DNA of 64,000 nucleotides from Isosphaeraceae bacterium (GTDB taxonomy: Bacteria > Planctomycetota > Planctomycetia > Isosphaerales > Isosphaeraceae): positions 1 to 64,000 of the forward strand of contig JANXSX010000111.1 of assembly GCA_025356475.1 (NCBI GenBank). The letters are read 5' to 3'. The notes under the pieces are model-generated. The model ran no database searches. It saw only the letters and a list, made by a program, of their open reading frames with translations, and was not told the DNA's origin. The position numbers were made by a program, and so were the translations under genes. Positions within the stretch are counted from its first letter, which is position 1. Every line of letters starts with the position of its first letter. Shown piece by piece: positions 1 through 64,000 of the stretch.

Positions 1-31
1 GGACGTCATGGGTATCTAGAAGGATTTTCAC
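1..31 (-). CDS. PIN-domain-like toxin, 5' end only (cut by window edge)
   Basis: Reading leftwards, a GTG codon at 31-29 opens a frame that runs off the window edge and begins V-K-I-L-L-D-T-H-D-V. A hydrophobic strand followed by an acidic residue and T-H is the usual start of VapC-type PIN ribonucleases, whose first aspartate binds metal. The GTG overlaps the TGA of the upstream antitoxin gene (GTGA), an arrangement typical of translationally coupled toxin-antitoxin pairs. Only ten residues are visible, so the PIN assignment rests on this short start plus context. Confidence 0.55.
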   Translation of the reverse strand, partial: MKILLDTHDV

Positions 32-255
32 TCTAGGTACTCCTGAAAGTCGGCGAGATGATCATCATCTTCGTCGAGGATGGTCAAAATTCCCTTGGCC
101 GTGCCAGGCTGGCAAGTCCAGGGTTCGATCTTAGGGGCCATAAGGGTAGCAACGATCTGACCGTCACGCACGATGCAGACCTCCTCGCCTGGCACGAGCG
201 TTGCCACTAGTTCTGGGAGGCGGGCTTGTGCGTCTTGAAGAGTAATTGTAGGCAT
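28..255 (-). CDS. Type II antitoxin, Phd/YefM-like
   Basis: A 75-residue protein starting MPTITLQDAQARLPELVA, the beginning typical of Phd/YefM antitoxins, in which an N-terminal beta-alpha unit binds operator DNA and the C-terminal tail wraps the toxin. The segment EEVCIVRDGQIVATL fits the middle of the Phd fold and the acidic tail (LDEDDDHLADF) fits a toxin-binding region. An AGGAG ribosome-binding site lies about nine bases before the ATG. Its stop overlaps the GTG of the partial PIN-like gene. By analogy with the family it would neutralise that toxin and repress its own promoter just beyond position 255. Confidence 0.8.
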   Translation of the reverse strand: MPTITLQDAQARLPELVATLVPGEEVCIVRDGQIVATLMAPKIEPWTCQPGTAKGILTILDEDDDHLADFQEYLE

Positions 256-479
256 GAGCGAACTCCTGTGGGCAGGTTCCCCGATCGTGGCTCGCCTGTG
301 ACTCGCTTTGAGGATTCTACCCTGAACGCCGCGCCGCGCCGCGAGCTTGTCTGCATTCTCAGGCGCTCGTCACCAGGGGCTGGTGTCCGTTCGATCTGTT
401 ACGGTAACACGAAGGCGGCTATGATTCAGGCGACGACGATCGACTTCATCGTCAAATTCCTAACCCATTCCGCTAAAGA

Positions 480-997
480 TTATCGGCGGAAGTCCTCCCA
501 ATAGATCTTCCCGAGTACATAAACCCCGGTGCAGGCCCAGGCGAGTGCCAGGAGCAAGCCAAACTTCTCGCGCCAGGAGCGGGCGCGTCGCCAGTGCTTG
601 CGTCGCAATCGGCCACCGACCAATAAGCTGATCGTGACATAAACGGCCATCAGGGGCGTTCCGTAGAAGAAGCAGACGCCCGCACTGCCCTGGGCGATCG
701 CCTGATCCCTGCCTTGTGCTCGCATGTGCATGACCGGCGGCCAGAGCAGCCAGGCCGATGTCCCTTGAGTGAACCAGAGGAATCGACCGGAAGTGAAAGG
801 CCGTCGAGTCCGGCGCCGTTCCCAGATCAAGAGGGGTGGCCCAACCACCGAAAACCTCCTAATATGACGATAATCAACACGACCAAATCTTGTTCATCCT
901 TATAATCCCAGCCTTTGTCGAGCATTGTCCATAGCCCGACCGCCACTCCTGCGATCAGCAACATCAGTTCCCAGAGCGTCAATCGGTCGCGGCTCAT
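480..997 (-). pseudogene. Small integral membrane protein, split by a frameshift
   Basis: An ATG at 997-995 behind a GGGAGGAG ribosome-binding site opens a 56-codon frame (MSRDRLTLWELMLL...) ending at a TGA at 829-827. The other frame then continues from about 850 to the TAA at 482-480 and carries LLIWERRR, FLWFTQG and two more hydrophobic helices. Joined at a T4 run (851-854 on the plus strand) the two halves read as one four-helix membrane protein of about 170 residues, with the junction ILGG/FSVVGPP. One extra T would restore the frame. The junction lacks a canonical slippery heptamer, so a one-base deletion (true or a sequencing error) is likelier than programmed frameshifting. Function unknown. 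Confidence 0.6.
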
Positions 998-1284
998 GGC
1001 GTGACTCCTCCCGGATCGCTCATTTCAAAGGGAAATGGTTGGGATCCGACAGTACGCCAGTACCGACATTGCTACAAGAAGTCAAACCTCGCCTACTGGG
1101 AAGTAAACACGATAGGATCACAACGGGTATTTCCCAAACGCTGTCGGCAGGGTTCAAGCTCCTGCCGGGAACTATTGATGCACGAAGTGGATGGATACCA
1201 GATCGCCGCGGATCCTAAACCTAAAGTAGGATTCGAAACTACGTTGCGGCGCTGACCATGGAGCGAACGCAAGACTGTTGAGGA

Positions 1285-2901
1285 TCACGCTTGCTTCTGA
1301 GGAACAGTCGAGGCAGGTGCCAGGTCGGTATTTGCCGGTCCTACGATTACGATACCGAGTGCGTCAAATCGGGAGCCATGACAGGGGCAGTCCCACGTCC
1401 GCGCGGCGGGGTTCCAGGCGACGATGCAGCCCAGATGTGGGCATATTGCTGAGCATTCATGAAGGATCCCTCCATCGTTGCGGTAAACCGCAACCTTGGC
1501 TGTTCCTCGACCGATAATTGCTCCGCTTCCTGGCGGAATCGCATCCACCGAAGTGACTTCTCCCCCGGTCGCGCGATCACCGAATTGGAGCGCGACATCG
1601 ACATTTTCGCGAACGAAATCCCAGGCGGCCTTGAGTGGTTTCCGACTGGGCTCATAAAGTGATTCCCAGGCATTGGACCTTCCCAAGATGAGGTCGGAAA
1701 TCAGCATGCCGGCAATGGTGCCGTGCGTGAGACCCATACCTGAGTCACCGGTTACGATATAGAGATTCTTCTGCCCACTCGGACACTTGCCAATATAGCC
1801 GAGACCATCAAGAGTCTCAAAAACCTGACCAGACCAGTGGTAAGTGACCTCACCAGCCTGAGGAAAACGGGCACGGGCCCATTCTTCAAGATGAGCGAAA
1901 CGGATTTCGGCATCGTGCGCATGTGCGGTCTTGTGGTCTTCACCACCGACGATCAAGAGGTCGTGCTCATCATCGATTGGCTGAGTTCGCACGTAGTGGT
2001 AGGGATCGTCGGTGTCCCAGAACAGGGCCTTGGGCACGAGTCCTCTCGGAATCTGTAAACCAATCGCATAAGTTGTGTAAGGAGCTTGTTTGGTATGGAT
2101 GCCAACAGTGAGATGAATGGGAGAGTTGGTCGCGACCACAATGGCTGTGGCAGAAACGGTTGAGGTCGGTTCGCCGCGAATTTCAACCGTAGGTGCTGAC
2201 CCCCCGGTGATCGCGGATACGTGCTGACCCGTGACGATCTTGCCACCAACCCGCTCAATCGCACGTGTGAGACCATCGAGATATTTGAGGGGCTGAAATT
2301 GGGCTTGGTCTTGATAACGAAGACTCGGGCCAGTCCCTAGTCCATCGATAGGAGCGTGGTCGATACGCTCGATCCCTTTCAGGCCCGCCCGTTCAATCGC
2401 TTCCCATTCTTGATCGATGATCTTCGCGTCCTTGGCGTTGGGGGCGTAGAGGAAGCCTTCAACGAGTGCGAAGTCGCAAGCAATCTGCTCTGTTTCGCAT
2501 GTCTCTTTGATCCAATAGATCGCCGCGCTATGACTTTCGTAGGCGAGCCGAACTGCATCGGAACCCTGGATCCGTTCGATATGCTTGAAACCATCGTCGA
2601 TCGCACTAGACAGGTGGGCCGTGGTTACCGCTGTCTGACCACCACCGATAGGCCCATCGTCGAGAACGAGCACCGACCGGCCCGCTCTTGCGAGTTGGAG
2701 AGCAACCGATAAACCAGCGACACCAGCGCCGACGACGCAAACATCGACTGAGGAAGGGAGTGATCCATTTTGCCGGTTCGTCTCTTGTTGGGCATCCATC
2801 CAAGGCGAACGATTCCACTGTAAACGCTTCATGGAAGTCCACTCTTGAGGTTTGTTTGAGATTGAAGGTAAGGTCCGAGTCTCGCAAGTCGCGACATTCA
2901 C
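1285..2901 (-). CDS. FAD-dependent oxidoreductase with C-terminal Rieske domain
   Basis: A protein of up to 538 residues. A dinucleotide-binding motif (G58-A-G-V-A-G63) opens a DAO/glycine-oxidase-type FAD domain that runs to about residue 410. The last 100 residues form a Rieske [2Fe-2S] domain whose ligands are visible as C487/H489 in CPHLGC and C505/H508 in CPCHGSR. This pairing is known from a family of fused oxidoreductases of unclear substrate. The GTG start at 2901 overlaps the stop of the upstream dehydrogenase (GTGA), suggesting coupling. An internal ATG at residue 24 (2832) is an alternative start and would remove a sequence with no clear function. It is probably cytoplasmic, as no signal peptide is visible. 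Confidence 0.9.
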
Positions 2902-4067
2902 GGCTTCAAGAGAACCTTGATGCAGCCATCTTTCTTATCTCGGAAGGTTTTGTAGGCTGCTGGGGCCTCTTCGAGCGAAAGTTGATGAGTGATAACAAAT
3001 GACGGATCGATCTCGCCCTTTTGAATCTTCTCGAGCAAGAACTTGGAATATTTGGGGACGTGTGTCTGTCCCATTTTGAATGTCAAGCCTTTGTTCATGG
3101 CTGGACCCATGGGAACATTATCAGGGAAACCAATGTAGACACCTGGAATTGAGACGGTTCCCCCCTTTCGACAACACATGATGGCTTCGCGAAGGGCATA
3201 TCCTCGATCGGTCGCGAGCCCTACTGTCTCCTTGGCTTTATCGACCACAGTCTCGAAGCTGCCCGATCCGTGCGCCTCGGCTCCCACGCAGTCGATGCAA
3301 CTATCGGGTCCGCGACCCTTGGTCATATCCATGAGTGTGTCATAAACGTTTTTCTCTTCAAAGTTGATGGTCTCGGCTTTGCCCTGCTCGGCCATGCGGA
3401 GCCGTTCTGGAACGCAGTCGATCGCAATGACTCGCCCGGCTCCGAGCATCCAAGCGCTCCGGATTGCGAACTGGCCGACAGGTCCGCAACCCCAGATTGC
3501 GACCACATCACCAGCCTCGATCTGGGCGTTTTCTGCCGCCATGTAACCCGTGGGGAAGATGTCGGAAAGAAAGACGACCTGTTCATCCGGGATGCCATCG
3601 GGGATCTTCAGGGGACCAATATCGGCGAACGGAACCCGGAGAAACTCCGCCTGACCGCCAGGGTTTCCACCCATCGTATGCGAGAAGCCCAGAAGCCCCG
3701 CCGGTGATTGACCCATCACTTTACGGGCCACCTCTGCGTTGCGGTTGGACTTATCACAAAGCGAATACAGTTGCTTCTTGCAGAACCAACAGTCACCACA
3801 AGAGATCGTGAACGGGACGACAACGCGGTCCCCCGGCTTGAGGTTTGTAATCGACTTGCCAACCTCTTCGACGATCCCCATCGGCTCGTGGCCGATGATG
3901 TCTCCAGGCTCCATGGTTGGCATAAAGCCGTTGTAGAGGTGAAGGTCTGAGCCGCAGATACAGGTCGCCGTGATCCGCACAATTGCGTCACGGGCATCCT
4001 CAATCTTAGGGTCGGGAACTGTATCGACCCGAACGTCTCCCTTACCATGCCAGCAGAGTGCTCTCAT
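2898..4067 (-). CDS. Zinc-dependent alcohol dehydrogenase (MDR superfamily)
   Basis: A 389-residue medium-chain dehydrogenase. The catalytic zinc site is C38 (CGSD), H60 and E61 (GHEPMG). The structural zinc lobe has four cysteines at 90, 93, 96 and 104. The Rossmann motif GCGPVG lies at 193-198. The length and the insert around residues 275-295 resemble the formaldehyde-dismutase/glutathione-independent formaldehyde dehydrogenase branch rather than classical ADH; the substrate cannot be read from sequence. It is the first gene of a two-gene unit with the FAD/Rieske protein, so the two may act in one redox pathway. The 800 bp upstream hold no gene and probably carry the promoter. Confidence 0.92.
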
Positions 4068-4864
4068 CGGAAGTCCTCATGTTCGAATAAGGTAAGTTGC
4101 TCGTGAAAATCCATTTATGCTCTGAAGTGCTTGTAGTCAGAAATTTTCTTTCCGTACCACATGCATATTTCTAGTATCGTGCCAAAGCGCGCAGTCGTGC
4201 TCACACATCATCCTGATAGAGCACTTGAAATTGGGCGGCATACCTTGCGGATGAAAGAGGTGTCGAGCCTTACATGCTCGTTGGGTACGACATCAGCAAG
4301 TCGAGTGCCGAAGATTCGAGATTGGGTGAATTTCGGCAAAAATTAGGATGAACCGATCCCTCTCGGTCGGTGACTCTCAGAAATCGCGTCAAACCGAGTT
4401 GGGTAACGATCGTGATCACTTCTTTGACCAGCAGCACTGCTGATCAATCCTTCCTCGCAGAGAAGAGCAGCAGGAAATTCTCCTCCCATCTAGCCTAGAT
4501 CTCCCGGTTTAAGGGGAGGTGGTTATCACCTCTTTGTTCTTGTGTCCTGCTGAGAAACAGTAGAACCATCCAGGGAGCAAGGTCATGAGTATTGAAATTG
4601 ATCGAGATCTGTTCTGAGTGGTCAACCTCGTCGCTCAATCACGGGCAATCGCATTCCCCCCGAGTTCAAAGAATATGCGATTTGATTGTGATGACTCTCT
4701 AGGACTTCCAAGGAAGAGCTGGTAAGTGACGAAGGAGCCGATCATAAAGGGGTGCTTGGGTCCTTGAATGGCACCAGGTTTGCTGAAACCTGACTCACGA
4801 AAAGAAGATGCTCGGCACTTCACGTCCAACACCAGGTTGCGGCTCTTTCGCCAAGGAGTTTTCC
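4068..4864. other. Gene-free region upstream of two divergent genes
   Basis: About 800 bp between the leftward dehydrogenase and the rightward stress-protein gene. No convincing reading frame is present; short open frames lack ribosome-binding sites and family resemblance. A small hairpin, GAGGTG-5-CACCTC, lies at 4516-4532. The region must hold promoters for both flanking genes but I could not place them with confidence. Confidence 0.6.
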
Positions 4865-5863
4865 ATGTCCAGGTCACAGAAATGCACGACAGTCGTTGGT
4901 GTTTTCGCAGATCGTCACGAAGCCGATAAGGCTGTCAGCGACCTCTTGAAGGCTGGGTTCCGTCAGGATCAAATTGGTGTTGCCATGCGACACGACGACG
5001 GGGCGACTGGGGCGGAGACCACGACCGATGGCGATGAATCGCATGCTGGGTCGGGAGCCATCGCTGGAGTCATGACAGGCTTGGGTCTTGGAACTCTTGC
5101 GGGCCTCGGAGTTCTCGCTGGCGTCATCCCTGTGGTTGGCCCCGCCATTGCGGCCGGCACGCTCGGCGTCATTCTCTCCAATGCCGCCGCCGGGGCCGGG
5201 ATCGTTGGGTTGGTCGGAACCCTGATCGGCGCTGGTGTGCCCGAGCATGAGGCCAATTACTACCATGACGAATTCGAGGCCGGTCGGGCGATTGTGACCG
5301 TCACGGCGGACACTCGGGCCACCGAGGCAACGGCCATCTTGCGCCGGTTTGGTGCCTATGACATGAACACCAAGGACACATCTTCCGCGAATTCCATGTC
5401 CACCGAAACCTGCAATACCAAGATGTCGAACTCGGCAGCCCCGAGCATCGCCTTAGCTCGCAATGACGATACGATTGAAGTCAAGGAAAAGAGACTTCAC
5501 GCGGAGAAGCGGCCTGTCGAGACCGGCGCGGTTACCGTCCGCAAAGAGATCCACACCGAGACCAAGACGCTGGAGGTCCCCGTTCAGCGTGAAGAGATCG
5601 TCATCGAGCGAACCCCCGTCCACGGGCGGGCATCGACTGGCGTCATGTCGGGCAACATGGCTCAAGGCGAAGAAATTCGCATTCCAGTCCGGGAAGAACA
5701 AATCCACCTTACCAAGGACGTTGTCGTTACCGAGGAGGTCAAGGTCGGCAAGCGGGTGGTTCAGGATACAGAGCGAGTCTCGGGACGGGTGCGCAAGGAA
5801 GAGGTCAAGGTCGAAGAGACCGGGGACGTGAACGTCAAGTCCCGCACCACGGCAAAACGCTGA
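4865..5863 (+). CDS. Stress protein: YflT-like N-terminus plus DUF2382 domain
   Basis: A 332-residue protein. The ATG at 4865 is chosen because an AAGGAG ribosome-binding site precedes it by six bases. Residues 8-45 (VVGVFADRHEADKAVSDL) match the general-stress GSP17M/YflT fold, followed by a glycine/alanine-rich hydrophobic hairpin at about 60-135 that could insert in a membrane. After a Ser/Thr/Asn-rich linker, residues about 205-325 form a charged DUF2382 (YsnF/AvaK) domain with repeated EEV/REE strands. DUF2382 proteins are associated with stress and photosynthetic-membrane contexts, but the molecular role is unknown. It is monocistronic, with a strong terminator just downstream. Confidence 0.85.
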   Translation: MSRSQKCTTVVGVFADRHEADKAVSDLLKAGFRQDQIGVAMRHDDGATGAETTTDGDESHAGSGAIAGVMTGLGLGTLAGLGVLAGVIPVVGPAIAAGTLGVILSNAAAGAGIVGLVGTLIGAGVPEHEANYYHDEFEAGRAIVTVTADTRATEATAILRRFGAYDMNTKDTSSANSMSTETCNTKMSNSAAPSIALARNDDTIEVKEKRLHAEKRPVETGAVTVRKEIHTETKTLEVPVQREEIVIERTPVHGRASTGVMSGNMAQGEEIRIPVREEQIHLTKDVVVTEEVKVGKRVVQDTERVSGRVRKEEVKVEETGDVNVKSRTTAKR

Positions 5864-5921
5864 GAACTCTGGCCGGCCCAAAATAGGTCGGATCTTGATC
5901 GAGAATAATCGCAAATGAAGG

Positions 5922-5954
5922 GACGGAGATGCTCCAGCATCTCCGTCTTCGTTT
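5922..5954 (+). terminator. Rho-independent terminator after stress-protein gene
   Basis: A perfect 11-bp stem, GACGGAGATGC / GCATCTCCGTC, with a TCCA loop is followed by TTCGTTT. It lies 58 bp past the stop of the DUF2382 gene on the same strand. Confidence 0.85.
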
Positions 5955-6185
5955 ATGTATAGATTCTCAAGATTCCTAAATAGCTCTCAGCCAAGAGGAA
6001 AGTCGAGCGAGAGTCTTCCCCTTGGATTGTGGACAGATTTGGAAGCTATCCTCATACCAGCCGGAGTCGCCAGTTGTGGTTTGACCAGGTCTCCACCATA
6101 CTCGGAGAACGAAGTGGCTCAAGAATCTGTTGAAGAACTCAAATCTGTGTACAAACTCACTTGTGAGTTTTTGTGATCTATCCTC

Positions 6186-6455
6186 ATGACTGATATTCGT
6201 AGCCCTTGGCTGTTGTACTGTAAAGGCGCTCTCTTTTTGGTGCTGGGTGTGCTGGCGTCGGCAATCTTGTTGTTCGAGCATCCGAGCTTCAAGGTTGCGT
6301 TCCTGCTGGCACTGGCGATCTGGGCGTTTGCCCGGTCCTATTATTTCGCGTTCTACGTGATCGAACACTACGTTGACAGTTCGTATCGGTTCGCGGGACT
6401 TTGGTCGTTCGCGCAGTATGCGTTGAGGAAAAGGCGATCCTCTGGCGACCCTTGA
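6186..6455 (+). CDS. Small membrane protein, three predicted helices
   Basis: An 89-residue protein with hydrophobic segments at about 10-28, 35-48 and 50-62 and a basic C-terminus (RKRRS), which suggests an inner-membrane protein with a cytoplasmic tail. I do not recognise a named family. No strong ribosome-binding site precedes the ATG. It lies 93 bp before surE on the same strand, and the dense hydrophobic pattern with aromatic residues (YYFAFYVIEHYV) supports a real gene. Function unknown. Confidence 0.65.
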   Translation: MTDIRSPWLLYCKGALFLVLGVLASAILLFEHPSFKVAFLLALAIWAFARSYYFAFYVIEHYVDSSYRFAGLWSFAQYALRKRRSSGDP

Positions 6456-6547
6456 GGTCGACCGGTCGGTTGACGCGGGCATGGGGACGCCGTTAGGCTC
6501 GACGTAATGATGTTTGACTGGAACCCATTCCTTGCGAGTGCCCGCCT

Positions 6548-7309
6548 GTGCGTATCTTGCTGACCAATGACGACGGCGTATTCGCCCCAGGGTTACGTGC
6601 CCTGCGGAAGGAGCTCTTGAAGCTCGGCGAAGTGACCGTGGTTGCACCTGCCGTCGAACAGTCGGGTGTCGGCCATTCGATCACTTTGCTCGAACCCTTG
6701 GTTGTCAAAGCGGTTGACGACGAGGAGGGCCGGGGCCTGGGCTACATGGTCGAGGGAAGCCCCGCCGATAGTGTCAAATTGGCGATCTGCGAGCTGATGG
6801 AACGGCCCCCCGACCTGATCGTCTCTGGGATCAACGCCGGCTCCAATGCGGGGATCAACGTGCTGTACTCAGGGACAGTTGCTGCGGCGATCGAGGGGGC
6901 GTTCTTCAAGATCACAAGCATCGCCGTCTCGCTGGAACTTGCCGAGCATTTCGACTATCCCCACGCCGCGAAGCACTCCCGCAAGGTGATTGAACAGATC
7001 ATTGCCAACAAGCCTACGACAGGCTCGCTGTTCAACGTTAACCTGCCCGCCCACTCGCGAGGCGAGCCCAAAGGCGTGCGCGTGGTGCCGATGGGGATCG
7101 GTCGGCACGGGGAAGGCTTCGAACGCCGAAGTGACCCACGAGGTCGGACCTACTACTGGATGACCTATAACCCTCCCTACCACCTCGAAGGTCCCGAGAC
7201 CGACGTCACCAGCCTGTGCAATGGCTACATCACCGTCACCCCGCTGCATTTCGACCTGACCAAGCATGACGAAATCGCCAAGCTGTCAGCCTGGGATTGG
7301 GGGAAATAA
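6548..7309 (+). CDS. surE: 5'/3'-nucleotidase SurE
   Basis: A 253-residue SurE with the family signature MRILLTNDDG at the start; D8, D9, S39 (EQSGVGHSIT) and N96 (SGINAGSNAG) are the divalent-metal ligands. SurE dephosphorylates nucleoside 5'- and 3'-monophosphates and short polyphosphate in the cytoplasm. The start is a GTG, fixed by the conserved N-terminus. The C-terminus extends to WDWGK, a normal length. The next gene begins 197 bp later after a long hairpin. No pcm or rpoS-type neighbour, common in proteobacteria, is present. Confidence 0.96.
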   Translation: MRILLTNDDGVFAPGLRALRKELLKLGEVTVVAPAVEQSGVGHSITLLEPLVVKAVDDEEGRGLGYMVEGSPADSVKLAICELMERPPDLIVSGINAGSNAGINVLYSGTVAAAIEGAFFKITSIAVSLELAEHFDYPHAAKHSRKVIEQIIANKPTTGSLFNVNLPAHSRGEPKGVRVVPMGIGRHGEGFERRSDPRGRTYYWMTYNPPYHLEGPETDVTSLCNGYITVTPLHFDLTKHDEIAKLSAWDWGK

Positions 7310-7334
7310 GGGGGCTTTGGAGAATCCGTTCTCT

Positions 7335-7370
7335 CCTGGGAAGGCCACTTTCTTGAGTGGCGACCCCAGG
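7335..7370. other. Two-tier hairpin between surE and the glycosyltransferase gene
   Basis: CCTGGG (7335-7340) pairs with CCCAGG (7365-7370) and GCCACT (7344-7349) pairs with AGTGGC (7356-7361), leaving a symmetric three-by-three internal loop and a six-base apical loop. No T-run follows, so it is either a Rho-assisted terminator of surE or a structured leader for the downstream gene. Confidence 0.5.
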
Positions 7371-7506
7371 TCAGAGATCCGCCCTTGCGGCGATTTTCAT
7401 TCCAGCGCAAACTCCGCACGCCCGAATGGACTCGGGAGTCTGGGTGGACTCTGCGCCCGGGTGGATTTCCCTGATCTTGACGCTTGACCTAGGATGGTCT
7501 TGCCCG

Positions 7507-9195
7507 ATGAACGTGCCGTTCGAAGCTTCATCACGCCTTTCTTGGCGTTCGATTGGTTGGATCGTGGCTTATGGGGCCTCAATGCTCCTGTTCCAGCCGG
7601 GCCGCGACTGGGTGTTAACTTTCCACGAAACGCTGTTCGCCGAGCCCGCCCGCGAGTTCCTCCAGACCGGTGACTGGGTGATTCCCCGGATGGGTGGAGT
7701 CCCCACCTGGGACAAACCTCCCCTGCTGCACTGGGCGATCGCCGTCTGTATGAAGGTGTTCCACTCGGAAGCGGAGTGGGTTGTCCGCCTGCCCACCGTC
7801 TTCGCCACACTGATCCAGGCGGTACTGATCGCGGGACTGGCAGGGCGTTGGTATGGCGACCGCATCGGTCGCTTGACCGGCTTAATTCAGCTTACAACCT
7901 TTTACGTGCTGTTTCAAGCACGTTTAGCAGAAGCGGATATGTCGCTTTGTGCCACTGTCACTGCGGCAATGACTGCGCTTGCGTATGCCACGGTCGAGCG
8001 GCCCGATGGGACGAAGCCTCACTGGTGGATTGGCCAGGCATACTGGCTTGCGGTTGCGCTGGCGTTCCTTTCCAAAGGGCCGATCGGGGTAGCGTTCGTC
8101 GGCGGGGGCAGCTTTTTCTTTGCGTTGTGGCAGATGCGATGGCCGGTCTGGCGGTTCTTTTTGAACCCGGTCGGTTGGCTGGTGTTCGCCCTGGTCGGGT
8201 TGAGCTGGCCAGTGACGGCGTTTCTGATCGACCCGACAGTGATTGATGGGTGGCGACATCAGAATATTGACCGATTTACGGGAGTGCTTGGCGGACAAGA
8301 AAACCCATTCTTCTACCTTTATACGATCCCGCTGATTGCGCTACCCTGGACACCGTTTGCCATCCTTGGGCTCGCGGCGGCTCGCGGTGAGACTGGCCCC
8401 AAGCGTGATCTTTCGAGGTTGCTGCTCTGCTGGTTTGGGGCGGGGATGGTCCTGATCGCGAGTGCGGCGTGGAAGCACAAGCATTACGCGATTCCGGCGA
8501 TGCCCCCCATGACGATTTTCGCCGCTCTGGGGTTGAGCCGCTACCTGGATCGACTCTCGCTGAGGAGCCAGCGTCCGCTCCGCATCCTGGCGGCAGGCTT
8601 CGTCATCGGCGGCATCATCGCGACCGGTTTGGGGTACGCCCAAGCTTGGACCAAAGTCGCATCGGCAGCCCCTTTGATCATTGTTGCCGGAATTGGTCTT
8701 GGCGTGTCCAATTGGCTCGCCCGCCGTGCGCGTCCTGATCATGCGCTGACCGCCGCATTTGGGATGATCTGGGTGGTTGTCACATTAGCTGAGGCTCTGG
8801 TCATGCCTGCGTACGACCTGTACCAGCCGCGTGTCGAACTTGCCCAGCGAGCGAATGCAATCATACCGAAAGGAGCTCCCGTTTATCTGATGGAGCTGCC
8901 CGACGGTCAGATCACCTATTATGTTCGCCTGCCGATCCGCTGCGTCGAGTGGCATGAACTCGCCGGTGACGTCGCCGAGAACCCACGCCCTGGCGAATCC
9001 ATCTATGTCGTCGGTCCCCGCAAGTTGTTGCCACACCTGGCGCGGCTCGGTGAAGCCAAGATCATCGATGAATGTTCATCACGGCACCGCACACCCCGAC
9101 CGGAAGATCGACTCTCCTTGATCGAGATCACACCCGAGCCGGATCGAGCCCGAGTCGCCCTGCTGGCGACGCCAAAAGAGAGCGTCGTGAGATAA
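7507..9195 (+). CDS. Membrane glycosyltransferase, ArnT/GT39-like
   Basis: A 562-residue multi-spanning protein. The first periplasmic loop contains FHETLFAEPAREFLQTGDWVIP followed by WDKPPLLHW, the pattern of GT-C enzymes of the ArnT/PMT family in which an acidic residue in the first loop is catalytic and the substrate is a polyprenyl-phosphate sugar. About eleven to twelve hydrophobic helices follow, and a soluble C-terminal domain of about 110 residues starts near residue 445. The start at 7507 is chosen because homologous sequence begins there; an upstream in-frame ATG would add 50 unlike residues. The acceptor (lipid or protein) cannot be inferred. Confidence 0.88.
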   Translation: MNVPFEASSRLSWRSIGWIVAYGASMLLFQPGRDWVLTFHETLFAEPAREFLQTGDWVIPRMGGVPTWDKPPLLHWAIAVCMKVFHSEAEWVVRLPTVFATLIQAVLIAGLAGRWYGDRIGRLTGLIQLTTFYVLFQARLAEADMSLCATVTAAMTALAYATVERPDGTKPHWWIGQAYWLAVALAFLSKGPIGVAFVGGGSFFFALWQMRWPVWRFFLNPVGWLVFALVGLSWPVTAFLIDPTVIDGWRHQNIDRFTGVLGGQENPFFYLYTIPLIALPWTPFAILGLAAARGETGPKRDLSRLLLCWFGAGMVLIASAAWKHKHYAIPAMPPMTIFAALGLSRYLDRLSLRSQRPLRILAAGFVIGGIIATGLGYAQAWTKVASAAPLIIVAGIGLGVSNWLARRARPDHALTAAFGMIWVVVTLAEALVMPAYDLYQPRVELAQRANAIIPKGAPVYLMELPDGQITYYVRLPIRCVEWHELAGDVAENPRPGESIYVVGPRKLLPHLARLGEAKIIDECSSRHRTPRPEDRLSLIEITPEPDRARVALLATPKESVVR

Positions 9196-9223
9196 TCGCG
9201 ACAGATCTCTTGAAATCGCCTGA

Positions 9224-9255
9224 CGTGCCGCTTCTTTGGGCGTGCCGCTTCTTGG
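9224..9255. repeat. Tandem duplication, 17-bp period
   Basis: CGTGCCGCTTCTTTGG at 9224-9239 is followed at 9241-9255 by CGTGCCGCTTCTTGG. It lies in the gap between the glycosyltransferase and the restriction-modification genes and may be slippage or a protein-binding site. Confidence 0.7.
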
Positions 9256-9319
9256 CAGCCAGCGCACATCCGGATACTATGGGCAGAGAGCCGAACTTCT
9301 GCCGAGGCGATTCCTGACG

Positions 9320-11005
9320 ATGCGCCAGTCACTCCTGCCCCTGGAATACACAAACCCTATCGTATCTGGGCAACTCCATGGTGTTGTCTATACGAAGGCA
9401 TGGGTTGTTGAACTTCTCCTGAATCTCGCTCGATACACCGATGAAACGAATCTGGTCGACAAACTTGCGATCGAGCCCTCGGCGGGTGACGGTGCGTTTC
9501 TCGTTTCGATGGTGCGCCGACTTGTCCGATCTTGCCGCAAACATGGGCGAGCCATCATCGATTGCGCGAGTTCATTAATCGCATATGAGATCGATGAAGA
9601 GAGTGCAATTCTGGCCCGGCTTGCGGTCTTCAACGCTCTCTCAGAGCTTGAGATTGAGGACGATGTTGCACAGAAACTTGCAGAGGGTTGGGTGAAGTGT
9701 GGAGACTTCTTACTCGATGGACCGACCCTCCCCTCTGCGGATTTCATCTTGGGCAATCCGCCTTATATTCGGATTGAAGAGATCCCCGAAGAGACGGCTG
9801 GTCTCTATCGCAGGATGTATACCACGATGCGAGGTCGGGCTGACCTGTACGTGGCATTTTACGAGGCCGCACTAGGACTCCTGAAAGAAGATGGAATCTG
9901 CGGATTCATTTGTGCGGATCGCTGGATGCTCAACCAATATGGGGCGGAGTTAAGGCGTCTCGTGACCACGAGCCATAGCGTTGAGGCGATCGTTGAAATG
10001 CACAATGCAAATCCCTTTGTTAGTGAGGTTAGCGCCTATCCAGCAATCACGATATTCAAGCGAGCAGCCCAGGGGCGATCCGTCGTTGCCAAGCTGAATT
10101 CGTCTGCCGAGAAGTTCGGTGTCACCGAGCTAACACGCATTCTGGATCTGCACACGTGCCCGTCGAGCCTCGACCCAATCGCGGGACTCAGCCGAGCGAT
10201 CATGCCAAGCTGGTTCCAAGGATCTGACCCCTGGCCGTGCGGGTCTCCCCAGCGATTGGCACTCTTACGCAGACTCGAGGAAGAGTTCGAGCCGCTTGAG
10301 TCGGAGAAGGATCATCTGAGAATTGGGATCGGTGTCGCGACCGGTTTAGACCGCGTGTACATCACTCAGGACCCGGATATCGTCGAGGCGTCACGCCTGG
10401 TGCCCTTGGCAATGGCTGCCGACACAATCACCGGTCACCTGAATTGGTCGACACATTATCTTATCAACCCTTGGGATGAAAACGGATTAGTCGATCTGAA
10501 GAACTATCCCCGACTGGCAGCATACTTTGAGAAGCACCGAGCCGCAATCTCTGGGCGCAATACGGCCCAGCGCAATCCGTCGGCCTGGTATCGTACAATC
10601 GACCGTGTTCAGCATCCGCTCATCTTGAAACAGAAACTCTACATCCCAGATATCAAGGATCGTTTCAACCCAGTGCTCGATAGGGGCGAAACTTACCCTC
10701 ATCATAATCTTTACTATATCGAGTCCAGTATTTGGGATCTTGAGGTCCTCGGAGGGATTCTCTTGTCTTCAGTTGGCCAATTCTTTATCGAGAGTTACGG
10801 CGTCCGAATGCGTGGCGGGTATCTTCGCTTCCAGGCTCAATATCTTCGGCGAATTCGTGTACCTCGACCGACTGAGATCCCGAATTCCCTTTCTCAAGAA
10901 CTCATCAACGCCTTCCGATCGCGTGACCAGGAGGCGGCGACGAAGGCAGCCTCGGAACTCTATCGAATTGATGTCCGAGAATTGGAGGAGAACCTTGGAC
11001 GTTGA
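9320..11005 (+). CDS. N6-adenine DNA methyltransferase, PaeR7I/XhoI-type
   Basis: A 561-residue DNA methyltransferase. AdoMet-binding motif I is EPSAGDGAF at residues 52-60 and catalytic motif IV is NPPY at 146-149, which defines an N6-adenine (gamma-class) enzyme. The C-terminal half is a target-recognition region. Its length is close to M.PaeR7I (about 530) and its partner downstream looks like the XhoI family, so the expected target is CTCGAG, methylated on adenine. The start at 9320 is uncertain because the ribosome-binding site is weak. The stop overlaps the endonuclease start by 11 bp. It would protect host DNA from that endonuclease. Confidence 0.9.
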   Translation: MRQSLLPLEYTNPIVSGQLHGVVYTKAWVVELLLNLARYTDETNLVDKLAIEPSAGDGAFLVSMVRRLVRSCRKHGRAIIDCASSLIAYEIDEESAILARLAVFNALSELEIEDDVAQKLAEGWVKCGDFLLDGPTLPSADFILGNPPYIRIEEIPEETAGLYRRMYTTMRGRADLYVAFYEAALGLLKEDGICGFICADRWMLNQYGAELRRLVTTSHSVEAIVEMHNANPFVSEVSAYPAITIFKRAAQGRSVVAKLNSSAEKFGVTELTRILDLHTCPSSLDPIAGLSRAIMPSWFQGSDPWPCGSPQRLALLRRLEEEFEPLESEKDHLRIGIGVATGLDRVYITQDPDIVEASRLVPLAMAADTITGHLNWSTHYLINPWDENGLVDLKNYPRLAAYFEKHRAAISGRNTAQRNPSAWYRTIDRVQHPLILKQKLYIPDIKDRFNPVLDRGETYPHHNLYYIESSIWDLEVLGGILLSSVGQFFIESYGVRMRGGYLRFQAQYLRRIRVPRPTEIPNSLSQELINAFRSRDQEAATKAASELYRIDVRELEENLGR

Positions 11006-11711
11006 TCACCGTCTTCAGAGGGCAGTACAGCAGTTCTGGATTACACGCTCGAAACAGCAAGAAAAGCAGATTCAAAGCGGCGTAATCGATGCCAGCACTC
11101 GGGGCGCAGTGACTGGTGGAACGCAGATGGGCGGTCTCGAAGTCCTGGTAGCAGATGTCTTGATCGAAGCAGGATTTGATCAGAGTGAGATTCAAACACG
11201 CACGTCGCTTCAGCTTCCTGGCTACTATCGCCCAGAGAAGAAATGGGATCTCATTGTCGTTTCCAAACGCCAGCTTGTCTGTGTGCTCGAGTTCAAATCC
11301 CAAGTAGGACCATCATTTGGAAATAATTTCAACAATCGGTCCGAAGAGGCAATCGGTAGCGCAACTGATATTTGGCGGGCCTATCGAGAAGGACGATTTG
11401 GAAATTCTCCTGAGCCGTTCCTGGGATATATCTTTCTTCTCGAAGATTGCGCCGCCGTGAAGCGACCGGTTGGACATAAGGAGCCATACTTTCCAGTCGA
11501 TCCTGCATTCATAGGTGCATCGTATAGTAAGCGGTATGAGTTGCTTTGTCGCCGATTGGTGCATGACCGGCTGTATCGATCCGCGTGCCTGATTCTCACC
11601 AGCCGAGACTCAGAGGCTGGCCTAACCCAGCCCGCTGCGGATTTGACGTTCCAGAGACTTGTCGCTGGGCTTCGCGGCCACGTCTTGGCGTTTCGTGAAT
11701 CAGGAATATGA
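10995..11711 (+). CDS. Type II restriction endonuclease, XhoI/PaeR7I family
   Basis: A 238-residue protein if it starts at the TTG at 10995, supported by a GGAGGAG ribosome-binding site at 10984-10990 inside the methyltransferase gene. R.XhoI and R.PaeR7I are about 245 residues, a good match. Residues 14-47 (FWITRSKQQ, TRGAVTGG) resemble the family's N-terminus, and a PD-(D/E)xK-type site is visible as D85 ... E99-F-K101. The family cuts C/TCGAG. CTCGAG occurs inside both R-M genes (10274-10279, 11286-11291) and at 14943-14948, so sites are not fully avoided and protection by the methylase is required. The overlap delays or couples endonuclease translation. Confidence 0.88.
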   Translation: MDVDHRLQRAVQQFWITRSKQQEKQIQSGVIDASTRGAVTGGTQMGGLEVLVADVLIEAGFDQSEIQTRTSLQLPGYYRPEKKWDLIVVSKRQLVCVLEFKSQVGPSFGNNFNNRSEEAIGSATDIWRAYREGRFGNSPEPFLGYIFLLEDCAAVKRPVGHKEPYFPVDPAFIGASYSKRYELLCRRLVHDRLYRSACLILTSRDSEAGLTQPAADLTFQRLVAGLRGHVLAFRESGI

Positions 11712-11755
11712 CCAATCATCACCTTTCATGAATAATTCTTAAGTCTTACTTATGG

Positions 11756-13171
11756 CTATGGCTGGCCAGCTTGTCCTGGTGGCGGATACTTGCTGCCTGT
11801 GTTGTCGAGAACCAGCACCCAGTCGAGTAGTTCGCCGGGATCGGGGGGGTTGAACGCGAGTTCTCCCGTGTTGGCGAATTCGCCGATCTCCGTAGCCTTC
11901 CCCGTGCGTGGATTGAACCACCACGCCTTGACCTTCTCACCCTGGATCTTGTCCATTCGCACCTTGAACGACCGGCCGACGGGCGCGTAGACCATCGCGA
12001 AAGTCCCTGCCGAGTCGCGGGTGGCCAAAAAACGGTATCGACCGGCGCCCGGGACCGCAGTCGCAACGCGGTCGGTCACAATCACAGAGTCGTCGGGAAC
12101 GCGCGTCAGGATCGGGCGCGACTCGATGAGCCGTCGACCGTGGATCATCTGGTTTGCGCCTGGGCTATCAATCGCTTCCATCCAAGGAAGCAGGGGGTCG
12201 TTCACTCCCTCAACCCCGGGCTTCCAGAACTGCCACATTGTGTGGTGTCCATAAGTGTGCCCGCAGGCTCCAGAGAATAGGTCCCAGTAGAGGGGGCGGC
12301 GGACGTCGGCGGCGATCGAGTAGCCAAAGCTTTTCGCGTTGAATGAGATCGGGTGGCCTTCGTAAATCGGCTCGCCGTCGATCACTGGCTTGATCGGGGT
12401 ACGATCGTAATCGGCCTTGGTATTGTCGAATCGACCGGTGAACTCGGTCCCGTGACCGTTTTGCCGCATGTTGAAGTCCAGCCATTCGTCGTCGTGAAAC
12501 CACTGCGAGGATCCTGCCCCTCCATTCGGGTGAAACGTCATTAGATGCGTTCCCCCGTCCCCCTTACGAAGCCCGCGAGCCATCGCTCGGATGATCTCTT
12601 TTTGGTCGTCATTCTCGACCTTACGGTCGCCTCCGAGGATCCAGATCAGTCCCTTGTCTCGATACCGCTTGCCGAGCCACTCGCCATAGACCTCGGCGTT
12701 CTGTTTGTTGAACAGCGGCTTACCATCCTTGCCGTCGTGCCAGAACCGTCCCCAGGTTGGTAAAAAGCCGACGTATAACCCGTTCGCGTTCGCTCTGTCC
12801 ACAACGTAATCGACGTGGTCCCAGTAGTCGTTCTGCTCGCCGTCCTTGACGGCAGGTTTTGCTGGGTCGAGGTCCGTGAGCGGGAGGTATCCGTAGGCGC
12901 TTGGAATCGTGTGCCCATCGAACTCGGCGATGGCCACAGCCTGGATCACGGTGAAGCCCTGCTTGGAACGCTTCTGGAGGTACGTGTCCGCCTCGGACCG
13001 GTCAAGTCGGTGGAAGATTTCCCAGGCAGTATCTCCGAGGTAGAAGAACGGCTTTCCGTGGGTTGTGACAAGGAACCGCCGATTGTTGCTCACCTTCAGT
13101 TGCGGAAGTTCCGCTGCACCGAGCAGTGAAGCACTCAACAGGAACATCAATATACCGACAAAGGATCGCAT
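11756..13171 (-). CDS. Secreted glycoside hydrolase, GH140-like (DUF4038)
   Basis: A 471-residue protein with an N-terminal signal peptide (about residues 1-19, ending LLGAAELP). Residues 30-350 form a TIM-barrel DUF4038 domain with typical segments [29 protein letters not shown] and WILGGDRK. The final 90 residues, ending in a [10 protein letters not shown] strand, match the putative collagen-binding/beta-sandwich domain (DUF5060/PF12904 type) that usually follows. GH140 includes apiosidases acting on rhamnogalacturonan II, but the family is wide and the substrate here is unproven. It is transcribed leftwards, divergent from the M28 peptidase, and convergent with the endonuclease gene. Confidence 0.87.
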
Positions 13172-13542
13172 TCTCGACCTCCAGGAAACGAGGAAGGTGG
13201 GACTTGGTTACGGTTTCAATGATACAGGGACATCACGAACTCAGTTCGTGTCGCTTGTTCTCAGTCTGTTTAGACCGTAAACCCATGAGGAGGCTCATGG
13301 AGGTGTCGAAGGTACTGTTTCGCAGGATTTTAGACGCCCGGAGAGGCGGTTTGCCTTGGAGGCAGTTTGAATACAGTTAGTTCGAGATTCAAGGGCCAGG
13401 CCAACCAATTTTGTCGCTCGTTGTGTTGTTGGCCGCAGGGGGGATGAAATGCTTTCCCCTTCGGCGTAGACTTTGGTTCTCTCCGGCTGTGATGCCCGAT
13501 CCGACCACATCGTTGTCATCTTCTGCGTTGAGACTTCACCTC
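13172..13542. other. Divergent intergenic region with two hairpins
   Basis: This 370-bp gap separates the leftward GH140 gene from the rightward M28 gene. It contains CACGAAC-3-GTTCGTG (13234-13250) and CCATGAG-4-CTCATGG (13283-13300), either of which could be an operator. No gene is supported here. Confidence 0.5.
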
Positions 13543-15345
13543 ATGAAACGATCGTTCGCCTTGCTGTCGACCACGCTTTGCCTTGTTGGACCAGGGGCGA
13601 TGATGTTCGCCCAGGAGCCCGCTACCAAACAGGCGGATGCTCCCGCCGCCAAGAAGGCTGACACGCCTGTCGCCAAAGCTGACCCTATCGCCAAGATCAA
13701 GACCGAAGTCGAGAAGAACTCGAAGGTAATGGAAACGCTCAGCTATCTGAGCGATGTCATTGGCCCTCGCTTGACCAACTCGACGGGAATGAAGCGTGCG
13801 AACGAGTGGACTCGCGACAAGCTTACGGAATTCGGGATCGAAAACGCACACCTTGAGCCCTGGGGACCGTTCGGAACCGGCTGGACGTTGAAGAAGTTCA
13901 CTCTTCAAGTCACCGAGCCCCAGTGCATCCCCTTGATCGCCTATCCCAAAGCCTGGTCGCCGGGCACCGATGGCCCTGTCACTGGCCCTGTCGTCTTCTT
14001 TAACGTCAAGGAAGAGGCGGATTTCGAGAAGTACAAGGGCAAGCTAAAAGGGGCGATCGTTCTGAGCTCGGCCATTCGCGAAGTGGCACCTAGGTTTGAG
14101 GCGCTGGCGATCCGCAAGACCGATACCGATCTTTTGAACATGGCGAACGCTTCGAGTCCAACCGGAGGCCGCCGAGGCGGACGTCCTCCTGGTGCTCCCG
14201 CTGCCGGTGGTCCTGGTGCCGATGCCGGTCGACAGATGCCCGCCGGGTTCGTCTTGAACGGTAAGAAGTTGAAGTTCTTTGTTGAGGAAGGTGTCGCGGC
14301 AGTTCTTGACCCCAGCTCGATTGGCGATGCTGGCACGCTGTTTGTCTCGCAGGCATCGGTTCCCGGAGCAACGAGCCCTGGCCCTGGCGGACCTCCCGCC
14401 GCTGCTGCTGCTCCTCCTGGTGGTGCTCCGCCCGCGCGGCGGCCCTCGGCCTGGGACAAAGAGGCTCCCAAGAACGTCACTCAGGTTGTCGTCAGCAAGG
14501 AGCAGTACAACCGGCTTGTTCGGATGGTCCAGGCGGGTGAGAAGCTGACCGTGACACTTGATCTGGCCGTCGAGTTTCAGGACAAGGATTTGATGGGCTA
14601 CAACACGGTCGCCGAGATCCCCGGCACCGACCTGAAGGATGAAGTGGTGATGCTCGGTGGCCACTTGGATTCGTGGCACAGCGGCACCGGCGCGACCGAC
14701 AACGCCGCCGGCTGCTCAGTAGGGATGGAAGCTCTGCGGATCATCAAGGCCCTCGATTTGAAGCCACGACGGACGATCCGCATCGCCCTCTGGAGCGGTG
14801 AAGAGCAGGGGTTGCTCGGGTCGCGTGGTTATGTGAAAGAGCACTTCGGCTACCTGGGTGATGGCACTCAAGGCGCGGCCCTTGGCGCGATGGCCGGTGG
14901 GCCACCCGCCAAGTTGACCACCAAACCCGAGTACGAGAAGTTCTCGAGCTACTTCAACTTCGATAACGGTGGCGGCAAGATCCGGGGGATCTACCTGCAA
15001 GGTAACGAAGCCGTCCGGCCAATCTTCCGCGAGTGGCTCCAGCCGTTCCGCGACATGGGTGCCAGCACGATCACGATCTCGAACACGGGCGGTACCGATC
15101 ACCAGTCGTTCGACGGCATCGGCTTGCCCGGTTTTCAGTTCATCCAAGACGACCTCGACTACGACACCCGGACCCACCACTCGAACATGGACGTGTTCGA
15201 CCGGATCCTCAGCGAGGATATGAAGCAAGCCTCGATGATCATGGCTGCGTTTGTTTATAACGCCGCGATGCGCGACGAGAAGCTCCCTCGCAAGCCCGCT
15301 CCAGGAGCACCCTCGACCAGCACGGCTGCTATCGATTTGAGGTGA
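13543..15345 (+). CDS. Secreted M28-family zinc metallopeptidase with PA-domain inserts
   Basis: A 600-residue exported peptidase; the start at 13543 gives a clean signal peptide ending near FAQEPA. The M28 zinc site is visible: H374 (GGHLDSW), D386 (ATDNAAG), E420-E421 ([10 protein letters not shown]) and H520 (GTDHQSF). Co-catalytic zinc aminopeptidases of this family trim peptides outside the cytoplasm. Residues about 200-310 would be a protease-associated domain, but it is interrupted by two glycine/proline/alanine-rich stretches (about 206-232 and 278-305) that look like low-complexity expansions. The N-terminal linker carries lysine/alanine repeats such as [11 protein letters not shown] 12-bp hairpin follows the gene. 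Confidence 0.93.
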
Positions 15346-15402
15346 CATCCCAGGCTTTGGCTGCCCCTGGCTGGCCCGCGTTGAACGACCTTTTTGTGCC
15401 GG

Positions 15403-15433
15403 ATTCCTGTGATCGCATGGTGATCACAGGAAT
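15403..15433 (+). terminator. Strong hairpin after the M28 peptidase gene
   Basis: ATTCCTGTGATC (15403-15414) and GATCACAGGAAT (15422-15433) form a perfect 12-bp stem with a seven-base loop, 58 bp after the stop codon. No T-run follows, so it may stop transcription with Rho or protect the 3' end of the message. Confidence 0.55.
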
Positions 15434-15661
15434 TGGCTGGGAATCGTCGAATCCAAGTTCAAGCGAACGGTGATTATTTTGAGGCTCAAGTTGGCAACAG
15501 CTTGAGCTTTATGCCGTATTTCCGTTCCAACGATTTCCGGACCTCAAGAGCCCTCACGTCTTTCCCGCTTCACAGAGAGCGAGTAAGGTTGGAAGTCGTC
15601 TTCTGGTTCGTGGACCAGGCGAGTGACGCGACCAAACGCCTGGTGTCGGAGTTTCTCTCAC

Positions 15662-16072
15662 ATGTTCGATAATCCGTATCATGCTCCCCAGACGCCCGTG
15701 GGGAATGCTGCAGGGGTTGTGCCGCCGTTCACACTCACTCCATTGCACCTCAAGATCCTCAAGTTGTACCGGGAATATTATCGCAAGACGCCGACGCTTG
15801 GCTCACTGATCCGGAAATCGTCCTGGCGGCTCGTGACGATACTCATGATCTTCGGAGGGGGTGGGTACCTACTTTGGAGCTATGATCTGATCTATCTTAT
15901 GTGCTTCCACTTTGGTCTCGGTCTCGCAGCCCTCATCCGCGCGTTCCAGTCGATTTGGATCTTACAGAAAGCTTGGCCGATCATGTACATCGTTATCGAC
16001 TGGAATCGAGTCGATACGATCTTGGATGAGAGTCAAGTTTCTGGCCAATTTCGTGACAACACGGCGCGTTGA
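15662..16072 (+). CDS. Small two-helix membrane protein (NPY-x-x-P start)
   Basis: A 136-residue protein starting MFDNPYHAPQTP, an N-terminus often seen in small planctomycete membrane proteins. Two hydrophobic segments at about residues 52-72 and 76-100 are separated by a short polar turn, and the rest is soluble. The start at 15662 is preferred over an upstream codon because of this motif. Function unknown. The 315 bp before it, after the M28 gene, hold no other supported gene apart from the hairpin. Confidence 0.6.
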   Translation: MFDNPYHAPQTPVGNAAGVVPPFTLTPLHLKILKLYREYYRKTPTLGSLIRKSSWRLVTILMIFGGGGYLLWSYDLIYLMCFHFGLGLAALIRAFQSIWILQKAWPIMYIVIDWNRVDTILDESQVSGQFRDNTAR

Positions 16073-16189
16073 GGCATTCTCCGCAGCATCCTGCTGAGCT
16101 TTGAACTCGTGGCACTCCCGAATTGGGCCTTCGTATGGTAGGATAACGCGACCTCAGATCGGCTCCACCCCGGCAGAAGGCTTCGACTC

Positions 16190-17605
16190 ATGTTTCGCTT
16201 AACGACATCTCGGCCTGGCCCTTCGCTACCGACGCGGCGGGATGTCATGCGCATTGGTGCCGCGAGCTTGCTGGGCTTGAACCTGCCGACCGTTCTGAAG
16301 GCAGCGGCCACCAGAACACGCGCTCGCTCGATGATCCTGATGTTCCTCGAAGGAGGACCTGCCCATCAGGATACCTGGGATATGAAGCCCGACGCTCCCG
16401 AGTCGATCCGAGGTGAGTTTCGACCGATCGACACCACGGTGCCTGGGCTCTCATTCTGTGAGCATCTGCCTCAACTGGCCAAGCAGGCCCATCACCTTGC
16501 TCTGATTCGGTCGGTCCATCACACGGTTGGGGACCACAACGCCGGTGCCTACTTCGCGATGACCGGGCACGACCCCGTCGTCAATGGCCGATTGATCACC
16601 ACTCCCGCCGCCGACAACTTTCCACCGTTCGGATCGGTTCTTGCCAAGCTTCGCCCAACGGGTCGGCCTTTGCCCGACTTCGTTCAGACTCCGGACTGGA
16701 TGAGCAATAATGGCTCATTCCTCCCCGGTCAGGATGCGGGCTTCTTGGGCGGACCTTATGAGCCGTTCATTGCGGGGGATCCGAGCCTGCCAAACTACCG
16801 CGTTCCTGGTTTGGCCCTGCCACGCGAGTTATCCTTGGAACGGGTCGGGCGGAGGAGGTCGCTGCTTGATGAGGTCGATCATGCACTCGGTGACGGTCGA
16901 TCGGTCGATCGGCTCGATGGCTACTATCAAAAAGCGTACACATTGATCGCCAGTCCCGAGGCGCGAAGGGCATTTGACCTTTCGAAGGAACCTGAGTCGG
17001 TCCGTGAGCGTTACGGGCTCGACCCGACCAATGAACGGAAGAAGGAGTGTCGCCAGTTCGGAGGCCTCCCGCACTTGGGGCAATGTTTGCTGCTTTCGCG
17101 TCGCCTGATCGAAGCGGGAGTACGGCTCGTCACCGTTTGCACCGGTGCGAGGCTCGACCAGGCTTGGGACACGCATCGCCAGCACTTTCCGTTGCTCAAA
17201 CGTTCCATCCTACCAATGTTTGACCAAGGCTTTTCTGCCCTGATTGAAGACCTCCACCAGCGAGGTTTGCTCGATGAGACGCTGGTGGTCGCGATGGGCG
17301 AGTTTGGTCGGACTCCGAAGGTCGGTCAGATCACCAGTAGTGCGGGAGCTGACGCCGGTGGCCGTGATCACTGGCCCCATTGCTACACAGTCTTGATGGC
17401 AGGAGGCGGCGTCCCTGGTGGGATGATTTATGGGGCGAGCGATGCCCACGCTGCCTATCCCGTGCGTGATGCCGTGACCCCGCACGACATCACTGCCACA
17501 ATCTACAAAGCCATGGGTGTTGACCCAGCGACAGAGATCCGTGATGCCCTCGACCGCCCCTTCGTACTGAGCATGGGCACCCCAATTGAGGCAATGCTTG
17601 CCTAG
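16190..17605 (+). CDS. DUF1501 sulfatase-like protein with Tat signal
   Basis: A 471-residue DUF1501 protein. A twin-arginine motif (TRRDVMRIGAASLLGL) at about residues 16-31 predicts export by the Tat pathway. The core has FLEGGPAHQDTWDMKP near the start and VAMGEFGRTPKV plus GRDHWPHCYTVLMAGGG near the end, matching the alkaline-phosphatase-like metal-binding fold. DUF1501 genes are abundant in Planctomycetes and normally sit beside DUF1549/DUF1553 genes; that partner is absent here. The substrate is unknown. Confidence 0.93.
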   Translation: MFRLTTSRPGPSLPTRRDVMRIGAASLLGLNLPTVLKAAATRTRARSMILMFLEGGPAHQDTWDMKPDAPESIRGEFRPIDTTVPGLSFCEHLPQLAKQAHHLALIRSVHHTVGDHNAGAYFAMTGHDPVVNGRLITTPAADNFPPFGSVLAKLRPTGRPLPDFVQTPDWMSNNGSFLPGQDAGFLGGPYEPFIAGDPSLPNYRVPGLALPRELSLERVGRRRSLLDEVDHALGDGRSVDRLDGYYQKAYTLIASPEARRAFDLSKEPESVRERYGLDPTNERKKECRQFGGLPHLGQCLLLSRRLIEAGVRLVTVCTGARLDQAWDTHRQHFPLLKRSILPMFDQGFSALIEDLHQRGLLDETLVVAMGEFGRTPKVGQITSSAGADAGGRDHWPHCYTVLMAGGGVPGGMIYGASDAHAAYPVRDAVTPHDITATIYKAMGVDPATEIRDALDRPFVLSMGTPIEAMLA

Positions 17606-17671
17606 GTGCAATACACATTTCTATTGCTATTTTGCATGCATATTCGTAGACTTGTCTGAAGGATGCTCGGC

Positions 17672-18271
17672 ATGAATATTTCTGCGATATTCGTTTCATT
17701 AAGTTGTATCCTTGCACTCGCGGTCGAGCCACGGACCTGGACCTTCGAGACCGACACCGTGGGGCAGGCTGCCGAGGGGTTTTCGACCGAAGTCGGTATC
17801 TGGACTGTTGTAAAAACGAAAGAGGGCAAGGCACTCGCCCAGACTGCCAAGAGTCCTGGTACGGTGTTCAACGTGGTGTTGGTCGATTCGGTGCGCGTCA
17901 AGAATGTTGATCTCTCGGTCAAGATCAAGCGGGTCGCGGGCGTGGACGATCAGGGGGGCGGGTTGGTCTGGCGGGCCAAAGATTCCAAGAACTATTATGT
18001 CGCTCGATTCAACCACCTTGAAGACAACCTTCGTCTCTATAAGGTAGTTGATGGCAAGCGAACGATGTTCTTGAGTGCCGATGTCAAGCACTCCGACGAT
18101 TGGTCGACCTTACGTGTGATCATGCAAGGTGACCAGATTGCGTGCTTTCTCGACGGTAAGAAGATGCTGGAGTTCACCGACGCGACCTTTCCGGAGCCAG
18201 GCAAGATCGGCCTCTGGTCGAAGGCGGATGCGCAGACGTGGTTTGCTGATCTGAAGTTGGTCGAGCTGTAA
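17672..18271 (+). CDS. Secreted LamG/DUF1080-like beta-sandwich protein
   Basis: A 199-residue protein. GAAGG at about 17658 is well spaced for the ATG at 17672 but abuts the in-frame ATG at 17663, so the later start is preferred; it also gives a clean signal peptide (ISAIFVSLSCILALAVEP). The rest resembles the concanavalin-like fold of DUF1080/3-keto-disaccharide hydrolase relatives: WTFETD at the start, GGGLVWRAKDSKNYYVARF in the middle, KIGLWSKADAQTWFADLKL at the end. Such proteins bind or cleave extracellular carbohydrate. It lies 66 bp after the DUF1501 gene on the same strand, so co-transcription is possible. Confidence 0.85.
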   Translation: MNISAIFVSLSCILALAVEPRTWTFETDTVGQAAEGFSTEVGIWTVVKTKEGKALAQTAKSPGTVFNVVLVDSVRVKNVDLSVKIKRVAGVDDQGGGLVWRAKDSKNYYVARFNHLEDNLRLYKVVDGKRTMFLSADVKHSDDWSTLRVIMQGDQIACFLDGKKMLEFTDATFPEPGKIGLWSKADAQTWFADLKLVEL

Positions 18272-18476
18272 GTTGAGCATGGAGCTGGCCAAGCACGCAA
18301 GTGGGCGCACAAGGAGAGTTGCAAAGTCCTCATCCCTTCCTTCTCTCTTTGGGTATTGGTCACTCTATCCCAGAGCAATGTGCTTAGCCTTCATGGCTTG
18401 GCGCTTTGGGGAAACGAAGGGCAAATCTAACGTAACACTCTGTCCTCAGGGGTTTTGTCGTCCTGAAAGGGCGGCC

Positions 18477-18582
18477 ACAAATCAGCCCAGGGCATCGCCC
18501 TGGTGGATGACGATGCGGCGTCCGTCTGAGCTTTAGAGAGCCGTTGCCCTTCTCACCAGGGCGCTGCCCTGGGCTGATTTGT
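18477..18582. repeat. Inverted repeat, 29-bp arms, 48-bp spacer
   Basis: The arm at 18477-18505 (ACAAATCAGCCCAGGGC...) and the arm at 18554-18582 are reverse complements at 28 of 29 positions. Similarity continues more weakly outwards (AGGGCGGCC against GCCCCTTT). The 560-bp gap from 18272 to 18832 holds no supported gene. Translated in either direction the arms give NQPRA(A/S)PW, a peptide I recall from many spurious planctomycete predictions, so this is probably one copy of a dispersed intergenic repeat. Confidence 0.8.
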
Positions 18583-18832
18583 CATGCCCCTTTGGGGCAA
18601 AAATCGTGATCTCCCCGACACGACAATCGGAAGCTTGATCCGACTGGGGCGGGTACAAGTAGTCGTTCTAAACCTCCAAGCTGTACCAACTGGTGGGCAT
18701 CTACAGAGTACGTGTAGAGACCTGTTCCCGAAGCGAGAAGGATTGGACCTTGCAATCCTCCTGGTGAGCCCACCCACATGAAAAAGTCCGTTGACTTACT
18801 GACTGATCCGGATTTGAGGGAGCCTTGAACCC

Positions 18833-19501
18833 TCAAAAGCGGGGCATACCCACGGGCCCTCCTCGACCAGGTCCGCGCCCTCCTTCGCCACCACCGGGTC
18901 CAGATCGACCGCGGAGTCCGCGGAAGAGAGATCCATAAGGGAGTTGGATCGGGCGGATCTCGTTGACTTTCCAGACCTGGGGCGATGTCTCTTGCAGGCC
19001 GAGTGACCATGTGGAGGGGAACGCGCCCGCATTGACGACCGAGCCGCCGCTTGCCTGGTTACCGCTGACAAAGACCTCGAACTCTGCTGAGCCCCGCCGA
19101 GCCTGAGGAGAGACCTTGGTTGCTAGCTTGCGAACCCGCACAAAGTCAAAGTGGGCGTTCTCAAGGTGCGACCGTACGAACACGTCGTCAAAAACGAGTC
19201 CGTCGACCGTCTCGCCGCCCAGCTTTAACTGGACATTGGGGGTGAAGTGCGACATCACGCCTGGTACGTCGGACCTCTCGACCGCATTGGCCAGTGAATA
19301 CACCACAGCCTCAATCCGTTCGTCGTCGGTGACCCAAAAGTGTTCGATCCCGATCACCAGAGCCGCCAGTCCGAACGCGATGATCGCACGGATCAGATGC
19401 TGTCCATCCTGAGTCATCCGAAGCACGATCAAGAACACCAGACCCACAACGGCGAGGATGCTGGCCAAAGGCCAGGGGTCTTCACTCAACCAGGTCAACA
19501 T
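18833..19501 (-). CDS. Membrane-anchored NTF2-like protein, unknown function
   Basis: A 222-residue protein. Two hydrophobic helices occupy about residues 10-26 and 36-54. The middle (about 62-180) looks like an NTF2/SnoaL-type alpha-beta cone: ERIEAVVYSLANAVERSDVPGVMSHFTPNVQL followed by strands. This resemblance is by eye. The last 25 residues are glycine/arginine/proline-rich and end in MPRF. It lies just downstream of dnaA in the same direction, separated by about 100 bp. Confidence 0.7.
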   Translation of the reverse strand: MLTWLSEDPWPLASILAVVGLVFLIVLRMTQDGQHLIRAIIAFGLAALVIGIEHFWVTDDERIEAVVYSLANAVERSDVPGVMSHFTPNVQLKLGGETVDGLVFDDVFVRSHLENAHFDFVRVRKLATKVSPQARRGSAEFEVFVSGNQASGGSVVNAGAFPSTWSLGLQETSPQVWKVNEIRPIQLPYGSLFRGLRGRSGPGGGEGGRGPGRGGPVGMPRF

Positions 19502-19603
19502 CAGCGGCGCTCCGCAGCGGGAGGTGAAATGCGGTCAAGCCAAGCAAGCCTGACCAGCACTTAGATTCTATCCACCTACCAAACGCCACGGAAAGGACAT
19601 CTG

Positions 19604-21040
19604 TCAGATTCCGAGCGAGCGTTCCAGAGCACCAATCGCATCGGCCACCCGTTCAAATCCGGCAAGGAGCCCGGCTTGCTGCTCTTCCTTGAGCCAGCCA
19701 TCGACTTTCTTCTCGGCGGAAATCACCGTCGAGTGGTTGCGACCGCCGAAGTACCGACCGATCTCGCTGTAAGCGGCCCCTGTATGACGGCGAGCCAGAT
19801 ACATGGCGACCATCCGGGGATACGACACAGCGCGGGCTCGATTTTCGGTCTTAAGCGCTTCCCCATCAAGGTGAAAGAGCTGACAGACAGATCGCTCAAC
19901 GTCGCGAAGGGCGACCGATTGGGCGGTATGCCGGATCGTGTCGCGCAAGGCCGACTTCGCCAGTGCCAGGTCAAGCCGCTTGCCAGTGAGGGTCGCCTGG
20001 GCGATCAGGCTATGGAGAGCCCCCTCAAGTTCGCGGACACTCGACCGAAGGTGTTCTGCCACATAGCTTAACACAACGTCGGGCACGTCAACCCGTCGAG
20101 CCTGGGCCTTCGCCTTGAGGATCGCCTTGCGGGTCGCTGGGTCAGGGGCTTCGACCTTGACGACCATTCCACCCATGAACCGGGTCGCCAGTTCATCGGT
20201 GAGCTTGGCGATCTTTCGGGGATGTTGGTCGGTCGCCAGAACCACGGCGGCACCGTCGGCAACAAGAGCGTTAAAGGTGTGCAGGAACTCGTCTTGGGTC
20301 GCCCGCTTGGCGGCCAGAAAGTGGACGTCATCGACGATTAGCACGTCGGCACCGCGATACTTCGACCGAAATCCGTTCAGGCCGCCGGTCCGCATGGCGT
20401 CGAGGAAGCCATTTGTGAAGGCCTCAGCCGTGAGCTGGAGGATTCGTGAGCCGGGGTGACGCGCACGAAGCGCGGTCGAAATCCCTTCGAGCAGGTGGGT
20501 TTTGCCCAGTCCCACTCCTCCGTGGATCACCAGGGGGTTGAATCCGGAACCCGGCGACTGGGCCATCTCCAGCGCCGCCGCATGGGCCAACCGATTGCAT
20601 GGGCCGGTGATAAACTCGTCGAGCCGCCGGGTCGTCCGAGCTTGATTTGATCGAGGTCGTTCTGAAGGAAGGGGTTGCGGCGACGGGGTTGTCGACGGAG
20701 TTCGCGGACCAGGGGGGGACTGGACCGGTTCCACAACGGTCCGAATCGGCGGGCACGCTTCGTCGGCAACGTGGAATGCGAGTTCCAAAGGCCGACCAGC
20801 GACGAGTTCGGCGACCTCGGTCAGATTCTTGGCAAAGTGCGCCTGAATCCACTCGCGAACGAACGTGTTGGGGACCCCAACGGCGAGTGTATGGCCGATC
20901 ACGCCAAGCTCGACCCCTTCGCCAAACCAGAGGCCATATCGAGACTCGCCAAGTTGTTGTGCGAGGGCCGATCGGAGTGTCGCTACCATTGCGGAGTCGT
21001 CGGGAGCAAGGTTCGGTAGTTGCAGACTCTGCGACCGCAT
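19604..21040 (-). CDS. dnaA: Chromosomal replication initiator DnaA
   Basis: A 478-residue DnaA from the ATG at 21040. Domain I (residues about 15-95) mediates oligomerisation; a proline-rich linker follows; the AAA+ domain has Walker A GGVGLGKTH at about 174-181 and Walker B LIVDDVHFL; the C-terminal helix-turn-helix ends in YSEIGRYFGGRNHSTVISAEKKV, the DnaA-box-binding signature. It binds oriC and opens the duplex. The usual dnaN/recF/gyrB neighbours are missing; an HU-like gene lies 720 bp upstream. I saw no cluster of TTATCCACA-like boxes around it, so this locus need not be the origin. Confidence 0.96.
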   Translation of the reverse strand: MRSQSLQLPNLAPDDSAMVATLRSALAQQLGESRYGLWFGEGVELGVIGHTLAVGVPNTFVREWIQAHFAKNLTEVAELVAGRPLELAFHVADEACPPIRTVVEPVQSPPGPRTPSTTPSPQPLPSERPRSNQARTTRRLDEFITGPCNRLAHAAALEMAQSPGSGFNPLVIHGGVGLGKTHLLEGISTALRARHPGSRILQLTAEAFTNGFLDAMRTGGLNGFRSKYRGADVLIVDDVHFLAAKRATQDEFLHTFNALVADGAAVVLATDQHPRKIAKLTDELATRFMGGMVVKVEAPDPATRKAILKAKAQARRVDVPDVVLSYVAEHLRSSVRELEGALHSLIAQATLTGKRLDLALAKSALRDTIRHTAQSVALRDVERSVCQLFHLDGEALKTENRARAVSYPRMVAMYLARRHTGAAYSEIGRYFGGRNHSTVISAEKKVDGWLKEEQQAGLLAGFERVADAIGALERSLGI

Positions 21041-21128
21041 ATTCAATCCACCCCTAGAGAGACACAACGGCGCAGACGCCTGTATCTCTCGTTGAGAGAA
21101 AACTCAAGTGGGGCCGGCAAGAAATGTT

Positions 21129-21153
21129 CCGTCGGTCTATCGTAGACCGGCGG
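21129..21153. other. Hairpin upstream of dnaA
   Basis: CCGTCGGTCTA (21129-21139) and TAGACCGGCGG (21143-21153) pair over 11 positions with one G-T wobble and a TCG loop. It lies 89 bp upstream of the dnaA start and could be an operator or leader hairpin. Confidence 0.5.
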
Positions 21154-21311
21154 AGGTGCGGCGCGAGGTGCGAATTCAACCAGCCAGCAAGATATGCGCC
21201 CTTCTGGGCCCGTTGTCAAAGCGCGGGGGAGCGGTTCGAAAAGAAATCAGTACGAATGTGAGGTCAAAGGCGAGTTACTTGGCAGTTTTGGATTGGACCC
21301 TGAAATGAAGA

Positions 21312-21347
21312 AAAGCCGCCCCGAGCTGTTGGGCTCGCGGCGGCTTT
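21312..21347 (-). terminator. Rho-independent terminator of the lipoprotein gene
   Basis: AAAGCCGCC (21312-21320) pairs with GGCGGCTTT (21339-21347), with additional GAGC/GCTC pairing inside. Read leftwards it is followed by a T-rich run (TTTTCTTCATTT), so it terminates transcription from 21392-21625 before dnaA. Confidence 0.85.
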
Positions 21348-21391
21348 CGGTGATGTCATTAGACCCGTGTGGCCATTTGTCCCAACCTAGA

Positions 21392-21625
21392 TCAGGGACC
21401 GAGGCCGCCATGGGTGCGGAATGGTGTCATGTGCGAGGGCTGGTCGAGGAACCAGAACCGCTCCCAATCATCGCCGGCCATTCGGAGGTTTTCGCTGTCG
21501 ACCAGCAATTCCTCCACCCGCTTGGCCGGGTAGGCCGCATAGTGCGGCAACGGCACGGGAGCACATCCCTCGCAGAGAACGAGGGCCGCCCCCAAGAAAA
21601 TAAACACCGCTAAGGATTTCTTCAT
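21392..21625 (-). CDS. Small putative lipoprotein
   Basis: A 77-residue protein with a signal sequence (KKSLAVFIFLGAALVLCEGC) whose cysteine at residue 21 could be lipidated, although the lipobox (C-E-G-C) is imperfect. The mature part contains ERFWFLDQPSHMTPFRTHGG, a segment I recall as conserved among small planctomycete proteins. GGGAGG lies about nine bases before the ATG and a strong terminator follows. It is a single-gene unit; function unknown. Confidence 0.75.
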   Translation of the reverse strand: MKKSLAVFIFLGAALVLCEGCAPVPLPHYAAYPAKRVEELLVDSENLRMAGDDWERFWFLDQPSHMTPFRTHGGLGP

Positions 21626-21760
21626 TCCGGGCTCCCTCCCGAGGATGATCTGTCCCGACCCATCCTGGCTCGGTTCGCGTGTGGATCACGTCGAGCCTTA
21701 CCTGAGCGAGTCAAGTCAGAGCGGGGGAGCCCTTCAGAGAAGGGCCTGCCGACCTCTGAC

Positions 21761-22150
21761 TCACTCGTCGTCGTCCGTATCGGCCGGGGTCGGCTTCGCG
21801 GTGGGCTCGACGGTTCCGTTGCTACTTAGATCGGCATCCGTGTTGTATTCCAATAGTGGAAGATTTTCCGGATTCATCTTTCGTACCAATTCTTCCATCT
21901 CTTTGCCCGGCTTGAACGTCACCACGTTCTTCGAAGGGACAAACACTTTGTCCCCTGTCCGTGGATTGCGTGCCTTTCGCGGAGCACGACGCTTTACCTC
22001 GAACACACCGAAATTCCGCAGCTCAATCCGACCCTCCGTGACCAGTGTGTGGATGATCGCATCCAGCGTGCGCTGGACGATATCCTTGGTCTTGAGCTGA
22101 GTCAGACCGATGTCTTCGGAGATCTTTCGAACGATTTCTTTCTTGGTCAC
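21761..22150 (-). CDS. HU/IHF-family nucleoid protein with acidic tail
   Basis: A 129-residue protein from a GTG at 22150, preceded by GGGGGAG at proper spacing; the start [10 protein letters not shown] matches the family, whereas an earlier ATG would add 18 unlike residues. Residues 1-95 are a full HU/IHF fold with [28 protein letters not shown] as the DNA-binding arm and [14 protein letters not shown] as the closing helix. The last 30 residues are acidic and Thr/Pro-rich (ending DTDDDE), unlike classical 90-residue HU. It bends DNA and compacts the nucleoid as a dimer. Confidence 0.93.
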
Positions 22151-22228
22151 GATCCGGACTCCCCCGGGGCGAGGACTCGCCACGCCGTGCATCAAGTGGC
22201 CCAACTGTATTGGTGGCTTAGCTTAATG

Positions 22229-22771
22229 TCAAGTTATTTCCCGAACCGTTCCTTCGATCATGGGCGACATCCCGAAATCCTTCGGATCCACGGTTGAGTG
22301 CCGAGATTCCTGGAGCCGGCCCGTGTCGGCTGAGGCGTTAAGGTGATGGTGCAGCGGAGCATACGCCCACGGCAGGTTCAGAGAGTCGCACAGGGCGCGT
22401 AATTTCGCCAGGTGCCCCTCCGTGATTGGTCCGGAATAAGGCTCATAGGCAGGGTCGCAGAAGTACACTCGGCAGCCCAACGGTCGGGCCTCACGAGCCG
22501 TACAACGCCCTTGAAAATCTTGCCAAGGGCAGGTCAATCCTGCATCGAGTGGTCGCGACGGAGCAGGGGCATCGGCCAGTAACAGGGCGAACTCAGGAGC
22601 CGAAACGAACAAAGTATGTCCATGCTCTGCGAACTTGCAACACCGGCCACTCAGGATGCACGCCGGTTGATGACCCGCGACCTCCGCGTCGAGATCGGCG
22701 TAAAGGACCCGCAAGGGTTCTCGCACGAGCGACGGGTCAATTGGTTCGTGGTCGATCGGGCCGAACATCAT
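22229..22771 (-). CDS. YkgJ-type cysteine-cluster protein, second of pair
   Basis: A 180-residue protein starting at 22771, where its ATG overlaps the TGA of the upstream gene (ATGA). Cysteines occur as CILSGRCC and later CPWQ, CTAREARPLGCRVYFC, the pattern of the YkgJ/Fe-S zinc-oxidoreductase-like family (CxxxCxxCC with downstream cysteines), which probably binds an iron-sulfur cluster or zinc. The C-terminal half is basic and His-rich (YAPLHHHL). With its neighbour it forms a two-gene operon of related proteins. The biochemical role is unknown. Confidence 0.82.
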   Translation of the reverse strand: MMFGPIDHEPIDPSLVREPLRVLYADLDAEVAGHQPACILSGRCCKFAEHGHTLFVSAPEFALLLADAPAPSRPLDAGLTCPWQDFQGRCTAREARPLGCRVYFCDPAYEPYSGPITEGHLAKLRALCDSLNLPWAYAPLHHHLNASADTGRLQESRHSTVDPKDFGMSPMIEGTVREIT

Positions 22772-23187
22772 TGGGCGGTCCGCTCGGCCGAGGTAATGAT
22801 CTCGTCGATCGTATATAGCCGACCTTTGCCCGCTCCTGGACATCCCGTTTGAACCCGGGCCCATTCTTGGGGTGACTCGATATTTTCGTGCCAAAACGGC
22901 CAGGTTCGGCACTGGGTCGGTCGCGCTTCGTAGACAGTGCAGCCCTGGGCTTTGTCCCAGAAGATACAGTCACCACCGGGCTTCTCGATCAGGCTAAGAT
23001 TCGAGCCGACCTGGCGGAGATATTTGCGACCAAACGCGTCAAGCGTCTCGCCTTGGAACGTGGCTAACTGCTCGATTTCATCCTGATCAACCCATACGAA
23101 CCCAGGAGCGCCGGTGCAGCAGTTGCCGCACTTCGTACACTCGAACGCCAGACCTTCGCTATACCAGGGTTCCTCAGCGGATGTCAT
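22768..23187 (-). CDS. YkgJ-type cysteine-cluster protein, first of pair
   Basis: A 139-residue protein. The ATG at 23187 is chosen because homologous sequence begins just before FECTKCGNCCTGAPG, the family's main metal-binding motif. A second set of cysteines lies in GGDCIFWDKAQGCTVYEARPTQCRTWPFW. The protein belongs to the YkgJ family (Fe-S or Zn cluster, unknown reaction). The overlap with the next gene implies coupled translation of two paralogues that may act as a heteromer. The region before it, 23305-23400, is unusually AT-rich and may carry the promoter. Confidence 0.87.
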   Translation of the reverse strand: MTSAEEPWYSEGLAFECTKCGNCCTGAPGFVWVDQDEIEQLATFQGETLDAFGRKYLRQVGSNLSLIEKPGGDCIFWDKAQGCTVYEARPTQCRTWPFWHENIESPQEWARVQTGCPGAGKGRLYTIDEIITSAERTAQ

Positions 23188-23661
23188 CTCGACCTCGACC
23201 AAACGTACCTTGCTTTCCTGAGGTGGACTCCATGGAGTGTAGCCGAAGCCTGGCGACGCTCGCAACCCAAGTCACAGCGGGTTAGGAACTTGGGAGATGA
23301 GGTCAATCGAACTGAGAGATAATTACAAATGATAAAACAATAAAATACTTTGTATTCGTAAGTTTAGGATCGTTATTGCCTCCGCCGTTAATTAAGAAGT
23401 GAAGTCGCCCATCACGCGACGACTGAGTAAGACGACGAAGCTCGTGGTCTCCCGAGAGCCCTGGGGAACCGAGTTGGTGAGCTTTTTGTGCCTGAATGTG
23501 CAACTCACGGCATCGAGCGGACTCAATCGATCACTTCGCTGTTACACATTCAGGACACGGAGGGTAGGCGGGGATAGAGGTCACAATGCGCCTTGCGGTG
23601 CCGCGATCATTAGCGGTCGCCGATGAATTTCTCTGTGATCAAGTCGCGGTCAGGCCGAATC
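23188..23661. other. Gene-free region with AT-rich island
   Basis: About 470 bp without a supported gene. From 23310 to 23400 the sequence is strikingly AT-rich (runs such as ATAAAACAATAAAATAC) against a GC-rich background. It sits about 120 bp upstream of the YkgJ operon and downstream of nothing else on that strand, so it may be promoter or upstream-element DNA. Confidence 0.45.
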
Positions 23662-24051
23662 TCAGGCGCAAGTTCCAACCCTGGGTGCATCACCCGCCTG
23701 ACATGCATCTGTAAACAGCGAGCAAGTTGCCACGCCTTCGGTGCAACTACTCTGAGTGGGAACCCATATGCCATTTTGACATTCACATATGCACATGTTT
23801 CCTGTAGACTGGCCATTGGGAAGGGTCGCTTCCACTTGGTTTGGGTCGTCGTCATTGCCGATCGTGAACGTGAGCGGAAAAATCATGTACTGGTTTACAT
23901 AGCTACCCCGAACCTGAACCCCATTGAGATGGTTTGGATCGCATGGTGGCTCTCCGGATGGGAATGAGGATGCCTTCACCACCCACACGCGCCCATCCCA
24001 TTGCCAGATTCCGTGATCGTACTCTGACAGGGCTGCCTTTTTCTCTGACAT
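23662..24051 (-). CDS. Hypothetical cysteine-containing protein
   Basis: A 129-residue frame starting MSEKKAALSEYDHGIWQWDGRVW. The second half contains seven cysteines (MCICECQNGIW, CTEGVATC, ACQAGDAPRVGTC), suggesting disulfides or a metal site, yet no signal peptide is visible. GGGAAG lies about 13 bases before the ATG, a weak spacing. Tryptophan-rich and compositionally sensible, it is probably real, but I recognise no family. The 235 bp upstream to the kinase gene show no other supported gene. Confidence 0.45.
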   Translation of the reverse strand: MSEKKAALSEYDHGIWQWDGRVWVVKASSFPSGEPPCDPNHLNGVQVRGSYVNQYMIFPLTFTIGNDDDPNQVEATLPNGQSTGNMCICECQNGIWVPTQSSCTEGVATCSLFTDACQAGDAPRVGTCA

Positions 24052-24286
24052 TGTGAATGACTTCCCTTCTCATTCCTGACAAACAATGGGGTAGGTGGCA
24101 CGTCTTGGTCCTCAGGCCGTGATCCTCGTCTGATCGACAAGCACTGGTTGAGAACCCTCCCGTAGTTGCGCATTTCATCAGAGAAGTACCAGGCGGGCAA
24201 GAAACCACCAGCAGCGCCCTCTGCATTTTCTAAGGCCCACTCGCGTCCTTCGGCGATTCTTCTCCTCTCCCCAGCCCTTCTCTAGG

Positions 24287-27004
24287 TCAAGGGAGCTGTT
24301 CCGCCGGTGAGCCAACAATGCGAAAGCCGTAACTGAATGCCGATGGTTTGGGCGTCAGGGAAGTCCATAAACTGGTTTTCAGCTTATCGGCATTGGTCAT
24401 GCATGAACCCCCGGCGATAACGATCAGAAAATCACCGTTCTTTTCAACCAGATCCGACCATAATTCATTCACATTCCCTAACGTATCGAACAGGCCAAAG
24501 TCATTCGGCTTGAGCGTGGCCACGGGTTGGACATGCCCATCGGCATTTCCGAGATAATGAGCGTAATTGCCGAGCGAATCATCCGAGTCGCCATAGTGCC
24601 GCGAAGTTGAGGCCCCGGCCGCGCTTGCGAGCTTCCATTCCGCCCCGGTAGGGAGGCGGTACGACACAATCGGCCCAGATTTCTGACGATTCAGCCAGGC
24701 GCAGTACTCAAGCACCTCATGGTGGAGGACGTCGTACACCGGATGATCCAGAGGGGGAAGCGGCCTCGAACTGAAAGGTCGGTGCTCTGGCTTGAATTCG
24801 AGAAACTGCCTCCAGGTGATCTCGGTTGCACTGATCAAAAACGGCTTTCTGACTTCGCCCTCAACCGAACTGGGAGGCGTTATCAGAACCATCGTGGGAA
24901 GGTTGGGCATCGCGAACCATCGAGATCCTCGAGGCGGTCCTGATCTGACCAACTCGCTGTCGAGTAACTCGACGCGGTCACCTCGCTCCCAGTGACGCAA
25001 GACCCAAGCGATACTCGCATGGATTCCGGCGTCCGGGTCCTGCTGGTAGAGGGCCTCAAGCTCCTGAAGAAATGGACCGAGCGAGGGGGCAGGTATCTGA
25101 TTGAGAGCGTACTCGCCGCTCGCCTGAATCAATGCCCGTCGAACCGACGTGTCGGGCTCAATGCGGAGACGCTCGATCAGGATTGATGGCTCGACATTCG
25201 ACGAAGCGAGCCGATGGATCAGATCGGTCCGGAATTGAGGGGTTTCGCTAATCCTGAGCAGCGGCCAGCAAGCCTCACGAAAGTCTGGACTGGGCGAAGC
25301 GATCAAGGCGACGACCGCATTCCGTTTCTTGTCACTATCGATGGATGGATTTGAAACCACGGATTGAAGACGAACACCGAACTCAGGCCAATAGCTATGG
25401 AGAAGTTTGCCAAGGACACCTTGTTCCTGGGCATTCGCGATGAGCATCCTCTGGAAAATGGCCTCGCCAAGTTCGGGCCGGTGTGGCAAGAGCCCAAGCT
25501 CAGCGCGGTTGCGTCGTTTTATGTCGATCTCGGGTTCTTGGACAATCGCATCGAGATACGAGATCTCACGCGGGTAAACCGCTTGCAGACGTTCGATGAC
25601 CCGAGTGACTCCCGAGATGTCGGCTGATTGAAGGTCACCTACGAGTAAAACTGTGGCGATATTATCTCTTCTGTCGCGCCAGATGAGGCCAGTAATGAAC
25701 AGACCCAAGCTTACAAAGCTAATCGTCAGAATCGCTGCGGCCCAGGGGTGACGTCGGAGCCATTTGACGCCACGTTCGAAGAAACCGACCGACCGAGCTC
25801 GAATCGGCTCGCCAGAGAGGAATCGCCTGAGATCTTCGGCTAGCTCTTGGGCAGTTCCATAACGCGCCGCAATCTCCTTACGCAGACATTTCAAGCAGAT
25901 CGTTTCCAGGTCACGGGCAACCCCTGGATTGATCTGGCGAGGTGCAACCGGCTCTTCGTTAAGGACCCGAAGCAAGGTTTCGAGAGGCTCGCCACCCTTG
26001 AAAGGAGGACGACCGGTGAGTAGCTCATAGAGGGTTGCTCCTAAACTGTAAACATCGCTTTGGATACAAACATCGGAAGAACCACGGGCTTGCTCGGGCG
26101 ACATATAAGATGGGGTTCCAAGAACGTCACCGCTTACAGTCACCCGATCTGCATTGGAAATCCATTTGGCCAGGCCAAAGTCAGTCACGAGTGGGCGATC
26201 GTCTCCATCAATCAAAATGTTGGTTGGTTTCAAGTCACGGTGGAGGATGCCCCGAGTATGGGCATGGTGGACTGCGAGAGCGACAGGTTCGAGATACATG
26301 GCTGCCCGGCGACTCGTGAACGGGCCGCCTTGGAGGATCTGGGCCAAGCTCTGGCCTTCGACATATTCCATTGAGTAGAAGTGCCGGTCATCGGCCGCAC
26401 CCACCTCGAACACCGTGACAATATGGAGGTGTTGCAGTTGAGCTGTGGCCTTGGCTTCGATTACGAACCGCTGGACAAGATCCTCACGAAGCTTCAACGG
26501 CAATCCATCGAGCAGCGTGGGCTTGATCACCTTGAGCGCCACGGTGCGTTCGCTCTTCTGATCTCTGGCCCGATAGACTGCCCCCATGCCTCCCTGGCCA
26601 AGCAGCTCGAGCAATTCGAAGTGGGCGATCAGGCTTCCGGGCTCGACTTGGTGGAGAGATCGGTGAGGAGGCATCAGCGGGGAGTTGTGAGGTCGGGGGC
26701 TGGTGGCCGTCGCCTCCTCGAAGATCGAATGGATCAGTCTCGATTCCGCAGGGAATCTTGACAGGTAATCATCGTAGGTAGGGATCTCATCCTTATCGTG
26801 ACGCAGTTCCAGCTCAAGTTCGAGCAGCTTCCGCAGTAATGGTGTCCGGACGAGCGGGCTGGCCGAATCGAGGAATTCCTCGATCGTCGGCTCCTCCCCA
26901 GAGCGCCAGGCCAGTTCGAAACGGTCGCAGATCTCGACCGTGAGTCGGAACTTACTCAAGGCGAGAGAGCCGCCGCCCGGAGCGTTCGAGTCATTCCGCG
27001 TCAT
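24287..27004 (-). CDS. Ser/Thr protein kinase fused to a formylglycine-generating-enzyme-like domain
   Basis: A 905-residue protein. Residues 1-115 hold a helical N-terminus; the kinase domain spans about 130-395 with GQGGMGAVYRARD (137-149), K158 in VALKVIK, HRDLKPTN at 255-262, DFG at 275-277 and TPSYMSPEQARG in the activation loop, all catalytic residues present. A transmembrane helix lies at about 430-452. A helical repeat region follows (about 460-690). The last 200 residues resemble the FGE-sulfatase/SUMF1 fold (VSYRLPTGAEWKLASAAG, DFGLFDTLGNVNELW, SYGFRIVG). It overlaps the ECF sigma gene by 14 bp, so the sigma factor is a likely partner or substrate. Confidence 0.93.
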   Translation of the reverse strand: MTRNDSNAPGGGSLALSKFRLTVEICDRFELAWRSGEEPTIEEFLDSASPLVRTPLLRKLLELELELRHDKDEIPTYDDYLSRFPAESRLIHSIFEEATATSPRPHNSPLMPPHRSLHQVEPGSLIAHFELLELLGQGGMGAVYRARDQKSERTVALKVIKPTLLDGLPLKLREDLVQRFVIEAKATAQLQHLHIVTVFEVGAADDRHFYSMEYVEGQSLAQILQGGPFTSRRAAMYLEPVALAVHHAHTRGILHRDLKPTNILIDGDDRPLVTDFGLAKWISNADRVTVSGDVLGTPSYMSPEQARGSSDVCIQSDVYSLGATLYELLTGRPPFKGGEPLETLLRVLNEEPVAPRQINPGVARDLETICLKCLRKEIAARYGTAQELAEDLRRFLSGEPIRARSVGFFERGVKWLRRHPWAAAILTISFVSLGLFITGLIWRDRRDNIATVLLVGDLQSADISGVTRVIERLQAVYPREISYLDAIVQEPEIDIKRRNRAELGLLPHRPELGEAIFQRMLIANAQEQGVLGKLLHSYWPEFGVRLQSVVSNPSIDSDKKRNAVVALIASPSPDFREACWPLLRISETPQFRTDLIHRLASSNVEPSILIERLRIEPDTSVRRALIQASGEYALNQIPAPSLGPFLQELEALYQQDPDAGIHASIAWVLRHWERGDRVELLDSELVRSGPPRGSRWFAMPNLPTMVLITPPSSVEGEVRKPFLISATEITWRQFLEFKPEHRPFSSRPLPPLDHPVYDVLHHEVLEYCAWLNRQKSGPIVSYRLPTGAEWKLASAAGASTSRHYGDSDDSLGNYAHYLGNADGHVQPVATLKPNDFGLFDTLGNVNELWSDLVEKNGDFLIVIAGGSCMTNADKLKTSLWTSLTPKPSAFSYGFRIVGSPAEQLP

Positions 27005-27578
27005 CGGGGAGGCTATCCATCCAGGTCTTGCGGATGAGTGTGAGTTTGTTCACAACTGTGCGCAAAGCGCAGCCGACCTGATCACGGATCTCAAGGTTGT
27101 TACATCCTTCGAGCTTGAGAATCGCGATTTTACGGAGAGTCTCATCTTCCAAGAGGTCAAGGAGCCAGCGGAACTCGTCGGTGACCATCGCGGCGAACTC
27201 GGGGCTAGGTTCCCGTCCAACGATTTGATCAAGGTCGGTCGAGACTGTCTGGTTGAAATCTCCCCCGCGTTTGATGGCATTGTCGTTGCGACGTTGATTG
27301 CTTGCCTTCCGCGCGGTGATGAAGACGAGTATGCGCCAGAGGTCGTCGCGATCATCGAGCCTGGGAAAGTGACCCCGTCGAGCACCGACCAGGAAGCTAT
27401 GAAAAGCGCTTAGGGCGACATCTTCCTCATCCCCTCCCGAAACATTGGGCAGCTTTCGTTTAGCGAGACGGACGAGTTGAGCGTAATAACGCTCCCAGAT
27501 TAGCTGGTCCGCAGATGAGTCGCCATTCTTAAGTTGGGTGAGCCAATAAGAGACGGAGCCACCGGCCTCAGTCGTCAT
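26991..27578 (-). CDS. ECF-type RNA polymerase sigma factor, planctomycete type
   Basis: A 195-residue protein starting MTTEAGGSVSYWLTQLKNGDSSADQLIWERYY, the usual start of the ECF family linked to Ser/Thr kinases in Planctomycetes. Region 2 is around residues 20-95 (EEDVALSAFHSFLVGARRG, LWRILVFITARK) and region 4 at about 140-190 (KIAILKLEGCNNLEIRDQVGCALRTVVNKL). An alternative ATG at 27614 has a ribosome-binding site too close to be useful. The gene overlaps the kinase gene, so the pair is probably one operon in which the kinase replaces a classical anti-sigma factor. No anti-sigma gene is present here. Confidence 0.9.
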   Translation of the reverse strand: MTTEAGGSVSYWLTQLKNGDSSADQLIWERYYAQLVRLAKRKLPNVSGGDEEDVALSAFHSFLVGARRGHFPRLDDRDDLWRILVFITARKASNQRRNDNAIKRGGDFNQTVSTDLDQIVGREPSPEFAAMVTDEFRWLLDLLEDETLRKIAILKLEGCNNLEIRDQVGCALRTVVNKLTLIRKTWMDSLPDDAE

Positions 27579-27998
27579 GTTCCACACTCGTAGAATGTCG
27601 GATGCCTGGTCCATTCCTCAAACGGATCTTAACACGACGGTCTTGGTCGTGTTGGAAAGAAATGGATCACCCGATGTGCGCTCTTGAAGACGATTCCGGG
27701 AGTAGATCCTATGACGGCCCATTCCGCATGAGCTGCCCTGGGTGGCAGACATGAACCAAGGGAACGGGTCGCTATCCGCCGATCGCGTGGAGAATAGACG
27801 CGACCCGGCCAGCGGTCCTCATCCCTCGTGTGTTCGCAAAGCTTGCGACAATATTCGCTGCCCAGGATCATGAGGGATGAGCCAAATTCACGACCGTACG
27901 GGAGATGAAGCTCTCGTCGGTCTGGATTTGTGGGCAGATTCTCTGCCCTGTTGTGAGATGTTTAGGACGAATCGATTTCAAGAAATAGGAGTCACATC
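27579..27998. other. Intergenic region with hairpin
   Basis: This 420-bp gap lies between the ECF sigma start and the rightward broken gene. It holds GGGCAGA-3-TCTGCCC at 27932-27948, about 50 bp before the next start. No gene is supported. Confidence 0.45.
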
Positions 27999-28535
27999 AT
28001 GCGTCCACGCCAAAATCGTTCCTTTCGTCCCGCGTCGCTGGGTAACCAGCCGCTTGAGGCCCGCGTTGTTCTCTCGAACGCATCGGCCTTATTCGTCCAC
28101 TTGCCAGGAGCCTAAGTTCTTTCGGGCAAGATGCTCAGTGACCTGGGTAAGCAAGTCGACCATGCCTTCGTCTCATTTGCGAAAGACTACCACAAGGTCT
28201 GGAAGTCGATCTCGAATTCGCCCAGTCGCGGTTTGGGAGCGACCGATCTCGATCAGCTTAACGCCTATGTCGAGAAGCGCATCACGTTGCTGAACAACCA
28301 GCTTGCAAACAGTATGGGGCGGTTGAGAGGAGCGAGCTCCGATCTCATACCGACCGTGCAGGGAACCGTTTTCGAGATGCAGGATCGACTGACCTCGATC
28401 TCCTCTGTCGCCGAAGCCAAAGGTTCAGGCCGAATGATCGGGTGGGCGCGAGACTCGGTCCGTGGCGCTCAACGGGACTTTGTCCTCGCAGGGATCAACG
28501 ACGGTACATTTTATCCTCAAAAGGGTCATCTGTGA
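27999..28535 (+). pseudogene. Exported-type protein gene with in-frame stop
   Basis: An ATG at 27999 behind AGGAG opens MRPRQNRSFRPASLGNQP followed by LEARVVLS, an N-terminal motif common on large planctomycete surface proteins. After 38 codons a TAA (28113-28115) interrupts, and the same frame continues through VLSGKMLSDLGKQVDHAF to a TGA at 28535. The downstream part (134 codons from an ATG at 28131) is helical and polar (RITLLNNQLANSMGRL, MQDRLTSISSVAEA). The shared frame and good ribosome-binding site show one gene of about 178 codons broken by a nonsense codon. Re-initiation at 28131 is possible but has no obvious Shine-Dalgarno. Function unknown. Confidence 0.6.
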
Positions 28536-28708
28536 TCCCGTTCCCTCGCTAGGTCGTGCTAGCACGCCAGTGCGGTTGCGCCTGCGCGTCAAGTCTGGAG
28601 ATGAGGGTGGCATGAGAGACCACCCCCAACAGAACCTGACATGCGACGATCGCACTGGCAATCAATCATTCCCCGCCTAAATCGATCACCCAGTCCCACA
28701 TAAAATCC

Positions 28709-28854
28709 TAGCGCTCGGCAGTTGGTGCGCGAGTTCGGATTCGTCCGGGGTTGCTCAAGGCCTCTAGGACACCCCGAACTACCAGTTCAGGGCGTAGATT
28801 GCCTTTCCAGACAGCGATCTTTACCCAAATTCGCGCACCAACTGCCGAGCGCTA
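28709..28854 (+). mobile_element. MITE copy 1 (146 bp, terminal inverted repeats)
   Basis: Both ends read TAGCGCTCGGCAGTTGGTGC inwards (24 bp perfect, about 30 bp with mismatches). The whole element matches, in inverted orientation, the one at 58589-58734 at 145 of 146 positions; the sole difference is an A/T after GCGCG near one end. It has no coding capacity for a transposase. TA at both outer edges would fit insertion at a TA dinucleotide as in IS630/mariner-type elements, but a CC...GG extension leaves the exact end open. Confidence 0.9.
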
Positions 28855-29134
28855 GGCAAAGATCGATGAAACCTGCGGTGAGAGCCGTAGGCGTGTATCG
28901 GGCACGCGTCGAGCTCGATGGAATTGGTAAATTGGTCGGAGAAACTTGGTCGGAACCCGCAGGCTCGGGGTACGGTTACGTGAGCATGTGATCAGCATGG
29001 CAATTTTCGGTCGAGGATTCGCACGAAATGGCGACTTTCCGGACAGGCACTCACTAATTACATTCCTTCAGAACGACCGTTCCGGAAGTGTGTTACAGGC
29101 TTAGCATGGGTTCCGAGGCAGGGCAAGCGGGGGC

Positions 29135-29539
29135 TCATGCCGGTGGAAAAACGCCTTCCTTAATCAGCCCACTGCGAAGATCAACGCGGTGGTTAAGGTT
29201 AATTTTCAAGGCGATGATCGTCGCCCGGCCTATGGGCGTTAGACCTACCAGTTTGGGGCCATCCCATTGGAAATGACGTGACCATTTATGCTTACGTGGG
29301 TTAAACAGCGGGGTGATCTTCTTGGTTTTGGAATCAACCCCGGCAACGTTGGGGCCTTTGTGTCGATTGCACGCAAAGCAGGCCAAGCATAAGTTGCCAG
29401 CCCTGGTCAGCCCTTCGTGATGCTCGGCGATAATGTGATCGACCTCGAAAGGCAGATCGTGATTTTCCTGGGATAGCTGGCAGTATTCACAACGCCCGCT
29501 GGCACGCTGCCATACCACTAGTGCCAATGCACGTTCCAT
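29135..29539 (-). CDS. HNH endonuclease
   Basis: A 134-residue protein with an HNH nuclease core: CEYC (residues 18-21) and CFAC (54-57) form the zinc-binding pairs, VDHIIAEHHEG (33-43) gives the catalytic histidine and LCLACFACNRHKG the conserved asparagine. HNH enzymes nick or cut DNA using a metal. The C-terminal half (RKHKWSRHFQWDGPKLVGLTPIGRATI) is conserved in this subfamily as I recall it. The gene starts 6 bp after a small partner gene, so the two form an operon. No phage terminase or restriction genes are adjacent, so its target is unknown. Confidence 0.9.
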   Translation of the reverse strand: MERALALVVWQRASGRCEYCQLSQENHDLPFEVDHIIAEHHEGLTRAGNLCLACFACNRHKGPNVAGVDSKTKKITPLFNPRKHKWSRHFQWDGPKLVGLTPIGRATIIALKINLNHRVDLRSGLIKEGVFPPA

Positions 29540-29545
29540 ACGTGC

Positions 29546-29848
29546 TCAGTGTGCCTTGGCTTTATGGTTCGTGACGTTGCGATCCTTGAGCGAGCAACGA
29601 GCCTTTGATTTCATCAGCGAAATCATATGGCCGACCCGTTCGTAATTATCGATTTCAACCTGCTCAGCAGAGGTGAGCTTTCCTTGCTTAGCTTTAGCCA
29701 GCAGAAGCCGCATCCGATCCATATCGGCATGGGTGAATTCGAGGGCAAGGATCGATTTTGCCGCCGAAATCGATAGGTTTGCCCGGTCTGGTTCAAGTAC
29801 GCGGCCAAAAATGGCCGCTTCGCTAGTGCCTTCATGGGATGTTTGCAT
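29546..29848 (-). CDS. Small helical partner of the HNH endonuclease
   Basis: A 100-residue protein; the ATG at 29848 (MQTSHEGTSEAAIFGRVLEP) is chosen because AGGA precedes it and homologues begin there by my recollection. It is mostly helical: SISAAKSILALEFTHADMDRMRLLLAKAKQGKLT, then VEIDNYERVGHMISLMKSKARCSL. It contains no catalytic motif. Its position directly ahead of the HNH gene, with a 6-bp gap, suggests a dedicated partner, either an inhibitor in a toxin-antitoxin-like arrangement or a specificity subunit. Direction and spacing are what one expects of an antitoxin-first pair, but nothing proves it. Confidence 0.75.
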   Translation of the reverse strand: MQTSHEGTSEAAIFGRVLEPDRANLSISAAKSILALEFTHADMDRMRLLLAKAKQGKLTSAEQVEIDNYERVGHMISLMKSKARCSLKDRNVTNHKAKAH

Positions 29849-30575
29849 AGTGCTTTTTCCTGTCCGGTCGTCGCCCAAAGGCAAATATACCACTTCGGCC
29901 TACCCTAAAGGAACCGAATTCTTTGGAATTGAATGCCGACGATTAGTATATAGTGATGGCAGTAGGGTGAACGGGTCATCCTTGATTGCCAACCAATGTT
30001 TACGAGGATTGGGTAGGATTTTTGCTTCCTCGCTGACCTTATACTCAACTCTGGGGGAACGCAACGGGGACCTCCTGGTTGCCGAGCCTCGACTTGGTCA
30101 TCTGAGAATTTGGAGTGATCGGCGACAGTCCAAAGCATTGTGGTATACTGGATTAAATGGGGAGCGTCTAAGAAAGCTTGGAGTAGGGCCACCTGGTGAC
30201 CAAACGAAGCCATTGGCAAGATGTAGGGGTTGTCACGTGGGCGATATTTTCAAGTGTGTGGTTCTCGGAACAAACCCAATGGCATGATGTGCCGATTATG
30301 ATGGCTCCGAGTCGGCGAGTGCTGAACTACGAAACGAACCCAATGGTATTCTGTAACGATTATAAGACCAACACATCATCGCCTATCTGAATTACGAAAC
30401 GAACCCAATGGTATTCTGTAGCGATTATGACGGCTCCGGCTCGGGCAAGGGAAGGGCCGGGTCGCCCTGGTGGGAAGCTGCCCTCCCAGGGGTCTGGTAT
30501 GGACCCCGCACCCTCTTGATCTCTCGATCGACAACGCGGAGGCAATGCCTTTTGCATGCCTCCACGCTCGTGAGT
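29849..30575. other. Gene-free accessory DNA with direct repeats
   Basis: About 730 bp without a supported gene. The left part (29880-30240) is less GC-rich than the surroundings and may contain the promoter for the HNH cassette. The right part holds three related direct repeats, described separately. Confidence 0.5.
30267..30428. repeat. Three degenerate direct repeats of about 42 bp
   Basis: The unit core GAACCCAATGG..T..TGT..CGATTAT occurs at 30267-30308, 30322-30363 and 30387-30428. The second and third copies match at 40 of 42 positions with a 65-bp period; the first shares GGCTCCG after GATTATGA with the third. The copies are too few, and the intervals too variable, for a CRISPR array. 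Confidence 0.7.
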
Positions 30576-30833
30576 TCAATCCATCGAGCACATGCCCGAG
30601 CCACATCCACCCGAGCCGCAGCTACCACCAAACGGGTTGCCCATGCTCGGGTTGGCGATCGGCAGGCCCCCCGACTGCGATGAGCCGGCAGCCTGGGCGG
30701 CGGCAGGCACGCTGAATTGCTTCGCCACGTTGATCGTGCCGCACTTGGGGCAGTGGGCGAGATCACCGGTACCACGGATCAAGGTCTCAAACGTGTGGTC
30801 GCACGGCTCACAATGGTATTCGTAAATCGGCAT
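30576..30833 (-). CDS. FmdB-family zinc-ribbon protein
   Basis: An 85-residue protein starting at 30833 (MPIYEYHCEPC) behind GGAGG. The N-terminal 42 residues are the FmdB/CxxC regulatory zinc ribbon: CEPC, then CPKC, with FETLIRG between. The C-terminus is glycine-rich with further cysteines (SCGSGGCGSGMC), which could bind metal. The family is widespread as a small putative regulator of unknown target. The gene is divergent from nnrE, separated by 114 bp. Confidence 0.9.
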   Translation of the reverse strand: MPIYEYHCEPCDHTFETLIRGTGDLAHCPKCGTINVAKQFSVPAAAQAAGSSQSGGLPIANPSMGNPFGGSCGSGGCGSGMCSMD

Positions 30834-30947
30834 ATTAGGATCAGCCTCCAACTCGGAATCATGTAGCACGGCGGTTGAGCGAACTATCGCTATTGTGAAG
30901 TCCAACCCCGTCTGTTGACAAGTGACCGTCCTTCCTGGAGCGCTGCC

Positions 30948-31634
30948 ATGACGATCCGACCCCTTTCCCGCGATGAGGTCCGAAACCTCGATAGGGTCGC
31001 TGCGGATGAGTACCTCTTACCGACCCTCATCCTCATGGAGAACGCGGGCAGAGGAGCGGCAACTTGGCTCCGAAGTCGTTTGAAGCCAGGAAGTTCTATC
31101 TATATCGCCTGTGGTCCAGGCAACAATGGCGGAGACGGCGGGGTGGTTGCTCGCCACCTTGATGCGTGGGGGTTCAAGGTCCGTGTCGTCTGGTTCGCCG
31201 AGCGTGAGACGCTCGCCGGCGACGCCCTCGCGCAGTTTCAGATCCTGGAGCGGTCGAAAATCGACCAAACACTTTGGCCTAAAACAGTTTTTGGCGACTT
31301 GGATGGGATTTTCCAAGGTGCCGACTGGGTTGTCGATGGCCTTCTGGGCACGGGGCTCACTCGACCTGTTGCCGGCCAACTGCGGGACGTGATTGAGTCC
31401 ATGAACCGGTCGGGCCGACCGATTCTTGCCTTGGACCTGCCCTCGGGGTTGGACGCCGACTCGGGTGAGCCGCAGGGCGCAACAATCCGGGCCCGGGCGA
31501 CCGCGACGTTTGTCGCGCCCAAGCTTGGGTTTACGTCGCCTGTGGCGAGGGAATATCTAGGAGAGGTGGAGGTTGTCGAGCTCGGTCTGCCGCGTCGGTT
31601 ACTCGAACCGTACCAGACTCACGACGAGGGCTGA
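30948..31634 (+). CDS. nnrE: NAD(P)H-hydrate epimerase (YjeF N-terminal domain)
   Basis: A 228-residue stand-alone YjeF_N domain. The start at 30948 is chosen because GGAG lies nine bases before it. ILMENAGRGAA, CGPGNNGGDGGVVARHL and LDLPSGLDADSG are the substrate-, K+- and phosphate-binding motifs. The enzyme interconverts R and S forms of hydrated NADH/NADPH so that a separate dehydratase can repair them; that dehydratase domain is absent and not nearby. The last 16 bp overlap the convergent anti-sigma gene end. Confidence 0.93.
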   Translation: MTIRPLSRDEVRNLDRVAADEYLLPTLILMENAGRGAATWLRSRLKPGSSIYIACGPGNNGGDGGVVARHLDAWGFKVRVVWFAERETLAGDALAQFQILERSKIDQTLWPKTVFGDLDGIFQGADWVVDGLLGTGLTRPVAGQLRDVIESMNRSGRPILALDLPSGLDADSGEPQGATIRARATATFVAPKLGFTSPVAREYLGEVEVVELGLPRRLLEPYQTHDEG

Positions 31635-32164
31635 GGCTCGCGAGAGCTTGCGGGGATCGGCAAGGGAACCGGGGCGGTGGGCGAGTCGGATTCGGAATCA
31701 ACCTTGTTGGCCGAAAGGGCTTGAGACGAGGCTTCCTTGGGAGAAGTCGTCGGCAAGGCGGGCCGGGTTGTGACGACCGACTGCGTTGGTGTTTCAATCC
31801 CCGGAGCCTTGGGCCGACCGGAAATCGCGACACTTGCGATCAACAAAGCCGCTGCGCTCAGACCCGTCATCGGCCAAGCGAAGAGACGCCACCAGGGAGC
31901 GGCGGAGGGGACAGCGTGTCGTGACTCATGAATCTGTTGGGCAAGGGCGGGCCAGAGCGAGGGGGGCTCGGCGGATGTTCTCGAAGCTTGATTCGCCAGA
32001 ACATGAAGCAGGGTCAGAGATTGGCTCAAATGATCGCGGAGGCTCCGGCAATCCGAACAGCGTAAGAGGTGCCGTTCGACTCGACGACGATCCGCACCGA
32101 TCAAGTCGCCGCCAACCCAGAGGGGGAGCTGGGTCTTGGCCCAGCGACACGAGATTTCAGGCAT
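31619..32164 (-). CDS. Anti-sigma factor with zf-HC2-type zinc domain
   Basis: A 181-residue protein starting MPEISCRWAKTQLPLWVGG. VERHLLRCSDC (H32, C36, C39) with the earlier C6 is the HC2/ZAS anti-sigma zinc motif. One transmembrane helix (about 96-114, MTGLSAAALLIASVAIS) is followed by a Ser/Thr/Pro-rich extracytoplasmic tail. It overlaps the sigma gene upstream by eight bases (AATCATGCCTGA), so the pair is translationally coupled. It should sequester the sigma factor at the membrane until a signal releases it. Confidence 0.88.
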   Translation of the reverse strand: MPEISCRWAKTQLPLWVGGDLIGADRRRVERHLLRCSDCRSLRDHLSQSLTLLHVLANQASRTSAEPPSLWPALAQQIHESRHAVPSAAPWWRLFAWPMTGLSAAALLIASVAISGRPKAPGIETPTQSVVTTRPALPTTSPKEASSQALSANKVDSESDSPTAPVPLPIPASSREPQPSS

Positions 32165-32810
32165 GATTGACCTCCACTTCTTCACCTTCACGCTTCTGCC
32201 AAAGTTCGCGGAATTGGTTGCGGGCCTTGGCCAGCCGCCACCGCACCGTCGCCTCTCGTCGGTTGACGATAGCCGCCACTTCCGCCGACGAGAAACCTTC
32301 AAGATCGCGCAGAACGAGGATGGTGCGATACGCCACCGGAATTTTTTCGATAATGAACCGAACTTCTTGAGCTAGTTCGACTTGCAGACGAGGGTCTGGG
32401 TCGGGTAGGTCGTGGGCTGGGCAGGAATCGCCTGTGCGAGCGTGAATCGAGGCCACCGCGAGCGGGTCGTGCCGTCGCAGGTGATCCAGAGCGAGGTTCA
32501 CCCCAACCCGGAACAACCAGGGTCCGAAACGACGAGCGGTGTCGAACGAGTCGAGCCGGTTGTAGACCTTCCAGAACGTTTCCTGGGCAAGGTCGCGGGC
32601 CAACTCTTCATCGTGAACGAACCGGCTAAGAACCCGAATCAGCTTGTGTTCGTAACGGTAGACCAAGGCGGCAAACGCCCGATCTTCGCCGGCACGGGCT
32701 TCTTCTACGAGCCGAGCATCACCCGCATCCTCCACCTGAGGGGATCCCTCAGAAGGAGTCGAGTGGCTCGTCGTGGGTCCCGAAACACCGGAATGAGCCG
32801 GCTGACGCAT
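32157..32810 (-). CDS. ECF RNA polymerase sigma factor (sigma-70 family)
   Basis: A 217-residue ECF sigma factor. The ATG at 32810 follows AGGAGGT by six bases, a better site than the earlier ATG at 32828. Region 2: LARDLAQETFWKVYNRLDSFDTARRFGPWLFRV; region 4: IPVAYRTILVLRDLEGFSSAEVAAIVNRREATVRWRLAKAR. The N-terminal 40 residues are a Ser/Pro-rich extension absent from most ECF proteins. It is paired with the zinc anti-sigma factor just downstream, a classical regulated pair independent of the kinase-linked sigma at 26991. Confidence 0.92.
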   Translation of the reverse strand: MRQPAHSGVSGPTTSHSTPSEGSPQVEDAGDARLVEEARAGEDRAFAALVYRYEHKLIRVLSRFVHDEELARDLAQETFWKVYNRLDSFDTARRFGPWLFRVGVNLALDHLRRHDPLAVASIHARTGDSCPAHDLPDPDPRLQVELAQEVRFIIEKIPVAYRTILVLRDLEGFSSAEVAAIVNRREATVRWRLAKARNQFRELWQKREGEEVEVNHA

Positions 32811-32940
32811 CGCATGACCTCCTGCCATACCTTATGATACGGCGATTCGAGGTCTCCCCGTTGGACCTTTTTTTCATTTCGCGCGGATCTGAGCCCGAGC
32901 CTGGTTCGGTCTGAGTCCGAGGTTAGGGGCACAGCCCTCA

Positions 32941-33885
32941 ATGCCGATTTCGTCGACGCGCGTCGAGCCATGCCCGTTGGAAGATCGACCGGTGGCCTTG
33001 GGCATCCTCTATCGCCGCGTGCCGAAGTCGCTTCGACCTCGCTTGATCCACGATGCGCTCGATGAGGCCCAACGGGGTGAGATTGACCTTTCCGGTCTCT
33101 GGGTAGCCCGGCGTCGAGGCAAGGTCGTCGGAGCGCTTCTGACCCAGATCCTCGCCGGGCGTGCTGCTGCAGTCTGGCCGCCAGAGGTGGCGTTGCCCCC
33201 ATGGAGCCGCGGCGGGACTGCGGCCCATCTGCTTCGTGCGGCACTATCGTCTTTGGCCGATTCCGGGGTGATCCTCGCCCAGGCCCTGCTCGACGAGTCT
33301 TCAGGTCATCAAGCGGTCGGTGACCTGATCCGTGGCGGGATGCCCCAGGTGACCGAGCTTGTCTCGCTCGAACGTTCGACCCACCTTCCACTTCCGCATC
33401 CGCAAGGGGTGCCAACGATCACCTGGATCTGCTTCGACGCGTCGACCGAACCCGAGTTCCGCAGGGTCTTATTAGAAACGTATGAGGGAAGCCTCGACAT
33501 GCCCGAGCTCGAAGGGATTCGCTCGCTTGATGACATTATCTCGGGTCACAAAGCGGGAGGCCGGTTTCGTCCCGAACGCTGGCAATTGGGTCGGGTTGAA
33601 GGTGAGGATAACTGTTCGCTTGTCCTGCTCATGTCCGAGATCCCCGAGCGCAACGTCTGGGAGGTCGCCTACTTGGGCCTGACTCCTTCGGCGAGAGGTC
33701 GAGGTCTTGCCCAGGCGGCGCTCTCGCACGCGATCGAAGAAGCTTGCCAATACGTGCCCAGGCTTGAGTTGGCGGTCGATGTCCGCAACAGGCCGGCCGC
33801 TCGACTTTACACCGCTGTGGGGTTTCAACCGTTCGATCGTCGTGCAGTCCATCTGGTACGGCTGAGTCCGAAAAATCGCTTCTAA
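32941..33885 (+). CDS. Tandem GNAT acetyltransferase
   Basis: A 314-residue protein with two GNAT-like halves. The C-terminal half (about 160-305) has VAYLGLTPSARGRGLAQAALSHAIE, the acetyl-CoA pyrophosphate-binding motif A, then VDVRNRPAARLYTAVGFQ, a textbook motif B. The N-terminal half (about 15-150) has a degenerate GNAT pattern (GLWVARRRGKVVGALLTQ). Mycothiol-synthase-like tandem GNATs have this layout, but mycothiol is not expected here, so the substrate is open. It is divergent from the sigma gene. Confidence 0.85.
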   Translation: MPISSTRVEPCPLEDRPVALGILYRRVPKSLRPRLIHDALDEAQRGEIDLSGLWVARRRGKVVGALLTQILAGRAAAVWPPEVALPPWSRGGTAAHLLRAALSSLADSGVILAQALLDESSGHQAVGDLIRGGMPQVTELVSLERSTHLPLPHPQGVPTITWICFDASTEPEFRRVLLETYEGSLDMPELEGIRSLDDIISGHKAGGRFRPERWQLGRVEGEDNCSLVLLMSEIPERNVWEVAYLGLTPSARGRGLAQAALSHAIEEACQYVPRLELAVDVRNRPAARLYTAVGFQPFDRRAVHLVRLSPKNRF

Positions 33886-34238
33886 CTGATATGAGTATAT
33901 TGCAATCATGTTGCTTTCGGTCTTCTTCCAGCGAATTTTTGATCCGACAAGACCTCATGAGGTCGCACTCGAGACCATGAAACGAGTAACCATAGAACAC
34001 CGTTGTTGGGGTTTGAAAAAAATGTAAGAAAGCCTCTATCAATTTGATTAAGCTTTCTGTAACATCATGTTTGGTTGGTTTGCGGAATAGGCTCGCGACG
34101 TCGGTTCCTCTCAGGAATTTGCAACTCGGGCGTGTTCGAATCGTTTGCCAGCTAAGGGTCGTACTTTCGACCTATCTCTCGCTCGACCCGGAGAGTGTGC
34201 TTGTCGGGTCGTCACGCCTTGTGCAAGGAATTGATTCA
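33886..34238. other. Long leader before the RNA-binding protein gene
   Basis: This 350-bp stretch has no supported gene; an open frame exists but has no coherent protein sequence before the RRM. It is AT-richer at 33890-34070 and probably holds the promoter and an extended 5' untranslated region of the RNA-binding protein gene. Confidence 0.45.
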
Positions 34239-34610
34239 TTGGGCAGGAAACTGTACGTCGGAAACCTCACCTACGGCGTCGGAAACGCCGACCTTGAGGC
34301 GTTGTTCGCTCCATTTGGCACCGTTCAGAGCGCCCAGATCATCATGGATCGCGAGTCGGGCCGGAGCAAAGGCTTCGGTTTCGTCGAGATGGGCAGCGAT
34401 CACGAGGCCAAGAGCGCCATCGACGGCCTTCATGACCGCGAGCACGATGGCCGTCGCCTGACGGTCAACGAAGCCAAGCCCCGCGAGGATCGCGGCGGCG
34501 GCGGCGGTGGTGGTTACGGCGGTGGTGGTGGCGGTGGTGGTGGTTATGGCGGTGGCGGCGGCGGAGGCCGTGGCGGCTACGGTGGTGGTGGCGGCGGCGG
34601 ACGTTATTGA
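34239..34610 (+). CDS. Glycine-rich RRM RNA-binding protein
   Basis: A 123-residue protein starting at the TTG at 34239, chosen because AAGGA lies about nine bases before it and the RRM begins immediately (GRKLYVGNL). RNP2 is LYVGNL and RNP1 is KGFGFVEM, with a complete single RRM of about 80 residues. The last 40 residues are almost wholly glycine with tyrosine and arginine spacers, as in cyanobacterial Rbp and plant glycine-rich RNA-binding proteins, which are often cold-induced. It probably binds single-stranded RNA as a chaperone. A 9-bp palindrome overlaps the stop codon. Confidence 0.9.
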   Translation: MGRKLYVGNLTYGVGNADLEALFAPFGTVQSAQIIMDRESGRSKGFGFVEMGSDHEAKSAIDGLHDREHDGRRLTVNEAKPREDRGGGGGGGYGGGGGGGGGYGGGGGGGRGGYGGGGGGGRY

Positions 34611-34626
34611 TCGAATTTTCGATCAA
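34607..34626 (+). terminator. Palindrome overlapping the RRM gene stop codon
   Basis: TTGATCGAA (34607-34615) and TTCGATCAA (34618-34626) form a perfect 9-bp stem with a two-base loop, including the TGA stop. There is no T-run after it, so the terminator role is only likely. Confidence 0.45.
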
Positions 34627-34679
34627 CCACTGCCTTGTGCCTCGCTATAATTGAGTTGATTTGGCCGGTCAATCAGGTA

Positions 34680-34751
34680 GACAAAGGCATCGGCGACCCC
34701 TCAGGTGGTCGAAGTCTTTGTCCCTCCTGTGCCCGGCCTTTGTTGTTTTTT
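34680..34751 (+). promoter_or_regulatory. Possible attenuator leader before the GT4 gene
   Basis: GACAAAG (34680-34686) can pair with CTTTGTC (34716-34722) or, shifted by one, ACAAAGGC (34681-34688) can pair with GCCTTTGT (34736-34743), which is followed within two bases by T6 (34746-34751). The two pairings exclude each other, and only the second makes an intrinsic terminator. It lies 75 bp upstream of the glycosyltransferase start and downstream of the RRM gene, so it could end the RRM message or control the next gene. Confidence 0.4.
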
Positions 34752-34825
34752 ATTGGCGCGGTTTTTGCATTATTATCGGGCTCCGATGATATGTGTAGAA
34801 TCAATGGCCAGCCGAGTCTCACTCC

Positions 34826-37063
34826 ATGAATCGAGCAAACCTTATCAAGACAATTGCCTTTGTCGGTGATTACTTGCCGCGTAAGTGTGGAATCGCCACT
34901 TTCACTACTGATCTTTGCACTTCGATTGCTCAGCAGTTTCCTGCGACAGATTGCCTGGTGGCGTCAGTGAGTGATGCCGGGCATTCTTACGACTATCCTC
35001 GCGAAGTTCGCTTCGATATCCACCAAGATGAACTCGCCTCCTATCATCGTGCCGCTGAGTTCCTCAATGTTCGCAACGCGGACATTACCTGCCTCCAGCA
35101 CGAATACGGCATCTATGGTGGAATTGCGGGCAGCCACATCCTTGGGCTCCTGGCCGATCTCCACATGCCGGTCGTCACCACCTTTCACACAGTCCTACGC
35201 GACCCGAATATCGATCAGCGGCGTGTGCTCGCCGAGATTGCCAGGATCTCCACCCGCGTTGTGGTCATGACAGAGCGATCACGCACCTTCTTGTGCGACC
35301 GCTACGACGTCCCTGAATCCAAGATTGATCTGATCGCGCACGGTATTCCCGACATCCCATTCGTTGACCCAAGCTACTATAAAGATAAGCTCGACGTCGG
35401 TGGGAAACTCGTTGCATCAACCTTCGGACTCATCTCGCCCAACAAGGGCATCGAGTACATGTTGCAGGCGATGCCCGCGATCCTTCGCGAGTTCCCATCG
35501 TTTGTTTATATTATGCTGGGTGCGACACACCCCAACCTGTTGCGTACCGAGGGTGAGCGTTACCGGAACAGCCTGATCTCCTTGGCCCGTGAGCTAAAGA
35601 TTTCTGACAACGTGATCTTCGATAATCGCTTTGTTGAGCTGGAAGAGTTAACCGAGTTTATCATTGCAACAGATATTTATGTTACACCCTATCTGAATCC
35701 TGCTCAGAGTGTCTCGGGAACACTGGCGTATTCCTTTGGGTGTGGCAAGGCGGTGGTCTCGACGCCTTACTGGCATGCCGAGGAGTTGCTGGCCGACGGG
35801 CGGGGTGTGCTTGTTCCGTTTAGCGACTCCGTCGCGCTCGCAAGCGCAATCTGCGATCTGCTATGTGATGATCAACGTCGTCACGCAATGCGAAAAAATG
35901 CCTACGTGTTGGGTCGAGAAATGGTTTGGAGTCAGGTTGCCCAGCGTTACATGGAGACCTTCGAGAACGCCCGTCATGGCCGCTCGGAATCCGCTCCGAT
36001 CCAAGAACGCGCAGAGGCCACGACGGCACTTCCTCCTTGGAAGCTCGATCATTGGGAACGCTTGACCGACTCGACCGGTATCTTCCAGTTCGCCAACCAC
36101 GGCATCCCCAACTTTGCCGATGGCTACTGCACCGACGACGTTGCACGGGCACTCTTGCTGAGCGTGAAGCTTGAGGAGTTGGGCCTCGATTCTCACATGA
36201 TCGAACGGTTTTCATCAACGTATGCAGCGTTTCTTCAGCATGCATATAGCCCCGACCTTCGGCGGTTTCGCAACTTTTTGTCGTTCGATCATCAGTGGCA
36301 TGAAGAGTTCGGGTCCGACGATTGCCAAGGAAGGGCGGTCTGGGCTTTGGGCGTCTGTGTCGGAAGATCAAAACGTCGAGGATTGCTCCACCTGACAACC
36401 TCTCTGTTTCAAGAAGCGGGGCCTGAACTCATTGAGCGGACCTCGCCGAGAACCTGGGCGTTCGGTCTGCTGGGTGTCGTGGAGTATTGTCGCCGATTCA
36501 ACGGCGACCGTCGGATTCATCAACTCGGCGAGATGCTCGCAGCCAAGTTGCTCGACGTTTTCGACCGCTGTGCGACCGACGATTGGCCTTGGTTCGAAGA
36601 AGGCCTGACCTATGAAAATGCGAGACTCTCTCAGGCTTTAATCGCCTGGGGCGAGCCCCGGGGTTTGGCAATTGGCTTGCGGTCGCTTGAGTGGCTGGTG
36701 GGTGTTCAATCGTCACCTCGAGGCGATTTCCGCGCGATCGGATCCGACGGTTTCTACCGCAAGGGAGGCGAACTCGCCAAGTTCGACCAACAACCAGTCG
36801 AAGCTCAAGCGACAGTCTCAGCCTGTTTGGAAGCGTATCGGGTGACAAGCAATGAACGCTGGCTGGTCGAGGCCCGCAAGGCTTTCGACTGGTTCTTGGG
36901 CCACAATGATCTGGGACTTCCGCTTTATGACCCGGCCACCGGCGGCTGCTTTGACGGCTTGCTGCGTGACCGAGTGAATCGGAACCAAGGGGCTGAGTCG
37001 ACTCTCGCGTTTTTACTTTCGCTCGCAGACATGAATCTACAAAAGTGCATTCGATCCCACTGA
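34826..37063 (+). CDS. GT4 glycosyltransferase with C-terminal helical domain
   Basis: A 745-residue protein. Residues 1-395 are a GT-B glycosyltransferase of family 4: IAFVGDYLPRKCGIATFTTDL, LQHEYGIYGG, FHTVLR in the acceptor half; GLISPNKGIEYML and PYLNPAQSVSGTLAYSFGCGKAVVSTPYWHAEELL in the donor-binding half. Residues 415-740 are a distinct alpha-helical region (TDDVARALLLSVKLEELG, ENARLSQALIAWG, FKA-type repeats) resembling an alpha/alpha toroid of glycosidases. No signal peptide is visible, so it acts in the cytoplasm. It is followed within 61 bp by a GH130 gene, suggesting joint action on one glycan. Confidence 0.88.
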   Translation: MNRANLIKTIAFVGDYLPRKCGIATFTTDLCTSIAQQFPATDCLVASVSDAGHSYDYPREVRFDIHQDELASYHRAAEFLNVRNADITCLQHEYGIYGGIAGSHILGLLADLHMPVVTTFHTVLRDPNIDQRRVLAEIARISTRVVVMTERSRTFLCDRYDVPESKIDLIAHGIPDIPFVDPSYYKDKLDVGGKLVASTFGLISPNKGIEYMLQAMPAILREFPSFVYIMLGATHPNLLRTEGERYRNSLISLARELKISDNVIFDNRFVELEELTEFIIATDIYVTPYLNPAQSVSGTLAYSFGCGKAVVSTPYWHAEELLADGRGVLVPFSDSVALASAICDLLCDDQRRHAMRKNAYVLGREMVWSQVAQRYMETFENARHGRSESAPIQERAEATTALPPWKLDHWERLTDSTGIFQFANHGIPNFADGYCTDDVARALLLSVKLEELGLDSHMIERFSSTYAAFLQHAYSPDLRRFRNFLSFDHQWHEEFGSDDCQGRAVWALGVCVGRSKRRGLLHLTTSLFQEAGPELIERTSPRTWAFGLLGVVEYCRRFNGDRRIHQLGEMLAAKLLDVFDRCATDDWPWFEEGLTYENARLSQALIAWGEPRGLAIGLRSLEWLVGVQSSPRGDFRAIGSDGFYRKGGELAKFDQQPVEAQATVSACLEAYRVTSNERWLVEARKAFDWFLGHNDLGLPLYDPATGGCFDGLLRDRVNRNQGAESTLAFLLSLADMNLQKCIRSH

Positions 37064-37123
37064 TTGACGGTCGCTTCGCTTCGCTTCACTTCACCCACCG
37101 ACGTTAAGGTTACAGGTTCGCAC

Positions 37124-38581
37124 ATGGACGTACGACGCACTGGTATTATCTTGGCGCCCACGAGCGCTCGCGTAGTGATTCGTCCGTTCCAGCCTGCGAA
37201 TGACGATCGCGTGACCAAGATCATCGCGAGGGTCTTGGCTCTCACCGAAACCGAGGTTGATCGCCTCACCGGAGAGGTCCTTCGCGACTTTCTCACTCGA
37301 CACCAGACCACACGCGCGTACTTCCTGCGGCGGTTCGAACAGGTTCGCCGTTATCTGCTGACCGATCGCGAACTGACCGAGAATCGTCGCCTCCTCATCG
37401 GTTCGTATTTCTCCCAGGAATACGCCGTCGAATCCGCAGCGCTTTTCAACCCATCCATGGTGTGGCACCCTGACCAGTCGGGCCTGCCCGAGGGCTCGGC
37501 ACGGTTTATTATTAGCCTGCGGGCGACGGGCGAAGGGCACATTTCGTCGATCACATTCCGCTCGGGAGCGATCGATGCGAATAATCTCATCAGCCTTGAT
37601 CAGCCGAACCGGTTCACCACCGAGCCCGAACTGGTGCCGAACTCACTCTACGATAAGAATCTCTTCCATCGCAAATTGATTGAGTTGGGCAACACGAGTC
37701 CGTTCACCGAACAGGTCCTCTCCGCGCTCGGCGAATGGTTTAACCTCGAAGAGTTGCAAACCCGGCTGAACTTTGTAGAGATGCAGAATCGAGCGCGGTT
37801 GAACGAATTCGACCCAACGGCACGAGGTATGATCACGCTTGCAAGATCTAATTATGAAATCATGTTTGGAGCTGATCAGCCTGTTTCAGAGCGGATCATT
37901 TTCCCCTCCTCCCCGTCCGAAGTTAACGGAATTGAGGACGCCCGATTTGTCCGGTTCGTTGACGACGACGGCTCAGTCCGTTATTTCGCGACCTACACAG
38001 CCTATGATGGCAAGATGACGTTGCCGCAACTGATCGAGACTGATGATTTTCTCCACTTCAAGGTCAGCACCTTGAATGGCCCCGAGGTTCGGAATAAGGG
38101 CTTTGCCCTCTTCCCGCGCAAAATTGGTGGCCGTTTCTTCATGCTCTCGCGTCAAGATAACGAAAACATCTATGTTATGTCGTCCGATACTCCGCACTTC
38201 TGGTATACGAAGCAGCTTCTCGCCCGCCCCACCGAGCCTTGGGAATTCATCCAGCTTGGTAATTGCGGTTCCCCGATCGAGACCGAAGCGGGTTGGCTGG
38301 TCTTAACTCACGGTGTCGGTCCGGTGCGTACGTATGCGATTGGCGCATTTCTGCTCGACCGAGACGACCCAACCAAGCTCATCGGTCGGCTCAATGAGCC
38401 GCTCTTATCTCCCGATGCCACGGAACGCGAAGGCTATGTTCCTAACGTTGTCTATAGTTGTGGCGGAGTCTTGCACGGTCGTACACTGGTCATTCCTTAT
38501 GCGATCTCCGACCATTCGAGTACGTTCGCGACCGTACCGCTCGACGATGTCCTGGCGGCATTAACAAGACAGCACAATTGA
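37124..38581 (+). CDS. GH130-family glycosidase/phosphorylase
   Basis: A 485-residue protein from the ATG at 37124; an upstream TTG would add 20 unlike residues. The core (about 105-470) has the five-bladed propeller signature of GH130: FNPSMVWHP, GIEDARFVRF, YFATYTAYDG, FMLSRQDNENIYVM, EGYVPNVVYSCGGVLHGRTLVIPYAISDH. GH130 enzymes are inverting mannosyl phosphorylases or hydrolases of beta-mannosides. The N-terminal 100 residues are helical, as in larger GH130 members. The pairing with a GT4 gene suggests synthesis or remodelling of a mannose-containing polymer. Confidence 0.88.
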   Translation: MDVRRTGIILAPTSARVVIRPFQPANDDRVTKIIARVLALTETEVDRLTGEVLRDFLTRHQTTRAYFLRRFEQVRRYLLTDRELTENRRLLIGSYFSQEYAVESAALFNPSMVWHPDQSGLPEGSARFIISLRATGEGHISSITFRSGAIDANNLISLDQPNRFTTEPELVPNSLYDKNLFHRKLIELGNTSPFTEQVLSALGEWFNLEELQTRLNFVEMQNRARLNEFDPTARGMITLARSNYEIMFGADQPVSERIIFPSSPSEVNGIEDARFVRFVDDDGSVRYFATYTAYDGKMTLPQLIETDDFLHFKVSTLNGPEVRNKGFALFPRKIGGRFFMLSRQDNENIYVMSSDTPHFWYTKQLLARPTEPWEFIQLGNCGSPIETEAGWLVLTHGVGPVRTYAIGAFLLDRDDPTKLIGRLNEPLLSPDATEREGYVPNVVYSCGGVLHGRTLVIPYAISDHSSTFATVPLDDVLAALTRQHN

Positions 38582-38612
38582 TCATCTGCGCGATCGTCAC
38601 TGGAGTTGTACG

Positions 38613-39128
38613 ATGCCTCGCCCCGACCCTTCGGAATACGCCCCCTACCATATCAGATATGTCAGCTTGATACCCGATGAAACGATCGTCGAGTCGCTGA
38701 ACTCGGATCTTCAGACGAGCCTTGCCTTTTTGCGATCTGTCTTGGAAGCAGATGCCTGCGTGCGCCACGCACCTTACACGTGGAGCACTAAAGAAGTGGT
38801 TGGGCATATGACCGATACCGAGTGGGTCTTTGGCTATCGGGCGCTTCGGTTCGCTCGTGGAGACTCAACTCCGCTGGCTGGATTCGATGAGAACGCCTTT
38901 ACGAAGACCGCCCAATTCGATCAATACCCGCTGAGTGTTCTCGTCGCTCAATTTGAGGCGGTGAGGCGCTCGCATCTGGAGTTTTTTGGGAACTTGCCCG
39001 AAGTCGCCTGGGCCCGGCGGGGTATAGCCAACGGCGACGAGGTCAGCGTGCGAGCCCTCGCTTACATTCTGCTTGGCCATGAGCGGCATCACATGGCCAT
39101 TCTACGTCAGCGGCTGGCGAAGGGTTAA
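38613..39128 (+). CDS. DinB-family metalloprotein
   Basis: A 171-residue four-helix DinB-like protein. The three metal-binding histidines are plausible in VVGHMTDTEWVFGYRALRF (first) and GHERHHMAILRQRL (second and third). DinB/DfsB proteins are thiol-dependent metalloenzymes or putative detoxification proteins. It begins 31 bp after the GH130 gene on the same strand but is not obviously related in function. Confidence 0.88.
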   Translation: MPRPDPSEYAPYHIRYVSLIPDETIVESLNSDLQTSLAFLRSVLEADACVRHAPYTWSTKEVVGHMTDTEWVFGYRALRFARGDSTPLAGFDENAFTKTAQFDQYPLSVLVAQFEAVRRSHLEFFGNLPEVAWARRGIANGDEVSVRALAYILLGHERHHMAILRQRLAKG

Positions 39129-39199
39129 AGTTCCGATGATATAAACCGACCACATCAACAAGTGATCGAAACATCTTTAGATCTTTGGGAGTATACTCC

Positions 39200-40108
39200 A
39201 TGAAGACGATGTGGCTTCCGCTTTTGATTGTACTGATGAACATAAGTCTTTGCTTCGGGCAGGTTGGCGGAAATATCGGCTACTCGCAGGCAACCGCCAA
39301 GGCCAAGGCCGAGCAGCAAGAGCGTGCTCAACGCACAACCACTCCAGGTGAAGCACCCCCCTCGTCAACCACAATGTTTGTTGATGCGAGCGTGCTCATG
39401 AATGTCAAGGCCGACGAATATGTCGTGACCTTCGCGATCGCCCTCGAAGGCCTCACTGTTGCCGAGTGCAATCAGAAGATGGATGCAACGGTCGCGGAAT
39501 TCACTTCCGCCCTGAAACCACTGGGAATCAGCGACGAAGACATCGTCGTCGACTTCGCCGCGCAACACAAAATCCACGCCTACAAGATTGAGGGCAATCT
39601 TGCCAAAGAAACGCTCGTCGGCTTTGAACTGAAGAAGAATATCTTGATACGCTATCAAGATAAGACACGACTCGACAAGATCGTGATCGCCGCCTCAAAG
39701 TCCAATATCTTCGACCTTGTCAAAGTCGATGATGTGATCAAGAGTCTTGAACCGATCCAGGACAGGCTCATGGAAGAAGCCTCCCGGATCATCAAGCGGA
39801 AGACCGCCCGCCACGAGCGACTTCTTGGAATTCACCTCAAGGCACCGCCGCAAGTCTACGCGGAAAAATCGAACGTCTACTATCCGACAAGGATGTACGA
39901 ATCTTATACAGCCTTCGAGGCGGAAACGATCGGGCGCGAGCAGTACCGATCCAAGTATCTCATCCAGGACATGCGCAAGAGCCGAACCTTCTTCTTCAAC
40001 CCGTTGGATCACGATGGCTTCGATTTCGTGGTCAACCCGGTCGTGGTTGAGCCCGTCGTCCAATGCGCGCTTTATCTGAAGCTAAAGTACGAGATTGAGC
40101 CGAAGTGA
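39200..40108 (+). CDS. Exported SIMPL-domain (DUF541) protein
   Basis: A 302-residue exported protein. GGGAG ten bases before 39200 picks this ATG; the signal peptide (MWLPLLIVLMNISLCFGQ) would be cleaved near residue 20. Residues about 60-270 match the SIMPL/DUF541 domain (VSVLMNVKADEYVVTFAIALEG, FELKKNILIRYQDKTRLDKIV). DUF541 proteins are periplasmic or outer-membrane proteins of unknown activity. The gene converges with phoU over a 59-bp gap carrying a small GTTCTG-A-CAGAAC palindrome at 40121-40133. Confidence 0.8.
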   Translation: MKTMWLPLLIVLMNISLCFGQVGGNIGYSQATAKAKAEQQERAQRTTTPGEAPPSSTTMFVDASVLMNVKADEYVVTFAIALEGLTVAECNQKMDATVAEFTSALKPLGISDEDIVVDFAAQHKIHAYKIEGNLAKETLVGFELKKNILIRYQDKTRLDKIVIAASKSNIFDLVKVDDVIKSLEPIQDRLMEEASRIIKRKTARHERLLGIHLKAPPQVYAEKSNVYYPTRMYESYTAFEAETIGREQYRSKYLIQDMRKSRTFFFNPLDHDGFDFVVNPVVVEPVVQCALYLKLKYEIEPK

Positions 40109-40167
40109 GACTTGTCGCGAGTTCTGACAGAACGAAAGCGACGCCTTCGATGGTCATTTCCGTCCTG

Positions 40168-40923
40168 TTAGCGGTTCACTTCACGTTCTCTCAAACCTTG
40201 AGAGGCGTGGATGTGTCGAATGATATCGCCTTCCCTCAGGTAGATGACAGCCTCGGCGATATTGGTTGCATGGTCGGCGATTCGTTCGAGGTTCCGCGCA
40301 CTGTTGATTAAACGGAAGTAGCCGTCGAGCCGGTCGGGATCTTGGCGGATCGCATTCTTCAGGTCTCGGAGCACCGCTCGGTAGTGGTTGTCGATGGCCC
40401 GATCCCCCTGAATGACGCGACGAGCAAGCTCAACGTCGGACTTGGTCAGGGCGTCAAGGCTTCCATGGATCTGGGCCAGCACTTCGGAAGCCATCGCTTC
40501 CATGGCTTCGGGGATAGCGGGGTGGTCGGCTTCCTTCGATGCCTTCTTGACTCGCTTGGCGATATGGAACGCAAGGTCGCCCATGCGTTCAAGGTCGCCA
40601 TTGATCTTCAGAGCCGTCGCAACCCGGCGCAGGTCGCTAGCGACCGGTTGATGCAACGCGAGGACGCGAAGGCACTCACGCTCGATCTGAACTTCCCAGC
40701 TATTGACGATGCGCTCTTCGCCTTTGACCTCGCTGGCGATATCAGCTCGGTCGTCGCACAGAGCTCGGATGCTCTTCACTAACGCGACTTCCACGACCCC
40801 CGCGAGCTTCAGTACGCCTGCCCAGAGACCTTCCATATCGCGAAGGAAGCTCTTGCCCAAGGTGATCCGCTCGGCATCCCAGCCCAATCCACTCCCTGAC
40901 ACCGCGTCCGTTCCTTCCGCCAT
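40168..40923 (-). CDS. phoU: Phosphate signalling complex protein PhoU
   Basis: A 251-residue PhoU with two three-helix repeats. Each carries the metal-binding E/DxxxD signature: NGDLERMGDLAFHIAKR and ARNLERIADHATNIAEAV. PhoU modulates the PstSCAB transporter and PhoR kinase to repress the Pho regulon under phosphate sufficiency. None of pstSCAB, phoR or phoB lie nearby, so the gene is an isolated regulator here. The start at 40923 gives an N-terminal extension of about 20 residues before the fold. Confidence 0.94.
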   Translation of the reverse strand: MAEGTDAVSGSGLGWDAERITLGKSFLRDMEGLWAGVLKLAGVVEVALVKSIRALCDDRADIASEVKGEERIVNSWEVQIERECLRVLALHQPVASDLRRVATALKINGDLERMGDLAFHIAKRVKKASKEADHPAIPEAMEAMASEVLAQIHGSLDALTKSDVELARRVIQGDRAIDNHYRAVLRDLKNAIRQDPDRLDGYFRLINSARNLERIADHATNIAEAVIYLREGDIIRHIHASQGLREREVNR

Positions 40924-41207
40924 CTCGCCCCCCCTTTTTCATGCTCGCAGTACAACTCAGCTTAACCCTCGCCGTCAGAATTCGGAGCCCTTCTCAGCCA
41001 GCCTCGGGAGGAGCGGTCGTTGATTGCTTCCAATCCATAATCTTACGGGAGGGGAGCCGACTTGACGATGGTTCTTCCCAGAATTCGTTCAGAGACCGGA
41101 AAATTTCATGGAACCTTCAATTCCAGTAACTTCTCAGCCGTTTGTCGTTCAGGAGGCCCTTACTTTTGGAGATGACAAACCCCCTGATCGTTAGGTTCCG
41201 TGGAATC

Positions 41208-41663
41208 TTACGGATTCTTCTTGGCGGGGTATTCAATGATGATCAGCTTATGCTGGTTCTCGTCGTACCCATATTCCTGATAGTGAGGCAATTGAGGCAG
41301 CGAGATGTTGTTTGCCTGGATGATGTTCGTCATGAACTCCTGATAATTGGCGGGATACTTGTTGTCGTTCCCGGCCTTGTAGAGGTCGATAGCGTGGTCG
41401 ATCTTTAATTGAGCGGCCCGGCTGACGATCGAGACATAGGCGTTGCCCTGCAACAAGATCGGGTCCTTGGCCACGATTCGGGGCTTTTCGATGATCTGGG
41501 CCCCTTGCTGTTTCTGGACTTCCGGCTCGACCTTGCGGATTTCCTGGGTTGTCTGGCCGATGATCAGCTTCCGTTTCGGCTTGGGGGCTTCATCCTCGCA
41601 ACCGAACATCGGCAGTAAAATGAGGGGGATCAGTCCCAGGACGATCAAGTGAGAGATGCGCAT
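41208..41663 (-). CDS. Putative lipoprotein, unknown function
   Basis: A 151-residue protein with a signal sequence (RISHLIVLGLIPLILLPMFGC), whose lipobox MFGC gives a lipidated C22. The mature part is polar with a lysine-rich linker and a C-terminal half of about 70 residues (AAQLKIDHAIDLYKAGNDNKYP, YQEFMTNIIQAN, YGYDENQHKLIIIEYP). I recognise no family, though the pattern resembles small type II secretion pilin-like proteins of planctomycetes. The 285 bp between it and phoU show nothing supported. Confidence 0.7.
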   Translation of the reverse strand: MRISHLIVLGLIPLILLPMFGCEDEAPKPKRKLIIGQTTQEIRKVEPEVQKQQGAQIIEKPRIVAKDPILLQGNAYVSIVSRAAQLKIDHAIDLYKAGNDNKYPANYQEFMTNIIQANNISLPQLPHYQEYGYDENQHKLIIIEYPAKKNP

Positions 41664-41931
41664 CGTGAGAAGTCCTTGAGGTGGGACACGTCGCCATCGA
41701 CGGAAAATTCTGATCTACAAGACCTCAGTCGAGTGAGGTCTAACCTTAGGCTTGGCGATTTGATCGCAAGGTTCATCCTACACGAACGGTCCGCCCGGGT
41801 CGCATGGGGCAACGAGCAACTTGCCCGGAGTCGTTCCTGGGCCTAAGATCTGTAAAATGGGCTATGCTGTAGAGATAGGCGAGGGCATGACGGTCGGGGT
41901 CAGATCCTCCCACCTCGGAAAGGCGGCGGCG

Positions 41932-43110
41932 ATGCGTGGCAAGCGACAGAGTCTCAAGTGGATGGCACTCGTTCTCACGACTGCGACACTTGGTTTGGGC
42001 ACGACCCTGGCAACGGCTCAGCAACCGGACGAACCTGGGGCAGCGACCACCAAGACCGATCCGAAATCAACCACCCGCAAGGGCCGACCCGGCATGCGTG
42101 CGCCTGTCGGTCGGGCCAAGGCTCTTCGCAAAGGGCTCGACCCCCTCAACAAGGTTGCTGGTCCTGCCGATGCTCAAAATGCGGACGGGGCGGCGTTCGA
42201 CGATCGGCCTATCCATTACAGCTTGCGGATCATGGGTGCGGGTAACAACGCGCTCAACGCGGTGTATTATCCTTCGAAGCTCGGCACAAGTGCTGCACCT
42301 GTCCTCCTGATTCATGAGAAGGGTCGGTCGCTCCAGGATTTCCAGGAGCCGATCGCCGAGCTGAAGAAGGTCACGTTGGCCGAGCACCTCCAGGAGGAAG
42401 GCTTTGCGGTTCTGGCGTTCGATCTCTCAGGGCATGGGGCGAACCCGCATCGCGAACTCAACGAACGTGGCTGGCGGGCGATGACGGAAGATGTTCAGGC
42501 CGCATATCGCTTCCTGCTCGACCGGCATAATCGTGGTGAGTTGAATCTCGCCCGGCTGGGAGTGATCGGTGTCGGCGAAGGTGCGAACCTCGCTACGATC
42601 TGGGCGAGCCTGCCCGGCGCGGCAGTCTCCAGCGAAGGTCGGTCTAGCGATCTTGCGGCATTGATCTCGATTTCGCCGATGAGCGACAACGTCAGCCAAG
42701 GGCTTCGAGTCGGTACGACCTTGGCCACACTTGCCCAACGCGTTCCGATCCAGGTCTTGAGTGGTGAGCGCGACGCTGCTAGCAAAGAAATCGTCGCCAG
42801 CATTCGACCGATCCTCGAACGTACGCGGGTCAACAAGGTCGAGATCTACCCCACAAGTCTCCACGGCTACAAGCTCGTCTGGCTCGAACCAGGCGCTGTG
42901 GCCGCCGCAGTCAAGTTCATGGAATCGACCACCAAGTTCAAGGTCGACGAGTGGGAACCTCGTTACAACCTGGACCCTGTGGTCTATTCCGACGCGTCTC
43001 TGGTCCGCAGGGTCCTCAAAACCAAAAAAGCCGACGAGGCCGCTACCACGAAAGCCGACGAACCGGCTGCCAAGAAGGCCGACGAACCGGCAGTGAAGAA
43101 ACAACCCTGA
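41932..43110 (+). CDS. Exported alpha/beta-hydrolase-like protein lacking the nucleophile serine
   Basis: A 392-residue exported protein; signal peptide with ALVLTTATLGLGTTLATAQQ. The alpha/beta-hydrolase core spans about 100-350 with LLIHEKG and FAVLAFDLSGHG. The nucleophile elbow, normally GxSxG, reads GVGEG, so glycine stands at position 215 where serine would be. Acid and histidine positions look present (D281 in GERDAAS, H311 in SLHGY). Loss of the nucleophile predicts no hydrolase activity unless the alignment misleads. The C-terminus is a lysine/alanine/proline repeat (KADEPAAKKADEP). Start 41932 chosen for the signal peptide. Confidence 0.75.
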   Translation: MRGKRQSLKWMALVLTTATLGLGTTLATAQQPDEPGAATTKTDPKSTTRKGRPGMRAPVGRAKALRKGLDPLNKVAGPADAQNADGAAFDDRPIHYSLRIMGAGNNALNAVYYPSKLGTSAAPVLLIHEKGRSLQDFQEPIAELKKVTLAEHLQEEGFAVLAFDLSGHGANPHRELNERGWRAMTEDVQAAYRFLLDRHNRGELNLARLGVIGVGEGANLATIWASLPGAAVSSEGRSSDLAALISISPMSDNVSQGLRVGTTLATLAQRVPIQVLSGERDAASKEIVASIRPILERTRVNKVEIYPTSLHGYKLVWLEPGAVAAAVKFMESTTKFKVDEWEPRYNLDPVVYSDASLVRRVLKTKKADEAATTKADEPAAKKADEPAVKKQP

Positions 43111-43165
43111 TCATCAGCCATCACTTCCGGCCATCCCATAAACGAGAACTTGACGAACTAATGGA

Positions 43166-43663
43166 ATGATGAGGTATTTCACTCCTGAACTTTACCTTCG
43201 TTTCAGCTCAGGGAACCCTGCGGTCGCACGGTCCGCTGAGGCAGAGTGGGAACAGGCCAATCAGGATTATCACCGATATCTCGAATCGATCACGCCCAAG
43301 ATGCCGACTCAGGCGAAGGACTACGCGGAGAATATTTGTCTACAGGACACGGAGTTGATCGATCTCCGAGAGACCCGCTCGGAACGGGCGGCAACAATCG
43401 CAATGGTCGTGCGGAATGAGAATAAGTGTCACATCTACTTGACCTATTTCAGCCCTGGGACGATCCGACAGATCACCGCCATCTCGGCTTGGCCGACACG
43501 TCCCGGACTCGTCCATTGGCTCTACGACGAATTCGCAAGTGACGAACGCCAGCCTGGGTTATTTCTGCACAAGATCATGCTGAGCGATGGGCGGCAGGTT
43601 GAGATTCCATTTGTGGATGTGTCGGTCCGTCGGCAGATCGTTCAGGACCTGGGTCGAGCGTGA
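43166..43663 (+). CDS. Conserved hypothetical protein
   Basis: A 165-residue protein starting MMRYFTPELYLRFSSGNP, with a helical N-terminal third (AEAEWEQANQDYHRYL) and a beta-rich remainder (TIAMVVRNENKCHIYLTYF, LVHWLYDEF, LFLHKIMLSDGRQVEIPF). The start resembles DUF4085-type proteins (MKYFT-ELY), but I am not certain. No signal peptide. It follows the hydrolase-like gene by 55 bp. Confidence 0.65.
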   Translation: MMRYFTPELYLRFSSGNPAVARSAEAEWEQANQDYHRYLESITPKMPTQAKDYAENICLQDTELIDLRETRSERAATIAMVVRNENKCHIYLTYFSPGTIRQITAISAWPTRPGLVHWLYDEFASDERQPGLFLHKIMLSDGRQVEIPFVDVSVRRQIVQDLGRA

Positions 43664-43909
43664 ACGATCAATAGGCCGATTGAATTCCTAATACGCCGCC
43701 GCCGCTGCGCGTGTCGGATTCGCGTCATCGCGTTCCCTCTCGTTCATTGGTAGGCTGGTCCTATTCAGGCTACGATGGATGTCGGCGTCGGACAAGCGAC
43801 CACTGCGGGTTTTCAGAGGCCCCTTCGCCCCGGCATGCTGGACCCGCTAGAATCGTATATCCCTCACGCGGTCCCTGACACGTGATTCTCCCGCTCTGGA
43901 GCCTCTTTG

Positions 43910-45415
43910 ATGCGATTGCCTCATTTTGCCCTTTATGCTCTGGTTGGAATTGTCGCGACCGCTCCTGCAAATGCGGCAGACGAACGCGATGAAAAGGTCC
44001 GCGAATCGGTCGTCAAGGTCTTCGCGACGATGCGAGCCCCCGACCCTTTCCACCCTTGGCAGAAACAAACTCCTCGCGACGGCAGTGGGACAGGCGTTGT
44101 GATCGAGGGGAACCGGATTCTGACCAACGCTCACGTCGTCAGCTATGCCAGCCAGGTTTTCATTCAGCCGCACGGATCAGGCCAGAAGATCCCAGCGGTC
44201 GTCGAGGTCTTCGCTCCGGGGATCGATTTGGCGGTTCTCAAGCTTGACGACGAAAGCTTCTTCGAAACGCGCAAGCCTCTCACGCGTTCGAGTGTACTCC
44301 CGGAAGTGAAAGATTCCGTGGTTGTTTATGGATATCCCACCGGTGGCGATAGCATGTCGGTTACCAAGGGAATCGTCTCACGTATCGAATTCACCGGCTA
44401 CGGCGACATGACCTCCGGTCTCCGCATCCAGGTCGACGCCGCGATCAACCCAGGCAACTCGGGCGGACCAGCATTGGTCAATGATGAGATGATCGGCTTG
44501 ACCTTTAGCCGTCTGGGCACAGCCGACAACATTGGCTACATCATCCCGACAGAAGAAGTCGAGATGTTTCTCAAAGATGTCTCCGATCACAAGTATGACG
44601 GTAAGCCCACGATATTTGATCAGTTGCAGACACTTGAGAACGATGCATTGAAGCTGAAGCTTGCCCTGCCCAAGGGAACCGAAGGCATGGTGGTCACCGA
44701 CCCGGAACCAGACCGTGGTGAGGATTATCCCTTGAAGCGATGGGATGTGATCACAAGAATTGGTGATAAATCGGTGGATAGCGTTGGCATGGTCCAGATC
44801 AGACCAAATTTGCGGCTGGCGTTCCAATACTTCGTTCAGAGCGTGGCCAAAGACGGAAAGCTTCCCCTTACGGTGGTACGCGACGGCAAAGAAGTGACGC
44901 TGGAGGTCCCCGTGAGGGCCCGCCGCGACACGTTGATCAAAGGACTGAGTGGCAAGTACCCTTCGTATTTTGTCTACGGACCGCTTGTGTTTTCACCAGT
45001 CACAAGTGAGTTTGCCTCGATTTTCGATCGTCAGCCAGCCGCTTACACCGCCTTGGCAATGATCGGTAGTCCGTTAGCGCTGCGACGCGGAGACACTCCT
45101 AAGTTCCCCGGTGAAGAGCTTGTGGTTGTGGCTTCGCCCTTATTCCCGCACAAGGTTGCCAAAGGGTACAGCAGCCCGATCACCAAGATCGTCAAGTCGA
45201 TCAACGGCACTCCGATCAAGAACTTGCGTCACCTCGTCGAGACCCTGCGCGACTGCAAAGACAAGTATGTCGTCATTGATTTTGACGATCGCGCGAGTGA
45301 GACTCTGGTCTTCGACCGCAAAGAGATCACTGCCGCGACCGAAGAGATCCTCACGGATAATGGAGTCCGTAAGCCAATGTCGGACGACCTCACGAAGTAT
45401 TGGGATCAGGACTGA
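43910..45415 (+). CDS. HtrA/Deg-like serine protease with PDZ domains
   Basis: A 501-residue exported protease from the ATG at 43910, which has GGAG nine bases upstream. Signal peptide about 1-23. The catalytic triad is H75 (TNAHVV), D106 (GIDLAVL) and S184 (NPGNSGGP). Two PDZ-like domains follow (about 245-330 and 370-460); architecture and spacing resemble the Deg9/DegP-like eukaryotic-type group rather than bacterial DegS. It degrades or refolds damaged proteins in the periplasm. It ends convergently with the prenyltransferase-repeat gene at a strong bidirectional hairpin. Confidence 0.9.
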   Translation: MRLPHFALYALVGIVATAPANAADERDEKVRESVVKVFATMRAPDPFHPWQKQTPRDGSGTGVVIEGNRILTNAHVVSYASQVFIQPHGSGQKIPAVVEVFAPGIDLAVLKLDDESFFETRKPLTRSSVLPEVKDSVVVYGYPTGGDSMSVTKGIVSRIEFTGYGDMTSGLRIQVDAAINPGNSGGPALVNDEMIGLTFSRLGTADNIGYIIPTEEVEMFLKDVSDHKYDGKPTIFDQLQTLENDALKLKLALPKGTEGMVVTDPEPDRGEDYPLKRWDVITRIGDKSVDSVGMVQIRPNLRLAFQYFVQSVAKDGKLPLTVVRDGKEVTLEVPVRARRDTLIKGLSGKYPSYFVYGPLVFSPVTSEFASIFDRQPAAYTALAMIGSPLALRRGDTPKFPGEELVVVASPLFPHKVAKGYSSPITKIVKSINGTPIKNLRHLVETLRDCKDKYVVIDFDDRASETLVFDRKEITAATEEILTDNGVRKPMSDDLTKYWDQD

Positions 45416-45445
45416 ACGAAGCGTGATTCGGATGCTTGAAACAGG

Positions 45446-45478
45446 GGGGAGTCGATCGATAAACGGGATCGGCTCCCC
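45446..45478. terminator. Bidirectional hairpin between convergent genes
   Basis: GGGGAGTCGATC (45446-45457) and GATCGGCTCCCC (45467-45478) pair over 12 positions with one wobble and a nine-base loop, extended weakly outwards by GCTT/AAGC. It sits exactly between the ends of the protease gene (45415) and the convergent gene (45485), with no strong T-run. Confidence 0.6.
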
Positions 45479-45484
45479 AAGCAT

Positions 45485-46543
45485 TCATCTCTGATAGATT
45501 GGTAGATACCGATACTCTACCGCCAGGGCAAGCACCCCCATCGCGGTGCAGTAATTCCGGCCTCCTGAGCGATCGTTGCCATCGCCTGAAAGCCAGCTCC
45601 CATCTTTCTCCTGATGCTCGAGCAAGATCGCCACGAGCTTCGTTTGATAGGTCAAGTGGTATTTGTCACCGAGTTGGAAGGTCGCTTGCGAGCAGTAATA
45701 CGCTTCGTAAAAGAAGTACTCGCTCGACCAGCGTGGAGGATGTTTGAGCAGATATTCGGCCCCAGCAACCGCTTCGGGGGTGAGGTGGGTACCGCAGAGT
45801 TCAAGGGCAAGCATCCCTGTGCCAGTGCGTGGGTTGTTCGGTCCCTGACCGGGTTGATAGCCGAAGCCTCCATCTTTCCACGCACATTTCTTGAGATAAG
45901 CAATCGCCCGATCGATGTGGTCGGCGGAGACTGCACAGCCGACATCCTTGGCGGCTCGCAATGCCATAATCTGCCAGCCCGTCACGCTGATGTCGCTGTC
46001 ACGGCTGGTCGGTTGATAACGCCAACCCCCTGCCTGGTCTGGATTCTTGGGGAGGTCTTGAGCCTTCAGAATCAGGTCGATCGCTTTTGCGAGGGCAGTT
46101 CGACACTGGGCGGCGAGTGCGGGATCGGAAGTCGTGCCCACAACCTCGGCAAGCATCAAAGTGCTAACACCATGGCAATACATAGGGCCATGACTTGTGT
46201 TTGAAACAAGCAATCCATTGGATTTCTGCTGTTTGAGCACATAGCGGATTCCGCGTTCGATCGTATCCCGATAAGGGCCTGGACTTCCGGGTGAGTGTCC
46301 CGCTGCCAGATACGCCATCACGGCGAGTGAGGTGACCGACGTCGCGCGACCGAACCCGCCCGATTCCCAGGAGCCATCATCAGGCTTCTGCGACTTCTTC
46401 AAATACTCAAGGGCCTTGGCGATGGACTCATCACCCGCCTTCGACGGAACTGACGTGGCGACACCTTGTCCTTGGGCGGTGGAGGAAGCGATCGTTAGCA
46501 GCAAGAGCGCTGCGATCCAGAGGCCCTTAGGGTTTCGCGGCAT
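45485..46543 (-). CDS. Exported prenyltransferase/squalene-oxidase-repeat protein
   Basis: A 352-residue exported protein with signal peptide LWIAALLLLTIASSTAQG. The remainder is a chain of six or more alpha-alpha repeats of the prenyltransferase/squalene cyclase type with G-S-W/GGF signatures: DDGSWESGGFG, QAGGWRYQP, KDGGFGYQPG, KDGSWLSG. No cyclase DxDD catalytic motif is visible, so it is probably a binding protein with an alpha-toroid fold. The start (ATG 46543 or GTG 46558) lies inside the end of the giant upstream gene, showing translational coupling. It is the last gene of the leftward cluster. Confidence 0.86.
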   Translation of the reverse strand: MPRNPKGLWIAALLLLTIASSTAQGQGVATSVPSKAGDESIAKALEYLKKSQKPDDGSWESGGFGRATSVTSLAVMAYLAAGHSPGSPGPYRDTIERGIRYVLKQQKSNGLLVSNTSHGPMYCHGVSTLMLAEVVGTTSDPALAAQCRTALAKAIDLILKAQDLPKNPDQAGGWRYQPTSRDSDISVTGWQIMALRAAKDVGCAVSADHIDRAIAYLKKCAWKDGGFGYQPGQGPNNPRTGTGMLALELCGTHLTPEAVAGAEYLLKHPPRWSSEYFFYEAYYCSQATFQLGDKYHLTYQTKLVAILLEHQEKDGSWLSGDGNDRSGGRNYCTAMGVLALAVEYRYLPIYQR

Positions 46544-49500
46544 CGGCGGCAATCTCACGATAATAGAGTTGGATCAAACGGGCGTAATCATCCCGATATT
46601 TACTTTGCGATTGCTTGAGCAACTCTGCTCGGAGGTTCCCGGGTAGCTCACCCCAGGCACGCCCGGTCTTGTTTCGAATCGCTTCCTGAAGCTGTGCTAA
46701 ATCAGGAGCCGAAACACCAGCGGTCCCTCCCTTGGGATCGACCGCTTTGCCATCGGGCGACCCTTCACCGGGTGTGTCTTGACCTGCGGTTTGAGGGGTG
46801 TTGTTGGGGGCCTTCCCCTGACCTTTCCCGCTTGAGGCGGCTGATCGAAGACCCTGGGCCGCTTGTCGCATTGCGCCTTCAGCCGCATCTTGGTTGGCGC
46901 TCGACTCGAGATTCTGACCAGCTTTCTGCATCGCGTCGCGTGCCTCGGCCAATTCGCTCTTGCCCGTGTTCGCTTGCCCTTCCGCAGGTTGATCGGTTCT
47001 GAGTGAACTCGCGAGATCTTCAGTGGCCTGCGCGCCACGCTCGGCCAGTTCCGCAGCTCGTCGCTGGGCGTCACGGGCCTGGTTCGGCCGAGCCTGTGCC
47101 AGACCTTCGGAGCCTTGTTGCATCGCCTTGGGAGCTTCTTCCGTCAGCAAGTGCGCGGCGGAGTTTGCCGGCCCTTGACTGCGAGGGCTCGATTCGCGGG
47201 ACCGGTCACGCAGGTCGGCCAGTTCCTTGCCAAGTTTGGCACTCTCAGTTTGGAGCTGTTCCTGAGGAGCAATCTTCTCGCCGACGATGGCCTGCAACCG
47301 CTCACGGACCTGTCGTTGACGTTTGACAAGGTCGCGTGCCTGAGCAAGGTGTGGCTCACCAATCGCTAACTCTGGATCAATTGGTGATTTGATCTGACTA
47401 GGTTGAGATAATTTTGACTGATGATCAATCTTGGCCGCGAGCTTCTCTGCGGCTTCGGCGGCATCCTTGGCGGCTTCGGTGCTCCCAGGTTCATTCGCGG
47501 CCCGCTCCGCCTGACGGACGGCCTCGTTACGTTCCTTCAGGGCATCCGGTGGATTCAAAGCTCGAATCGCAGCGGCAATTCGCTGCTGCTCCTCGCGATG
47601 TCCTGGTTCGTCCGGCTTGCTCTGTGCCAGGGCCTTCTGTTCTTCGGCAAGCTCCCGAGCCATTTCATCGGCGGGAACTTGTCCGTTCAGTTTTTGCTCA
47701 AGACGTTCTGCCGCCGCGCGGGCTTCGAGTTCGAGCTGGGGCAGTCGCTCCCGGATCGCCAGGCTCGCTGCCCGATCGAACTTGGCGGGTGTGAGTGCGC
47801 TCATCGCCACCGAGTACTTCCACTCACCGTTGCGATTGCCGCACTGGACCACAACCCGATTGAGGCCGTTAACGAGATCAACTTGAACTTGATCTTGTTT
47901 GAGTGAATGTGATCGAGATCCATCATACTTGTAAACCTGCTTGCCATTGATCCAAATAGCAAGCGTATCGTCAGACCCGACGGCCAATCGGGTGGGCCCT
48001 GCAACCGGAGCCATGATCTCCGTTGAAGCAAAGGCACAAAGATCATTCACCTGGGAGTAAATCGATCCAAGATCGACGATCCCTTGCGCATCGATTGGAG
48101 GGTCACGCCAAACGGCGGCCTTCCCGGCCTTATTCAGAAGTGGTGCCTTCAGATCGATCGCCTTGTTGAGGTCGAATGGGGGAGCGACATCAATTGGGAG
48201 TGGGCCGACCGTGCGCCAACCGGTAAGCGGCGTAAACTCTGATGAATTGGAGAGAGGTTCAGCTTGCTGACGTACCTGCGCAATTGCATCAGCAAGTGCT
48301 TCGATCCGCTCCTTGACCCGATTCCGTTGCGGTTCCGCGCGAGGGTCAACCTCTAGCTTTGCGATTGCCTCAAGCGCCTCCTTCTGCTTGCGATCCGCCT
48401 GATCGAGCTTCTTGGCGAGTTCGGCAGCCGCCTTGGGAACATCAATTGGTTTGCCTTGCTGCGGCCCTGTCTCTCTCAGGTGACGTTCGACTTCGCGTCC
48501 TGCCTCTTCCGTAGCTTGGCGGATTCGACTTGCGAGCATCCGATTCTCCTGCTCGCGTCGTGACGCGTCGGGCAGGCTGTTGGCGAGATGGTGGAGAGCC
48601 TGACGTGCCTCGTTGGCTCGAGGTTCGATGTTTTGGGGATCGCCATCGCGGATCGCTTCGGTGGCTCTCGCGGTTGACTTTGACGCGTTCTCCGCGTCGG
48701 CTCTTTGAGCATCAGGGGCGACGAGTTGAGACGTCAAATTGGCGATCGCCTCCTGCCGAGCGGCCAGGGGCTTGAGTCGATTCTTCAACTCCTCACGGGT
48801 ATCCTGGGCCGCGTCACGGCGTGCTTCGCTGATCAAGCGAACCAAATCATCTTCACGTTTCGCAAGTCTTCGCGCAAGGGCCTTGGGATCTGATGGAGTA
48901 TCTTCGAGGTCGCGATTTAGGAGGCGAAGATTGGTCTCTGCTTCTTCGATTCTCTGCCGCGCAGACTCAATCTCTGCGCGTTCGAGCGGTTCCACGACTC
49001 GCTTGAGCGCGTCGACATTCAGTCGAGCCTTACCCGAATCCGTCAGAGTTGGGTCGACGTCGAGCGCAAGCATTCGCGCATCATTTTCAATCTGTCGCTG
49101 AGCTTCGGCGAGGATCTTGAGCGTGGCTTTTTGAGGCTCGAGATCGGTCGCGGTCCGCGCTTGCTCACGCTGTCGTTCTGCAAGTGCGCGGGCACGCTTG
49201 GCCAACTCCTTCGCCTCCTTCGCTTGAGATGCGACGACTTCGGCTCGAAGTTCAGGCGATTGTTTGAGCAACCCATCAAGTTCGCGTCTCATCGCTTCTT
49301 GATCGTTGCGCAGTTGATCGCGAGCGGCTTGGTCCTGAGCATCGAGATTTTGGGCACGCTCGGCGAGCGTTTCTTGGCGTGCAGCAAGGAGCCGAAGCTT
49401 GTCGCGGTCGGCATCACTCCGTGCGAGGCCGTCGAACTGGCGTTGAAGATCATCGAGCCGGGCTTGGACCGCTGCAAGGCGGGCGTCAGCGGTGCGAAGA

Positions 49501-51461
49501 TCGGCGAGCCGTTTGGGATCGTCTTCCGCTTTCCGTGCCTTCTCAAGTTGGGCACGACCTGCCTCGGCTTCGAGATCGGCAAGCTGACGGGTGGGGCGTG
49601 CCAAAGCTGCAAAATTCGCATCGCTATCGAGTTCGTGCGCCAGCATATTTAATCGGTCGACAACCGATCGCGCTTGCATTTCCCGGTCTGTGAGTGATCG
49701 TTGTCGCTTCTGATCCCACAGTCCGCTTCCTCGCATGGCGGCATCGGCAGCGTACCGGAGTTGTTCGGTCTCTTGCCGGTTGGTCGCCGCATCACGTTTG
49801 AGTTCGTCGAGCTTCGCTTGGATTGTCGCTCGCCGGGCCTTATCTCGTCTCGCGAGTAAGGGCTCGGCCTTGGCGCTGATGGTGAGCGAGCGGATCTCAG
49901 ACCAGGCTTCTTGAGGACTCGGCCTACTGTCAACAACGCGCACACGATAGGTTACAATATCGCCGGGTTTGAGCTGAAGCTTGGCCAGGTCAAACGTGGC
50001 GTCTCCTTGCGCGGACGGGGTTCCCAGGCCACTCAATGGGAGCGGGAGCTTGCCTCGTTCGTTGAGATCGGTATCCGTCGAGCCCTCACGAACGATCGCC
50101 CAATGTAACTCGGCGGCGGACACTTCCAGATCGTCTCGGGCCCGGATCGAAGCGATGATGACATCGTCGGATCGTGCTTCTTTCAGATCTTCAACTTTTG
50201 CAAGCGTAACCATTGGCGGTGCGTCTTTGCGGACAAGAACTCGGCGAGCGGGCTCGGGGCGACTCTTCAAATCACGAACGTCGACCAGTTCGAATCGAAA
50301 GTCGCCCGTTTGATTTGCAACGACCATGATGGTCGGTGAGGAGCCCGTGGTCATCTCCAGCGGTTTCGGCGTTGGCTCATCTTGGTCGGGCCAGGTGATT
50401 TGAGCACGCTTCAATCTGGTGGAAGTCTCGATCGTGAACCTAAGACTCGACCCCTCCCACACTTCAAGCTTTGTAGGATTGTTCAACGCTATATCCGACT
50501 GTTTGATGTAAGTCGGAGCGGTGACATTCACGTTCAAGGCTGTCAAGATCGGCGCGGGTTCGGCATTGACGTGAACTTCACGACTGATCGCCGAGCCGCT
50601 GCGTACCCGATAGCTCAGCGAAGCAGTCACGTCCGGAAGAACTGATGTAAACTGGCGTGAAGACGCAGGAGTAGTAGATTCAGTGAACATGTTGACGCGC
50701 TGATGTTTATCTCGACTGTCAATCCATTCCAGGATTGCGGTCTGAGGGACGGTTTTGGTCGGATTGAAGTTGCTGATCCCACCAAGATCAAATCGGTCGC
50801 GAACCATAGCGCGAACGTCGAGGTCAGAGCCGATCGCCACCAATCGGTCGGGCGGTACTTCGATTACAAAGCGGCTGATCCGGTCGAGGTTGGACCACGG
50901 CATGAAGAACCGTTGGGCGATCTTTCTGAATGGGTCGGGTTGGAGCAGACTTGGCGCGAGAATCAGGGCCATCGAGCCCAAGCCGGGGATGAGCCAGACG
51001 TAGGCGCGACGGCGGGGAACGGAATGCCTTGGCGAGATCGTCCCAACACGAGTTGCCGCTTCCGCTGCGGTTGCCTCAATCAAAATGCGTGAGCCATGTG
51101 GAGTCTCAACCAGCCCAACCGCCCCGGTGAGATGCTCACCAAGCTTCGACTCCGTACGTTCTGCCAAGGCGGCGAGGTCGAGCAGACTCATCCGCCGAAT
51201 GAGGGGTCCTAAAATCATTTTAACAAACAGAAAGAGCGTCACCGTGACCCAGGCCAGCCAGATCCCCCATCGCCCAGCATCGGGGATGGTCCAGGCGAAG
51301 TCGGCGACCATCCCTATGGACGCGACCAGAGATCCGGCCACGCCGAGGATTCCCAAACCTCGTAACGCTTCCACAGCGCGAACATGATTGGCCAGCCGCC
51401 CCAGCGCACGCTGGATGGGGGCTGGTAAAGGGAGCAGGTTTACTGTTGGACTGAGAGCCAT
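46527..51461 (-). CDS. Giant membrane coiled-coil protein (DUF4175-like) with beta-sandwich insert
   Basis: A 1644-residue protein; the ATG at 51461 has GGAG eight bases upstream. Residues about 35-170 contain three hydrophobic helices with EHLTGAVGLVETP, matching the DUF4175-like family. Residues about 190-520 are beta-rich immunoglobulin-like domains (LTALNVNVTAPTYIKQSD). Long coiled coils occupy about 520-1070 and 1235-1500. Between them, about 1073-1225, a PA14/galactose-binding-like sandwich is visible (LAVGSDDTLAIWINGKQVY). The C-terminus is Gln/Gly-rich. Probably anchored in the inner membrane and reaching into the periplasm. Neighbours are VWA and MoxR proteins. Confidence 0.8.
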   Translation of the reverse strand: MALSPTVNLLPLPAPIQRALGRLANHVRAVEALRGLGILGVAGSLVASIGMVADFAWTIPDAGRWGIWLAWVTVTLFLFVKMILGPLIRRMSLLDLAALAERTESKLGEHLTGAVGLVETPHGSRILIEATAAEAATRVGTISPRHSVPRRRAYVWLIPGLGSMALILAPSLLQPDPFRKIAQRFFMPWSNLDRISRFVIEVPPDRLVAIGSDLDVRAMVRDRFDLGGISNFNPTKTVPQTAILEWIDSRDKHQRVNMFTESTTPASSRQFTSVLPDVTASLSYRVRSGSAISREVHVNAEPAPILTALNVNVTAPTYIKQSDIALNNPTKLEVWEGSSLRFTIETSTRLKRAQITWPDQDEPTPKPLEMTTGSSPTIMVVANQTGDFRFELVDVRDLKSRPEPARRVLVRKDAPPMVTLAKVEDLKEARSDDVIIASIRARDDLEVSAAELHWAIVREGSTDTDLNERGKLPLPLSGLGTPSAQGDATFDLAKLQLKPGDIVTYRVRVVDSRPSPQEAWSEIRSLTISAKAEPLLARRDKARRATIQAKLDELKRDAATNRQETEQLRYAADAAMRGSGLWDQKRQRSLTDREMQARSVVDRLNMLAHELDSDANFAALARPTRQLADLEAEAGRAQLEKARKAEDDPKRLADLRTADARLAAVQARLDDLQRQFDGLARSDADRDKLRLLAARQETLAERAQNLDAQDQAARDQLRNDQEAMRRELDGLLKQSPELRAEVVASQAKEAKELAKRARALAERQREQARTATDLEPQKATLKILAEAQRQIENDARMLALDVDPTLTDSGKARLNVDALKRVVEPLERAEIESARQRIEEAETNLRLLNRDLEDTPSDPKALARRLAKREDDLVRLISEARRDAAQDTREELKNRLKPLAARQEAIANLTSQLVAPDAQRADAENASKSTARATEAIRDGDPQNIEPRANEARQALHHLANSLPDASRREQENRMLASRIRQATEEAGREVERHLRETGPQQGKPIDVPKAAAELAKKLDQADRKQKEALEAIAKLEVDPRAEPQRNRVKERIEALADAIAQVRQQAEPLSNSSEFTPLTGWRTVGPLPIDVAPPFDLNKAIDLKAPLLNKAGKAAVWRDPPIDAQGIVDLGSIYSQVNDLCAFASTEIMAPVAGPTRLAVGSDDTLAIWINGKQVYKYDGSRSHSLKQDQVQVDLVNGLNRVVVQCGNRNGEWKYSVAMSALTPAKFDRAASLAIRERLPQLELEARAAAERLEQKLNGQVPADEMARELAEEQKALAQSKPDEPGHREEQQRIAAAIRALNPPDALKERNEAVRQAERAANEPGSTEAAKDAAEAAEKLAAKIDHQSKLSQPSQIKSPIDPELAIGEPHLAQARDLVKRQRQVRERLQAIVGEKIAPQEQLQTESAKLGKELADLRDRSRESSPRSQGPANSAAHLLTEEAPKAMQQGSEGLAQARPNQARDAQRRAAELAERGAQATEDLASSLRTDQPAEGQANTGKSELAEARDAMQKAGQNLESSANQDAAEGAMRQAAQGLRSAASSGKGQGKAPNNTPQTAGQDTPGEGSPDGKAVDPKGGTAGVSAPDLAQLQEAIRNKTGRAWGELPGNLRAELLKQSQSKYRDDYARLIQLYYREIAADAAKP

Positions 51462-51586
51462 CGCAGGGTCTCCATTGTTCACCAGCGTGGGTTATTCAAA
51501 GAACACTTGAACGTTCTGATGAACCGCTCGAATCTAAACATCACTCAAATTTATGAAAATGAATATCATGAAGATGCCCGATTGTG

Positions 51587-53980
51587 TCAAGGTAGGCCTA
51601 ATCGCTTGCGCATGACCCATTCAAGTGTGAGCAAACTGAAGAAGAATAGGAGTGCGCCCGGCCCATCCCACAGTGGAGTTTCAACCTTGCGATCCACGAC
51701 CTTGATTCTCGACTTGAGAAGGTCGCTAAGCTTGCCTGCTTCGTAATCGGCGAAGACGTGGCCACCGGTCGCCGAAGCGAGTCGGTCGAGTCCGTCTCGA
51801 CTCGCAGCGAGTTCGACGCGTTCGGAGGTCTCTTGCTCGATGACTTCGAGAGGAGCTTCGATGGGCTTACCTTCGAGTTCAATTTGATCGACAAGCTCAG
51901 GCACATCTAACTTGAGCAGATATGAGCCAGCGGGTAGAGCAGGAGCTATCCCCTCGAAGGCCTTGGGCTGGCCGGCCAATGTGTGAAGAGTGACCACGGC
52001 CAGCGGCTCCGACTCGGGCTGATCTGACTTGAAAACTTTAGCCACGGCGAGCAAACCCGGGCCAACTCCCGTCACCCCTTCGGCGAATCTCGCCTGGATC
52101 TTGGCTCCCTCGCCTTCGGCCGGGCGTGACTTCAACGGGCCGAACCGAACAAAGCGGTTCCCGCCCGCAAGCCCTCCTGAAGCTGCCCAGCGGACCACCT
52201 GGCCCCAAAACGCGTGATGGTATGTATCACCCACTCCAAATCGCCACCGCCACGTACTATCGGTGCCGACCCAGAGAACCTTGCCGAGCCCATAAGGTTG
52301 CGAAGCGATGACGGCGGCATCCGTCGGTTTGTCGATTCCCTCTGCGGACACCAGGACCGACGCGCCTGGTTTGATCGGCCCACCGAGCGCCCAGGGGAGC
52401 CTTGGCAACTCGTGCCAGATCGAACTCGGGTCGGGGCCGATCTGAAGCATCGGCCAGACGGACAGATCGCGAATCGCTTCCGACGAGGCAACGAGCCGGA
52501 CACCTGGCGGCAGGGCGGGCCGCGCAGGATCCGCTGTGGTTACGTCATATCGCATCACTGCCGGGTTGAGGATCGGCAACAATGCGCGGACCTTCGCCGA
52601 CGCGCCATGGACTGCCGGCCAGTAACGCGGTCCAGGGCTAACAACCAAGGTTCCACCTCGATCCGCCACATAAGACTCAATCCGTTGCCAGGAATCGGCA
52701 TTGAAGTCACTGGGGTCGACGTCGCCAATCACAATCAGATCAAAGTTGCCCAGTGGGTCCGCCACGTTCGAGTCGGCTGAGCGTAGAGGCAGGACACCAC
52801 CGTATGTTGTCTCTGTTGAGAGTGAGGACATGGGTTGATGAATCAAAATTGAATCAAGTTTTACACGTTTATCGCGTGTCAATGCATTACGAAGGTAGCG
52901 GAACTCCCAGCGTGCTTCACCATCGATCAGTAGAACGCGAGCCTGATCGTCGGCAACCTGAACGACGGCAGTGCGGCGGTCGTTATCTTGTCGGAGGTCT
53001 CCTGGCGGTGGAGCGACTGAGACGCTAATAGGTACTTGTCCCTTAGTCTCAAGCGGAACGCGAAAGCTTGCCACAGGCCGAGTGCCGTCGCTGGAGGGAG
53101 TCACGGTCTGCGTCATTGGCTCGAAATCAGGACGCTGAAGTGTGACGAGGACATTTTGACCCAGCGGAACGCCATCGAGCTTGATCGTAGCTTCGATCGT
53201 GGCGACATCTCCGACATATACAGAATCAGGCGCTTTCAGCTTGGTGATAGCGACATCTTTGGGTGGAGTGGTCGAACCGATCAAGATCCCGTAAGTGGGG
53301 ACACCCCGCGCCGCGAGCCGATCGACGACGCTCGCATCGACCGGCTGATTGAGGCGTCCATCCGTGACAAGAACCACGCCGAGGACAGGAGATTCGCCGC
53401 TCGACAAAGCTCGAACAAGTGCGGGGTTGGCATCGGTTGAGGACGAGTTTTCAGCCTGGGGGGGATTCTTGAGCGTGTCGATCAATGCCTGGGAAGTGGT
53501 CACGACCGCGTCGCGAGCGAAAGCGATCGCCTCGACCTCATGGTCTTCGTTGAGCTTGGCGAGGGGGCCATCGGGTTCGATCAGGCGGCGAGCAACTTCT
53601 CGACGCATCATCATGTCGATCGATTCGGCAGAACTGAGCTCGAGTGTTTTGGTAAGCGACTGGCGTTCCTCGTTGGTGCGACCGGGGTCTGCGGTTGTCA
53701 TGCTCTCGGAGACATCCACGGCGACGATCACCCGCCCTTTAGCAGACTCACGCAGAGTTCGCGCTGAGATGGGTTCAAAGAGGGCCGCGATAAGAGCGAT
53801 CGCGGCGAACCCCCTAAGCGCCAGCAAACCAAGTCCGGCCCGCCTTGAGACGAGGACCCGTTCTGAGCGATAGAGCAGAAACAGGAGGATCAGGACGAAC
53901 GCACCAATGGCTAGCCAGAGCCAGGCGAGCCCGCCTCCCGCGAGCACGATTCGTCGCCCACCCAGCCAATCAAATCCCAT
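51587..53980 (-). CDS. Membrane VWA-domain protein with glutamine-amidotransferase-like domain
   Basis: A 797-residue protein from the ATG at 53980 (GGGAG eight bases before). Two N-terminal helices, then a von Willebrand A domain at about 80-270 whose MIDAS is DVSES (D-x-S-x-S). Residues 430-600 hold a class-I glutamine-amidotransferase-like fold without an obvious catalytic cysteine (FDLIVIGDVDPSDFNADSWQRI, GGTLVVSPGPRYW). A last helix (LWDGPGALLFFFSLLTLEWVM) lies at the C-terminus. This is the standard architecture of planctomycete BatA/BatB-like proteins. It is divergent from the MoxR gene over a 133-bp promoter region. Confidence 0.86.
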   Translation of the reverse strand: MGFDWLGGRRIVLAGGGLAWLWLAIGAFVLILLFLLYRSERVLVSRRAGLGLLALRGFAAIALIAALFEPISARTLRESAKGRVIVAVDVSESMTTADPGRTNEERQSLTKTLELSSAESIDMMMRREVARRLIEPDGPLAKLNEDHEVEAIAFARDAVVTTSQALIDTLKNPPQAENSSSTDANPALVRALSSGESPVLGVVLVTDGRLNQPVDASVVDRLAARGVPTYGILIGSTTPPKDVAITKLKAPDSVYVGDVATIEATIKLDGVPLGQNVLVTLQRPDFEPMTQTVTPSSDGTRPVASFRVPLETKGQVPISVSVAPPPGDLRQDNDRRTAVVQVADDQARVLLIDGEARWEFRYLRNALTRDKRVKLDSILIHQPMSSLSTETTYGGVLPLRSADSNVADPLGNFDLIVIGDVDPSDFNADSWQRIESYVADRGGTLVVSPGPRYWPAVHGASAKVRALLPILNPAVMRYDVTTADPARPALPPGVRLVASSEAIRDLSVWPMLQIGPDPSSIWHELPRLPWALGGPIKPGASVLVSAEGIDKPTDAAVIASQPYGLGKVLWVGTDSTWRWRFGVGDTYHHAFWGQVVRWAASGGLAGGNRFVRFGPLKSRPAEGEGAKIQARFAEGVTGVGPGLLAVAKVFKSDQPESEPLAVVTLHTLAGQPKAFEGIAPALPAGSYLLKLDVPELVDQIELEGKPIEAPLEVIEQETSERVELAASRDGLDRLASATGGHVFADYEAGKLSDLLKSRIKVVDRKVETPLWDGPGALLFFFSLLTLEWVMRKRLGLP

Positions 53981-54113
53981 TCCGCTACTCCCGCGTTCGG
54001 CTTCACCTCGAAGACGGATACCAGTGTAACTCGACAGACTCTGACTTGACACCACCGTGTCGGCGCGCCAGTCTAAATCGTCCGAGTCGAATGCTCCTCC
54101 TAGAGATGCCCTC
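53981..54113. promoter_or_regulatory. Divergent promoter region of the MoxR/VWA cluster
   Basis: A 133-bp gap between the leftward VWA gene and the rightward MoxR gene must contain promoters for both units. I could not place -35/-10 boxes. The divergent layout suggests shared regulation of the two halves of the cluster. Confidence 0.5.
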
Positions 54114-55178
54114 ATGTCCACGTTCTCGACCGACCCGCCTGCCGACGATCTGACCGCCCTGGCCGAACTCGCAAAAGCGAACCTTGCCCTCCGGCAGGCG
54201 ATTCGCAGCGTGATTATTGGTCAGGACGAGGTTGTCGAGCAACTGCTGTTCGGCCTCTTCGCGCGGGGGCACGTCTTGCTCGTGGGGGTTCCGGGGCTGG
54301 CCAAAACGCTTCTAGTCTCGACAGTGGCCAAGATTCTCGACCTTTCGTTCCGCCGAATCCAGTTTACGCCCGACATGATGCCGTCGGATATCACCGGGAC
54401 CGACATTCTTCAGGATGACCCCGAGACTCGACAGCGTAAATTTATATTCATACAAGGGCCTGTTTTCTCTAATATCATTCTGGCGGACGAGATCAATCGG
54501 ACTCCGCCCAAGACTCAAGCGGCTCTGCTCGAGGCGATGCAAGAGCGGCATGTGACGGCTGCAGGCCGGACGTATCCTTTACCGGACCCGTTCTTCGTGC
54601 TCGCCACCCAGAACCCAATCGAGCAGGAGGGAACATACCCCTTGCCCGAAGCCCAGCTCGATCGATTTATGCTCAATGTTCGCGTCCCTTATCCGACCGC
54701 CGACGAAGAACTGGAAGTTCTCCGCCGTACGACAGGAGCCCCCGCAGCCGAGCCCAAACCCGCGCTTTCCGCCGCGCAAATCGCCGCAATGCAGGCTCTG
54801 GTGCGGCGGATTCCCGTACCTGATCATGTTTTCATTTATGCTCGCGATCTCGTACGATCGACTCGACCGGGTGAACCGGAGGCAACGGCCCTGGTGAAGA
54901 AATGTGTGGCTTGGGGGGCAGGACCACGTGCGGGGCAGTCGTTGATCCTGGCCGCAAAGGCTCGCTCTGCATTGTCGGGTCGGCTTCACGTGGGGATTGC
55001 CGACATTCGTCACGTTGCTCCCCCCGTGCTTCGACATCGCATTGTCACCACATTTCATGCTGAGGCCGATGGAATTGACTCCGACAAGGTCGTTGCCCAT
55101 CTCCTGGAAACCGTGGTTGCTCTGCCCGAGAAGGCGGCTGCGCGACTGATCGGGCAGGGGGTCGGTGCTCGACCATGA
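54114..55178 (+). CDS. MoxR-family AAA+ ATPase
   Basis: A 354-residue AAA+ chaperone of the MoxR family. Walker A is GVPGLAKT, Walker B is [25 protein letters not shown], and [23 protein letters not shown] carries sensor and arginine-finger residues. MoxR ATPases assemble or activate VWA-containing partners, here encoded downstream and divergently. The ATG at 54114 is chosen to remove a 19-residue unlike extension. The stop overlaps the DUF58 start (ATGA), so it leads a three-gene operon. Confidence 0.95.
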
Positions 55179-56095
55179 ATTCCGATCTTGATCCCGAACT
55201 CAACCTTGATCCGACCGCACTTGCTCGCTTCGGTCGACTCGAACTCCTGGCTCGGCTGGTGGTCGAAGGGGTGATGTCGGGTTTGCACAAGAGCCCTTTC
55301 AAAGGATTTTCGGTCGAATTTGCCGAACACCGCCAATATGGACCCGGCGACGAGATCCGTCATATCGATTGGCGTGCATTTGGCAAGAGTGATCGCTACT
55401 TCGTTAAAGAATTTGAAGAAGAAACCAATCTGAAAGCATATCTTGTTGTCGATGCGTCAGGAAGTATGGCCTATGGCCTGAGTACTGCGACCAAGCTTGA
55501 ACATGCTCGCAAAATAGCTGCATCACTTGCTTATTTGATGATTAGTCAGCGCGACGCGGTCGGCCTGATCACGTTCGATACCGAGGCCCGGGCGATGATC
55601 CCGCCGAGGTCGGCCCCGGGCCACTTCTCGGTCCTTTGTCGTGCGATGGAGCAGGCCCAGATTGGCGGTGAGACTCCCCTGAGCAGCATTCTGCACGGGC
55701 TGGCAGAACGAATCAAGCGGAGAGGGTTGGTTGTGATCCTCTCCGATGGATTTGACGAACTCGGTACTCTGACCAATGCATTACGGCACCTACGTCATCG
55801 GCGGCACGAAGTCTTATTTTTGCAGATTTTGACGCCTGAAGAGGAAAACTTTCCATTCCGCCGATCCGCGAAGTTCCGCAACCTTGAGCGAGTTGACAAC
55901 CAGTTGCGTGTGGATCCAAACTCATTGCGTGCCGCCTACCTTGAGCGATTTCGCACGCATTGCCAAGGGCTATCAGAAGCCCTCCGAGCGATGAATGCCG
56001 ACTATCAAAAAGCTTCAACCGTCGAGACGCCGGACCGGATCTTGCTCGATTACCTGGCCCGGCGAGCGAGCGCCAGTCGCGGAGGTCGGGCATGA
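55175..56095 (+). CDS. DUF58-domain protein
   Basis: A 306-residue DUF58 protein. The signature PGDEIRHIDWRAFGKSDRYFVKEFEEE lies at about residues 55-82, followed by a VWA-like fold with a MIDAS-type motif DASGSM (D-x-S-x-S). No transmembrane helix is present, unlike many DUF58 proteins. It overlaps MoxR upstream and BatA downstream by four bases each, a tightly coupled operon. DUF58 proteins are regular partners of MoxR in aerotolerance- and envelope-related clusters. Confidence 0.93.
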   Translation: MNSDLDPELNLDPTALARFGRLELLARLVVEGVMSGLHKSPFKGFSVEFAEHRQYGPGDEIRHIDWRAFGKSDRYFVKEFEEETNLKAYLVVDASGSMAYGLSTATKLEHARKIAASLAYLMISQRDAVGLITFDTEARAMIPPRSAPGHFSVLCRAMEQAQIGGETPLSSILHGLAERIKRRGLVVILSDGFDELGTLTNALRHLRHRRHEVLFLQILTPEEENFPFRRSAKFRNLERVDNQLRVDPNSLRAAYLERFRTHCQGLSEALRAMNADYQKASTVETPDRILLDYLARRASASRGGRA

Positions 56096-58239
56096 TTGGG
56101 CTCGTCAATCTTGCGATGCTCGCCGGCTTGGCTGGGATGGTGATCCCGCTGGCAATCCACTTGCTCCACCGCCAACGTGACCCCGTAATCGACTGGGGGG
56201 CGATGCAGTTTCTCGACCTGGGGAAGCAGTCGAGGCGGCGGGTTCAGATCACCGAACTATTGCTGATGCTCGCCAGGATGGCGGTGCTGGGGCTGGTCGC
56301 ACTTGCGCTCGCGCGACCTTATTTGAACCCTTCAGTAACACTCAATCTTGGTGGTTCATCCCGACGTGATGTTGTGATGATCTTTGATGGATCTGATAGC
56401 ATGACACGGATGGGGGAGACAGCCACGCTTCGCAAAGAGTCGGCCACGTGGGCGAAGCGATTTCTCGGCAAGCTTGGGGCAGGTGACTCGGTGGCGATTC
56501 TTGATGCTCGCGATCGGGTCGAGCCACTCGTCTCACCGTTGGCCTACGACCTGAAGGCTCCGCTCCAGCAAGTGCAGTTTGTCGGCGCAACCCGGGGGTT
56601 CGGGTCAAGTGACCTGCCCGCAGGGCTCGCCGAGGCGTTTCGAATCTTGGGATCTGCACAGAATTCCGTCTCAGACGTGATCTTCTTGTCCGATGCTCAG
56701 CGTCATGCCTGGAGGCCAGGAGATGCCAGACGCTGGAGTCTCCTCAAACAGTTATATGCAAAAATGAGCATAAAACCGAACCTGTGGGCGTTGTCGTTCA
56801 AGCCGACAATTTCGACAGAGGGTGGTAACGCATCTGTCAGCGAGTTAATCTTATCCAGGTCTACGCTGACTCCGGGACTTCCGCTCCAGGTCTCGGCCAC
56901 GGTCACGAATCATGGGCCCGCGACTCTTTCCCGAACCGTTCGGTTGATGGTCGATGGCGATGAAGTTCCGGGAACAAGCCAAGTGGTCGGACCGCTCCCT
57001 GCCGGAAGTAAGTCCTCTCTCGTGTTCAAGACCGCGATCAACAATGTCGGTTCGCATATTGTTTACGTGGAACTTGGGCGAGGTGGGGACTCGATCGGTA
57101 GCGACGATACCAGTTTCGCTGCGGTTCGCGTGGTGGAAGCTCTTGACACTTTGCTGATCGATGGTGAACCAGGAACCGAACCTTTGACCGGTGAGGTCGA
57201 CTTCCTCCGTGCCGCTCTCGCGCCAACGGATGATAGAACGCCGCAAATTCGAGCCAAGGTGATTGGGCAGGTGGGTCTGACGACTGAGTCGATTCGGGAA
57301 ATGAGCATGATTGTGCTCGCCAATGTTGATCGGTTCACTTCCGACCAACTTGCTCTGCTTGGTCGGTTCGTGGAAGGGGGTGGGGGACTTCTGATCACGC
57401 TGGGCGATCGCGTCGACGAAGAGTTTTATAATGATCGCTTAGGGGCTCAAGGTTTGGGTTGGCTCCCCGCGCGGCTGGTCGGCCGCAAAGGTCCGGCCCA
57501 CCCTGAACCCTCCACCTTCGTTGGTCCTGTCATGTCGGGATTTGGTCTGGGTGAAGATCCTGTTCTCAAAGCATGTGAATTTGTCAATTATACCCGACTG
57601 GAGCCATCGGCGGGCGCTGCGGTGACAGCGAGGTTTGATACTGGGGACCCCTGGCTCGTCGAGAAATCAGTCGGTAAGGGCCGGGTTCTCCTGGTGGCGT
57701 CGGCTCTTGATGCCGAGGGGGGGACACTGCCGGTCAACCCCGATTTTGTCCCACTTGTTCATGAGTGGGCCATGGCATTGGGGACTTCATCGTTGTCACC
57801 CCGAACGGTATCGCCCGGCGAGCCCCTCGTGATCGAGTTGATCCCGCCGCCCTCAGCCGATGTCGACTCGGTCAAGCATGTGTTTCGAGCCGGCAAAGTA
57901 CCGATCATTCGCGACGGCGAGAGAGCCTATGTGCGGATCGACGATGCCGACGCAGGAAGCCATCGTGTGGAGTGGCCCGAGGGTGGGTTCGCCTACGGGG
58001 CTGTCAAGCGAGATGAAGCTGAGAGCGACATGTCCGAACTCGACACTGCTGAGATCGCCAAGTTGAGCGAAGGCTGGCCCCTTCGGTTCGTCAACGAGCC
58101 CGACCAACTTGAAGTCAACATCTTCGGAGGTGAGTCCAGCGGGCGACGTGAGACCTGGCGTGTTCTCGTACTTGCCGCGCTAGGTGGTTTATGTCTTGAA
58201 GTGTGGATGACACGACGAATGGTGCGGGGTCGGGGCTGA
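56092..58239 (+). CDS. BatA-like membrane VWA protein
   Basis: A 715-residue protein from the ATG at 56092, overlapping the DUF58 stop (ATGA). The N-terminal BatA domain (MVIPLAIHLLHRQRDPVIDWGAMQFL) has two helices, then a VWA fold at about 85-250 with MIDAS-type DGSDS. Residues 270-380 are CARDB-like (GLPLQVSATVTNHGPATL), and 390-560 a glutamine-amidotransferase-like region (TLLIDGEPGTEPLTGEV, GGGLLITLGDRVD). A final helix (LVLAALGGLCLEVWM) anchors the C-terminus. Domain order mirrors the divergent VWA protein at 51587, so the two are likely paralogues. Confidence 0.88.
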   Translation: MIGLVNLAMLAGLAGMVIPLAIHLLHRQRDPVIDWGAMQFLDLGKQSRRRVQITELLLMLARMAVLGLVALALARPYLNPSVTLNLGGSSRRDVVMIFDGSDSMTRMGETATLRKESATWAKRFLGKLGAGDSVAILDARDRVEPLVSPLAYDLKAPLQQVQFVGATRGFGSSDLPAGLAEAFRILGSAQNSVSDVIFLSDAQRHAWRPGDARRWSLLKQLYAKMSIKPNLWALSFKPTISTEGGNASVSELILSRSTLTPGLPLQVSATVTNHGPATLSRTVRLMVDGDEVPGTSQVVGPLPAGSKSSLVFKTAINNVGSHIVYVELGRGGDSIGSDDTSFAAVRVVEALDTLLIDGEPGTEPLTGEVDFLRAALAPTDDRTPQIRAKVIGQVGLTTESIREMSMIVLANVDRFTSDQLALLGRFVEGGGGLLITLGDRVDEEFYNDRLGAQGLGWLPARLVGRKGPAHPEPSTFVGPVMSGFGLGEDPVLKACEFVNYTRLEPSAGAAVTARFDTGDPWLVEKSVGKGRVLLVASALDAEGGTLPVNPDFVPLVHEWAMALGTSSLSPRTVSPGEPLVIELIPPPSADVDSVKHVFRAGKVPIIRDGERAYVRIDDADAGSHRVEWPEGGFAYGAVKRDEAESDMSELDTAEIAKLSEGWPLRFVNEPDQLEVNIFGGESSGRRETWRVLVLAALGGLCLEVWMTRRMVRGRG

Positions 58240-58498
58240 ATCTTGTTTAGGGGTTCGCCGATAGCCAGTCAGTGCTAACACGAACCACGCCTCCAGGATC
58301 ATCGCTCCCGCTTCGTCGAAGAAACGATCGAGCGATGACGGTCGGACGCATCACTGCAAAAAGGCTGTGAGGCAGGTTGTCACCATGGCATAACGGATTT
58401 GGGGTTTTGTTCAGGTTCAAGGGGGTCAAAATTACTGTCGCCTGTCAAGAGGCTTCTCACGGTAGAATGACAACGTCGAAAGACAGGAGGGAACTCTC

Positions 58499-58588
58499 AT
58501 GAAGGACGTCATCGATCCCACTACCGGGTAGCCTTTTAGATTTCACAATCCGGTCGATGAAGCCTATGCTCGAGCCCAGGAATTTCCC
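58499..58588 (+). pseudogene. 5' remnant of an unknown gene cut by the MITE
   Basis: A strong AGGAGGG at 58485-58491 is followed seven bases later by an ATG (58499) opening MKDVIDPTTG, then a TAG at 58529, after which the frame would read PFRFHNPVDEAYARAQEF until the MITE at 58589. One base change (TAG from AAG) would give a smooth PTTGKPFRF. The ribosome-binding site and clean peptide show this was a gene, now interrupted twice. Its identity is unknown. The 260 bp before it (58240-58498) hold nothing else supported. Confidence 0.5.
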
Positions 58589-58734
58589 TAGCGCTCGGCA
58601 GTTGGTGCGCGAATTTGGGTAAAGATCGCTGTCTGGAAAGGCAATCTACGCCCTGAACTGGTAGTTCGGGGTGTCCTAGAGGCCTTGAGCAACCCCGGAC
58701 GAATCCGAACACGCGCACCAACTGCCGAGCGCTA
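58589..58734 (-). mobile_element. MITE copy 2 (inverted relative to copy 1)
   Basis: The reverse complement of the 28709-28854 element at 145 of 146 positions, with the same terminal inverted repeats ending in TAGCGC...GCGCTA. Its right end lies within 10 bp of the insertion sequence at about 58744, so one element inserted beside or into the other. It also truncates the gene remnant at 58499. Confidence 0.9.
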
Positions 58735-58742
58735 GGGTTTTT

Positions 58743-60315
58743 TTAGAATGGCAGAATCTGATTGATGAGTGAGTCTTCAAGTGATTGCAAGTAGGCATCC
58801 GGGGCGCGGCGAAAGCGGCGTCCCAGTGTCCGCACCGCTTGGCGTTGCTGTAGCGAGTCTCTCAGTTCACGCCACTTCTGTAGACTGGACGGGACCAGGT
58901 CGGACGCTTCGATCGGCCGAAGTCTCGTCACCGCCGAAGCGATCAGACGCACCGAGCCTCGCACCACCGTGCCCGGGCTGGCAACCTTCCGCCCGCTCGC
59001 TCGCCGCTCGTGATAGCGGTACGACCCGAAGAACTGTTCCAAGTCGTTGTTCGTCCTGGGTATCCCTTCCACATCGTAGCACTGAAACAGTCCTGGCCAG
59101 TAGCTACGAGTGACTTTGCGGTAGTGATCGAACGACTCCGCCAGACCTCCGCACGAGCTGCGATGCCGGGCCAGCGAGGCAATCACACCGCTGTAACGCC
59201 GCCGCACATCCGCAGAGCGCAATCCCTTCTTATTGGCCAGGACGGCGGCGAATCGCCGGATCCAGCCGAAGGCCGTTCGGATCTCCGGCCACGACCCCGC
59301 TGTGGCCTCAAGTCCCTTGGTCAGGATCGCCCGTAGCCGTGTCAGTTCCTTGGGGAGCCCCTTTTTTCGCCCACACGGTCCAAGCTCTCGGCGATCTTCG
59401 TCAGCCGATCCGCCAACTTCAGCCCCGGTGCCTCCAGCGGTGGCCGACCGTCATCGGTCAGCGACGACCGAACCGCCGCACAGTCGTCACGAACTGTTTT
59501 GGCCTCAAGATCATCCCGCCCTTGAACCGTTCGCTCGATTAGCCGGATGCCGCAGACCTTCTTCTTCAATTGGACCTTGGCGTGGCCGCTTCGCGGAGGT
59601 AGTGGAAGTGACAGAGTTGGTTGGGGACGTCATCGAGAGCCTTCTTGACCGCCTTGCGGATTGAGGATTGGCCGTCGGAGACGACTCCTGCAATCGGCAC
59701 GTCGAGGCCGGCCTTCACTTCGCACAGGAGTTTCACCAGGTCGGCCTGACACGATGAGAGCAGGCTGCGGGCCAGGAGGACCTCGCCGGAGAGCACGTCA
59801 CGGATCACCCAGAGGACCTCGTGACCAACGTCGGGCTGGAGGCCATCGATCGCCAGAATCACCTGCCCAGCCTTCGCCGTGATCCGCTTCAAACGATCCG
59901 CGTCCGAGCACGACAGGGTGAGCAGTTCGTCGTAGCGGTCCAGGAGGTTGCCGACGCTACGTACGCAAATGACGACACCACGACGGACCAGCTCGGCGTG
60001 GATCTCCGGGACACTGCGGTGTTCGGCGTGGCGCAGCATGCCAACCAGGGCAATGACGTCGAGGCCAAACTCATGCTGCGGTAGCGCGAAACGTCCCTCT
60101 TGCTCAGGGCGGAAGCAGACCTTGTACCGGCGACACTCTGGGTTGCGACAACTGCGAATTTGGAGTCGAAGTCGGACAACGCCGTCGAGCGTCGTGACCG
60201 ATCGGCTTGTCTTGGTGGCCGCCCAGGTCGGACCATGACAGGAAGGGCAAATCTTGATATGGTTGGGCAGCTCGGTGGTTCGAACAGGCAGTGGGCGTAC
60301 AGTCCATCGCGGCAT
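58743..60315 (-). pseudogene. DDE-type transposase, at least two frameshifts
   Basis: Starting at the ATG at 60315 (AAGGAG eight bases upstream), a transposase of about 510 residues can be followed over three frames. The first (to 59566) has a zinc-binding CPSCHGP...CRNPEC N-terminus and conserved acidic positions in LAIDGLQPD and VVSDGQSS, then loses frame near LCHFHYLREA, where about ten codons also seem missing. The second frame (to 59342) has KKKVCGIRLIERTV. It breaks at a homopolymer (C4-T6, 59352-59361 on plus). The third runs to the TAA at 58743 with GIPRTNNDLEQFFGSYRYHERR, giving the last acidic residue. A catalytic triad is recognisable, but the gene is dead. Confidence 0.75.
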
Positions 60316-60393
60316 CGGTCGGCTCCTTGAAGCGGGTAAGGCTTAAGGAATAACAAGCTCAAGCATAAAAATCAAATGGATTTTGCTTTCCTA
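58744..60393 (-). mobile_element. Insertion sequence carrying a decayed DDE transposase
   Basis: A segment of about 1.65 kb whose ends look inverted: TAGAATGGCAGAATC reading in from 58744 and TAGGAAAGCAAAATC reading in from 60393 match at 16 of the first 23 positions. The single coding region within is the transposase at 58743-60315. It interrupts an ISKra4-type transposase fragment on its right. Exact ends are uncertain by about 10 bp, and I could not place the family. Confidence 0.5.
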
Positions 60394-60744
60394 GAAAAAA
60401 TCCCGGCGACAGGCCGGGCAATGGCAGACCGGTTCATCGTAATGAACCGTCCCGGAGCGCACCTGAATCGTTCTCGTCACCTTCATGATGGGACAGGCCC
60501 GCGAACACTCGGGACAAGGCTGGTGATCGCCGAGGCGTTTGAACTGGATTTGGAGTACTTCCTCAATAGTCCCTTGAGTGACGGATTTGCCGATCTCGAC
60601 GGCCAAGGATTCGATGGAGTCGAAGTCAAGGTCGAGTCCCGGCCCTTCCTCGCCGTAAGCGCGCCGCGTGACAACTTTCCCCCAACCTTACGCCATGTCG
60701 CGAATATCGGACAAATCCTCAGGTTGGCTCTTGGTGAAAGGCAT
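60394..60744 (-). pseudogene. N-terminal fragment of an ISKra4-type transposase
   Basis: From an ATG at 60744 the frame reads MPFTKSQPEDLSDIRDMA, then TAA (60690-60688), then continues GWGKVVTRRAYGEEGPGLDL and CPECSRACPI...CHCPACRRDFF before the insertion sequence begins at about 60393. The zinc-binding CPxC/CHCPxCRRDFF pattern is the N-terminal half of ISKra4-family transposases as I recall them. The rest is absent on the far side of the insertion, so the element was broken both by a stop codon and by the insertion. Confidence 0.65.
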
Positions 60745-60940
60745 GGTGTGGCCGTCCTTGAACTTGCAATCCAACGGAAATTGGGAATCTCCTATTGACA
60801 GCGTATCAAGACGCATACGAGTCGAGAAGGGGTCTTAACACCCCCCAAGCCGCCTTCAAATGCGTGGCGTTGACACCTTGAGAGGGCGAACTTAGTATGA
60901 GGATGAACCTCACTCGTCACTTTTGCGTGCCACCGATTCC

Positions 60941-61675
60941 ATGTCCGACCCTGCTATTGCTGGACTTCCCAACGCGGAATCCTTGCTGGACCACTGTCAG
61001 CGCGTGCTCGGCTACAGCTTTACCAACATCGCTCACCTGACTGAAGCACTCACGCACGCTTCGAGTGCCAACCATCGCCTTGCCTCTAACGAGCGCCTGG
61101 AGTTCCTCGGTGATGCGATCCTAGGCGCGGTCGTGTGCGACCTCCTCTACCGGAAGTTCCCCGTAAGTCAGGAAGGCGAACTGACGCGGATCAAATCCGT
61201 CGTCGTCTCCCGAGCCACCTGCGCCAAGATTTGCGAGAAACTCGGCTTTGGCGAGTTCTTGATCCTCGGCAAGGGGATGGGGTCGGTGGATGCCACCCCC
61301 TTAAGCATCCTCGCGGACCTTTTTGAGAGCCTGGTCGGAGCCATCTATCTCGATGGAGGCTTCGCCGCAGCCCATCCATTCATTGTTCGTCATATGGAGC
61401 CTGAGATTCAAGAGGTCGCCGACGATGGCGGCGGCTCCAACTATAAGAGCAACCTCCAACAAGTCGCCCAGCGCACCTTTGGAGAGACCCCGACTTATCT
61501 CCTTCTTGATGAAAAAGGCCCGGACCACTCGAAGTGTTTCCAGGTCGCGGCCCAGATCGGTCGCCGTCGCTATTCCGCCGCCTGGGGCAAGAATAAGAAG
61601 GACGCCGAACAACGAGCTGCCCTCAATGCCTTATGTGAACTCGCAGGAGACCCCATCCCTTTTGATGCCGGATGA
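60941..61675 (+). CDS. rnc: Ribonuclease III
   Basis: A 244-residue RNase III. The start at 60941 (MSDPAIAGLPN) is preferred; an in-frame ATG at 60923 is alternative. The signature NERLEFLGDAILG (residues 50-62) and the second acidic pair D126/E129 (LADLFESLVGA) supply the metal site. The C-terminal 75 residues are a double-stranded-RNA-binding domain (NYKSNLQQVAQ ... NKKDAEQRAALNAL). It processes rRNA and dsRNA. It follows a graveyard of mobile elements, so its promoter is probably within 60800-60940. A small tandem duplication overlaps its stop. Confidence 0.96.
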   Translation: MSDPAIAGLPNAESLLDHCQRVLGYSFTNIAHLTEALTHASSANHRLASNERLEFLGDAILGAVVCDLLYRKFPVSQEGELTRIKSVVVSRATCAKICEKLGFGEFLILGKGMGSVDATPLSILADLFESLVGAIYLDGGFAAAHPFIVRHMEPEIQEVADDGGGSNYKSNLQQVAQRTFGETPTYLLLDEKGPDHSKCFQVAAQIGRRRYSAAWGKNKKDAEQRAALNALCELAGDPIPFDAG

Positions 61676-61697
61676 GTATTGATGCCGACAAGTATTT
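61664..61697. repeat. Tandem duplication at the rnc stop codon
   Basis: GATGCCGGATGAGTATT (61664-61680) is followed directly by GATGCCGACAAGTATTT (61681-61697). The first copy contains the rnc stop. A recent duplication may have set the present C-terminus. Confidence 0.6.
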
Positions 61698-62211
61698 TGA
61701 TGATGCCAATATAAAATTATAAGCCATTCGGCTTGTTGATTTAGCTGTATGTGGCTGCCTGTTCAGCCGTACCTGCCCAAAGCATCATGCACCTATTGTC
61801 GCATGTCGACCAACTGCGCAACTCCTATAGATGAAGAATAGTGACCCATTGTGAGATTGAACAGAGCGGAATGTCCTGATTGTTCCAAGGTCGTGGTGTA
61901 GTCGGCAGCACTACTTAACGGACTTCCCGGCCAGAAGCCTTGTTGGATGGATGTAATTACCCAGGATCATTGAACACTCGGGGCGACAGGACACCGTTAG
62001 AACTTTTTATTGCAGGCATGGATGCGGATATTGTGGGTCTAGCAATGTTGCTAGAATCGGTCCGAACTTAGCTGCCTGTTTCGGATGGATTCAAGAATTG
62101 CCCAAACCGCAAAGTCCGCGTCCAGAATTCAGAATCTCCCAGTTGGGTCTCCCCGCTCAGCCGCAGCACGTAGCCGGGACGGCTCGAGCGTCTTGTCGAG
62201 CGGCAAGACTT
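61676..62211. other. Gene-free region downstream of rnc
   Basis: About 535 bp between rnc and the convergent unknown gene. A short hairpin AAGCC-ATTC-GGCTT (61721-61734) followed by GTTGATTT may act as a weak terminator for rnc. No gene is supported. Confidence 0.5.
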
Positions 62212-63924
62212 TCATGACATCCACTTTTCAATGGTCCCAAGCTCGTCGGCGACTTGGGCGCACACATGCTGAAAGTGATTGGCATACGATTCATGTTCCA
62301 TCAAAGCATCCTGCGATAGCTGCTGAGCCTCTCCGCCGCTGGCATGTCCCTTGGCCTTCGATCGCAAGTTCTGGACCGTCCTCAAGCCAACCAACTTCTG
62401 GACCTCTCCCTCTGCGTCAGACTGGTTCAAAAGCTTTGCGAGCAACGCTATCGTTCTGTCCTCCTTGGTGTATAAAACTTGCACTGCGTCAAGCCGCGCC
62501 CGGATCGCTTTTGTCTCGAAGCCCTCAATGACCAGCTTTGCAAGGTCCATGAATGCCTCGGCCCATTCATCGCGACTCGCAGTCAGCGGCGAGTTTACAC
62601 GCTCAAGAAGCTGGTCGTCGCGGAGCGTCCACCATGCAACCTTGTCATCACGCCAGCGACGAACGATGGACAAGACCATTTGCAGCGGTTGCACGAAGCT
62701 CACCCACTCGCCGCGAAAATCATTAATGACGGCGCGTTTGGAGATGCCGGCTTTCATCGGCTCGTTGAAGGAAAGCCAGTGCAGTTGTTCTTCGTACGGA
62801 AGGCGGCACAGGTAGCAGATGTAAGCGTGTACCTGGCCCGCTTCGTTTACGTCAATTGCTTCAAGGTGCCACGTCGCCCGACATGAGACATCTCGCTCGT
62901 CCACCGTGTATTTGTCGCGGTCCGCCTTGTACTTCAGCAGAACCTCCGGCCGGAAGAACGCGGGCGATAGCTCAAAAGGCAGCGAGTTTTCTTCCGCCTG
63001 AAAATAGTTCGTTGTGGCCGCAGGGTCGGTGGAGATCTTCGTCTCGCGCTTGTTACGCCAATCGTAGGCCGTGAATTCAGCATACAGCTTGTTCTTCTTA
63101 CCAGACCCTCCGTCCTTGATACCCGCGAAGACGGTCTGGGGGGAGCGACGAGGGCGGATGATCTGGACGCCCCGCGTATAGGCCGCAACGCCGGGCATGA
63201 CTTTCCGGCGGTAGAAGAAATCTGGCGACTCGTTGACTTCCTGCGTCGGCCCGTCTGACCAGCCGGAGAACTCAGACTGCCGCCGCCGCAACGTGAAATC
63301 AAACATCCTTACGAGCGATGCGTCCGACGCCGCAAGGTATTCCTCCAGAGGCTCCCACTTGAACGAGATGAGGGCTAGGTTGCTGCCCTTGTCCTCGCGG
63401 CTGGTCACGGAAACAACGGGCTCAACGTCGCCGTGCTCATTGAAGCGGCAGTAGGCTCTCTTCTCGGGACGCCAATGGATGTCTGTAATATGTGCGTACT
63501 CCTGGTGGAGTTCGTAGTAAGTGCGGCCTGACCCGGTCCAGCCATCGAACGTCCGGCCAAAGATCAATTGCACGGCAGACTCCAGAGTGTCGGTTCCGGT
63601 CCCGCTTAGACCGCGTTCAACCCACACGTCCTTGCGCCCGCCCCCGTACACGTAGCTGGCGATTGACGTGTAAGGGCTAAAGTTCCATTTGATCAAGTCT
63701 TGCCGGTCAACAGGCGTCATCCGATCATTCGGAACGGCTACCGAGTTAACGTACGTGAATTCACCTGATGCGCAAATGACAAGTTCATCGGTGCGGGCGT
63801 TTTTGCGTAGGAAGTCGAGATGCGACTCGGCCTTTATCCACTCGGAAAAGGATTTGGAATCTGCCGGTACTTCGTCGAGCCTGGCGATTTCCTCAATCAG
63901 CTTCTTGTGTTCGTAGTTGTGCAA
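62212..63924 (-). CDS. Unrecognised 570-residue protein with possible C-terminal HEPN motif
   Basis: A 570-residue protein from a TTG at 63924 preceded by TAGGAG at good spacing. I recognise no family for residues 1-400, which are mixed alpha/beta (FAGIKDGGSGKKNKLYAEFTAYDWRN, THW-type aromatics throughout). The last 130 residues are helical and contain NLRSKAKGHASG (R521, H527), which fits the Rx4-6H motif of HEPN ribonucleases found in abortive-infection proteins. The codon pattern looks slightly less GC-rich than the neighbours. Its upstream side is cut by the window edge, so an operon partner may lie beyond 64000. Confidence 0.7.
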   Translation of the reverse strand: MHNYEHKKLIEEIARLDEVPADSKSFSEWIKAESHLDFLRKNARTDELVICASGEFTYVNSVAVPNDRMTPVDRQDLIKWNFSPYTSIASYVYGGGRKDVWVERGLSGTGTDTLESAVQLIFGRTFDGWTGSGRTYYELHQEYAHITDIHWRPEKRAYCRFNEHGDVEPVVSVTSREDKGSNLALISFKWEPLEEYLAASDASLVRMFDFTLRRRQSEFSGWSDGPTQEVNESPDFFYRRKVMPGVAAYTRGVQIIRPRRSPQTVFAGIKDGGSGKKNKLYAEFTAYDWRNKRETKISTDPAATTNYFQAEENSLPFELSPAFFRPEVLLKYKADRDKYTVDERDVSCRATWHLEAIDVNEAGQVHAYICYLCRLPYEEQLHWLSFNEPMKAGISKRAVINDFRGEWVSFVQPLQMVLSIVRRWRDDKVAWWTLRDDQLLERVNSPLTASRDEWAEAFMDLAKLVIEGFETKAIRARLDAVQVLYTKEDRTIALLAKLLNQSDAEGEVQKLVGLRTVQNLRSKAKGHASGGEAQQLSQDALMEHESYANHFQHVCAQVADELGTIEKWMS

Positions 63925-64000
63925 CTATTCTCTCCTATCACTTAGCATTTATTTGCGAATGTGAACTAAGACGATCACTAACCGAGGGGAGAAGTTTCCG

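What the first reader, a model, noticed from the sequence alone, without database searches (positions are those of the whole stretch)
29135..29848. Two-gene HNH cassette with a small dedicated partner
A 100-residue helical protein of no known family sits 6 bp before an HNH nuclease, partner first, in an accessory zone next to a MITE and a broken gene. I recall similar pairs in planctomycetes and possibly cyanobacteria, which would make it a portable unit. The layout is that of an antitoxin/toxin or a small defence module, but no function is known to me.
Basis: partly seen in the sequence, partly recalled or inferred. Interest (0 to 1): 0.5.

Follow-up and report, generated by a model that had tools for sequence, protein, structure and literature searches.

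The report
Nuclease gene with antitoxin-like partner
A small helical protein and a DNA/RNA-cutting HNH enzyme are encoded back to back, and the same pair recurs in distant bacteria and on their plasmids in a way that looks like a toxin kept in check by an antitoxin, a role not yet tested as far as we could find.

Summary
The pair is real, on the minus strand: partner 29546-29848 (100 aa), 6 nt, HNH 29135-29539 (134 aa). It is not a local oddity. In planctomycetes 98 of 114 distinct partner domains have HNH sequence directly downstream, and 88 of 89 intact HNH genes have a partner-like ORF directly upstream. The pair also occurs in Cyanobacteria, Chloroflexi, Bacteroidota and others and on cyanobacterial plasmids. 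The partners share one helical core, joined in some lineages to other N-terminal domains, one a ribbon-helix-helix of antitoxin type. Decay is lopsided: HNH broken beside a kept partner in 22 cases, the reverse in about 2. The nuclease folds most like PtuB, the HNH subunit of Septu and retron defence, but no PtuA lies beside it. Best reading: a type II toxin-antitoxin-like module with a PtuB-like HNH toxin. Toxicity, neutralisation and target are untested. The papers searched describe PtuB with PtuA; a small-antitoxin version was not found. New variant of a known kind.

The parts
29546..29848 (-). Partner gene (candidate antitoxin), 100 aa, all-helical, first gene of the pair
   Evidence: ORF and translation; homologues in 34 of 99 relatives; model pLDDT 85, helices 10-17, 27-34, 40-54, 60-99
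29582..29740 (-). Helical core of the partner (residues about 37-89) shared by the partner variants; proposed nuclease-binding part
   Evidence: profile-profile matches to three other partner types over this part
29540..29545 (-). Six-base gap between partner stop and HNH start (in frame)
   Evidence: sequence, translation across the stop
29135..29539 (-). HNH nuclease gene (candidate toxin), 134 aa, PtuB-like fold
   Evidence: Pfam HNH 7.5e-9; PADLOC PtuB 4.3e-9; VIA-align Z 10.4 to PtuB
29369..29491 (-). HNH active-site and zinc region: C17/C20, D34-H35, N49, C54/C57
   Evidence: columns conserved in alignments A2 and A3; catalytic and zinc roles from general knowledge of HNH enzymes

Best explanation
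A two-gene toxin-antitoxin-like module. The second gene makes a compact PtuB-like HNH nuclease that would damage the cell's own nucleic acid (DNA or tRNA; not decided). The first gene, just before it on the same strand, makes a small helical protein whose core binds and silences the nuclease. In other lineages the same core is joined to other N-terminal domains, one a ribbon-helix-helix, which would add dimerisation and autoregulation; the window's version is the minimal, core-only one. Plasmid loss, phage infection or stress would free the nuclease. Shown: the pair, its order, its recurrence, the shared core, the lopsided decay, purifying selection in the close pairs tested, the PtuB-like predicted fold. 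Inferred: co-transcription, binding, inhibition, toxicity, trigger and target.
For: Co-occurrence and order: 58 of 76 partner matches by single-sequence search, 98 of 114 distinct partner domains by profile, 88 of 89 intact HNH, 25 of 25 intact HNH in 11 genomes of other lineages, 9 of 9 plasmid loci read, one split by an IS4 element. Mechanical control: an ORF of 70-210 aa ends just upstream of 80 of 89 intact HNH but of 1 of 25 control genes. Coupled reading: 19 of 25 cyanobacterial pairs overlap by 4 nt. Domain swapping on a shared core: profile-profile E 1e-9 with the ribbon-helix-helix type, 3e-14 with the cyanobacterial type, 2e-6 with a third type; FitA-like antitoxin domain, 29.2 bits against a cut-off of 27 on the N-terminal 48 residues of L099, seen at E <= 0.1 in 4 of 7 members. 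Lopsided decay: 22 broken HNH beside a partner against about 2 the other way, P 0.0014 under length-proportional breakage, plus 16 of 114 partner domains with no HNH trace within 600 nt. The two proteins' distances correlate (r 0.77 over 66 pairs, 0 of 2000 permutations). dN/dS about 0.14-0.21 for both genes in the three pairs of loci close enough to measure. Multi-copy and patchy. On plasmids it lies near ParA/ParB, known TA pairs, CRISPR-Cas and integrases.
Against: No experiment on any member was found. PtuB alone, without PtuA, did not stop growth in retron-Eco7 (PMC11555353, passages), so a PtuB-like nuclease may need an activator, and the partner could be that. The window's partner has no recognisable DNA-binding domain. 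The ribbon-helix-helix reading of the common cyanobacterial type is weak (best E 0.61). The interface could not be judged: one tandem-chain model, no error matrix. The decay count depends on thresholds and on draft assemblies. L315 (no partner; lacks one zinc cysteine) and L167 (partial HNH, no partner) do not fit. The co-variation also follows from plain co-inheritance.
Confidence: 0.7

Rival explanations
1. The partner is a positive subunit: it activates, targets or scaffolds the PtuB-like nuclease, as PtuA does in Septu, so the pair is a small restriction-like or abortive-infection defence system rather than toxin plus inhibitor.
For: PtuB-like fold; PADLOC PtuB 4.3e-9; PtuB alone not toxic in retron-Eco7; an anti-phage dCTP deaminase or CRISPR-Cas genes near some plasmid copies.
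Against: Decay is lopsided (22 against about 2) and intact solo partners are frequent, which is not expected if the partner is useless without the nuclease; some partner types carry DNA-binding domains of antitoxin type.
Confidence: 0.17
2. A selfish HNH (homing-like) mobile element with a helper protein.
For: HNH proteins are often homing enzymes (general knowledge); several divergent copies per genome; accessory position in the window.
Against: A dedicated partner is almost always present; no intron or intein around the window's HNH shows in the ORF list; copies in one genome lie in different places and are divergent; nearly absent from phage records, and the 17 viral matches to HNH are partial.
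Confidence: 0.06
3. A domesticated pair with a housekeeping DNA-processing role, no toxicity.
For: Purifying selection on both genes.
Against: Patchy presence (34 of 99 relatives for the partner), many broken copies, plasmid carriage.
Confidence: 0.04

Closest known systems
PtuB, HNH subunit of Septu and of retrons Ec78/Eco7 and Ec83
   Same: Same predicted fold over the whole nuclease (the best, Ec78 and Septu chains: Z 9.7-10.4, 123-130 residues, rmsd 2.9-3.3 A, 14-16% identity); best PADLOC match (E 4.3e-9, residues 10-119)
   Different: 134 aa instead of 205-258 aa in the solved chains; no PtuA ATPase beside it; the partner is a 100-aa helical protein instead
Type II toxin-antitoxin systems with ribbon-helix-helix antitoxins (FitAB/VapBC type)
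   Same: Two genes, small regulator first, coupled start codons, FitA-like domain in some partner variants, multi-copy, plasmid-borne, nuclease lost before partner
   Different: The toxin is an HNH enzyme, not PIN, RelE, MazF and so on; the shared core is a family absent from Pfam; the window's partner lacks the DNA-binding domain
Polymorphic HNH/EndoVII toxins with immunity proteins (PMC3482391, passages)
   Same: HNH nuclease with a small dedicated partner
   Different: Here no secretion or delivery region: the 134-aa ORF is the nuclease alone
NetFlax node D51 (HNH, as in PtuB) paired with ATPase node D29 (PMC10440598, passages)
   Same: HNH of PtuB type in a toxin-antitoxin-like network
   Different: There the cognate is an AAA ATPase, not a small helical protein

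Membership tests
Type II toxin-antitoxin system | Two-gene unit, small antitoxin first, overlapping or near-overlapping genes | tested here: met
   Window 6-nt gap; 19 of 25 cyanobacterial pairs overlap by 4 nt; partner upstream in the pairs counted
Type II toxin-antitoxin system | Antitoxin with DNA-binding domain (common, not universal) | tested here: inconclusive
   None found in the window's partner; FitA-like/RHH_5 domain in some variants; weak for the cyanobacterial type
Type II toxin-antitoxin system | Toxin gene not tolerated without antitoxin | tested here: met
   Indirect, genomic only: 88 of 89 intact HNH have a partner-like ORF; 22 broken HNH with partner against about 2 reverse
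Type II toxin-antitoxin system | Toxin stops growth; antitoxin neutralises it by direct binding | not testable with these tools
   Needs expression and binding assays
Septu (PtuAB) | PtuB-type HNH nuclease | tested here: met
   Fold match Z 10.4 and PADLOC match; similarity, not proof of orthology
Septu (PtuAB) | Adjacent PtuA ATPase | tested here: not met
   No such ORF between about 24000 and 36000 (read by eye); four neighbours scanned give no PtuA
HNH nuclease superfamily | HNH motif with metal and zinc ligands intact | tested here: met
   PF01844 above cut-off; conserved columns present
Secreted polymorphic HNH toxins | Delivery or secretion region fused to the toxin | tested here: not met
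   ORF is 134 aa, nuclease only
Modification-dependent McrA restriction enzymes | Separate modified-base-binding domain | tested here: not met
   Only the HNH unit is present; McrA matched the HNH part alone

The most novel reading that the evidence does not exclude
A large, unnamed class of toxin-antitoxin systems in which one PtuB-type HNH nuclease is held by interchangeable antitoxins built on one helical core, found on cyanobacterial plasmids and in planctomycetes, Chloroflexi and Bacteroidota. The small-antitoxin form could be the simpler relative from which PtuB of Septu and retrons was recruited, with PtuA replacing the antitoxin.
Probability: 0.3. Interest if true: 0.78.

Novelty: new variant of a known kind. 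Interest (0 to 1): 0.6.

Why it matters
If right, genes now labelled only 'HNH endonuclease' and 'hypothetical protein' (as on the plasmid records read) form one widespread toxin-antitoxin family with an HNH toxin, and link plasmid or genome addiction modules to the PtuB effectors of Septu and retrons. It is directly testable with two short genes in a laboratory strain.

Tried and rejected
Partner against Pfam, NCBIfam, PADLOC and PHROGs: nothing above cut-off. Partner against solved structures: chance-level helical matches and ynzC; its fold search is uninformative and no family is excluded by it. MITE as carrier of the pair: none of the matches lies on the contigs' other two partner places of the genome (C46, C147). 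Phage carriage: no partner match in phage records or IMG/VR; 17 viral HNH matches were partial. Toxin swapping: one solo partner is followed by a DUF4365 gene (L073), a single case, not used. Promoter scan: one promoter-like site, on the other strand, and two terminator-like sites, no more than in shuffles. The third partner type looked HicB-like to me from memory, but Pfam gives no HicB match, so I do not claim it. Rows left out: L188-L190 (3 of 48, weak) were not checked for partners; loci existed for 30 of the places listed (at most the best few per genome), for 30 of the places listed; planctomycete HNH places were fetched for most, not all; L163's HNH row was dropped from A6 because of stops; broken or contig-edge copies are counted apart. 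The models for partner types were built partly from ORFs found upstream of HNH in the planctomycete set, so, not, is the more independent test.

Full report
What is there. On the minus strand the window carries a 100-residue gene (29546-29848) and, 6 nt on, a 134-residue HNH gene (29135-29539). The HNH protein passes Pfam's cut-off for PF01844 and keeps the residues that are conserved across its relatives (CxxC, DH, N, CxxC, and a C-terminal signature around PLFNPR, W, HF, GR, N). The partner belongs to no family in Pfam, NCBIfam, PADLOC or PHROGs.

Is the pair more than chance. Among 99 related genomes the partner is found in 34 and the HNH protein in 39. By single-sequence matches 58 of 76 partner places have HNH just downstream, and 43 of the 49 strongest HNH places have the partner just upstream. 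With profiles, on 211 loci from planctomycete genomes (duplicates removed by DNA identity), 118 HNH groups at E below 1e-14 fall into: intact HNH with partner 70; intact HNH without a match to this partner profile 19; broken HNH with partner 22; broken HNH without 3; at a contig edge 4. Reading upstream of the 19: 18 have another small ORF ending 5 to 32 nt before the HNH domain, of four further types; one, L315, has none and its HNH lacks one zinc cysteine. Of 114 distinct partner domains, 98 have HNH sequence within 600 nt downstream and 16 do not. As a mechanical control, an ORF of 70-210 aa ends next to the start in 80 of 89 intact HNH genes but in 1 of 25 FmdB-like genes from the same family.

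How far it spreads. One scan of GTDB genome contigs gave 48 HNH relatives in Planctomycetota, Chloroflexi, Cyanobacteria, Bacteroidota, a deltaproteobacterium, a proteobacterium, a thermoanaerobaculian and a few weak others. Of 45 examined, 38 have an upstream ORF that matches the partner profile; of the seven others two (L171, L179) have the third partner type, one is at a contig edge, one (L167) is a partial HNH without partner, and three are weak HNH matches. In 11 genomes reached from those loci, all 25 intact HNH genes examined have a partner upstream. In cyanobacteria the longer partner form is in 32 of 116 genomes sampled; 25 of 30 loci read have HNH next to it, 19 of them with a 4-nt overlap; 4 of the 25 HNH are truncated or in pieces. 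In the wider phylum sample the window's partner type is rarer, 10 of 294 genomes.

Partner anatomy. The types share a helical core (residues about 37-89 of the window protein). Profile-profile comparison links it to a type with an N-terminal ribbon-helix-helix (E 1.2e-9, 72 columns), to the cyanobacterial type (E 3.2e-14) and to a third type (E 2e-6); two further types match more weakly as single sequences (E about 7e-5). The ribbon-helix-helix is supported by Pfam's antitoxin FitA-like model (29.2 bits against 27 for the N-terminal piece of L099; 25.5 for the whole protein; 4 of 7 members at E <= 0.1). For the common cyanobacterial type the same reading rests on the look of the sequence and one match at E 0.61. 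A conserved part with interchangeable DNA-binding heads is how many antitoxins are built (general knowledge).

Lopsided decay. HNH is broken while the partner is kept in 22 cases; the reverse was seen in L110, where the partner carries a stop, and L315, about 2. If breaks fell in proportion to length, 22 or more of 24 has P 0.0014. In addition 16 partner domains have no HNH trace; two of these are themselves decayed (L064, L071). The window's own genome shows the pattern: one intact pair, one solo partner (C46) and one decayed partner (C147). A toxin that cannot live without its antitoxin predicts this; a useful subunit does not. Draft-genome errors should hit both genes alike. Two more facts fit a linked unit under selection: distances of the two proteins correlate over 66 pairs (r 0.77, 0 of 2000 permutations), and dN/dS is 0.14-0.21 for both in the three pairs of loci close enough to measure.

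Structure. The two proteins were folded as one chain by reading the stop between them as glycine: mean pLDDT 86.9, pTM 0.72, both parts confident, linker not. No error matrix was available, so no interface is claimed. The nuclease part aligns over its whole length with PtuB of retrons and Septu (the PtuB-type chains listed: Z 7.2 to 10.4; the best six 9.7-10.4 with 123-130 residues at 2.9-3.3 A), above all other HNH enzymes listed (Z 5.8 or less). Foldseek alone gave only marginal matches (best E 7e-3, HNH domains of Cas9). PADLOC's best matches are PtuB models. PtuA is absent near the pair. From passages read: retron-Eco7 PtuAB degrades tRNA-Tyr, and Septu PtuAB was reported to cut DNA; PtuB alone was not toxic (PMC11555353); a second paper reports tRNA-Tyr cleavage by a Septu system that needs both the ATPase motifs and the H-N-H residues (PMC13096335). 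So the target here could be DNA or tRNA.

Plasmids. A cyanobacterial HNH query matches 34 plasmid records. Nine regions were read: all nine have the partner, in one case separated from HNH by an IS4 element. Neighbours within about 5 kb include ParA, ParB or ParM, annotated toxin genes or pairs (BrnT; HicAB; a nucleotidyltransferase with a DUF86 protein, which I recall as the HEPN-MNT pair), Cas genes and integrases. The partners are annotated 'hypothetical protein', the nucleases mostly 'HNH endonuclease'. This is the company toxin-antitoxin modules keep, but no counts against random genes were made.

What is known. The 2009 survey of type II systems (PMC2701414) has no occurrence of 'HNH' in its main text. 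The NetFlax study places the PtuB-type HNH with an ATPase (PMC10440598, passages). One passage of PMC11980606 and passages of PMC3482391 concern other HNH proteins. Searches of open-licence full texts for HNH with toxin-antitoxin terms (listings only unless named here) gave no description of this pair. Subscription papers and preprints are mostly not held, so 'not found' is all that can be said.

Verdict. It works most likely as a toxin-antitoxin module with a PtuB-like HNH toxin (0.7). It is not a Septu member, because PtuA is missing. Whether it is formally a type II system needs toxicity and binding tests.

Noticed in passing
window 28707-28857 and 58583-58741: MITE with a long terminal-inverted-repeat hairpin; about 29 near-full copies in the genome at 86% identity or more.
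   Followed up: partly
window 30199-30432: Four copies of a repeat about 39-42 nt long spaced 64-66 nt, just upstream of the pair; related arrays on at least eight other contigs of the genome. Not explained.
   Followed up: partly
window 27980-28535: Decayed gene, by eye a secreted planctomycete-type protein broken by an early stop.
   Followed up: no
L073, reverse strand, positions about 2210-3064 counted on that strand: A solo partner is followed about 10 nt later by a DUF4365 gene: possibly the same antitoxin core with a different nuclease.
   Followed up: no
L375 (Nostoc CENA543 plasmid) and L374 (Nostoc edaphicum plasmid): The pair sits 59 nt from a ParB gene in one plasmid and between two cas1 genes in another.
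   Followed up: no
G000:C46:8570-8836 and G000:C147:45587-45856: The window's genome also holds a solo partner and a decayed partner without HNH.
   Followed up: yes
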